NCBI GenBank assembly: GCA_020048335.1
Contig: JAIFMS010000087.1
Span: 1 to 33,383 of the forward strand
Direction of reading: 5' to 3'
Length of the DNA stretch: 33,383 nt
From: Methylococcaceae bacterium
GTDB taxonomy: Bacteria > Pseudomonadota > Gammaproteobacteria > Methylococcales > Methylomonadaceae
Position 1 is the stretch's first letter. Every line of letters begins with the position of its first letter. Below are positions 1 through 33,383 of the stretch, one piece after another. The notes under the pieces are model-generated. The model saw nothing but the letters and a program-made list of their open reading frames with translations, searched no databases and was not told the origin of the DNA. A program made the position numbers and the translations under genes.

Positions 1-912
1 GAATTATTACGTTATTTACAACACGCTAATGCAGTAAGTGCTTTAAAAGAAGTTATTATCGGATTGGATTTTTTACAATTTAATGCCAATCAAGCCACCC
101 GTCCTGATTTTGTAGAACAACGATTGGCAGTTAACGTAAATAATGAATTAAATCAAAGTCCTTATTATGGCGATTATTTACCCACGCTTTTTTCCTTAAA
201 TGCCGTTGCTAGCTCTTTTAAAGAAATAACAGGGCTTGCCAAACCCAATGATTTATATTTTGCTAATGGTTTTCGGGTTGAATCGTTAAATGGTGGCGGA
301 GTTAATTATTTTATTATTAATGAAACCAGCTATATTAATGGCGTTCATTCTAATTTTGCGTTTCGCAATCCCACTATGGATACGCTCGATTGTTTCCGTC
401 GTATCCTTCTATTAGCCCACCAACATCATATTCAACTGCGCTTATTTATTCCCCCCGCTCATGCGCGACAATGGGAAACGATTCATGGCGCGGGTTTGTG
501 GCAAACGTGGGAAATCTGGAAAAGACAGTTGGTTGCGCTGAATGAAAGCGTTGCCCGACAACATCAATCACAACCGTTTGAATTAATTGACTTTTCTGGT
601 TATAGCCGCTATTCGACTGAAAGCGTGCCACGCGAGGCAGGAAAATCAATGCGCTGGTACGCCGATTCTGCGCATTTTTTACCTGAAATCGGTGAATTAA
701 TTTTACAGCGCCTGTTTAATCCACACACTAAAGCTGAAGCCAATTTTGGCGTGGCATTAACTTCGGCAACAGTTGAACAAAATTTAACCACAATTCGTGC
801 TGACCGTGTGCGTTATATTAGTACGCATCCGTTGGATAAAGCGGATGTCGATAAAATTGTGCAGGAGCGGGCGCAGCGGGTGAACTATTTATTTGGACAG
901 CCACAAAAATGA
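1..912 (+). CDS. SGNH-hydrolase-like envelope protein, 5'-truncated by window edge
   Basis: The frame is open from base 1, so the N-terminus lies outside the window; the TTG at 64 is not a convincing start because in-frame codons upstream (ELLRYLQHANAVSAL) continue the protein. Visible features are a hydrophobic strand followed by GLDFLQFN, a central LFIPPAHARQWE segment and a C-terminal YADSAHF. The last could supply the D-x-x-H pair of an SGNH/GDSL-type esterase fold. The stop overlaps the ATG of the next gene (ATGA), so the two are translationally coupled. The glycosyltransferase partner suggests a job in surface polysaccharide or LPS biosynthesis, possibly acyl modification, but that is inference. 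The nucleophile block would be upstream and cannot be checked here. Confidence 0.6.
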   Translation, partial: ELLRYLQHANAVSALKEVIIGLDFLQFNANQATRPDFVEQRLAVNVNNELNQSPYYGDYLPTLFSLNAVASSFKEITGLAKPNDLYFANGFRVESLNGGGVNYFIINETSYINGVHSNFAFRNPTMDTLDCFRRILLLAHQHHIQLRLFIPPAHARQWETIHGAGLWQTWEIWKRQLVALNESVARQHQSQPFELIDFSGYSRYSTESVPREAGKSMRWYADSAHFLPEIGELILQRLFNPHTKAEANFGVALTSATVEQNLTTIRADRVRYISTHPLDKADVDKIVQERAQRVNYLFGQPQK

Positions 913-2006
913 CCCAAAATCTTTTATACAAAAAACCACTTCAACGCATTTTATTGATTACATTGCGCTTTTTAGGTGATACGCTCTTAACCACGCCCCT
1001 GTTAAACTCCTTACGCACCGCCTATCCAAAAGCGGAAATTGATGTGTTGGTATTTAAAAACACCGCCGCCATGTTGGAAGGAAATCCTGCAATTGCCCAC
1101 ATTGTCACGATTGCGCAAAAACCGACTTGGCAAGAACAAAAAACTTTGTTTAAGCGCATTTTTCGCCGTTATGATGTAGCCATTTCCACCCAAGCAGGCG
1201 ACCGCCCTACCCTATATGCTTGTTTAGCGGCGAAAACTCGGATTGGTTTTGTTCCGCCAAAACCGCAAACGGGCTGGTTTAAACGCTATTTTCTTACTCG
1301 CTGGCTCGAGTTTGATGTCCAAAAAACCCACACTGTGTTGGAAATGTTGCGGTTATGTGAGTTGTTAAATATTGCACCGATTTATCAATTGACTGCGCCG
1401 CAAAGTCATTTTGATATAAAAACGGTGCAGGGATTAACGCAAAATTACGCTGTTCTGCACATTTTACCGCAATGGCGATATAAACAATGGACACGCGCAG
1501 GTTGGCTTGCCGTTGCACACTATTTACACAATCAAGGAATCCAAGTGGTGTTATCGGGCAGTCCCTTGCCACAAGAAATCACTTATTTAGCAGAATTACA
1601 AACAGAATGCCCTGAAAATACTCTGAACTTGGCAGGAAAACTAACCCTTGCTGAATTAGCACAACTGATAAAGCAAGCCTGCCTTTTTATCGGTGTTGAT
1701 ACGGGGATTACGCATTTAGCCGCTGCCACAGAAGTCCCTACTATTGCATTATTCGGGGCAACCGACCCTGTAAAATGGACACCTTGGCCTGCACAGTATC
1801 ACAGCACTGAACCGCCTTTTGCCAGCAAAGGCAGTCAGCAAGTGAATAATGTCTACTTGATTCAAGGGGAAAAAGACTGTGTACCGTGTTATTTTGAAGG
1901 CTGCGAACGGCATCAACAAAGCCACAGCGATTGTTTGGAACAATTACCCGCTAAACGGGTAATAAAGGTAATTGAACAAGTGATAAACTCCATATCCTTT
2001 TTGTAA
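909..2006 (+). CDS. Glycosyltransferase family 9 (heptosyltransferase-like)
   Basis: A 365-aa protein with the GT9 two-Rossmann (GT-B) layout. The N-terminal motif ILLITLRFLGDTLLTTPLL (about residues 14-32) is the acceptor-side signature of ADP-heptose:LPS heptosyltransferases. The C-terminal VDTGITHLAAA and ALFGATDPVKW (about residues 263-292) form the nucleotide-sugar site. A cysteine-containing tail (CVPCYFEGC) near residue 325 is common in the RfaQ/WaaQ branch. It probably adds heptose or a related sugar to the LPS core at the inner membrane. The start overlaps the stop of the upstream gene by four bases. Closest named type is heptosyltransferase III (waaQ/rfaQ); the exact sugar and acceptor cannot be read from sequence, so no symbol is given. 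Confidence 0.87.
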   Translation: MTQNLLYKKPLQRILLITLRFLGDTLLTTPLLNSLRTAYPKAEIDVLVFKNTAAMLEGNPAIAHIVTIAQKPTWQEQKTLFKRIFRRYDVAISTQAGDRPTLYACLAAKTRIGFVPPKPQTGWFKRYFLTRWLEFDVQKTHTVLEMLRLCELLNIAPIYQLTAPQSHFDIKTVQGLTQNYAVLHILPQWRYKQWTRAGWLAVAHYLHNQGIQVVLSGSPLPQEITYLAELQTECPENTLNLAGKLTLAELAQLIKQACLFIGVDTGITHLAAATEVPTIALFGATDPVKWTPWPAQYHSTEPPFASKGSQQVNNVYLIQGEKDCVPCYFEGCERHQQSHSDCLEQLPAKRVIKVIEQVINSISFL

Positions 2007-2031
2007 TTGCCTGAAATTTACCTTTTTTCAT

Positions 2032-3426
2032 TTATCCCAATTGCAATAAGTGCTGTGCCGCTTTAATCGCCTTTCTCACCGTTTCTGGCGCAGTGCCACC
2101 AATATGTTTGCGCGCCGCCACCGAGCCTTCCAGTGTTAAAACAGAAAAGACCTCTTCGGTAATTTGCGTAGAAAACCCTTGCAATTCACTCAATGATAAT
2201 TCGGACAAATCACGGTTGGTTTCCACGCCTAAACGCACCGCCTGCCCAACAATTTCATGGGCATCGCGAAACGCCAAACCTTTCCGCACTAAATAATCGG
2301 CTAAATCGGTGGCAGTGGCAAAGCCGCGTTTCGCCGATTGGTACATAGTGTCTTTTTTCGCTTCGACGTGCGGCATCATGTCGGCAAAGGCACGCAGGCA
2401 ATTGACCACCGTGTCCACCGTATCAAACAGGGGTTCTTTATCTTCTTGATTATCCTTGTTATACGCCAGCGGCTGCCCTTTCATCAACATCAACAAACTC
2501 ATCAAATGCCCGACCACACGCCCCGATTTGCCGCGCACTAATTCCGGCACATCCGGATTTTTCTTTTGCGGCATAATCGACGAGCCGGTACAAAACGCAT
2601 CAGGAATGTCGATAAAATTAAACTGCGCACTCGCCCATAAAATCAGTTCTTCGGAAAAACGCGAGAGGTGCAGCATGATTAAACTAGCGGCGGCGGTGAA
2701 TTCAATCGCAAAATCGCGGTCGCTGACCGAATCGAGCGAATTATTCGACGGACGCAAAAAACCGAGCAATTGCGCGGTCATAAAACGGTCAATCGGATAG
2801 CTTGTTCCTGCCAACGCCGCCGCACCTAACGGCATGATATTTAAACGTTTTTTGCAATCGTCTAAGCGTTCTGCATCGCGGCTTAACATTTCAAACCATG
2901 CCATTAAGTGATGTCCAAATGTCACAGGTTGGGCAACTTGCAAATGCGTGAAGCCAGGCATAATCGTGTCGGCGTGTTGTTCGGCTAAATCCAACAGCGC
3001 AAATTGCAAGCGTTTTAATTGTGTTTGAATCACGCCAATTTCATCGCGCAAATACAAGCGAATATCGGTTGCCACTTGGTCATTACGCGAGCGTCCGGTG
3101 TGCAATTTTTTCCCCGCGATGCCGATTAAATCGGTCAATCGCGCCTCGATATTCATGTGAACATCTTCTTGCTGAATTGACCAAACAAACTTACCTGCGC
3201 CAATTTCAGCCTGAATTTGGGCTAAACCTGTTTGAATATCGACTAATTCGCTGGCTGTTAAAATGCCAATAGAATGCAGCATTTGTGCATGAGCCAGTGA
3301 ACCTTGAATATCTTGCATTGCCATCCGCTGGTCAAAATCTACCGAAGCGGTGAAAATTTCCACAAACGCATCGGTGGCCTGGGCAAAACGCGCACTGGAA
3401 AGTTTTTCGGTATTTACGCTAGTCAT
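2032..3426 (-). CDS. argH: Argininosuccinate lyase
   Basis: Splits argininosuccinate into arginine and fumarate, the last step of arginine synthesis, as a cytosolic homotetramer. The fumarase/aspartase-superfamily signature [12 protein letters not shown] is present, along with [13 protein letters not shown] and TPGFTHLQ-like segments (here [12 protein letters not shown]) and the ArgH C-terminal [12 protein letters not shown]. The frame is open further upstream to 3498. The ATG at 3426 (MTSVNTEK) is preferred because an AGAGG ribosome site sits just before it and it gives 464 aa, the normal family length. It is convergent with the GT9 gene (25 bases apart) and divergent from speC, sharing a 331-base regulatory region. 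Confidence 0.96.
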
Positions 3427-3456
3427 CTTGCTGCCTCTTTTAAAGTAAAAAAAGCG

Positions 3457-3466
3457 ATTATACCGT
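3457..3466 (-). promoter_or_regulatory. argH -10 element (ACGGTATAAT)
   Basis: Read on the minus strand the sequence is ACGGTATAAT, a perfect TATAAT about 30 bases upstream of the argH ATG. No good -35 hexamer is visible 16-18 bases further up. The same ten bases recur at the pilU and rpsU promoters in this window, which raises confidence that this is a real promoter. Confidence 0.5.
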
Positions 3467-3663
3467 AACCATGCTGGTAGATTTTTGCCTTTTCCCAAAG
3501 CCAGATTTTGACTCTTTGCGCAATAAAAAACAGCTTAATTTCCATCGCAGCGACCCATTTAATATGGGTTGTTTGAGCGCAAGTGGTAAAACTTATCGCC
3601 TTTTGTTTAGGCTAATCTAATAGGCGAAGTCATGGTAAATAATACCGCGTTCAATTCCAGTTC

Positions 3664-3672
3664 TGCTAAAAT
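3664..3672 (+). promoter_or_regulatory. Possible extended -10 promoter of speC
   Basis: TGCTAAAAT matches an extended -10 (TGn followed by TAAAAT). It would give a leader of roughly 80 bases before the speC ATG. No -35 is evident, so this is a weak call. Confidence 0.3.
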
Positions 3673-3757
3673 GCGATACCTTTGAATCGACTCGCCCGTG
3701 TAAAGTTTTAAAAAATTTTACTGTTACACTTTTACCGTTAAGGAGATTACCCCGCCA

Positions 3758-4930
3758 ATGAGCAATAAGCCTATTAAAATAGAAGATTACTACGAACAGG
3801 CGACTTTTAACCGCATTAAAGCGTTAGCTGATACCAAAGAAACCCCATTTGTCGTGATTGATACGGCAACGGTGGATCGGCAGTATGATACCTTGGTTGG
3901 ATATTTTCCTTATGCCAGCGTTTATTATGCAGTGAAAGCCAATCCTGCTGTGCAGATTTTGACACTTTTGCGTGATAAGGGGGCAAATTTTGATATTGCC
4001 TCTATTTATGAATTGGAAAAAGTGCTAAGTCTTGGGGTTTCGCCTGATCGCTGTAGTTATGGCAACACCATCAAAAAAAGTCGTGATATTCGTACCTTTT
4101 ATGAAAAAGGGGTGCGACTATTTGCAACTGATTCAGAGGCGGATTTGCGCAATATTGCCAAAGCCGCACCTGGCTCGCGCATTTATGTGCGCATTTTAAC
4201 CGAAGGAACACAAACGGCTGATTGGCCGTTATCACGCAAATTTGGTTGTCAAAATGATATGGCAATTGATTTGTTGATTCTAGCGCGTGATTTAGGCTTA
4301 ATCCCTTATGGTGTCTCATTTCATGTCGGTTCACAACAGCGCGATATTGGCGCGTGGGACGCGGCGATTGGCAAGGTGAAAAATATTTTTGAACGCTTGC
4401 AACTTGAAGATAATATTGAATTAAAAATGATTAACTTAGGCGGTGGCTTTCCTGCCAACTATTTAACCAAAACCAATGAATTATCGGACTATGCCGAAGA
4501 AATCACCCGTTTTATTCGTGAAGATTTCGGCGATGATTTTCCTGAAATTATTTTAGAGCCAGGACGTTCTTTGATTTCTAATGCGGGAATTTTAGTCAGT
4601 GAAATTGTTTTAATTTCGCGTAAATCCCATAAATCCTTACACCGCTGGATTTATACCGATGTCGGTAAATTTTCAGGTCTAATTGAAACCTTAGATGAAT
4701 CTATCAAATACCCTATTTATACAGGCAAACATGGCGAATTAGAAGAGGCGGTGATTGCAGGCCCTACCTGTGATAGCGCGGACATTATGTATGAAAATTA
4801 TATGTATGGTTTGCCACTAAATTTAGCCATCGGCGACAGACTGTATTGGCTTTCGACAGGGGCATATACCACCACTTACAGTGCCGTTGAGTTTAATGGT
4901 TTTCCCCCTTTAAAAGACTATTACGTTTAA
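3758..4930 (+). CDS. speC: Ornithine decarboxylase, type III PLP fold (Pseudomonas-type SpeC)
   Basis: A 390-aa alanine-racemase-fold (fold III) PLP decarboxylase that converts ornithine to putrescine, the entry step of polyamine synthesis. The PLP lysine lies in VYYAVKANP (about residue 60), the PLP phosphate loop in LGGGFP, EPGRSL binds cofactor, and the catalytic cysteine of the partner subunit is in GPTCDSAD (about residue 340). The remembered Pseudomonas aeruginosa SpeC agrees closely along its length, including TADWPLSRKFGCQ and SFHVGSQQRDI. Some members also decarboxylate lysine. AAGGAG is placed well before the ATG. It shares its upstream region with argH, which makes an ornithine precursor pathway enzyme, so the divergent pair is metabolically sensible. 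Confidence 0.93.
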   Translation: MSNKPIKIEDYYEQATFNRIKALADTKETPFVVIDTATVDRQYDTLVGYFPYASVYYAVKANPAVQILTLLRDKGANFDIASIYELEKVLSLGVSPDRCSYGNTIKKSRDIRTFYEKGVRLFATDSEADLRNIAKAAPGSRIYVRILTEGTQTADWPLSRKFGCQNDMAIDLLILARDLGLIPYGVSFHVGSQQRDIGAWDAAIGKVKNIFERLQLEDNIELKMINLGGGFPANYLTKTNELSDYAEEITRFIREDFGDDFPEIILEPGRSLISNAGILVSEIVLISRKSHKSLHRWIYTDVGKFSGLIETLDESIKYPIYTGKHGELEEAVIAGPTCDSADIMYENYMYGLPLNLAIGDRLYWLSTGAYTTTYSAVEFNGFPPLKDYYV

Positions 4931-5106
4931 TATTATGATAAAAAATTAGTATTTTTAATGTTTTACGAGTCAAAATGCAATGACAGGATAAAACTGTTGC
5001 CAATTAGGATAAATATTAGACTTGATTTTAACTTGTTTAAGCAATAGGTTGGTAAAAATAGTAATGAAACACTCTTCTTTTGTAACTTTTTAATTTTTAA
5101 TATTTT

Positions 5107-5140
5107 GGAATACAAAACCTAGGTTTTGTATTCCTTTTTT
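5107..5140 (+). terminator. Strong palindromic rho-independent terminator downstream of speC
   Basis: GGAATACAAAACCT followed directly by its exact reverse complement forms a 14-bp perfect inverted repeat ending in six T. It sits 176 bases past the speC stop, so either speC has a long 3' UTR or an independent short transcript ends here. The 4931-5106 stretch before it is AT-rich with no ORF I can support. Confidence 0.85.
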
Positions 5141-5265
5141 ACAAATAGTCTTAAAATACAATACGTTATAAGACCGTGATATTCAATTGAAACAACTCTA
5201 TTATCAAAACTCGTTCAATCCTTCATGCAATGGTAATTACTGGTTTTCCATTTTTTAAAGTCTGT

Positions 5266-5271
5266 TATAAT
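5266..5271 (+). promoter_or_regulatory. -10 element upstream of the tRNA-like sequence
   Basis: A perfect TATAAT lies about 34 bases before the tRNA-like domain. The -35 region (TTTTCC around 5244) is weak. A small hairpin GCTTG/CAAGC (5278-5293) sits between it and the tRNA-like part. Confidence 0.4.
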
Positions 5272-5304
5272 ACAGCTGCTTGTTTCGACAAGCACCTATG
5301 TTAT

Positions 5305-5381
5305 AGGCAGCTAGTTCAACTGGATAGAGCGTCCTCCTGCTAAGGGGAAGGTTACGGGTTCGAGTCCCGTGCTGAAAACAA
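5305..5381 (+). tRNA. Aberrant or decayed tRNA-like sequence, anticodon GCT
   Basis: The D-stem (GTTC/GAGC, 5314-5330), anticodon stem (TCCTC/GGGGA, 5332-5348) with loop CTGCTAA, five-base variable loop AGGTT, and T-arm (ACGGG-TTCGAGT-CCCGT, 5354-5370) all fold as in a normal tRNA. The anticodon would be GCT, which reads serine AGC/AGU codons. However, bacterial tRNA-Ser has a long variable arm and this one is short, like tRNA-Arg. In the acceptor stem (AGGCAGC against GCTGAAA) only the inner four pairs form, and no CCA is encoded. It is therefore most likely a pseudo-tRNA or an unusual tRNA-like RNA. Core folding is certain; function is doubtful. Confidence 0.5.
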
Positions 5382-5410
5382 ATTCTGCTAGTAGAGTTTA
5401 TTTTCAGCAC
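5369..5410. repeat. 10-bp inverted repeat using the 3' end of the tRNA-like sequence
   Basis: GTGCTGAAAA (5369-5378) is the exact reverse complement of TTTTCAGCAC (5401-5410), with a 22-base loop. The left arm is the 3' acceptor strand of the tRNA-like element, so in RNA this hairpin would compete with the acceptor stem. Confidence 0.7.
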
Positions 5411-5544
5411 TGGCTTCCACTCAATAGTAAAACTAAGTAGAAAATAGGTAGCCAATCAGCAAAAAGCATATTAGAATAACCAAAGAATGCTCGCAGACTT
5501 GTTTAGAAAATAACACGATAATTAAAATCTTTAGGAGGCAGAAA

Positions 5545-5619
5545 ATGTCAAAACAACAGATTTTAAAGCAAACAAGGCATTCCGTTACCTTAGAAAAGGT
5601 CGAGGCTTGTGTCCGGTAA
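5545..5619 (+). CDS. Possible 24-aa small ORF with strong ribosome site
   Basis: An ATG at 5545 follows a strong TAGGAGG (5532-5538) at good spacing and opens a 24-codon frame (MSKQQILKQ... ending EACVR) closed by TAA. It is basic and has no recognisable domain. It is followed by a CTGAAAAT/ATTTTCAG hairpin (5634-5652) and then a strong terminator. The set looks like a self-contained short transcription unit: a leader peptide, a small protein, or the 5' remnant of a deleted gene. I do not recognise it. Confidence 0.35.
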   Translation: MSKQQILKQTRHSVTLEKVEACVR

Positions 5620-5633
5620 AGACGTTCTGAATA

Positions 5634-5652
5634 CTGAAAATCGAATTTTCAG
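5634..5652. repeat. Perfect 8-bp hairpin
   Basis: CTGAAAAT and ATTTTCAG pair across a three-base CGA loop, directly upstream of the terminator at 5655. The CTGAAAA/TTTTCAG core is the same as in the inverted repeat at 5369-5410, so the two may share an origin. Confidence 0.6.
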
Positions 5653-5654
5653 CG

Positions 5655-5680
5655 AAAGCCCTCTTAAGAGGGCTTTTGTT
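5655..5680. terminator. Bidirectional terminator between the small ORF and the orphan gene
   Basis: AAAGCCCTCTT and AAGAGGGCTTT form an 11-bp perfect stem followed by a T-rich tract on plus and preceded by an A-run. It lies two bases beyond the stop of the minus-strand gene at 5683, so it can serve both converging transcripts. Confidence 0.8.
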
Positions 5681-5682
5681 AT

Positions 5683-6228
5683 TTAGAGAGTAGGCTTTTT
5701 TAAAGTGTTATGGGCAATTACAAAAAAGCCTATCTTTTTTGGTTTCCCTAAAGGCTCATCTAAAGGATGTGCTGTTGTGATGTGCAATCGCAACCTCCTT
5801 TTTTCTTTGAAAGATACAAAGATAACTTTGTAATCGCATTCGTTACCGTCTGGATTTTTTAGTTTGCAGACAGCGTAACTTTCTCCACCAGCATGAAAGC
5901 AAAATCTCTTGTCCAGCGTCTTGATAATATCTTTCAATTGAAAGGATAATTCATATCTTTTGAAGTGAAACGGTCTTTTGGCTTTTGGTGCGAAGTACAT
6001 TAATTTGTTTCGTTCTTCCTCAGTTTGATTAGCTTGATCTTTAGCAAAACAGTGAAAACTATAAGTAACAATATATTTGTAGATAAGCGTTGTGCCATCT
6101 TTTTTCAGTTCTGTGTACTCAACCTCATGTGCATCAAGATGTGATAAATCATAAACCTGACCTTCTAATTCAAAGTTTTTCCATGCAGTAACCTCTTCTA
6201 TTGTGTTAAACCGCTTTTTTACATCCAT
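5683..6228 (-). CDS. Hypothetical protein, 181 aa
   Basis: I do not recognise a named family. The protein is basic, soluble-looking and lacks a signal peptide or membrane segment. The best-patterned part is about residues 85-160: RYELSFQLKDI, RFCFHAGGESYAV, CDYKVIFVSFKEKRRLRLHITTAHPLDEP. These alternate strand-like stretches with charged turns and look like a conserved small globular domain. The ATG at 6228 has a weak ribosome site. It stands alone between a terminator and a divergently oriented flavoprotein gene, and next to the aberrant tRNA-like region, which suggests an accessory insertion. Confidence 0.6.
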   Translation of the reverse strand: MDVKKRFNTIEEVTAWKNFELEGQVYDLSHLDAHEVEYTELKKDGTTLIYKYIVTYSFHCFAKDQANQTEEERNKLMYFAPKAKRPFHFKRYELSFQLKDIIKTLDKRFCFHAGGESYAVCKLKNPDGNECDYKVIFVSFKEKRRLRLHITTAHPLDEPLGKPKKIGFFVIAHNTLKKPTL

Positions 6229-6345
6229 GATAATAAATTGTTAGCTTGATTGAAAAAAATCGAATCTATAACATAAAACAGCAAAAAAAAACAACTCTGT
6301 AAACGGTGGACTACAATACTCTCTTTCGATACCTTTTAATTCTCC

Positions 6346-7581
6346 ATGACTTTATCCAATCGTGTTGCCATTATCGGCGGCGGCCCCGCAGGACTAATGG
6401 CAGCACAAACCCTTGCGCAAGCAGGTATTGCGGTTGATTTATACGACTCCATGCCTTCTGTAGGACGCAAATTTTTACTCGCTGGCAAAGGCGGATTGAA
6501 TCTAACTCACAGTGAACCCTTTGCAACGTTTGTACAACGTTATGGCGACCGCCAACCGCAAATCAGCCCTTTGCTAGCACAATTTACTCCGCAAATGTTA
6601 CGCAACTGGGCAAGTGAACTAGGCATTGCAACCTTTGTTGGCTCATCTGGGCGAATTTTTCCTGTTGAAATGAAAGCAGCTCCCTTATTACGCGCTTGGT
6701 TGCGACAATTGCGGCAACTGGGTGTGCGATTTCATACGCGCCATCGTTGGTGTGGTTGGAATGCACAGCAACAAGTGCGTTTTATTACGCCTGCGGGTGA
6801 AAAAACCGTGACCGCCGATGTGCTGATTTTAGCCTTGGGCGGTGGCAGTTGGGCAAAACTGGGTTCAGATGGGACATGGATACCGTTTTTAACTGAAAAA
6901 AAAGTAGCGGTTGCGCCGTTACAGCCTGCAAACTGTGGCTTTGAAGTGGCCTGGAGCGATTATTTTCGCCACCGCTTTGCGGCAACCCCTTTAAAGTCGC
7001 TGGTACTCTCGTTTAGTGCAACCGATGGCAAGCAGTATCAACAACGCGGGGAACTGATGCTTACTGCCACAGGAGTTGAAGGGAGTTTGATTTATGCTTT
7101 TTCCGCCGCCTTGCGCGAAACGATTAATGCGACAGGTAAAGCCGATATTTACTTGGATTTATGCCCTGACCGTTCGTTAGCCCAATTAGGCAAAGCCTTG
7201 ACGCAAGCAGCAGGGTCACAATCGCTTGCCAATCAATTGCGCCGTGTGGCTAATTTAACGGGGGCAAAAGCCGCTTTGTTACGCGAGGTTTTAAGCATAG
7301 ACGCTTTTAAGCAGCCTGAAAAATTAGCCCAAACGATTAAAGCGTTGCCATTGTGTTTAATAAAACCGCGTCCTTTGGATGAAGCCATTAGTAGCGCGGG
7401 CGGGGTGAGTTTTTCGGCAATGAATCAACACTTAATGCTAAACGCTTTACCAGGGGTTTTTTGTGCAGGCGAAATGCTCGATTGGGAAGCCCCAACAGGC
7501 GGTTATTTACTCACAGCGTGTTTTGCCAGTGGTAAAGCGGTGGGGTTAAATGCACTGGCTTGGCTAAGTCAGGGCAAGTAA
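6346..7581 (+). CDS. NAD(P)/FAD-dependent oxidoreductase, HI0933/BaiN family (TIGR03862-like)
   Basis: A 411-aa flavoprotein. The N-terminal dinucleotide fold VAIIGGGPAGLMAAQTLAQ binds FAD ADP. It is followed by the family signature GRKFLLAGKGGLNLTHSEP (about residues 45-63), and the C-terminus carries GVFCAGEMLDWEAPTGGYLL, the second FAD contact with the typical GGY(L/N)L turn. Members are cytosolic and of poorly known substrate; BaiN-like relatives reduce unsaturated bile-acid intermediates, but that cannot be transferred here. It looks monocistronic. The start is chosen because the Rossmann motif begins within ten residues; a TACAAT lies about 30 bases upstream, but there is no clear Shine-Dalgarno. 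Confidence 0.88.
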   Translation: MTLSNRVAIIGGGPAGLMAAQTLAQAGIAVDLYDSMPSVGRKFLLAGKGGLNLTHSEPFATFVQRYGDRQPQISPLLAQFTPQMLRNWASELGIATFVGSSGRIFPVEMKAAPLLRAWLRQLRQLGVRFHTRHRWCGWNAQQQVRFITPAGEKTVTADVLILALGGGSWAKLGSDGTWIPFLTEKKVAVAPLQPANCGFEVAWSDYFRHRFAATPLKSLVLSFSATDGKQYQQRGELMLTATGVEGSLIYAFSAALRETINATGKADIYLDLCPDRSLAQLGKALTQAAGSQSLANQLRRVANLTGAKAALLREVLSIDAFKQPEKLAQTIKALPLCLIKPRPLDEAISSAGGVSFSAMNQHLMLNALPGVFCAGEMLDWEAPTGGYLLTACFASGKAVGLNALAWLSQGK

Positions 7582-7759
7582 TCCACCACGTTGTATTGTT
7601 GACCATGTTGGCAAATTCAAGCACCATAAAACGTAAGCTCAATGACTTAAAGTACCATAAAAGTGTAGCGTTCACGGTAAGTCTGTCAGGCTATAACATG
7701 ATAAAATAGCAACGTTAGATTGAGAGCCTTGTAAAAATTATCGCAATAGGAGCTAATTA

Positions 7760-8965
7760 ATGATTGATCCCAAAGAGATTATAGAAAAATTCACGGTCGA
7801 AGAGTTGTGCCAAACAGCGGACAGTTATTTTAAAGCCATTCCTGACCCTACCCCTTTGATGACAAAGCCTTTTAATACCTTTATTGAAACGCCGACCATG
7901 TTGCAAAATATGGGCTTGCTATTGTCGGGGTTACACTTGGCAAAAACGATGACAGTTTTAGAATTTGCGGCAGGAACGTGTTGGTTCTCGCGCTATTTGA
8001 ATCAAGCCCAATGTATTACCATCAGTTGCGATGTTTCCGAAACAGCCTTAGAAATTGGCAAACGTTTATTTAAAGAGCATCCCACTATTGGAGAATTGGT
8101 AGCCGAACCGCGATTTTTGCATTTTGATGGACATAAAATTGATTTGCCCGATGAATCAGTGGATAGAATTTTGTGCCATGACGGGCTGCATCATGTGCCT
8201 AATCAAGAAACCATTTTGGCAGAATTTGCTCGCGTTCTAAAAAAAGGCGGCATTGCAGGTTTTTGTGAGCCAGGCGAAAATCATTCTAAATCGCCCGCAT
8301 CTCAATATGAAATGAAGCATTACAATGTATTAGAAAATGATATTTTTATTGCTGACATTTTTAATTTAGCACAGCAGCATGGCTTTACCGATATTAAATT
8401 AAAGCTGCTAAGTGATATGGAAGTCTCATTAACACAACATCAATTGTTAATAGGTAGAAATAAAAATCCAGACATACTGCCACATAAAGTTGAATTGGAA
8501 AAGGGCATTATTCATCATATTGCCGCCGTAATGACCGACAAAACAATTTTCTTTCTATATAAAGGTGAATTCATTCCTGATAGTCGCAGTCATGTTGGAT
8601 TAAATTATCATCTCTTAACGCCTGAAATTGTATTATCGACCAAAGTCAATGCGCAATTATCAATTCCATTGGAGATTACCAATATTGGTACAACACGATG
8701 GTTAAATGAAAATATCCACGATATTGGCGTGGTAAAAATAGGTTCTCATCTTTATGATGAGGCGGGAAATTTAATCGAGTTTGAATTTTCCAGAGACCGA
8801 ATTAACCAAGCCATTGCACCTGGCGAAGCCTTTGCACAAGTAATAGAAGTTAAGTTTGTGCAAACAGGCGTCTTTAAATTAGCGATTGATTTAGTTTCTG
8901 AGACAGTGACGTGGTTTGAATTGGGCGGGGCAAAACCGCTTTTACTCACCATTCAAGTTGAGTAA
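7760..8965 (+). CDS. SAM-dependent methyltransferase with C-terminal beta-sandwich domain
   Basis: Residues about 35-175 form a class I (Methyltransf_11-type) domain. Motif I is VLEFAAGTCWFSRYL (about 66-80), with an acidic DVSETAL after strand 2 and HDGLHHV then FARVLKKGGIAGF further on. Residues about 285-400 are a separate all-beta segment (SIPLEITNIGTTRWL..., VIEVKFVQTGVFKLAIDLV) resembling carbohydrate-binding or Ig-like modules found on polysaccharide-associated proteins. The substrate is unknown; a sugar or surface glycan is plausible from the appended domain only. An AGGAG ribosome site precedes the ATG and a strong terminator follows, so it appears to be a single-gene unit. Confidence 0.82.
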   Translation: MIDPKEIIEKFTVEELCQTADSYFKAIPDPTPLMTKPFNTFIETPTMLQNMGLLLSGLHLAKTMTVLEFAAGTCWFSRYLNQAQCITISCDVSETALEIGKRLFKEHPTIGELVAEPRFLHFDGHKIDLPDESVDRILCHDGLHHVPNQETILAEFARVLKKGGIAGFCEPGENHSKSPASQYEMKHYNVLENDIFIADIFNLAQQHGFTDIKLKLLSDMEVSLTQHQLLIGRNKNPDILPHKVELEKGIIHHIAAVMTDKTIFFLYKGEFIPDSRSHVGLNYHLLTPEIVLSTKVNAQLSIPLEITNIGTTRWLNENIHDIGVVKIGSHLYDEAGNLIEFEFSRDRINQAIAPGEAFAQVIEVKFVQTGVFKLAIDLVSETVTWFELGGAKPLLLTIQVE

Positions 8966-9007
8966 GTAAAAAGCACTTGTCTCAAAAAGTCACTCCAACC
9001 GTTACTT

Positions 9008-9041
9008 GCCCTTCTTTATAAAAGAAGGGCGTTGCTTTTTT
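9008..9041. terminator. Terminator between convergent methyltransferase and WGR genes
   Basis: GCCCTTCTTT-ATA-AAAGAAGGGC is a perfect 10-bp stem; after five bases (GTTGC) there is a run of seven T. Located between the stops of two converging genes. Confidence 0.75.
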
Positions 9042-9073
9042 TAAACCAAAAGCGCTGGCATGAAATTAAGGAT

Positions 9074-10537
9074 TTACGAGATGTTCAACTTTTTGATTTC
9101 GCCTAATATCCGATAAAACGAACCACTACCCGATTCTTGCACGGCATCCACAAGATATTTCGCCCCTTCTACTCGTAAATTTTGTGGGAACTGCACATTC
9201 CAATCCGCATGATACCCTGCTGAAAGCACCCGTACCCGTAATTTTGACCCTTCTTTCACACAGTGCAAGACCACGCCCTGTTGAGTATCATGCGCCTCTT
9301 CTAAAAAGTGAGCATTCACTAACGCCACCGCAGGCGGTGCTTTAATGCTGCGGGCTTGCGGAAATGCCCCTTCTTTGGCTTGTGCAAGCGCGGCAGAACT
9401 GGCATCAATACAGGCCATTACGCCATCGGTGGTGACAATATACAACCGCTCATTCAAATATTGCATGGAATAAGCCGAACCACAGCCTGTGGCTAATTTC
9501 CACAACCGTTCACCGTTTTGGTGAAAACAATAAATGGATGAATAATTGTCGCCTGCAAAAATATATTCACCATTTTTAGAAGTCGCACAGGAAAAAACAG
9601 CCGCATCGCACGGATAAGTGGCTATCAGTTGCCCTTGCTTGGTGATGGCATGAATCTTTTTTGCTGCGGTACTAACGTATAACAGCTCTTTTTCTTGCCA
9701 GCCAAACAGCACTTCTCCCACCGTTTTACAGTGCCAAACCGCCGTACCTGTCAAGGGTTTTGCTGCCAGCATGGAGTTCAAGGTACTGCGAAACGAGTTG
9801 TGATAAGCCGTGACACCTTTGCTGTGACCGTGATAGGCAAATTGTTCATCACAGCGAATCATCCAACCCGAATCCCCTGAACTTTGATAAGTTGAAATCT
9901 CCTCGCCTTCGTAGTCATTGATGAAAACACTGCCTTCGCTGTCAGAAATCCCCAAAATCCCATCACAAATATCAATCCAATAAATATCGACTTCTTTTTC
10001 AATATCGTAAGCCACGCGCGGCACTTTCGCCATTAAATCATACACTTTGCCATCATCACAGCCGACATATAACCAGCGTCCGTCAGAAACAATCGCTTTA
10101 ACCCCGTTATTGAAGCGAAATTGTTGTTTTACTTGGGCTTCTTGACTTAATTGATAAACGTTGCCGTCTTCATTGCCAATCCAACATCCTTGCTCATCGA
10201 CAAAAATGCCATAGGCGCGACTGCCAGATTTAAACTGCCACAATACGGGGGCATTTTTCGCACTCGATTGATTGCTGACAATCACACGACGATTCACAGG
10301 ACGCGCCGCGCGTTCACCTTTAACGGCTTCAGCGTAACCTTTTTTACGCTTTTCATTGAGTTTTTTTGTTGCTTCGGCGAGGGCTTTTTCAGGGGTGGGA
10401 AAGGTTTTTGTTGAGCTTTGTCCTTGTTGACCAATTCGCCCATAACGAATGCGCATTTCACAATCATTGACAGTCACTTCGTAAAATTTGTGTGACACAC
10501 CGTTATCTTCGGAGAGTTCTAAGTAAGTCGTTTGCAT
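9074..10537 (-). CDS. WGR-domain protein with PQQ/WD-like beta-propeller
   Basis: Residues 1-80 are a WGR domain, a module known from PARPs and from bacterial proteins that bind nucleic acid: YLELSEDNGVSHKFYEV, then MRIRYGRIGQQGQS, then a Lys/Glu-rich helix. The eponymous W is Y here. Residues about 95-385 repeat a beta-strand unit (GSRAYGIFVDEQGCWIGNEDGNVYQL, DGRWLYVGCDDGKVYDL, NGEYIFAGDNYSSIYCF and similar), as in PQQ- or quinoprotein-type propellers. The final 100 residues carry no motif I know. No signal peptide, so it is cytosolic. Function unknown. It is not in an operon; the nearest neighbour in the same direction is the pilus ATPase gene, 80 bases upstream. Confidence 0.8.
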   Translation of the reverse strand: MQTTYLELSEDNGVSHKFYEVTVNDCEMRIRYGRIGQQGQSSTKTFPTPEKALAEATKKLNEKRKKGYAEAVKGERAARPVNRRVIVSNQSSAKNAPVLWQFKSGSRAYGIFVDEQGCWIGNEDGNVYQLSQEAQVKQQFRFNNGVKAIVSDGRWLYVGCDDGKVYDLMAKVPRVAYDIEKEVDIYWIDICDGILGISDSEGSVFINDYEGEEISTYQSSGDSGWMIRCDEQFAYHGHSKGVTAYHNSFRSTLNSMLAAKPLTGTAVWHCKTVGEVLFGWQEKELLYVSTAAKKIHAITKQGQLIATYPCDAAVFSCATSKNGEYIFAGDNYSSIYCFHQNGERLWKLATGCGSAYSMQYLNERLYIVTTDGVMACIDASSAALAQAKEGAFPQARSIKAPPAVALVNAHFLEEAHDTQQGVVLHCVKEGSKLRVRVLSAGYHADWNVQFPQNLRVEGAKYLVDAVQESGSGSFYRILGEIKKLNIS

Positions 10538-10617
10538 GATTAGATTACAATGAATACAGGTTAAAGAAGTTGATTAGGGCTGAATTATTTCAAAGCAAGT
10601 TCGTACGCTAACAGGAT

Positions 10618-12087
10618 TTAGCCAAAGTTAATTTTAGCTTCCATATCATTGCGCGAGTCGGCATTTTTCAATGCTTCTTCCATGGCAATTTTGCCTTCTT
10701 TGTACAAATCATACAGGGCAGAATCAAAGATTTTCATCCCCTTACTACCACTGGTAGTCATCGCATCTTTCACTTCACTTAACTCCCCTTTCAAAATTAA
10801 ATTGGCAATGTGCGGAGTGTTAATCATAATCTCAATCGCGGCACAGCGTTTGCCACGCACGTCGGGGATAAGTCGTTGAGAAACAACGGCATTTAAACTG
10901 CCAGCAATATCACTAAACAATTGTTTGTGCCGCGCTTGTGGAAACATATTCACAATCCGTTCTAAGGCTTGATTGGCGTTATTGGCGTGCATGGTTGAAA
11001 TACACAAATGCCCAGTATTGGCAAGCTCAAGTGCCGCTTCCATCGTTTCTTCATCGCGGATTTCCCCAATTAAAATCACATCGGGGGCTTCCCGCAAGCT
11101 GGCTTTTAAGGCTTTGGCATAAGAAGCGGTATCCACGCCCACTTCCCGTTGATTGACAATCGACATTAAATTCGGATGCGAAAATTCAACAGGGTCTTCA
11201 ATGGTTAAAATATGCCCGGGTGAATTGGCATTGCGATGATTAATCATTGCCGCTAACGTAGTTGATTTTCCTGAGCCTGTGCCGCCGACCATCAGCAACA
11301 AGCCGCGTTTTTCCATAATTAATTCCAGCAAAATTTCAGGCAAACCCATGTCTTGCGCATTTGGAATCACCGAAGGAATTAAACGCATCACCAATCCCAC
11401 GGTTTTGCGCTGATAAAACGCATTGGCACGAAACCGCGCACTGCCATCGGGCATGGCAATGGCAAAGTCTAAATCTTTGGTGGCTTCAAATTCTTCTTGT
11501 TGGGTTTTATCCATAATGCCCCGCACGGCGGAGGCGGTTAATTCAGGGGTTAAGATAAATTTATCTAATTCAATCGCCCGACCTGATAGTTTGGTTTTAA
11601 TGGTTGAGCCTGCGGTAATAAATAAATCCGAAGATTGAATTTCTACCATTTTTGCCAAATACGGAATTAAATCTAAATCCCCAGTGGGCGCAGCCCCTAA
11701 CACCTGAATATTGGAAGTATCAATTTCACCTTTGGGTTTTTCAGCCGGTTTTTCAACTTTTACGTCGGCAACTGGCGTAGCCGTAATCGCAGCAGGTTTG
11801 AAAACAACCGCCACGCCTGCCTCTTCTAGGGTAATCGTGACGCTAAAGGTGATTTTTTCAGCGGTGAGATAATCAAAACTCACGGTTTTTTGCTGAATCA
11901 ACGCCTTTTTATTGGTTTCATCCAATAAACTAAATGCAATCTCCTTGGTTGATTTAGAGTCCAAGATGGCTTTACCGAGGGGTTTTTCTTGCCCTGCAAT
12001 ACAAACCAGTGGCGGCGAGCCGATTTTTAAAATCAGGCTTTGGGCATTTTTTTCAGTAACTAATTTTAAATACGGGGTTAAATCCAT
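10618..12087 (-). CDS. PilT/PilU-family pilus retraction ATPase with duplicated N-terminal domain
   Basis: A 489-aa secretion ATPase. The catalytic core has Walker A GGTGSGKST (about 268-276), the Asp box ILTIEDPVEF, Walker B VILIGEIRD (about 337-345) and the His box STMHANNANQ (about 364-373). Typical PilT/PilU proteins are 340-390 aa. Here residues about 3-98 repeat the PAS-like N-terminal domain found at about 137-238: DLTPYLKLVTEKNAQSLILK matches DLIPYLAKMVEIQSSDLFIT. The copies are separated by a Pro/Lys/Ala linker (about 99-135). It is 33 bases downstream of pilU and cotranscribed. Probably an accessory hexameric ATPase powering type IV pilus retraction at the inner membrane. Its exact role against PilT is unknown. 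Confidence 0.85.
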   Translation of the reverse strand: MDLTPYLKLVTEKNAQSLILKIGSPPLVCIAGQEKPLGKAILDSKSTKEIAFSLLDETNKKALIQQKTVSFDYLTAEKITFSVTITLEEAGVAVVFKPAAITATPVADVKVEKPAEKPKGEIDTSNIQVLGAAPTGDLDLIPYLAKMVEIQSSDLFITAGSTIKTKLSGRAIELDKFILTPELTASAVRGIMDKTQQEEFEATKDLDFAIAMPDGSARFRANAFYQRKTVGLVMRLIPSVIPNAQDMGLPEILLELIMEKRGLLLMVGGTGSGKSTTLAAMINHRNANSPGHILTIEDPVEFSHPNLMSIVNQREVGVDTASYAKALKASLREAPDVILIGEIRDEETMEAALELANTGHLCISTMHANNANQALERIVNMFPQARHKQLFSDIAGSLNAVVSQRLIPDVRGKRCAAIEIMINTPHIANLILKGELSEVKDAMTTSGSKGMKIFDSALYDLYKEGKIAMEEALKNADSRNDMEAKINFG

Positions 12088-12120
12088 GATAATTGAGTAA
12101 ACCTTTTAAACAGAGAATTT

Positions 12121-13260
12121 CTAATGACCTTCTTCATCGTCTTTACTATGCAGAGACAATGAGTTGTTACTCATATCGCCGCCTGCGGCAAGTTTAATTC
12201 GCAAGCGCAATTCGTTAGCCGAATCTGCATTTGCCATTGCCTCATCAAAGGAAATTTTGCCTGCGTTATATAAATCATACAACGCTTGGTCAAAGGTTTG
12301 CATCCCTAATTCTTTGGATTTTGCCATCACAGGTTTAATACCGATTTGGTCGTTTTTGGCAATCATTTCAGAAATTAAAGGGCTGTTTAATAAAATTTCA
12401 ATCGCTGCACAACGCCCCCCATCAACGGTTTTAACCAATCGCTGTGACACAATCGCACGCAAATTGATAGATAAATCGCCCATCAGCTTTTGTTGGGTTT
12501 CGGTAGAAAAAAAGCTTAACACCCGATCAATGGCTTGGTTGGCATTATTGGCGTGTAAAGTTGCCATCGCCAAATGACCAGTTTGCGCAAACTCCATCCC
12601 AAAGCCCATAATTTCAGCATCACGAATTTCACCCAATAGAATCACATCAGGGGCTTGGCGCAAGGTGTTGTGCAAAGCGTTTTCCCAACTTTTTGAATCC
12701 ACCCCAATTTCACGCTGCATCATCACGCAATTTTTATGGGGATGTACATATTCAATCGGGTCTTCAAGGGTAATAATATGTCCGTAGCTAGAAGAATTGC
12801 GATGGTCAATTAACGCTGCCATCGTAGTTGATTTTCCTGAGCCTGTTCCACCGACCATAATAATCAAGCCATTTTTTGCCATGATGACCTCTTTTAAAAT
12901 CTGTGGCAGCCCTAATTTATCAAAGTTAGGCACTTCGGCGGTAATCACCCGCATCACCAGCCCTTGACAATTTTGCTGCACAAACGCATTGCAGCGAAAC
13001 CGCCCAATCCCTGCTGGAGCAATCGCAAAATTACATTCTTGGGTTTCTTCAAAGGCTTTTAGCTGCTTGTCATTCATAATGCACTGAGTAAGTGCCTTAG
13101 AATCCTCGCTTGATAAAGGCTGTTTCGTAATCGGGGTCATTTTGCCTTTGACTTTCATCGCAGGCGGAAAACCTGCGGTAATAAATAAATCCGACCCCCC
13201 TGTTTGCAGCATATGTTTTAGCAATTTAATCATAAACGGCATTGCTTCACTTCTTTCCAT
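12121..13260 (-). CDS. pilU: Type IV pilus retraction ATPase PilU
   Basis: A 379-aa ATPase close to PilU of Pseudomonas, matching SDLFITAG.PP.MKV, ECNFAI then GIGRFR, ITLEDPIEYVHPH, LRQAPDVILLGEIRD, TLHANNANQAIDR and the PilU-type C-terminus GMQTFDQALYDLYNAGKI then ADSANELRL.IKL. Walker A is GGTGSGKST (about 137-145). PilU assists PilT in depolymerising the type IVa pilus for twitching and DNA uptake. The start at 13260 has AAGGA seven bases upstream. A promoter with the ACGGTATAAT element lies 74 bases upstream. It is followed by the larger PilT/PilU paralogue; a classical pilT is not in this window. Confidence 0.9.
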   Translation of the reverse strand: MERSEAMPFMIKLLKHMLQTGGSDLFITAGFPPAMKVKGKMTPITKQPLSSEDSKALTQCIMNDKQLKAFEETQECNFAIAPAGIGRFRCNAFVQQNCQGLVMRVITAEVPNFDKLGLPQILKEVIMAKNGLIIMVGGTGSGKSTTMAALIDHRNSSSYGHIITLEDPIEYVHPHKNCVMMQREIGVDSKSWENALHNTLRQAPDVILLGEIRDAEIMGFGMEFAQTGHLAMATLHANNANQAIDRVLSFFSTETQQKLMGDLSINLRAIVSQRLVKTVDGGRCAAIEILLNSPLISEMIAKNDQIGIKPVMAKSKELGMQTFDQALYDLYNAGKISFDEAMANADSANELRLRIKLAAGGDMSNNSLSLHSKDDEEGH

Positions 13261-13333
13261 TTTTATTCCTTACTAACGAACAATTAGCGATTGTACGGCA
13301 ACTTAATTTGAAAAATCTTTACTGTGAGTGGTG

Positions 13334-13361
13334 ATTATACCGTATGTTAGAAGCAGGGCAA
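13334..13361 (-). promoter_or_regulatory. Promoter of the pilU operon
   Basis: On minus: TTGCCC, a 16-base spacer, then TATAAT within ACGGTATAAT. It lies between the msbA stop and pilU, giving the two pilus ATPase genes their own promoter. Confidence 0.6.
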
Positions 13362-13380
13362 GTATGGATAAATGGGCAAT

Positions 13381-15126
13381 TTATTCTTCAAACTGCACAC
13401 TGTATAACCGTGAGTACGCGCCATTTTGAGCCAACAAGGTTTGATGCGTTCCACGTTCTACAATTTGCCCTTTTTCAATCACTAAAATTAAATCCGCCTC
13501 TTCAATGGTTGATAAGCGATGCGCAATAATAATTGAAGTGCGTCCTACAACAACTTCCTTTAAAGCTTTTTGAATTTGCCGTTCCGATTCAGTATCTAAG
13601 GCTGAGGTTGCCTCATCTAAAATTAACAGCGGTGCATCTTTTAATAAAGCCCGCGCAATGGCAAGACGCTGTTTTTGTCCACCTGACAGTTTCACCCCAT
13701 TTTCACCGATTTCAGTGGCTAAACCTTGCGGTAATGCTTCAATAAAGCCTATGGCGTGGGCTTTCTCAGCGGCTTGATGAATCGCCTCCAGTGGAGCATT
13801 GGCTAATCCACCATAGGCAATATTATTGGCAACGCTGTCATTAAACAACGTCACTTGTTGCGTCACTAAACCAATTTGAGCGCGTAAATTGCTGAGTTGA
13901 TAGTCTGAAATTTCTACCCCATCCAATAAAATCCGCCCTTCGCTGTGTTCATAAAAGCGCAAAATTAAATTCGTCACGGTGCTTTTGCCGCCGCCTGATG
14001 CGCCCACTAAGGCAACGGTTTGCCCGGCTTTTGCAGTGAAGCTGACATTTTTTAAGGCATAGTCTTCGCTGTTGGGATAAGCAAACGACACATTATCAAA
14101 TTCCAAAACCCCTGTGGCGCGGCTAATTTGATAATTGCCACTGTCAACCTCATCCATTTCATCTAAAATTTCAAATAAACTTTGCGCGGCGGTAATGCCT
14201 TTCTGCACATTGCTATTGGCATCGCTTAATTGCCGAATTGGTTTAGGCAATAAAAAAGCAGCCGTTAAATAGCCCACAAACCCGCCCGGACTTACTTTGT
14301 CCATAAAAAATAAAGTTAAATACATCAAACCTGCCAGTGCGATACCAATTAATAATTGCAATAATGGATTATGAATCGCGGTGGTTGTAGCAAGTTTTAA
14401 ATTTTGCTGGCTATTATTGAAACTACTGGTAAAAAAACGGCTTTTTTCATAATCCTTTCCACCATAACTGCGCACTACTCGATGTCCTGTGACCAACTCA
14501 GAGGTGATATGCGACATATCCCCGACAGAATTTTGAATTAACCGGCTGAGTTTTCGCAAACGTTTACTCACATAACTGACCATCACGGCAATCACAGGAG
14601 CAATGGCTAAAAAAACCAATGACAACCGCCAATCGCTGTAAAATAGATAAATTAATAGCCCCAACGCGGTTAAGCCTTCGCGCACAAACGTGCGAATGGC
14701 ATCGGTGGTGGCTTCAGTGACTTCGCGTACGTTGTAAGTAATGACCGACATCATTTGTCCGCTATTGTGACTGTCAAAGTAAGCGGTGGGCAATTGCGCA
14801 TATTTATTAAACACATCACAGCGTAAAGTATGGACAACGCCTGTGGAGACTTTGGCTAAGAAAAATCCCCCTAAAAAAGTACCAACCCCACGAGTAAAAA
14901 TCAGTCCTATAAAAAACAACGGCAGTAAAATCATTTTTTCACGATTTTGTGCTTGTAAAATATCAATAATATTTTTAATCAGCGTGGCAAATAGCGGCTC
15001 GGTTGCCGCATACAATAAATAACCGACGGTGCTGATTGCAAAAGACCCCCAAAAAGGGGTGACATAATGAAAAAGTCGTTTATAGGTTGCAAAAGGCGTG
15101 TTTTTTTCAGGTATTGATTCTGCCAT
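13381..15126 (-). CDS. msbA: Lipid A export ABC transporter MsbA
   Basis: A 581-aa half-transporter that flips lipid A-core across the inner membrane as a homodimer. Six membrane helices occupy about residues 20-310, and the nucleotide-binding domain follows: Walker A GASGGGKST, Q-loop at VTQQVTLF, signature LSGGQKQRLAIARAL, Walker B LLILDEATSALD and the switch histidine in IIAHRLSTI. Length and order match MsbA. ABC multidrug exporters share this plan, but the sequence and the LPS genes in the window favour MsbA. The ATG at 15126 lacks a strong ribosome site. No lpxK or kdsB follows it, unlike E. coli; the next gene on the same strand is pilU, which has its own promoter. Confidence 0.9.
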   Translation of the reverse strand: MAESIPEKNTPFATYKRLFHYVTPFWGSFAISTVGYLLYAATEPLFATLIKNIIDILQAQNREKMILLPLFFIGLIFTRGVGTFLGGFFLAKVSTGVVHTLRCDVFNKYAQLPTAYFDSHNSGQMMSVITYNVREVTEATTDAIRTFVREGLTALGLLIYLFYSDWRLSLVFLAIAPVIAVMVSYVSKRLRKLSRLIQNSVGDMSHITSELVTGHRVVRSYGGKDYEKSRFFTSSFNNSQQNLKLATTTAIHNPLLQLLIGIALAGLMYLTLFFMDKVSPGGFVGYLTAAFLLPKPIRQLSDANSNVQKGITAAQSLFEILDEMDEVDSGNYQISRATGVLEFDNVSFAYPNSEDYALKNVSFTAKAGQTVALVGASGGGKSTVTNLILRFYEHSEGRILLDGVEISDYQLSNLRAQIGLVTQQVTLFNDSVANNIAYGGLANAPLEAIHQAAEKAHAIGFIEALPQGLATEIGENGVKLSGGQKQRLAIARALLKDAPLLILDEATSALDTESERQIQKALKEVVVGRTSIIIAHRLSTIEEADLILVIEKGQIVERGTHQTLLAQNGAYSRLYSVQFEE

Positions 15127-15205
15127 TGGAAAATAAATTTACTTGATAAACTGTTAAGATGGTGACAGTGTAAACAAAAACAATCGCAAATTCTTAGGTT
15201 GTAAG

Positions 15206-15841
15206 ATGAATCCTGAAAAATGTCATGCTTTATTTAATTGTTTAGCGACCACAATTGTTAATCCAACGACAGAATTGATTTATCATTCGTCTTTTGAGTT
15301 ATTAATTGCGGTCGTTTTATCCGCACAAGCGACCGATAAAAGTGTCAATAAAGCCACCGCGCCTTTATTTAAGCGAGCCAATACGCCGCAGGCTATCTTG
15401 GATTTAGGGGAGGAGGGTTTAAAAAGTTACATCAAAACCATTGGCTTATATAACAGTAAAGCGGCAAATATCATAAAACTCTGTCAGCGATTGTTGAGCC
15501 ATCACGCAGGAGATGTGCCGCAAACACGGGTGGAATTGGAAGCTTTGGCAGGGGTTGGGCGAAAAACGGCAAATGTAATGTTAAACACGGCGTTTGGACA
15601 ACCCACCATTGCTGTGGATACCCATATTTTCAGAGTTGCCAATCGCACGGGGATAGCGGTTGGAAAAAATGTATTCGAGGTGGAAAAGGCATTGCTGATA
15701 CACGTTCCTGCGTGTCACTTGCAGAATGCACACCATTTACTGATTCTACATGGGCGTTATACTTGTGTTGCAAGAAAACCCCGTTGTGAGGCTTGTGTTA
15801 TCCAAAGCTGGTGTGAGTTTACTGAAAAAACTGTTACTTAA
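15206..15841 (+). CDS. nth: Endonuclease III
   Basis: A 211-aa base-excision-repair DNA glycosylase/AP lyase for oxidised pyrimidines. The helix-hairpin-helix is LEALAGVGRKTANVML, containing the catalytic lysine. The catalytic aspartate is in AVDTHIFRVANR. The 4Fe-4S cluster ligands follow the exact C-x6-C-x2-C-x5-C pattern at the C-terminus (CVARKPRC, EAC, VIQSWC). Length equals the family norm. It is divergent from msbA across about 80 bases. In many gammaproteobacteria nth follows rnf genes; no rnf is seen here. Confidence 0.96.
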   Translation: MNPEKCHALFNCLATTIVNPTTELIYHSSFELLIAVVLSAQATDKSVNKATAPLFKRANTPQAILDLGEEGLKSYIKTIGLYNSKAANIIKLCQRLLSHHAGDVPQTRVELEALAGVGRKTANVMLNTAFGQPTIAVDTHIFRVANRTGIAVGKNVFEVEKALLIHVPACHLQNAHHLLILHGRYTCVARKPRCEACVIQSWCEFTEKTVT

Positions 15842-15939
15842 GGTTGCAGTTCCCACTAAAACATTGTAAAACAAATACTTTAAATCTTCTTGCCCACCTT
15901 TTAGGAGTGGAATGGGCTGAGTGGATTTTTAAACACACT

Positions 15940-15945
15940 TATAAT
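15940..15945 (+). promoter_or_regulatory. -10 element upstream of the RiPP precursor gene
   Basis: TATAAT 25 bases before the precursor ATG. A CTGAGT at 15917 could be a poor -35 (17-base spacer). Bufferin genes in other bacteria are known to be stress-sigma controlled; no clear ECF-type pair is visible here. Confidence 0.4.
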
Positions 15946-15969
15946 TTTACGCTAATCATTTAGGAAACC

Positions 15970-16878
15970 ATGATGAAAAAATTGAATAAAACTTCGTTAG
16001 CTACGTTTATTGGAGCAGCAGTTGTTTCTAGTTTTGCAGGAACCGTGCATGCAGAAAGCAATCCTTTTGCCATGAATGAAATGGCAAGTGGTTATATGCA
16101 GGTTGCAGCCGCTGATGCAAAAACAGCCACACCTGTCGCGCCTGCGGCTAAAACAGCACCCTCAACGGCAGTTAAACCTGCGGGCAGTTGTGCAGAAGGT
16201 AAATGCGGCGCGGGAATGATGAATAATGCAGCAGCCCCTGCTGACAAAGCCGCAGAAGCTAAATGCGGCGAGAAAAAATGCGGCGCGATGATGGAAAATA
16301 GCAAAATGAAAGCAGGCATGGAAGCAATGTGCGGCGCAATGATGAAAGGTAAAGAAGGCTCTTGCGGCGATATGATGAAAAGCATGGAAGCTTCATGCGG
16401 CGGGATGATGAAAGGCAAAGAAGGCGCGTGTGGCGATATGATGAAACATGGCGCAATGCCCGCTGCCCCTGCGGCAAGTGCGACACCTGTAAAAGCGGCT
16501 GAAGGAAAATGCGGCGAGAAAAAATGTGGTGCAATGATGGAAAATGGCAAAATGAAGCCAGGAATGGAAGCCTCTTGTGGCGCGATGATGAAAGGCAAAG
16601 AAGGCTCATGTGGTGAAGTTGTTAAACCTACCGCACCTATTACTAAAGCCGCGCCCGCTAAACCAGTAGCGGTTGCGCCTGTTGCCAAACCTGTGGCGGC
16701 TGTTCCTGTTGCCAAACCTGCGGCTCCAGCTCCAGCCGCTAAAGTAGATACCACCAATAAAGTTGTAGAAGGTCAATGTGCAGCAGTAAAAGAAGTGAGC
16801 CACACAGCCACCAAGTATAACGATGATAAACACAGTGAAGCGCGGTGGGGCAACCGCAAAAAAGTTGTTAATCCTTAA
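15970..16878 (+). CDS. Secreted multi-Cys MNIO RiPP precursor, HvfA/bufferin-like
   Basis: A 302-aa protein with a clear signal peptide (MMKKLNK, hydrophobic core, cleavage after VHA at residue 28). A conserved-looking NPFAMNEMASGYMQ segment follows, then a low-complexity Cys/Met/Lys/Gly region. There are thirteen Cys, at 74, 79, 99, 104, 121, 132, 143, 154, 181, 186, 203, 214 and 270; eleven are followed by Gly. EGKCG, the motif modified by DUF692 enzymes in HvfA and bufferins, appears at 77-81 and 178-182, with EAKCG at 96. CG is usually followed by MM, a potential thiol/thioether copper site. The C-terminus is a Pro/Ala/Val/Lys linker (about 220-258) plus an EGQC and a basic tail. HvfA-type precursors are usually near 100 aa, so this one is much longer. 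Start has TAGGAAA upstream. Confidence 0.85.
   Translation: MMKKLNKTSLATFIGAAVVSSFAGTVHAESNPFAMNEMASGYMQVAAADAKTATPVAPAAKTAPSTAVKPAGSCAEGKCGAGMMNNAAAPADKAAEAKCGEKKCGAMMENSKMKAGMEAMCGAMMKGKEGSCGDMMKSMEASCGGMMKGKEGACGDMMKHGAMPAAPAASATPVKAAEGKCGEKKCGAMMENGKMKPGMEASCGAMMKGKEGSCGEVVKPTAPITKAAPAKPVAVAPVAKPVAAVPVAKPAAPAPAAKVDTTNKVVEGQCAAVKEVSHTATKYNDDKHSEARWGNRKKVVNP
16255..16617 (+). repeat. Internal duplicated core in the precursor gene
   Basis: Residues 96-136 and 178-216 are near-identical copies (82 residues apart) running from E-x-KCGEKKCGAMMEN to KGKEGSCG. Within and after the first copy the cysteines fall every 11 residues (121, 132, 143, 154), on a unit of the form E-x-x-C-G-x-M-M-K. Codons differ between copies (tgc/tgt, ggc/ggt), so the duplication is not recent. 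Confidence 0.85.
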
Positions 16879-16888
16879 TTGATTCAAG

Positions 16889-16919
16889 CCTACTCGGTTT
16901 TTTAAAATCGAGTAGGTTT
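16889..16919 (+). terminator. Probable terminator after the RiPP precursor gene
   Basis: CCTACTCG and CGAGTAGG form an 8-bp stem across an AT-rich 12-base loop that contains TTTTTT/AAAA, followed by TTT. It lies about ten bases past the stop. Only a weak T-tract follows, so it may attenuate rather than fully stop transcription. The 16920-17105 remainder shows no gene. Confidence 0.55.
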
Positions 16920-17105
16920 CATCGTTTGATAAGGCGTTATGAATACATTTTCAGGTCTTTGAGACTTGAAGGGGTTATTCCCGAAAAATTTTCTTATAAC
17001 TTAAAACAATACTTGGCTGCTCACCCAAAATTTAAAATGGTTGTGTTTTTGCTGGCTTCCTTATAGCAAATGTTGAACGATTAAAGACAATGGAGTTGAT
17101 AAATC

Positions 17106-18002
17106 ATGCAAATTTTAATGACAGGTGGCACAGGTTTGATAGGACGCTCGCTCTGTGCTGCTTTACTTAACGCAGGTCACGATTTAACCGTTTTAAGCCG
17201 AAACCCTGAATCAGTACAAGCAAAATGTGGAATAGAAGCCAAAGCCATCCAATCATTAAACGAATGGACTCCCGATAGAGTGTTTGATGCCGTTATCAAT
17301 TTGGCGGGTGAACCTATTATTGATGCACCTTGGACAGAACAACGCAAAAAACGGTTGTGGGATAGTCGAGTCAGTTTGACAGAAGAACTCATCAACCGCA
17401 TTGAAAATAGCAACTATAAACCCAAAGTATTATTAAGTTGTTCTGCAACTGGTTTTTATGGGAATTGTGGAAATACTCCCATAAACGAGTCAGCAACTCC
17501 TGCCTCAGATTTTGGCGCAAAACTTTGTGTGGCTTGGGAAAACGCAGCATTGAAAGCAGTGGATTGGGGTATTCGGGTTTGTGTGTTGCGCACAGGCTTG
17601 GTGCTTCATCCTTCAGGTGGGTTATTAGGCAAAATGCTTTTGCCTTTTAAGTTGGGACTTGGCGCACGGCTTGGCAATGGAAAGCAATGGATGAGTTGGA
17701 TTCATATTGAAGATTACGTTGCTATCGTACTCGATTTGTTAGAATGTCCTGATGCAGTAGGTTCGTATAATATGACAGCTCCGCAACCCACAACCAATCA
17801 AGAATTTACCACACTCCTTGCCAAAGTATTACATCGCCCTGCTTTATTTAGCGTTCCTGCATGGTTAATGACACTCATATTAGGCAAGAGAGCTTATTTA
17901 TTATTAGGAGGACAACGCGCTTTACCCACTAAAGTAGAAAAATTAGGGTATCATTTTATTTATTCTGATCTTGAAGAGGCTCTTAAAGCATCAATTGGAT
18001 AA
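17106..18002 (+). CDS. TIGR01777-family SDR epimerase-like oxidoreductase (YfcH type)
   Basis: A 298-aa extended SDR protein. The N-terminal nucleotide-binding motif is MTGGTGLIGRSL; VINLAGEPI follows (the family has NLAGxxI), then SCSATGFYG, where most members have SATGYYG, and a downstream LRTGLVLHPSGGLL. The C-terminal extension (about residues 235-298) is the DUF1731-like tail with QRALPTKVEKLGYHF. The family is widespread and its substrate unknown. It lies between the MNIO precursor and the MNIO maturase, all on plus. Whether it belongs to that pathway or is a bystander is open. Confidence 0.88.
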   Translation: MQILMTGGTGLIGRSLCAALLNAGHDLTVLSRNPESVQAKCGIEAKAIQSLNEWTPDRVFDAVINLAGEPIIDAPWTEQRKKRLWDSRVSLTEELINRIENSNYKPKVLLSCSATGFYGNCGNTPINESATPASDFGAKLCVAWENAALKAVDWGIRVCVLRTGLVLHPSGGLLGKMLLPFKLGLGARLGNGKQWMSWIHIEDYVAIVLDLLECPDAVGSYNMTAPQPTTNQEFTTLLAKVLHRPALFSVPAWLMTLILGKRAYLLLGGQRALPTKVEKLGYHFIYSDLEEALKASIG

Positions 18003-18114
18003 ATTTCAATGCTGTGTAAATAACCGAATATTTTGCTGAATGAGCGGTTTTTCCTAACCTAAATCCTTGGCGCGTTGAACAGATCATGGATTTAACTTTC
18101 TTTCCGAGTTTCTA

Positions 18115-18966
18115 ATGCAAACCACACAAAACTTAATACACGGCGCAGGCTTAGGATTGCGGCGGGCTTTTTTAACGGAAATTATCGACTCACCTGCTGC
18201 CAATGTCGCCTTTTATGAAGTCGCGCCTGAAAATTGGATGACCCTCGGCGGCAAGCTGGGCAAACAATTTCGGGCGATGACAGAACGATACCCGTTTGTT
18301 GCACACGGTTTGTCTTTGTCGATTGGCAGTTCTGACCCTCTCGATGAAACGTTTGTACACGCTTTAAAAAAATTCATGGCAACGCATCAAATCAAGTTTT
18401 ACAGCGAGCATTTAAGCTATTGCAGTCACCAAGGGCATTTGTACGATTTAATGCCGATTCCGTTTACCAGTGAAGCGGTTAGTCATGTGGCAAAACGCAT
18501 TCAGCGGGTGCAAACTATTTTGGAACAAAAAATTGCCATTGAAAATGTTTCCTATTATGCAACGCCTGGTCAGGAAATGAGCGAAATTGATTTTTTTAAC
18601 GCGGTGGTTGCAGAAGCAGATTGCGATGTATTGCTTGATATTAATAATATTTATGTCAACAGCGTTAATCATGGTTACGATGCAGAAAATTTTTTACGCG
18701 CCATCCCTGCCCAGCGCGTTTCTTATGCCCATATTGCAGGGCATTATGTAGAAGCACCTGATTTTTTGGTTGATACGCACGGCGCGGATGTGATAGACCC
18801 TGTTTGGAAATTATTAGCCAAAGCGTATGAACTTTATGGCGTATTTCCTACGCTATTAGAACGTGATTTTAATATTCCTGCCTTAGCCCAGCTAATGAAG
18901 GAAGTCGATACGATTACCGCGATACAAACGGCATGGAGTCAGGAACATGAAAAACAGTCCGCTTAA
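18115..18966 (+). CDS. MNIO-family RiPP maturase (DUF692, HvfB/BufB-like)
   Basis: A 283-aa TIM-barrel multinuclear non-heme iron-dependent oxidative enzyme. Candidate iron ligands are visible at H64 (AHGLSLSIG), E98/H99 (SEHLSY), E143 (IENVS), D175 (LDINNIYVN), H206/H210 (AHIAGH), D220/H222 (DTHG) and E249 (LERDFN). Relatives MbnB, TglH, HvfB and BufB oxidise precursor cysteines to oxazolone/thioamide or 5-thiooxazole products. GLGLRR and FYEVAPENWM near the N-terminus are typical. The stop overlaps the next ORF by 20 bases. The likely substrate is the Cys-rich protein at 15970. NCBI-style names would be HvfB family or DUF692 domain-containing protein. Confidence 0.93.
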   Translation: MQTTQNLIHGAGLGLRRAFLTEIIDSPAANVAFYEVAPENWMTLGGKLGKQFRAMTERYPFVAHGLSLSIGSSDPLDETFVHALKKFMATHQIKFYSEHLSYCSHQGHLYDLMPIPFTSEAVSHVAKRIQRVQTILEQKIAIENVSYYATPGQEMSEIDFFNAVVAEADCDVLLDINNIYVNSVNHGYDAENFLRAIPAQRVSYAHIAGHYVEAPDFLVDTHGADVIDPVWKLLAKAYELYGVFPTLLERDFNIPALAQLMKEVDTITAIQTAWSQEHEKQSA

Positions 18967-19714
18967 AGCAAAGGTGGATTTCAAAGCCACACAACAAGCG
19001 TTCACCAATTACATCCGAAACCCGCGTTGTCACCCTGTCCCAGACGATGTGCCGCTCCAACGGATGGCAATGTATCGGGAGCTGTTTTTTAATAATGTGG
19101 AAAGTTTTTTAAGCAATGGCTTTCCTGTGCTACACAAAATTTTAACCAGCACGCAATGGACAGATTTAGTGCAAGATTTTTTTGCCCATCATCAAAGTCA
19201 AACCCCGTATTTTTCAGAAATTGCCGAAGAGTTTTTAGCTTATTTGCAGAATGAACGGCAAACTGAAAACGATTATCCGTTTTTATTGGAACTGGCGCAT
19301 TATGAATGGGTTGAAATGGCGTTGTCGATTTCGCAGGAACAATTGCCACCCTTTACTGAATATATTGAAAATTTTTCCCAACAAACCATAAGCTTATCGC
19401 CACTGGCTTGGAATTTAGCCTATTCCTATCCTGTACAAAAAATTTGTCCTGCATTTTTACCCACTCAGCCCAGTGCAGAACCGACTTATTTATTGGTGTA
19501 TCGTGATTGGGAAGATGAAGTGCGCTTTATTGAAACCACCGTCATTACCTTTCGGTTGTTACAAATTATTGATGAGCAACCTGCTATTACAGTAGAAAAA
19601 GCGGTACAGCAAGTTGCGGTGGAAGCGGGGCAACAAGACTCGCCATCCTTCATAGAGGCAGGTTTACAATCGCTGCAAGAATTGTCCAAAAAAAGCATTA
19701 TCTCATTGCTGTAA
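18947..19714 (+). CDS. MNIO partner protein (DUF2063, HvfC/BufC-like)
   Basis: A 255-aa protein whose N-terminal half matches the DUF2063 putative DNA-binding-like fold: FKATQQAFTNYIRNPRCHPVPDDVP, RMAMYRELFFNNVESFLSNGFPVL, then YFSEIAEEFLAYL and YPFLLELAHYEWVEMAL. It is always found with DUF692 enzymes and is thought to present the precursor leader to the MNIO, with the C-terminal domain (about 150-255) adding a second lobe. Starts inside the maturase gene; a GGAGTCAGGA ribosome site lies just upstream, so the two are coupled. Confident by family pattern and context together. Confidence 0.92.
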   Translation: MKNSPLKAKVDFKATQQAFTNYIRNPRCHPVPDDVPLQRMAMYRELFFNNVESFLSNGFPVLHKILTSTQWTDLVQDFFAHHQSQTPYFSEIAEEFLAYLQNERQTENDYPFLLELAHYEWVEMALSISQEQLPPFTEYIENFSQQTISLSPLAWNLAYSYPVQKICPAFLPTQPSAEPTYLLVYRDWEDEVRFIETTVITFRLLQIIDEQPAITVEKAVQQVAVEAGQQDSPSFIEAGLQSLQELSKKSIISLL

Positions 19715-19744
19715 AAAAGTGGTTTTAAGCGTTTAAGTAAGCTC

Positions 19745-20839
19745 ATGTCGCAAGCCCGAAAAATTATTCATATTGACATGGATGCCTTTTTTGCGGCGGT
19801 AGAACAACGCGATTTTCCGCAGTATCGCAATAAACCTCTGGTGGTGGGTGGCAATCCTAACTCGCGCGGGGTGGTTTCCACTTGCAGTTATGAAGCACGA
19901 CGCTATGGGATTCATTCGGCAATGCCTTCATCTCATGCGTTTCGGCTTTGCCCCCATGCCATTTTTGCTGCGCCGCGTTTTGCCGCCTACCAAGAAGCCT
20001 CAGAAAAAATCAGGGCGATTTTTTATCAATATACCTCGTTAGTTGAACCCTTATCGTTGGATGAGGCATATCTGGATGTCAGTGACAGTCCGTTTTGCCA
20101 AGGTTCGGCGACTTTAATAGCACGCGAAATTAAAGCAAAAATTGCGCAACAAACCCAATTGACTGCCTCAGCAGGAGTGTCTTATAACAAATTTTTGGCA
20201 AAAATTGCCTCCGATATGGATAAACCTGATGGTTTATATTTAATTACCCCAGAACAAGGGGAAAATTTTGCCGCACAATTACCCGTGCAGAAGTTTCATG
20301 GCATTGGCAAAGCCACGTTTAAAAAAATGCAAGCGTTAGGTTTACAAAATGGTGCAGATTTAAAAGCCTGTTCACTTATCTTTTTACAGCAGCATTTTGG
20401 CAAAGCAGGTTTGCATTATTACAATATCAGTCGTGGGATTGATTTGCGCCCTGTAATAAGTCAAAGAGTGGCGCAATCGATTGGCGTGGAAACCACGTTT
20501 GCGCAAGATATGATGGATTTTTCCCATATTCAAACCCAGTTGTTACAGCTATTGCGTGAAGCGTTAGTTAAAGCGCATCAGAAAAAACTCACTGCGCGGA
20601 CGTTGACCATCAAGATTAAATATCACAATTTCGTGCAAATTACCCGTAGCCAAACTGTTACGCATTCGCTTTTGATTAGTACAGAATCACACTTGTTGGC
20701 TTTATTAACAGCCTTGTTAAAAAATACCGAGGTAGGAAAGTGCAAAGTACGCTTGGTTGGAGTGAGTTTATCGTCTTTGCAAACGCAAATGGCTTTAGCG
20801 ACCTATCAACAGATGGATTTATTTTATCAGTCAGTTTGA
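19745..20839 (+). CDS. dinB: DNA polymerase IV (Y-family)
   Basis: A 364-aa translesion polymerase. Catalytic acidic residues are in IHIDMDAFFAAVE (N-terminus) and LDEAYLDVS (about residue 105). VVSTCSYEARRYGIHSAMP forms the fingers region, IASDMDKPDGLY follows, and the thumb/little-finger domain occupies about 230-364. The C-terminus ends QQMDLF..., close to the QLDLF-like beta-clamp motif, about five residues from the end. It starts 30 bases after the MNIO partner gene and could be read from the same transcript. The gene converges with the PLD-like gene at 20884. Confidence 0.95.
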   Translation: MSQARKIIHIDMDAFFAAVEQRDFPQYRNKPLVVGGNPNSRGVVSTCSYEARRYGIHSAMPSSHAFRLCPHAIFAAPRFAAYQEASEKIRAIFYQYTSLVEPLSLDEAYLDVSDSPFCQGSATLIAREIKAKIAQQTQLTASAGVSYNKFLAKIASDMDKPDGLYLITPEQGENFAAQLPVQKFHGIGKATFKKMQALGLQNGADLKACSLIFLQQHFGKAGLHYYNISRGIDLRPVISQRVAQSIGVETTFAQDMMDFSHIQTQLLQLLREALVKAHQKKLTARTLTIKIKYHNFVQITRSQTVTHSLLISTESHLLALLTALLKNTEVGKCKVRLVGVSLSSLQTQMALATYQQMDLFYQSV

Positions 20840-20883
20840 GGTGTCCATTTTAAGGCTGGACTATTAACGATTATTTTTACACC

Positions 20884-21546
20884 CTAAGAAGTAACCCCAA
20901 CACACGCTTGGCACAACGGAATGGCTAAACAACTTTTTGTTTCACAACCACAACGATGGCAATAGCGTTCGAGATAATGCTCATCTTTGTATTTTGCCCA
21001 TTGTTTAAAACAGTTTAAGCACAACGGTTTAAGGACATTAAGTTTAATCTCTGTCAAGCAGCGAATACAATGCCCTGTTCTAATAACGACAGGGGCTGCT
21101 GCTAGTAAAGGCAAAGGGTCTATTTTGGTCGCATTTTTAATAATGGAAGCCGCCTCTTGGCAAGCTTGGGTAAAGGCGAGTAAATCACGATCTTGATTTA
21201 ATAACATCCCCATTTCACGGTTATTTTTTTCTGAAAACTCATAAATATTCATCGAGGTAATCACCATGTTTTTCTCGTTGAAATAACACTTGGCATGGAG
21301 ATTTTCAAAAAAATACACAGTAATATTTTCAAGACTAAATAGCTTTTGCTTTTCTAAAGGGTGTAAATCACTTTTACCGTACACCAGCGTGATTTTTATA
21401 TTGCGGCGCGAAGTATCCTTTAAGCGTTCAAACAGCGTTTTAGAGAATTTTAAATACGGCGAAAATAAGAAAATTTGATTTTTAGCCGTTAAAATAATTT
21501 GCTCAATTTGATGAGATGCACCACTGGTGGTTAAAAACTCAGCCAT
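20884..21546 (-). CDS. PLD-like protein with C-terminal zinc-ribbon cysteines
   Basis: A 220-aa protein. Residues 10-140 are a single phospholipase-D-superfamily domain (LFSPYLKFSKTLFERL..., then LHAKCYFNEKNMVITSMN). The HxK of the HKD motif is present (H84, K86) with S98/N100 behind, but the expected Asp position is Asn/Glu. Such single-HKD proteins act as dimers, often nucleases. Residues 160-215 carry five clustered cysteine pairs or singles (CIRC, CLNC, CHRCGC, C206, CQAC), suggesting one or two zinc ribbons that could bind nucleic acid. It precedes no partner; tsaD lies 24 bases upstream on the same strand. Function unknown. Confidence 0.8.
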   Translation of the reverse strand: MAEFLTTSGASHQIEQIILTAKNQIFLFSPYLKFSKTLFERLKDTSRRNIKITLVYGKSDLHPLEKQKLFSLENITVYFFENLHAKCYFNEKNMVITSMNIYEFSEKNNREMGMLLNQDRDLLAFTQACQEAASIIKNATKIDPLPLLAAAPVVIRTGHCIRCLTEIKLNVLKPLCLNCFKQWAKYKDEHYLERYCHRCGCETKSCLAIPLCQACVGVTS

Positions 21547-21570
21547 AATCCTTAATCCAAAATTAACCGT

Positions 21571-22581
21571 TTAAAGCGCACTTAATTCCCCAATCGGCCA
21601 GCGCGGTTTTGCATAAATCTCTAAATTCTCGTGCTGTCCTGCTAACAGCCGTTGACAGCCCGCATAAGCAATCATCGCCCCATTGTCTGTACAAAATTTA
21701 AGGCGCGGAAAATACAGAGTCGCTTGTTCTTTTTCTGTCATAGTCAGCAACGCGCTGCGAATTTGTTTATTGGCACTCACGCCGCCTGCAATGACCAAGC
21801 GTTTTAACCCTGTTTGTTGTAAGGCGCGGCGACATTTAATCGCTAAAGTTTCAGCGGTTGCCGTTTGAAACGCATAAGCAATATCGGCTTTATCCTGTGC
21901 GGTTTTTTCAGAATTTTGTAAGGTATTTAGGGTAAAAGTTTTTAAACCACTAAAACTAAAATCCAATCCTGGGCGGTCAGTCATCGGACGCGGAAATTTA
22001 AAACGTGGTTGCCCTAATTCCGCCAAAGCCGACACTTTTGGCCCACCTGGATAACCTAAACCGAGCATTTTTGCCGTTTTATCAAACGCCTCGCCTGCGG
22101 CATCATCGAGTGATTCGCCTAAAATTTGATAGCGTCCAATCCCGTCAACACGCACTAATAACGTATGTCCACCTGACACCAGCAACGCAACAAACGGAAA
22201 GGCAGGTGGATTTTCTTCCAACATTGGGGCTAATAAATGCCCTTCCATGTGATGCACTGCAATCGCTGGAACTTGCCATGTCCATGCCAAACTACGAGCA
22301 ACAGTTGCCCCCACCAATAACGCGCCCATTAAGCCAGGGCCTGCGGTATACGCAATGCCCTTTATTTCAGGAGCTGATAAATTTGTGTGTGTTAAACATT
22401 GCTTGATTAAAGGGATAACACGACGAATGTGGTCACGCGAAGCCAACTCAGGCACAACGCCCCCGTATTCGCTGTGCATAGCGACTTGGCTATATAAAAA
22501 ATCACTTATCAAGCCTTTTTCGCTATGATAAATGGCTACACCTGTTTCATCGCAGGAAGTTTCTATGCCTAAAACGTACAT
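21571..22581 (-). CDS. tsaD: tRNA N6-threonylcarbamoyladenosine transferase subunit TsaD
   Basis: A 336-aa ASKHA-fold enzyme (formerly Gcp/YgjD) making t6A37 in ANN-decoding tRNAs with TsaB/TsaE. The N-terminus [18 protein letters not shown], the metal-binding HHMEGHL (about 107-113), [32 protein letters not shown] and C-terminal [13 protein letters not shown] are all canonical. It diverges from rpsU across 108 bases, the conserved tsaD/rpsU arrangement of E. coli and many gammaproteobacteria. Confidence 0.97.
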
Positions 22582-22588
22582 TAAGTTT

Positions 22589-22616
22589 TTGATTGTTTAA
22601 AATTTAACGGTATAAT
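22589..22616 (+). promoter_or_regulatory. rpsU promoter
   Basis: TTGATT, a 16-base spacer, then TATAAT (inside ACGGTATAAT). It gives a leader of about 65 bases before the rpsU ATG; the leader contains a small GGATT-TTTT-AATCC hairpin. Confidence 0.6.
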
Positions 22617-22689
22617 TGAGGGTTCAAATTTTATGGAATGGATTTTTTAATCCACGCCTTTTAGATATTAACATAAATCAGGTCATATA

Positions 22690-22923
22690 ATGCCATCAGT
22701 TAAAGTGAAAGAAAACGAACCTTTTGATATTGCCATCCGTCGTTTTAAACGCGCGTGTGAAAAAGCAGGTGTATTAGCCGACGTGCGTCGTCGTGAATTT
22801 TATGAAAAACCAACGGCAGAGCGTAAACGCAAAGGCGCGGCAGCGATTAAACGGCATTTGAAAAAATTAGCGCGTGAGCGTTATGCGTTGAAAAATTTAC
22901 GTCGTGGTCGTCCACAACTGTAA
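22690..22923 (+). CDS. rpsU: 30S ribosomal protein S21
   Basis: A 77-aa small basic protein with the S21 layout: [28 protein letters not shown]..., [13 protein letters not shown], ending in an Arg/Lys-rich helix. It contacts the 16S platform and the anti-Shine-Dalgarno region. The usual length is 70-77. It is the first gene of the macromolecular synthesis operon, followed by the YqeY gene 21 bases later. Confidence 0.98.
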
Positions 22924-22944
22924 TAATAACAAAGGTTTATCGTA

Positions 22945-23394
22945 ATGGAATCATTAAAACAACGTATCACGGATGATATGAAAGCCTGTATGAGGGCAAA
23001 AGAAAAAGAACGCTTAGGGACAATCCGTCTCATTTTAGCGGCTATCAAACAAATTGAGGTCGATGAACGAATTGAATTAGATGATGCGCGAGTGCTGACT
23101 GTTTTAGATAAAATGCTAAAACAACGCCGCGAGTCTATTAAACAATACCGTGATGCCAGTCGAGAAGATTTAGCCGTCATTGAAGAGGCAGAAGTTGTGG
23201 TAATTCAAGACTTTTTGCCACAAGCTTTAACCGAACAAGAAATTGACGCGCTCATTGCAGCGGCTATTGCAGAATCTGAGGCAAGTTCAGTTAAAGATAT
23301 GGGTAAAGTTATGGCGTTACTCAAACCAAAAATGCAAGGATGCGCTGATATGGCGGTTGTTGGAGCTAAAATAAAAGTGGCTTTATCAGTATAA
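22945..23394 (+). CDS. GatB/YqeY domain protein
   Basis: A 149-aa helical protein: MESLKQRITDDMKACMRAKEKERLGTIR..., KMLKQRRESIKQYRDASREDLA, VIQDFLPQALTEQEID, then MGKVMALLKPKMQGCADM. The domain occurs at the C-terminus of GatB, where it binds tRNA; the standalone protein has no settled role. It commonly lies between rpsU and dnaG in gammaproteobacteria, as here. Confidence 0.95.
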   Translation: MESLKQRITDDMKACMRAKEKERLGTIRLILAAIKQIEVDERIELDDARVLTVLDKMLKQRRESIKQYRDASREDLAVIEEAEVVVIQDFLPQALTEQEIDALIAAAIAESEASSVKDMGKVMALLKPKMQGCADMAVVGAKIKVALSV

Positions 23395-23421
23395 CGCATT
23401 AAAATGAATTGATTTTTAAAA

Positions 23422-23459
23422 CCCTTCAAATCAATCTTAAAGATTTGAAGGGTTTTTTT
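23422..23459 (+). terminator. Terminator between the YqeY gene and the primase gene
   Basis: CCCTTCAAATC and GATTTGAAGGG form an 11-bp perfect stem followed by seven T. E. coli has a comparable internal terminator between rpsU and dnaG that lowers primase output; the same logic could apply. Confidence 0.88.
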
Positions 23460-23505
23460 ATTGCCAGAGTTTTTCATAATTAGCGATGGACTCGGCGGAT
23501 TGTGT

Positions 23506-24858
23506 ATGAATTTAACAGATTTAACAGAGCTAGAACGCGCACTATATTTTATTCCAGCCACCATTGAGCGTGAAAAATGGATTGAAATAGGAGATGCTCT
23601 TAAAACCGCCGGAATATCCTTTGAGGTTTTTGACCATTGGAGTTCAACAGGGGATGGCTATAATGCTAAAACCTGTAGACAGCAATGGAAAAGTTTTAAT
23701 GGTTCGCATAAAGCAGGGACGTTAATTTATTACGCCATGCAATACGGTTATGGCACTAATAAATCAAATGAAATTGCCTTGGAAAGAGCAAGGGCAGAAT
23801 CTCAAAAAAAAGCACTACAACAAGCCAGACTTGTTCAAGAAGCCGCTTTAAGGTGCTTTAATATTTGGCAAGTAGCCACCGATGCGCATAACAACCATCC
23901 TTATTTGGTCAAAAAACAAGTCCCTGCCATTGGTTTGAGAATTGACTCACGCGGACACCTGTTAGTTCCAATTCTTAATGCAAACAATCAACTACAAAGT
24001 TTGCAAATCATCAGTCCTCAAGGAGAAAAACTCTTTACTAAAAATAGTGTAACCGCTGGTGGATTTTATCAGTTGGGAACTGTTTTAGCGGATTCAACCC
24101 TGATCAATATTACTGAAGGCTATGCAACGGCAGCAACGATTGCATATCTGACGCAGCAGCCAGTTTTTATAGCTTTCAGTGCGTCAAATTTAACGGCGGT
24201 TGCGCAATTAGTTCGTAAACGTCATCCTAAAAACCCGATTATCATTTGTGCCGATAATGATCGTTTGAATAAAGATGGAACGATTCGCCCAACCGATAAA
24301 AACACAGGGATTATCAACGCCCAAAAAGCAGCACAGGCAATTAACGCAACCGTTTGTATCCCGTATTGCAGCGGTTCAGATTTTAATGATCTTTTTTGTG
24401 AATTAGGGGCAGATGAATGCCTTAAACAACTCAAACGTAAAGTTTTGCAGGTTCCGACTTCACAAATCGTCCGCAGTGCTATTGCATTATTGCTACAAAA
24501 CCCCCATTTAGCAAAAAGTGTGATAGATAAGATTCCCAAATGGGAAGGACTAGAATTTCAGGGCTTAGATATATTTAAAAGTTTGTTACATACTATTCTT
24601 AATTATCCAGCAATAAATACAAACGATTTGATTAAGATGTATCGGGGGTTGGCAGAGGAAAAGGTCATTCAAACTTTAGCAGACCAGAAGTTTCCTTTTT
24701 CAAAGGAAGGAGTACAAGCTGAGTTTTTAGATGCTGTTGATAATTTGATAGCCAAAGCGCGGCAGGCAAAAATAATCGAATTATTGGAAAAAGAGAAAAA
24801 CCAAAGTTTGAATGCAACTGAAAAATACCAACTAAATAAAATGTTAATTGACAAATAG
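23506..24858 (+). CDS. Hybrid primase at the dnaG locus: PriCT-2/TOPRIM region fused to DnaG C-terminal domain
   Basis: A 450-aa protein in the dnaG slot. Residues about 10-77 match PriCT-2 (EREKWIEIGDAL, FDHWSSTGDGYNAKTCRQQW). Residues about 110-195 resemble the domain before TOPRIM in phage or plasmid primases (HPYLVKKQV, then LLVPILNANNQLQSLQII). TOPRIM follows with TEGYATAATIAYL (about 203-215), IICADND (about 246-252) and SDFND (about 291-295). From about residue 317 it reads as the DnaB-binding domain of DnaG: SQIVRSAIALLLQNPHLA, then FQGLDIFKSLLHTIL and IKMYRGL. No CHC2 zinc finger and no DnaG-type core are seen. The frame is open back to a TTG at 23461, but that overlaps the terminator, so the ATG is preferred. 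Confidence 0.8.
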   Translation: MNLTDLTELERALYFIPATIEREKWIEIGDALKTAGISFEVFDHWSSTGDGYNAKTCRQQWKSFNGSHKAGTLIYYAMQYGYGTNKSNEIALERARAESQKKALQQARLVQEAALRCFNIWQVATDAHNNHPYLVKKQVPAIGLRIDSRGHLLVPILNANNQLQSLQIISPQGEKLFTKNSVTAGGFYQLGTVLADSTLINITEGYATAATIAYLTQQPVFIAFSASNLTAVAQLVRKRHPKNPIIICADNDRLNKDGTIRPTDKNTGIINAQKAAQAINATVCIPYCSGSDFNDLFCELGADECLKQLKRKVLQVPTSQIVRSAIALLLQNPHLAKSVIDKIPKWEGLEFQGLDIFKSLLHTILNYPAINTNDLIKMYRGLAEEKVIQTLADQKFPFSKEGVQAEFLDAVDNLIAKARQAKIIELLEKEKNQSLNATEKYQLNKMLIDK

Positions 24859-24883
24859 TAGTTGATGGAATAGCTCTAATTCG

Positions 24884-24892
24884 TGCTATAAT
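24884..24892 (+). promoter_or_regulatory. rpoD extended -10 promoter
   Basis: TGCTATAAT, an extended -10 (TGn plus TATAAT), 44 bases before the rpoD ATG. TTGATG at 24862-24867 is a possible -35 but the spacer is long (19). A perfect TTGACA at 24848 is badly spaced. Confidence 0.5.
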
Positions 24893-24935
24893 CCTTTGTT
24901 CAGCGAAGTTTGTCTGATAAGTAAAGTGAGCAACG

Positions 24936-26762
24936 ATGAATCAAGAACAACAGCAATCACAGCTTAAACAATTGATAGCCAAAGGCAAAATGCAAGGCTA
25001 TTTGACTTATGCTGAAGTCAATGACCATTTGCCCAGCGATATTGTTGATCCAGAACAAGTCGATGACATTATCGGTATGATTAACGACATGGGCATTCAA
25101 GTCCACGAAGTAGCTCCTGATGCGGACTCGCTCATGACCTCTGATGCAGCTGTGACATCCGATGATGATGAAGCTGCCGCCGAAGTAGCCGCACTTGCCT
25201 CAGTTGATAGCGAATTCGGTAGAACAACCGACCCCGTACGAATGTATATGCGTGAGATGGGAACGGTTGAATTATTAACCCGCGAACAAGAATTAAATAT
25301 TGCCAAACGCATCGAAAGCGGACAGCAACAAACCATTAAAGCGATTTCCCGCTCTGCTTTTATCGTTGAGTCTTTTTTAACCGCCTTTGATGAAATTTCT
25401 GATGATGACCAAATTGAAGGACCTAAACTGAACGATTTGGTTTCAGGTCTTGTGAGTGCTGAGGAAAAAGAGGAAGATTTTATAGCTGTTTTGGTCAATT
25501 CCGATGATGATGTCGAAGAAACCGATGAGGAAAACGAGGAAGCTGGCGGTTTAAATTACGAAGAAATCAAAATAAAAGTTGAAGAACTCAGAGGGCATTT
25601 GAAACTCGCTTCCGCTTTAGTTAAAAAGCAGGGTTATAACCACGAAAAAACAGATAAAGCCTTTACTGCATTGGCAGAATGCTTTTTAGAGTTTAAGTGG
25701 TCGCCATCGTACATTAAAAAAATGATGTCCGATTTTTCTGAGGTCGTGGCATTAATTCGTGAAAAAGAAAAAATCATTTTTGAATTGTTTACAGTGAAGG
25801 CCAAAGTTCCTCGCAAAGAGTTTATTAGTTTTTTTGTGGACAATGAAACTAACGCAAGCTGGCTAGGACAATATTTAGCACAAAGCAGTCCTTATGCACA
25901 CGTTTTAGCAGAACACGAAAAAACCATTAAAAAAATTCAAGCTGAATTAATTGAAATTGAAGCAGAACAATGCCTAACTGTGTCTGCTATCAAAGATATT
26001 AATCGGCGAATGTCGATTGGTGAGGCAAAAGCCCGTCGTGCTAAAAAAGAAATGATTGAGGCAAATTTACGCCTTGTTATTTCAATTGCGAAAAAATACA
26101 CTAATCGTGGATTGCAATTTTTAGATTTAATTCAAGAGGGCAATATTGGTTTAATGAAAGCAGTGGATAAATTTGAATACCGGCGTGGCTATAAATTTTC
26201 CACTTATGCAACCTGGTGGATACGTCAGGCGATTACTCGTTCGATTGCAGACCAAGCCCGCACCATTCGGATTCCTGTCCACATGATTGAAACCATTAAC
26301 AAACTCAATCGGGTATCGCGGCAAATTTTGCAAGAATTAGGGCGCGAGGCAACCCCTGAAGAACTGGCAGAGCGAATGGAAATGCCAGAAGATAAAGTGC
26401 GTAAGGTATTGAAAATAGCCAAAGAACCCATTTCGATGGAAACGCCCATTGGTGATGATGAAGATTCTCATTTGGGAGATTTCATAGAAGATGCTAAAGT
26501 ATTGTCGCCTGTTGAGTCTGCAACTATCGCAGGACTGCGTGAATCAACACAACAAGTGTTAAGTGGTTTAACCGCCCGAGAAGCAAAAGTGTTACGGATG
26601 CGGTTCGGTATCAATATGAATACAGACCACACTTTAGAAGAAGTGGGCAAACAATTTGATGTGACTCGTGAGAGAATTCGGCAAATTGAAGCCAAAGCGT
26701 TACGCAAATTAAGACATCCTTCCCGTTCAGAACAGCTGCGCTGTTTTTTGGATGGTGAATAA
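24936..26762 (+). CDS. rpoD: RNA polymerase primary sigma factor RpoD
   Basis: A 608-aa housekeeping sigma-70. Region 1.1 is at 1-85 ([25 protein letters not shown]), and region 1.2 follows ([21 protein letters not shown]). A non-conserved spacer of about 230 residues contains an acidic stretch ([13 protein letters not shown]), typical of gammaproteobacteria. Region 2 has [31 protein letters not shown] and [21 protein letters not shown], which read the -10. Region 3 is [13 protein letters not shown], and region 4 is [28 protein letters not shown], reading the -35. It is located after the primase gene as in the MMS operon, with its own extended -10 promoter. Confidence 0.98.
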
Positions 26763-26788
26763 AATCCTGCGTGCAGGTAACAAGTTAA

Positions 26789-26865
26789 GGGCCCTTAGCT
26801 CAGTTGGTTAGAGCATCCGACTCATAATCGGCAGGTCGTAGGTTCAAGTCCTACAGGGCCCACCA
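26789..26865 (+). tRNA. ileX: tRNA-Ile2 (anticodon CAT), or elongator tRNA-Met
   Basis: A complete 77-base cloverleaf: acceptor GGGCCCT/AGGGCCC, D-arm GCTC/GAGC, anticodon stem TCCGA/TCGGC with the bottom pair non-canonical, loop CTCATAA, T-arm GTAGG-TTCAAGT-CCTAC, discriminator A and encoded CCA. The body resembles E. coli ileX (CTTAGCTCAG..., ACTCATAATCG, TTCAAGTCC) more than elongator metT, and ileX also lies near rpoD in E. coli. CAU would then be modified to lysidine by TilS to read AUA. Confidence 0.85.
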
Positions 26866-26872
26866 TGACATC

Positions 26873-26898
26873 AAAGGCTGCTGCGTGCAGCCTTTTTT
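26873..26898 (+). terminator. Terminator after the tRNA
   Basis: AAAGGCTGC, a five-base loop, then GCAGCCTTTTTT: a 9-bp stem with a T run, eight bases past the tRNA CCA. Confidence 0.85.
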
Positions 26899-26931
26899 AT
26901 ATCTGTAAAATTGACCTGAAAGGTAACAACT

Positions 26932-28092
26932 ATGAGCAACAACTACATTTTCACTTCTGAATCGGTTTCAGAAGGTCATCCTGATAAAGTCGCCGATCAA
27001 ATTTCTGATGCGGTGTTGGATGCGTTACTTGCGCAAGATGCACGCTCGCGTGTCGCTTGTGAAACTATGGTGAAAACAGGAATGGTTATTCTTGCAGGCG
27101 AAATTACCACCAATGCTTGGGTGGACATGGAAGCCTTGGTTAGAAAAGTGGTCTGTGATATTGGCTACGATAACGGCGAAATTGGTTTTGATGGACAAAG
27201 TTGTGCAGTTTTAAATGCGATTGGCAAACAATCTTCCGATATTGCGATGGGTGTAGATGAGGCAGAAAATCACGAACAAGGCGCGGGCGACCAAGGTTTA
27301 ATGTTCGGTTATGCCAGTAATGAAACCGATGTCCTCATGCCAGCCCCCATTACTTATGCCCATCGTTTGGTTGAGCGGCAAGCGTATTTGCGCAAAAATA
27401 AAACCTTGCCTTGGTTGCGTCCTGATGCAAAAAGTCAAATCACCTTTCGCTATGAAAATCACCAACCTGTTGCTATTGAAGCGGTGGTATTATCAACCCA
27501 GCATTCGCCTGATATTTCTGCAAAAGACCTGCATGATGCAGTGATGGATGAGATTATTCTGCACACGTTACCTAAACAATGGCTGCACAAAGAAACAAAA
27601 TATTTCATTAACCCAACAGGCAATTTTGTTATTGGCGGACCTGTCGGTGATTGTGGTTTAACAGGGCGAAAAATTATCGTTGATACTTACGGCGGAATGG
27701 CACGCCACGGGGGAGGGGCATTTTCAGGAAAAGACCCGTCAAAAGTTGACCGTTCCGCAGCCTATATGGCGCGTTATGTGGCAAAAAACATTGTGGCCGC
27801 AGGACTTGCTGACCGCTGTGAAATTCAAGTGTCCTATGCCATTGGGGTGGCAGAACCAACCTCAGTCAGTGTAGAAACTTTTGGTACGGGTAAATTAGAT
27901 GAAGAACGATTAGTTAAAATTGTGCGTGATGTGTTTGACTTAAGACCGAAAGGTTTAATTACTATGTTGGATTTACTCAAACCGATTTATCAAGCAACGG
28001 CGGCGTATGGGCATTTTGGACGGACTGAAGCCTCATTCACTTGGGAAAGAACTGACAAAGTTGACGCTTTACGCGATGCGGCTGGAATCTAA
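26932..28092 (+). CDS. metK: S-adenosylmethionine synthetase
   Basis: A 386-aa enzyme making SAM from methionine and ATP in the cytosol. Signature segments: [23 protein letters not shown] at the N-terminus, the methionine/ATP loop [12 protein letters not shown] (about residue 116), [29 protein letters not shown], the P-loop-like [16 protein letters not shown] and AYGHFGR. Full length. In many proteobacteria metK is followed by ahcY to recycle SAH; here only a small ORF and a stub of ahcY follow. No SAM-riboswitch-like structure fits in the 33 bases before it. Confidence 0.98.
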
Positions 28093-28100
28093 AACGCAAG

Positions 28101-28126
28101 GAGCAATCTATTTGATTGCTCTATTT
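28101..28126 (+). terminator. Possible weak terminator after metK
   Basis: GAGCAATC-TATTT-GATTGCTC is an 8-bp hairpin followed by TATTTT. An AAGGAG at 28098-28103 overlaps its left arm, so it could also be a folding leader for the next ORF. Confidence 0.4.
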
Positions 28127-28148
28127 TCACAGCCTAGGAAATAAAAAG

Positions 28149-28451
28149 ATGACTTATAAAGAAATTGCTAGCGAAATTACAGCAGAAGCAAAAGCTATTT
28201 TCAAGGGAGAGTGCGTAGGGGCTACCATTACTAATGAAATATTTCTGACCATTCAAAATAACAAAGAGTTAATGCAAAAGTATCTTCGTGCCGTAGAAAA
28301 ATTTGGCTTGGATGCTATAAATCAAGACATCGGGCGTTCTGTCAAAGAGTTATATGGTTTAGAAAACTTAAAAGTTGATGGCAAGGATGCAAGAGAAGAA
28401 AATCCATCATCTACTCTCATTGGAAGTCATCAAAAATTTTTGAATAACTAA
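28149..28451 (+). CDS. Hypothetical protein, 100 aa
   Basis: A small, mostly helical, soluble protein I cannot name. Notable segments are NKELMQKYLRAVEKFGLDAINQDIGRSVKELYGL and a C-terminal ENPSSTLIGSHQKF. The frame is open to a TTG at 28116, but the ATG at 28149 has an AGGAAA-like ribosome site about ten bases upstream and starts a normal-looking N-terminus. It sits between metK and the ahcY remnant, that is, where ahcY would be expected to follow directly, so it may have come in with the event that disrupted ahcY. Confidence 0.6.
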   Translation: MTYKEIASEITAEAKAIFKGECVGATITNEIFLTIQNNKELMQKYLRAVEKFGLDAINQDIGRSVKELYGLENLKVDGKDAREENPSSTLIGSHQKFLNN

Positions 28452-28480
28452 TTTCTAAATAATCATTTAAGGAAGACAAA

Positions 28481-28591
28481 GTGAGTTTTACCGATTACAA
28501 AGTTGCCGATATGTCCTTAGCGGACTGGGGACGCAAAGAAATCAATATTGCTGAAACCGAAATGCCAGGCTTAATGGCATTACGCAAATAA
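28481..28591 (+). pseudogene. ahcY: ahcY (S-adenosylhomocysteine hydrolase) 5' remnant
   Basis: A GTG-started frame with AAGGAAG upstream encodes 36 residues matching the SAH hydrolase N-terminus ([19 protein letters not shown], then [13 protein letters not shown]). It ends at a TAA. The next codons read FGA, as in an intact family member, so the stop looks like a nonsense change of a glutamine or glutamate codon. After about five more codons homology ends; the conserved KPLKGARI and HMTIQTAVLIETL never appear. It is therefore a truncated remnant about 10% of normal length (430-470 aa). A functional ahcY or a Pfs/LuxS route must exist elsewhere to clear SAH. Confidence 0.8.
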
Positions 28592-28626
28592 TTCGGTGCG
28601 ACGCAGCAGGTCTCTAACTCATCAAT

Positions 28627-28653
28627 CACACCCAAGATTTTGTCTTGGGTGTG
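28627..28653. terminator. Strong hairpin after the ahcY remnant
   Basis: CACACCCAAGA-TTTTG-TCTTGGGTGTG, an 11-bp perfect stem without a T run on plus. Probably the terminator of the old metK operon or a transcript-stabilising hairpin. The rest of 28592-28774 holds nothing I can support. Confidence 0.55.
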
Positions 28654-28774
28654 TTGCAATCGTAAAATGCCGCTTTAACAAGAAAGTTTTTAGCTAAAAA
28701 GCGGATAAGAACTTGAAAATAAATTCTTTTATTTGTTATTGTTTGATCCTGTTTTTCACATAGCGGATTCAAAA

Positions 28775-29398
28775 ATGCGCGATCAAAAATTACAAACCAT
28801 CCAAAACACGCGCAATAGTTTAATTTTAGGCTTTGTGTTGTCCGCTTTTCTCACCATTTTGGCATGGCTCATCCTGTATGTGATGTTGTCGCCCGTTCCC
28901 AACATGACCTTTACACTCGACAGACTGGTTTTTGCCTGCAAATGTTGGGGGATGGCAACCTTATTTTGCCTTGTTTTAGGGATTGATGCCGTTTCCTATG
29001 AACGATTGGGAACGTTTGGTATCAGCGCGTTAGGGGACGGCGAATCATTACGTTTGCGAATTAATCAACGCTATTTGCAGCAAACCCTTGAACAAATGCT
29101 GGTTTTTGTCCCCGGATTATTCTTATTAGCGGTGTATTGCGAAACAGGCGAGTCGATGCGGCTGGTTGAAATCGCAACCCTTATGTGGATAGCTGCCCGT
29201 TTTTTATTTTGGCTCGGTTATCATCACGATGTACAAATCAGAGCGCCAGGGATGGTCAGCACGTTGCAAAGTTTTTTAATTCTCCTCTATGGCTGTACCC
29301 GATTTGGTTATGAATTAGGCGGACTTATCGGTGCTATTTTAGTCATCAGTGTGTTTGTTTCTCTTGAGCTGTATTTACTCAGTATTAATCGTATTTAA
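28775..29398 (+). CDS. MAPEG-family membrane protein
   Basis: A 207-aa integral membrane protein with four hydrophobic segments: about residues 15-38, 50-70, 105-122 and 165-200. The family pattern is the second-helix/loop region YERLGTFGISALGDGESLRLRINQRYLQQTLEQ, as in MAPEG proteins (glutathione- or eicosanoid-related membrane enzymes). A longer frame from 28733 (TTG) exists; the ATG MRDQKLQTIQ is preferred because it puts a charged N-terminus before the first helix. Substrate unknown. It stands alone. Confidence 0.75.
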   Translation: MRDQKLQTIQNTRNSLILGFVLSAFLTILAWLILYVMLSPVPNMTFTLDRLVFACKCWGMATLFCLVLGIDAVSYERLGTFGISALGDGESLRLRINQRYLQQTLEQMLVFVPGLFLLAVYCETGESMRLVEIATLMWIAARFLFWLGYHHDVQIRAPGMVSTLQSFLILLYGCTRFGYELGGLIGAILVISVFVSLELYLLSINRI

Positions 29399-29454
29399 TT
29401 AAGATTTACGCCACATTAAGGGTAAAACAAGCCAATAATGAGATAAAACCTTAA

Positions 29455-30315
29455 ATGGAAAATAACATGAAATTTGTTGATCCAAAAACCGACATTGCGT
29501 TTAAAAAAATATTTTCTAATCAAGCGCATAAAGAAATTTTAATTGAGTTTTTAAATGAGTTATTGGAATTGGAATATCCGATTGCCGATGTGACAATTAG
29601 CAATTCTTATCAACCGCCGCATTTACTCGGTTTAAAAGAAAGCCATTTGGATATTAAAGCCACCGATACCTCAGGACGCGAGTTTTTGGTGGAAATGCAG
29701 GTCGAAAAAGAAGCTTGGTTTCGTCAGCGAGCCATGTATTACAGCAGTAAATCGTATAGTCAACAATTGGGCATTGGTGAAAAATACCATTTACTCAAGC
29801 CTGTGATTTTTTTAGGGATTTTGGATTTTAAAACCTTTAGTCACGAATCACCATTTTCGCGGCATTTGCTGTTAAATAGCCAAACGCAACAGCAGGATTT
29901 AAAAGATTTGGAATTTAATTTTATTGAATTGCCGAAGTTCATTAAATCCGAAACGGAATTGGAATCAACGGCAGATAAATGGATTTATTTTATTAAATAC
30001 GCGGCGAATTTAGACTGTATTCCAGCGAATGCCGATACGCCCGCTTTGCAATTGGCTTATCAAATTGCCACGCAATATCAGTGGACAAAAGAGGAGCTTG
30101 AGGTTTATGAGGCGCAGGAAATTAAGTTGGAAATTAATCGAAATGTGGTGGAAACCGCGTGGCTGGATGGCATGAATGCAGGAAAAACAGTAGGGAAAGA
30201 GGAGGGGAAAATGGATGTGGCTCGCAATTTATTACCGATAATGGATGATGCTGCCATTGCGCAAATAACCGGTTTGGATGTAAACGCTATCAGGCAACTT
30301 CGCCTTACTGATTAA
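29455..30315 (+). CDS. Rpn-family recombination-promoting nuclease / PD-(D/E)XK putative transposase
   Basis: A 286-aa protein of the Rpn/YhgA-like, TIGR01784-type family. The N-terminal signature is FVDPKTDIAFKKIFSNQAHKEILIEFLNELL. The nuclease core is LDIKATDTSGREFLVEMQVEKEAWFRQRAMYY (about residues 62-95), giving D and E-x-Q in place of the usual D/ExK. The C-terminus ends with a short helical GKEEGKMDVARNLL repeat-like tail and AQITGLDVNAIRQL, a common family ending. Members are multicopy and spread horizontally. Start could be 29455 or the second ATG at 29467. It ends two bases before the TPR gene. Confidence 0.87.
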   Translation: MENNMKFVDPKTDIAFKKIFSNQAHKEILIEFLNELLELEYPIADVTISNSYQPPHLLGLKESHLDIKATDTSGREFLVEMQVEKEAWFRQRAMYYSSKSYSQQLGIGEKYHLLKPVIFLGILDFKTFSHESPFSRHLLLNSQTQQQDLKDLEFNFIELPKFIKSETELESTADKWIYFIKYAANLDCIPANADTPALQLAYQIATQYQWTKEELEVYEAQEIKLEINRNVVETAWLDGMNAGKTVGKEEGKMDVARNLLPIMDDAAIAQITGLDVNAIRQLRLTD

Positions 30316-30317
30316 TT

Positions 30318-32587
30318 ATGACAAATACTACTTTGACAATCGACCAAGCCTTGCAACAAGCCGTGAATTATCATCAAGCTGGACAATTGCCCGAAGCTGA
30401 ACAACTTTATCGCGCGATTTTACAAGTGCAACCGACTCATGCCGATGCGAATCATAATTTAGGACTATTAGCGGTGGCAGTAGGAAAAACAACCGAAGCG
30501 TTGCCATTTTTTAAATTGGCGTTAGAAACCAATCCGAATCAAGCGCAATTTTGGCTGAGTTATATTGACGGATTGATTAAAACCCAGCAATTTGAGTTAG
30601 CGCGTTCTGTGTTAGCGCAAGGGCAAAAAATAGGCTTAAAAGGCAATAAAACCAAGTCAATTTACGCGAAGCAGGTGGCTATTTAGAGGCGATTGATTGG
30701 TTAAATTCATGGCTTGAAAAAAATCCGCACGATGCCAATGCCTATGCGCATTTAGCCCATGTGTTTTATTTGAAAAAACAAGATGCACCCGCATGGGCGG
30801 CTTTAAATCAAGCTTTAGCGATAAATCCATCTTCCGCATTAGTCCAGCGCAATCACGCTAGATTATTGCTCAAACAACAAAAAATCACTGACGCATTAAA
30901 AATTGCCCAATCGCTTTACGAAGCTAATTCGCAAGAGCCTGAAAATAAAGTCGTTTTTGCCGCTACGTTAGTTGTCAATCAGCAAGATGAACAGGCGAAA
31001 ATCCTGTGTGAAAGCGCGTTGCAGCAGCGTCCGCAGTATGCCGAAGCCTTGGCTATTTTGGGACAACTGCATTTGAAAGCAGGCGATAAAGTGGCAGCCT
31101 TGTCTTTTCTTGAACAAGCGTTAAAAATTAAGCCGCATTTAGTGCAGTTATATTTAGTCACCGCCAATTTATATAATGAAAACAAAAACTTACCTGCGGC
31201 GATTGCGACATTGCAGAAAGTCTTGACTTACGAACCGAATGAGGTCGGTTATCAAATGGCATTAGGTGAGTTTTTGCGCCTAAATCATCAAACCGAAGAG
31301 GCGATTGCCCTTTTGCAAAAGACGGTGCAACTTGCCCCTGACAATGCCGATGCTTGGGTCAATTTAGGGACGGCTTTACAACAAAATGGCGAATTGCAAA
31401 ATGCAAAAGAGGCTTATGACAAAGCCTTAGCGATTAATCCTGCGCAAGGTGAAATATTTAGTAACTTGGGGGTAATGGCAAAAGATGAGGGGAATTGGGA
31501 ATTAGCTTTAGAATATTTTGACAAAGCGTTAATTCTTTTGCCAACGCGGTTGCCTATTATGGTAAATAAAGCAGCCACTCTCAATCATTTAGGTCGCGAT
31601 GAAGAAGCTGAAAAAATGGCACACGCGGCATTAAAAATAGACTCGCTATGTGAAAATGCCCATACTATTTTAGGAGGGATATTTCAAAATAGAAATTGCC
31701 TGCACAAAGCCAATGCCCATTATTTGAAAGCCTTAGAACTAGAAGCGGATAATGAAGAAGCCGCCTTAGCTTTAACAGTTAATCACTATTTATTGCTCGA
31801 TTATTCACAGGCTATTCATTATCTCAAACAAGCTTTGCCTATTTTAAATAAACCCGCCCTTAAAAAATTTAAATCCAGCAAGACTTATGCTACATATATG
31901 GTTTTCTTGTTAAATTGGTGGGAAAATGAAATTAAACAGGGCTTGGATTTTAATGCAAAAAATACGGAATTACCTTTTTTAGCGGTAGTCGGCGAATCGC
32001 ATAGTTTAGCCGTGCATCGAACGGATTTTGCGCTTCAAGAAATGCCCTATCGTTGCCAAGCGCATTGGATTGGCGGAATCAAAATGTGGCATTTAGCGCA
32101 AGCAAAATCGCATCCTATGAAACAGCGCGTCCGGCAAGTTTTATCAGATTTACCGGCTAATTCCCCTATTCTATTTACAATAGGTGAAATTGATTGTCGG
32201 CTTGATGAGGGGATTTGGTCAACGGCGAAAAAACAAGCTGCGGATTATCAAACCTTAATTGAGAAAACCGTAACGGGCTATTTAGATTGGTTAGAAGAAA
32301 CGCTTAAAAAAACCAGTCAGCAACAGATTATTATTCAAGGTATTCCCGCGCCTAATTATCATAAAGAGCTTGAAATGTCGGACGAAAATGTGCCTGAATT
32401 TTTAGCTATGATTAATGAAGTCAATCAGCAATTGAAATATTATACGCTACAAAAGGGCTGGCAATTTTTAGATGTTTATGCCGCCACCGTAGCCGAAAAT
32501 GGCAAAAGCCACGGGCAATGGCATTTGGATTCTCATCATTTGAAACCTGCTTTTTACAGACAAGCACAAAATTGGTTAAGTCATTGA
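30318..32587 (+). pseudogene. TPR protein with C-terminal SGNH-like domain, broken by a frameshift
   Basis: Frame 30318-30686 encodes TPRs (DQALQQAVNYHQAGQLPEAE...) and ends at a TAG. The frame -1 to it is open from about 30648 to 32587 and continues the same protein: LREAGGYLEAIDWLNSWLEKNPHDANAYAHLAHVFYLKK. A single A missing from the run at 30648-30651 would join them into about 756 aa. About twelve or more TPRs run to residue 500, then an SGNH-like domain with VVGESHSLAVH (Ser), IGEIDCR (in place of GxND) and DSHHLKP (D-x-x-H). Such TPR-esterase fusions are probably envelope or glycan-related. If not a sequencing error, the downstream part might be made from the GTG at 30761, but it has no good ribosome site. 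Confidence 0.75.
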
Positions 32588-32641
32588 AATAAAACTTCTA
32601 TTACATGAATTTTCCTGTATAAAAAAGCAAGTAGATACAAG

Positions 32642-32691
32642 CCCGTATGGAATGAAATGAAATACGGGACAAACCTCAACCTTTCCCGTAT
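32642..32691. repeat. Triplet of CCCGTAT/ATACGGG elements upstream of the antitoxin
   Basis: CCCGTAT at 32642-32648, ATACGGG at 32662-32668 and CCCGTAT at 32685-32691: two overlapping inverted repeats in the 178-base gap before the VapB-like gene. Could be an operator for the toxin-antitoxin pair or a mutually exclusive hairpin pair. Confidence 0.5.
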
Positions 32692-32765
32692 TCCGCTGTG
32701 TCAATGAGGCAAGAATGATGCTAAAAATTTACACAGCCATTTACAAACAACCCTAAGGAATCATC

Positions 32766-33017
32766 ATGTTACAAACGGTAGAAGCAATTTACGACCCGCA
32801 AAAAGGATTGCTTTTTTCTGAATCTATCCCTATTAATGCACCGATTAAGGTCTTAGTGACTTTTATGGAGCAAAGTCAATTTATAACCCCCAAAAAAGGC
32901 TCGGCGCAGGCTTTATTAACCAGTTTAAAAACCCATGCTTTGCCTAAATCAGCACAACTTTCTAATGCCGATATTGAAGCACACGTTGCAGAAATAGCCG
33001 AAGGTTGGAATAGTTAA
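32766..33017 (+). CDS. VapB-like antitoxin
   Basis: An 83-aa protein starting MLQTVEAIYDPQKGLLFSESIPI, the short beta-rich start of AF2212/DUF104-like antitoxins, followed by a C-terminal acidic helix (LSNADIEAHVAEIAEGWNS) that would block the toxin. TAAGGA precedes the ATG. The toxin gene starts on the next base after its stop, so the pair is coupled. Confidence 0.75.
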   Translation: MLQTVEAIYDPQKGLLFSESIPINAPIKVLVTFMEQSQFITPKKGSAQALLTSLKTHALPKSAQLSNADIEAHVAEIAEGWNS

Positions 33018-33383
33018 ATGATTTATTTAGATGCGTGTTTAGTGATTTATTTGGTTGAAAACCACTCGGTTTTCGCGCCGCGAATTAAACAGCATTTATC
33101 ACAAGCCGCTCCTGCCGAATTTGCCATTAGTCCGTTGGTGAAAGCGGAAGTTTTGGTGATGCCCTTTCGCCAAAATAATACCCTGTTAATTGAATGTTAT
33201 GAGGCTTTTTTTGCCAGTTGTTTAACGCTAACTCTGCCCGATAGCGTCTTTATTCACACCGCTCAATTACGCGCCACTTATCCTAGCTTGAAAATGCCTG
33301 ATGCTTTACATTTAGCCATTGCACAATATCACGGTTGTGACGCATTCTGGACAAATGACGGACGATTACAACGGGTTGTCGCC
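33018..33383 (+). CDS. PIN-domain toxin, VapC-like, cut by window end
   Basis: The ATG directly follows the antitoxin stop; 122 codons are visible before the window ends. PIN-domain acidic residues are present: D5 in MIYLDACLVIYL, E in SPLVKAEVLVM (about 45), D in KMPDALHLAIA (about 95) and FWTNDGRLQRV (about 115). VapC proteins are Mg-dependent RNases that usually cut tRNA or rRNA; typical length is 125-145, so only a few residues are missing. Confidence 0.88.
   Translation, partial: MIYLDACLVIYLVENHSVFAPRIKQHLSQAAPAEFAISPLVKAEVLVMPFRQNNTLLIECYEAFFASCLTLTLPDSVFIHTAQLRATYPSLKMPDALHLAIAQYHGCDAFWTNDGRLQRVVA

Follow-up and report, generated by a model that had tools for sequence, protein, structure and literature searches.

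We put at about three in four the probability that the locus described here makes a captophorin (a copper-binding RiPP bearing 5-thiooxazoles) of a subtype peculiar to a single methanotroph family, probably the Methylomonadaceae, and that the product retains Cu(I) within the periplasm or the envelope. The locus lies in a stretch of 33,383 nucleotides (hereafter the window), and what looks new in its precursor is a near-invariant 30-residue CGxMM module, which is restricted to this one family in the samples searched. In type I methanotrophs pMMO creates a heavy demand for copper, and little seems to be known of how these bacteria hold the metal and hand it over. The captophorin locus, found in nearly all sampled genomes of the family and served in the host by only one pair of maturases, offers a concrete candidate for this copper handling.

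The precursor gene (15970-16878, forward strand) encodes 302 amino acids, including 13 cysteines and 28 methionines, and its translation bears out the counts made in a sequence-only reading of this DNA, in which 11 of the cysteines were followed by glycine (the other two precede alanine). The two EGKCG motifs noted at that time are at Cys79 and Cys181, and the EAKCG is at Cys99. E-x-x-C-G/A five-mers resembling the EGKCG substrate hold 12 of the 13 cysteines, and five are Lys-Cys sites. The 12 five-mers lend some support to the suggestion of the sequence-only reading that up to a dozen thiols may be modified, which it took to make a putative high-capacity sponge. The spacings between successive cysteines are 5, 20, 5, 17, 11, 11, 11, 27, 5, 17, 11 and 56, a series that contains both of the runs claimed earlier (5-17-11-11-11 and 5-17-11), and the internal duplication proposed with them is real at the DNA level, where two 130-nt stretches lying 246 nt apart are 82% identical. 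The gene also carries 33-nt spaced repeats, and a minus-strand ORF lying over it (16092-16757) appears to be a mere mirror of the repeats.

The N terminus of the precursor reads, by eye and in an alignment of relatives, as a Sec signal peptide ending VHA/ES (residues 1-28, 15970-16053); so judged, the mature part holds all 13 cysteines. Since 12 aligned relatives start about one residue later, translation may in fact begin at the second ATG, giving 301 residues. The motif NPFxMxExxxGYMQxA, seen in two alignments of relatives, follows the signal peptide (residues 31-46, 16060-16107) and may be the leader. Further downstream are the first copy of the CGxMM module (residues 104-133, 16279-16368, CGAMMENSKMKAGMEAMCGAMMKGKEGSCG), which keeps 20 of 20 fixed positions, a half-module recognized from the sequence and from repeat analysis (residues 143-158, 16396-16443, CGGMMKGKEGACGDMM) and the second copy of the module (residues 186-215, 16525-16614, CGAMMENGKMKPGMEASCGAMMKGKEGSCG), which has the highest blocks of local pLDDT. 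A linker rich in Ala, Pro, Val and Lys (16624-16755) leads to a C-terminal tail (16756-16878) with the lone Cys270 (VVEGQCAAVKE...WGNRKKVVNP), which by alignment is common to both other species of the genus examined. Between 15780 and 18200 there are two promoter-like sites (4.1 in shuffles) and four terminator-like sites (2.9 in shuffles). An ABC transporter is encoded at 13381-15126, on the strand opposite to the precursor.

Family models place this protein among the HvfA-type precursors. It scored 41.8 bits on the KCGExKCG repeat domain NF050137 (cut-off 19.5), but 19.6 bits on the HvfA equivalog NF050188 (cut-off 95), and is therefore not HvfA itself. The gene at 18115-18966 (forward strand) encodes an HvfB-type MNIO maturase of the DUF692 family (NF003818, 437.9 bits, cut-off 360), a relative of PDB 3bww, and the following gene (18947-19714, forward strand) encodes an HvfC-type DUF2063 partner (NF050145, 299.8 bits, cut-off 142), a relative of PDB 3dee. 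Thus, both downstream genes named in the sequence-only reading are confirmed by profile matches and, with the cut-offs for the repeat domain, HvfB and HvfC all passed, its description of a secreted, MNIO-associated, HvfA-type precursor with its maturases holds. A bufferin was rejected on the MNIO score against BufB (NF050167, 280.4 bits, cut-off 310); in the precursor the DUF2282 domain was not found, and the sole match at E<=1 was a sub-threshold one to TrbM. Pfam gave nothing above threshold on the window precursor and one weak match, in one of 55 relatives; each HvfA model was matched by 34 of the 55 at E<=0.01, an E-value rather than a model cut-off.

Methanobactin was likewise rejected: the MNIO scored 56.6 bits on the MbnB equivalog TIGR04159 (cut-off 325), and no MbnC model was among the matches of the gene after it, which is of HvfC type. 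The same low MbnB score argues against uptake by a chalkophore-like carrier, secreted to gather copper for pMMO in the way that some methanotrophs use methanobactin, and no TonB receptor or MATE family was among the Pfam matches of the window ORFs scanned. Such a carrier would suit the presence of PF02461 (pMMO/AMO subunit A family) in the host and in nearly all genomes of the family, but we consider it improbable, and a role in buffering or storage rather than uptake reasonably likely.

One gene was omitted from the sequence-only reading. An SDR oxidoreductase (17106-18002, forward strand; TIGR01777/yfcH, 341.5 bits, cut-off 207.35) sits between the precursor and MNIO genes, so that these two are not directly adjacent as they are in the usual, though not strictly defining, captophorin arrangement. 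No SDR gene was seen at the corresponding spot in any relative examined, and because it interrupts an atypical locus, co-transcription of the cluster is not assured. This separation bears on the question of which protein the maturases act upon. The host assembly (90.5% complete) contains a single DUF692 gene, at the precursor locus, and likewise a single DUF2063 gene, and it contains a second HvfA-type precursor of 128 residues and five cysteines on another contig (C139), with a paired EAKCGEGKCG and a close form of the NPFxMxExxxGYMQxA motif. The true MNIO substrate could be this short orphan, leaving the long protein as an unmodified Cys/Met-rich metal-binding protein; besides the pair, the leader-like motif and the intervening SDR gene, the short precursor has the somewhat higher score on the HvfA equivalog (28 bits), still below the cut-off. 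However, in the two sister species it is the long precursor rather than the short one that lies directly upstream of the only MNIO, and of 36 other family genomes 31 show this order of long precursor then MNIO. We therefore hold this alternative to be highly improbable. The sequence-only reading had itself pointed to a short precursor beside another DUF692 copy as grounds for doubt: the short precursor exists, but there is no DUF692 among the ORFs listed on its 6.8-kb contig, and the objection as worded falls away because the sole DUF692 of the assembly is at the long-precursor locus. Under the captophorin reading, the short precursor would probably be matured by the same single HvfBC.

Gene order is well kept in the family. 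An MNIO orthologue is present in 34 of the 36 other genomes. In 32 of them a Cys-rich precursor is called upstream of the MNIO, on its strand and with no room for an SDR-like gene in between, and 31 of the 32 precursors contain CGxMM. PF02461 is found in 34 of the 36 and in the host, which is a probable methane-eating bacterium; G008 and G036 have a PF02461 match yet no MNIO. In named genomes, the MNIO lies no more than 1 kb downstream in 69 of 80 module loci; these are the best 80 of 185 and lend no support to conservation of the module, because they were found with module peptides. In 10 of the 80, among them the mussel-symbiont loci L170 and L211, the module precursor has no adjoining MNIO despite more than 1 kb of sequence, and in G022 the two are on different contigs. 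The commonest spaced upstream word occurs in 24 of 77 regions (9 in the highest of five shuffles) and, in this minority, may be a regulatory site or a mark of shared ancestry. Carriers that are cultured, judging by their names, include Methylobacter tundripaludum SV96, Methylobacter luteus IMV-B-3098, Methylovulum miyakonense HT12 and Methylovulum psychrotolerans Sph1.

The module itself, of which the window precursor has two copies, follows the consensus CGxMMxxxKMKxGxExxCGxMMKGKEGxCG with a constant cysteine spacing of C-x16-C-x10-C. The sequence-only reading had glimpsed the CGxMM sites, but not the near-invariant unit to which they belong or its restriction to one family. At least 19 of 20 fixed positions, picked after the alignment was seen, are kept in 31 of 33 family precursors from 26 genera, a set gathered through the MNIO or the HvfA repeat family; the best of 6,600 shuffles kept 11, and none of 13 precursors from the order's remaining families kept more than 10. 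A DNA pattern for the module core was found in 186 of 227 sampled genomes of the family, in none of 74 others of the order (a split counted by hand) and in none of the 368 others in a class sample of 369 that includes the host's own genome, G012 of the same family and two of the order; the reversed pattern gave zero in every row. The figure of 186 is a lower bound because the pattern demands exact codons and misses variants of the module: G004, G005, G019 and G029, whose modules have one change, score zero. The pattern also turns up in two genomes, G015 and G036, for which no precursor was seen next to an MNIO. The bare CGxMM word is found outside the family as well: a precursor of G040 (family f5) has it twice but lacks the module.

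Methane oxidation as such does not require the module, since the best-sampled other methanotroph family (f4) lacks it and the only precursor of the family genome G012 is a short one that does not contain it. That it was not found in the order's other families, including methanotrophs, would suit plain copper detoxification, in which a captophorin induced by excess copper has no link to methane oxidation and the module marks the lineage but has no special role of its own; elsewhere, excess copper, gold or oxidative stress often induces captophorins (PMC13097082; here and below, papers are cited from the available parts of their text). However, 20 of 30 positions would not survive drift over 26 genera while the rest of the precursor shifts in length and repeat number, and we find this explanation somewhat doubtful.

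It is possible, and we hold this tentatively, that the protein has a split function, with HvfBC modifying only the Lys-Cys sites and the modules forming a fixed Cu(I) site of unmodified cysteine and methionine, in effect a captophorin fused to a Cys/Met metal-binding repeat. One fixed spacing and 20 near-fixed positions exceed what a tolerant enzyme should need, and EGKCG repeats differ in number and spacing between species. AlphaFold confidence for the whole precursor (mean pLDDT 53.6, pTM 0.24) also peaks locally on the two modules (blocks of 65-84), although it is low for a 42-residue module alone (pLDDT 63.6, pTM 0.29), which is predicted, at this low confidence, as a small hairpin with short helices around it. 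Against such a split, each module cysteine is followed by Gly and has Glu at the third position before it, the pattern of the EGKCG substrate word. Moreover, the EGACG found at Cys154 of our precursor formed part of a variant processed by FonBC: that enzyme accepted the double variant EAACGEGACG, and position five tolerated only Gly or Ala (PMC13097082; PMC13419390; PMC12538549). The available parts of these papers name no variant with Met, Ser or Gln before cysteine. Modification of the five Lys-Cys sites is likely; for the CGxMM cysteines, the E-x-x-C-G context raised our estimate from slightly below to slightly above even.

From this, we infer the following scheme for the captophorin, from leader to role. 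The precursor would be made with its signal peptide and leader-like motif, and its N-terminal region would be engaged by HvfC. Ahead of Sec export, HvfB would oxidise the cysteines of the E-x-x-C-G words, each becoming a 5-thiooxazole with a loss of 4 Da. The mature product would stay in the periplasm or envelope, where Cu(I), very probably its main metal, would be held by thiooxazole thiolates and the Met pairs of the CGxMM modules. A link to methane oxidation may follow, and the boldest form of the proposal is that the module gives a captophorin an ordered unit of a new sort for binding Cu(I), through thiooxazole and/or thiolate with Met pairs, and that the product is a periplasmic reservoir feeding pMMO, filling in Methylomonadaceae-type methanotrophs the place of methanobactin and Csp in others; in this combined form we regard it as unlikely.

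Several known systems invite comparison. No description of the CGxMM module or of such a methanotroph locus was found in the available open-licence PMC texts, although a listing in supplementary tables is possible, and the available part of PMC3621798 gave no lead on type I methanotrophs. Csp copper storage proteins are also Cys-rich and use their cysteines for Cu(I), with an example in a methanotroph (PMC5171941), but their monomers are four-helix bundles, whereas the precursor profile matched no sequence of a solved structure at E<=1. Methanobactin is likewise an MNIO-linked copper RiPP of methanotrophs; it differs in having MbnC rather than HvfC as partner and, in published assignments, a heterocycle other than 5-thiooxazole, and the precursor here has a probable signal peptide. 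Bufferins (DUF2282 and 6- or 12-Cys types), with thiooxazoles and a copper role (PMC12452194), have a signal peptide, as the precursor here probably does, but belong to different precursor families, and the MNIO falls below the BufB cut-off. Bulbicupramide (MmrA of Microbulbifer) resembles our system in its EGKCG cassettes and its MNIO and DUF2063 genes and binds Cu(I), its thiooxazoles being tentative; it has five to eight cysteines in EGKCG units, with no CGxMM module mentioned in the available text, and its authors detected no mmr expression and no definitive ecological role and state that the host has no obvious nutritional need for much copper (PMC12538549).

The closest likeness is to the EGKCG captophorins (HvfA/oxazolin of Haemophilus, fontiphorin and gonophorin), which share the KCG repeats, an HvfB-type MNIO with an HvfC-type partner at the precursor locus and a signal peptide, in our precursor a probable one. 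FonBC, HvfBC and NgoBC form 5-thiooxazoles on such precursors, MmrBC tentatively so, and captophorin products bind Cu (PMC13097082; PMC13419390; PMC12538549). The oxazolone/thioamide chemistry invoked in the sequence-only reading is thus out of date, the HvfBC product now being assigned as 5-thiooxazole (PMC13097082; PMC13419390). Nor is a giant multi-core precursor a novelty, since long, many-Cys, secreted MNIO substrates of the Buf_EGKCG/oxazolin type are on record: published EGKCG precursors span 31-506 residues and have up to 58 Cys, and the two types described have 17-residue EGKCG repeats or EF-hand fusions (PMC12452194), neither of which is the Cys/Met module. Unlike the EGKCG captophorins, our precursor has the 30-residue CGxMM module, is Met-rich with an Ala/Pro linker and tail, and has 13 cysteines of which five are Lys-Cys, and there is no DoxX gene at the locus (one lies elsewhere in the host genome). 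Finally, EGKCG captophorins are suspected of stochastic Cu binding, unlike DUF2282 products (PMC13097082), whereas the CGxMM subtype predicts an ordered Cu site inside an EGKCG-type precursor; through the fixed spacing of the module, ordered and stochastic binding can now be tested against each other.

The precursor gene at 15970-16878 on the forward strand comprises 302 codons and encodes 13 cysteines and 28 methionines, and its translation agrees with the cysteine count, the count of CG pairs and the spacing pattern that a sequence-only reading had reported. Glycine follows 11 of the cysteines and alanine the other two, proline is absent from every cysteine five-mer, and the preceding residue is lysine at Cys 79, 99, 104, 181 and 186 and serine (five), methionine, alanine or glutamine (one each) at the remainder. 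Glutamate opens 12 of the 13 five-mers, those of the CGxMM cysteines among them (EGSCG, EASCG, EGACG and EAMCG). The gene contains a 130-nt duplication (82% identity, copies 246 nt apart), accompanied by 33-nt spaced repeats. The suggested kinship with HvfA held for the repeat domain (NF050137; 41.8 bits, cut-off 19.5) and failed for the equivalog (NF050188; 19.6 bits, cut-off 95). Downstream, the DUF692 and DUF2063 genes noted earlier are indeed an HvfB-type MNIO (18115-18966; NF003818, 437.9 bits against 360) and an HvfC-type partner (18947-19714; NF050145, 299.8 bits against 142).

Within these variable, low-complexity precursors, we have defined a nearly invariant block of 30 residues, CGxMMxxxKMKxGxExxCGxMMKGKEGxCG, which the window precursor carries twice (residues 104-133 and 186-215) together with one half copy. 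At least 19 of the 20 fixed positions of this module are present in 31 of 33 precursors, the 31 coming from 26 genera and the two exceptions scoring 7 (G012) and 9 (G023); 32 of this set were chosen because they precede an MNIO, and that of genome G022 was found via the HvfA repeat family. Among 6,600 shuffled sequences the highest score was 11 positions, and 13 precursors belonging to other families within the order scored 6-10, a range that includes one (G040, family f5) despite its two bare CGxMM words. At the DNA level, 186 of the order's 301 genomes matched an exact-codon pattern for CGxMMKG[KQ][ED]G; all 186 belong to the host's family (186/227), with none among the 74 outside it; in a class-level sample of 369 genomes it matched the host's own genome only. 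No profile model for the module itself was found in NCBIfam or Pfam when 55 relatives were scanned: each HvfA model matches 34 of them at E ≤ 0.01, and there were three stray matches to two other NCBIfam models and one weak Pfam match.

The locus is widely conserved in the family. An MNIO orthologue (69-83% identity to that of the window) is present in 34 of 36 other family genomes and was not found in G008 or G036. A cysteine-rich precursor is called upstream of it on the same strand in 32 of the 36, with CGxMM in 31 and without it in G012; in G022 the two genes are on different contigs, and in G015 no precursor was called near the MNIO. Of the 34 MNIO genomes, 28 have an nth-like gene within the stretch retrieved, the window copy being an HhH-GPD family member that we take to be nth. 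In the window, a yfcH-type SDR gene (17106-18002) interrupts the cluster between precursor and MNIO, either as a chance insertion or as a participant. No relative examined has an SDR gene at this position, and gaps there are at most 185 bp, except for 599 bp in G013 and a negative gap in G019 that is probably an over-extended start call. Among the best 80 of 185 named module loci, the sole SDR-like match (27% identity) is upstream on the other strand; 69 have an MNIO within 1 kb, 10 lack one although over 1 kb of sequence is available (including two mussel-symbiont loci, judged at the locus only) and one ends too soon. The records of these 80 bear the names Methylobacter, Methylovulum, Methyloprofundus, Methylomonas, Crenothrix, Methyloglobulus and Methylocucumis, or describe methane-oxidising symbionts of mussels and one snail, or sponge symbionts of the Methylococcales; others have only a broad label, such as Methylococcaceae, Gammaproteobacteria or uncultured proteobacterium.

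Two other precursor types were seen in relatives. One, with EG[GA]CSGKM-like repeats, lies close to an HvfC and to an MNIO less similar to that of the window (53-58% identity; L096, L098, L109, L122); the one such MNIO tested, L098, passes the HvfB cut-off. The other is a small CYGVA...KNDCK-like precursor ahead of a separate MNIO of 33-38% identity (L085, L090, L093, L097, L106, L112), of which L085, the only one tested, scores above the cut-off for bufferin maturases (390.1, cut-off 310).

In the host genome (2.73 Mb, 204 contigs, 90.5% complete), PF02461 (the family of pMMO/AMO subunit A) is matched by two overlapping pieces that lie in different frames (G000:C64:6681-7356; L081, L082), reflecting either a broken copy or an error in sequencing. 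From the PF02461 matches, the host and its kin are very probably aerobic methanotrophs; their family, f1, is probably Methylomonadaceae. As the module was not found in f4, the other methanotroph family sampled, nor in G012, methane oxidation does not depend on it. Elsewhere in the window are a PD-(D/E)XK family transposase gene (29455-30315) and, beside rpoD, a primase-like ORF (23461-24858) with PriCT_2, Toprim_3 and DnaB-binding domains and without the DnaG zinc ribbon; PF01807 had no match in the host assembly at its 90.5% completeness and was matched in 10 of 14 control genomes.

The MNIO and the DUF2063 protein are each single copy in the host assembly, both at the window locus. A second, short precursor (128 aa, 5 Cys, no CGxMM; NF050137, 37 bits) lies on contig C139, which has no MNIO among its listed ORFs; a cytochrome P460 gene adjoins it on the opposite strand (L061 357-743 and 905-1483). 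Two sister species are alike, with the single MNIO adjoining the long precursor and the short one on a separate contig. Five short precursors were compared with an expression that we wrote for the leader-like motif (NPFxMxExxxGYMQxA in the window precursor): four match, and that of G022 does not, though by eye it reads NPFSMNELDSGYMQLS. Sigma70_r2 genes, possibly regulators, occur near the G022 MNIO, with a DoxX gene between (L072 468-1040 and 1395-1892), and near the short precursor of G010 (L077 2335-2916).

What, then, may be made from the module? PMC13097082 and PMC13419390 describe HvfB/HvfC-type pairs that turn cysteines of EGKCG-type words, in precursors with a signal peptide, into 5-thiooxazoles (-4 Da each), with full-length HvfA preferred over HvfA lacking that peptide; for the Microbulbifer precursor MmrA, PMC12538549 calls this conversion tentative. 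According to the first two reports, the pair FonBC accepts alanine, arginine or threonine before cysteine, takes only glycine or alanine after it (with exceptions in other motifs) and rejects proline; the products of such pairs bind copper. By their sequence, the module cysteines resemble substrate words in which another residue stands in place of lysine. Since 12 of the 13 five-mers begin with glutamate and a FonBC substrate with EAACGEGACG was processed (PMC13097082), we raised our estimate that the module cysteines are modified from 0.45 to about 0.55, a prediction slightly favoured over its opposite. Unlike the loosely arranged EGKCG repeats, the module has a fixed geometry that suggests an ordered site. 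AlphaFold places its best local confidence on the modules (65-84 per ten-residue block against a mean of 53.6) and models two short helices around a small hairpin, which, given the low overall confidence, is only a hint of such order. The product of this subtype is predicted to store or buffer Cu(I) in the periplasm. The captophorins studied to date are frequently responsive to excess copper, gold or oxidative stress (PMC13097082), which would make the locus a defence against copper and not a supply line; in Microbulbifer, expression and ecological role could not be shown, according to PMC12538549.

In comparison with the known EGKCG precursor family, the length and cysteine number of the window precursor fall inside the range given in PMC12452194 (31-506 aa, up to 58 Cys). 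Three things appear to be novel: the Cys/Met module, its confinement, within the samples searched, to a single family of methanotrophs, and a gene arrangement in which a single maturase pair accompanies two precursors, one long and one short.
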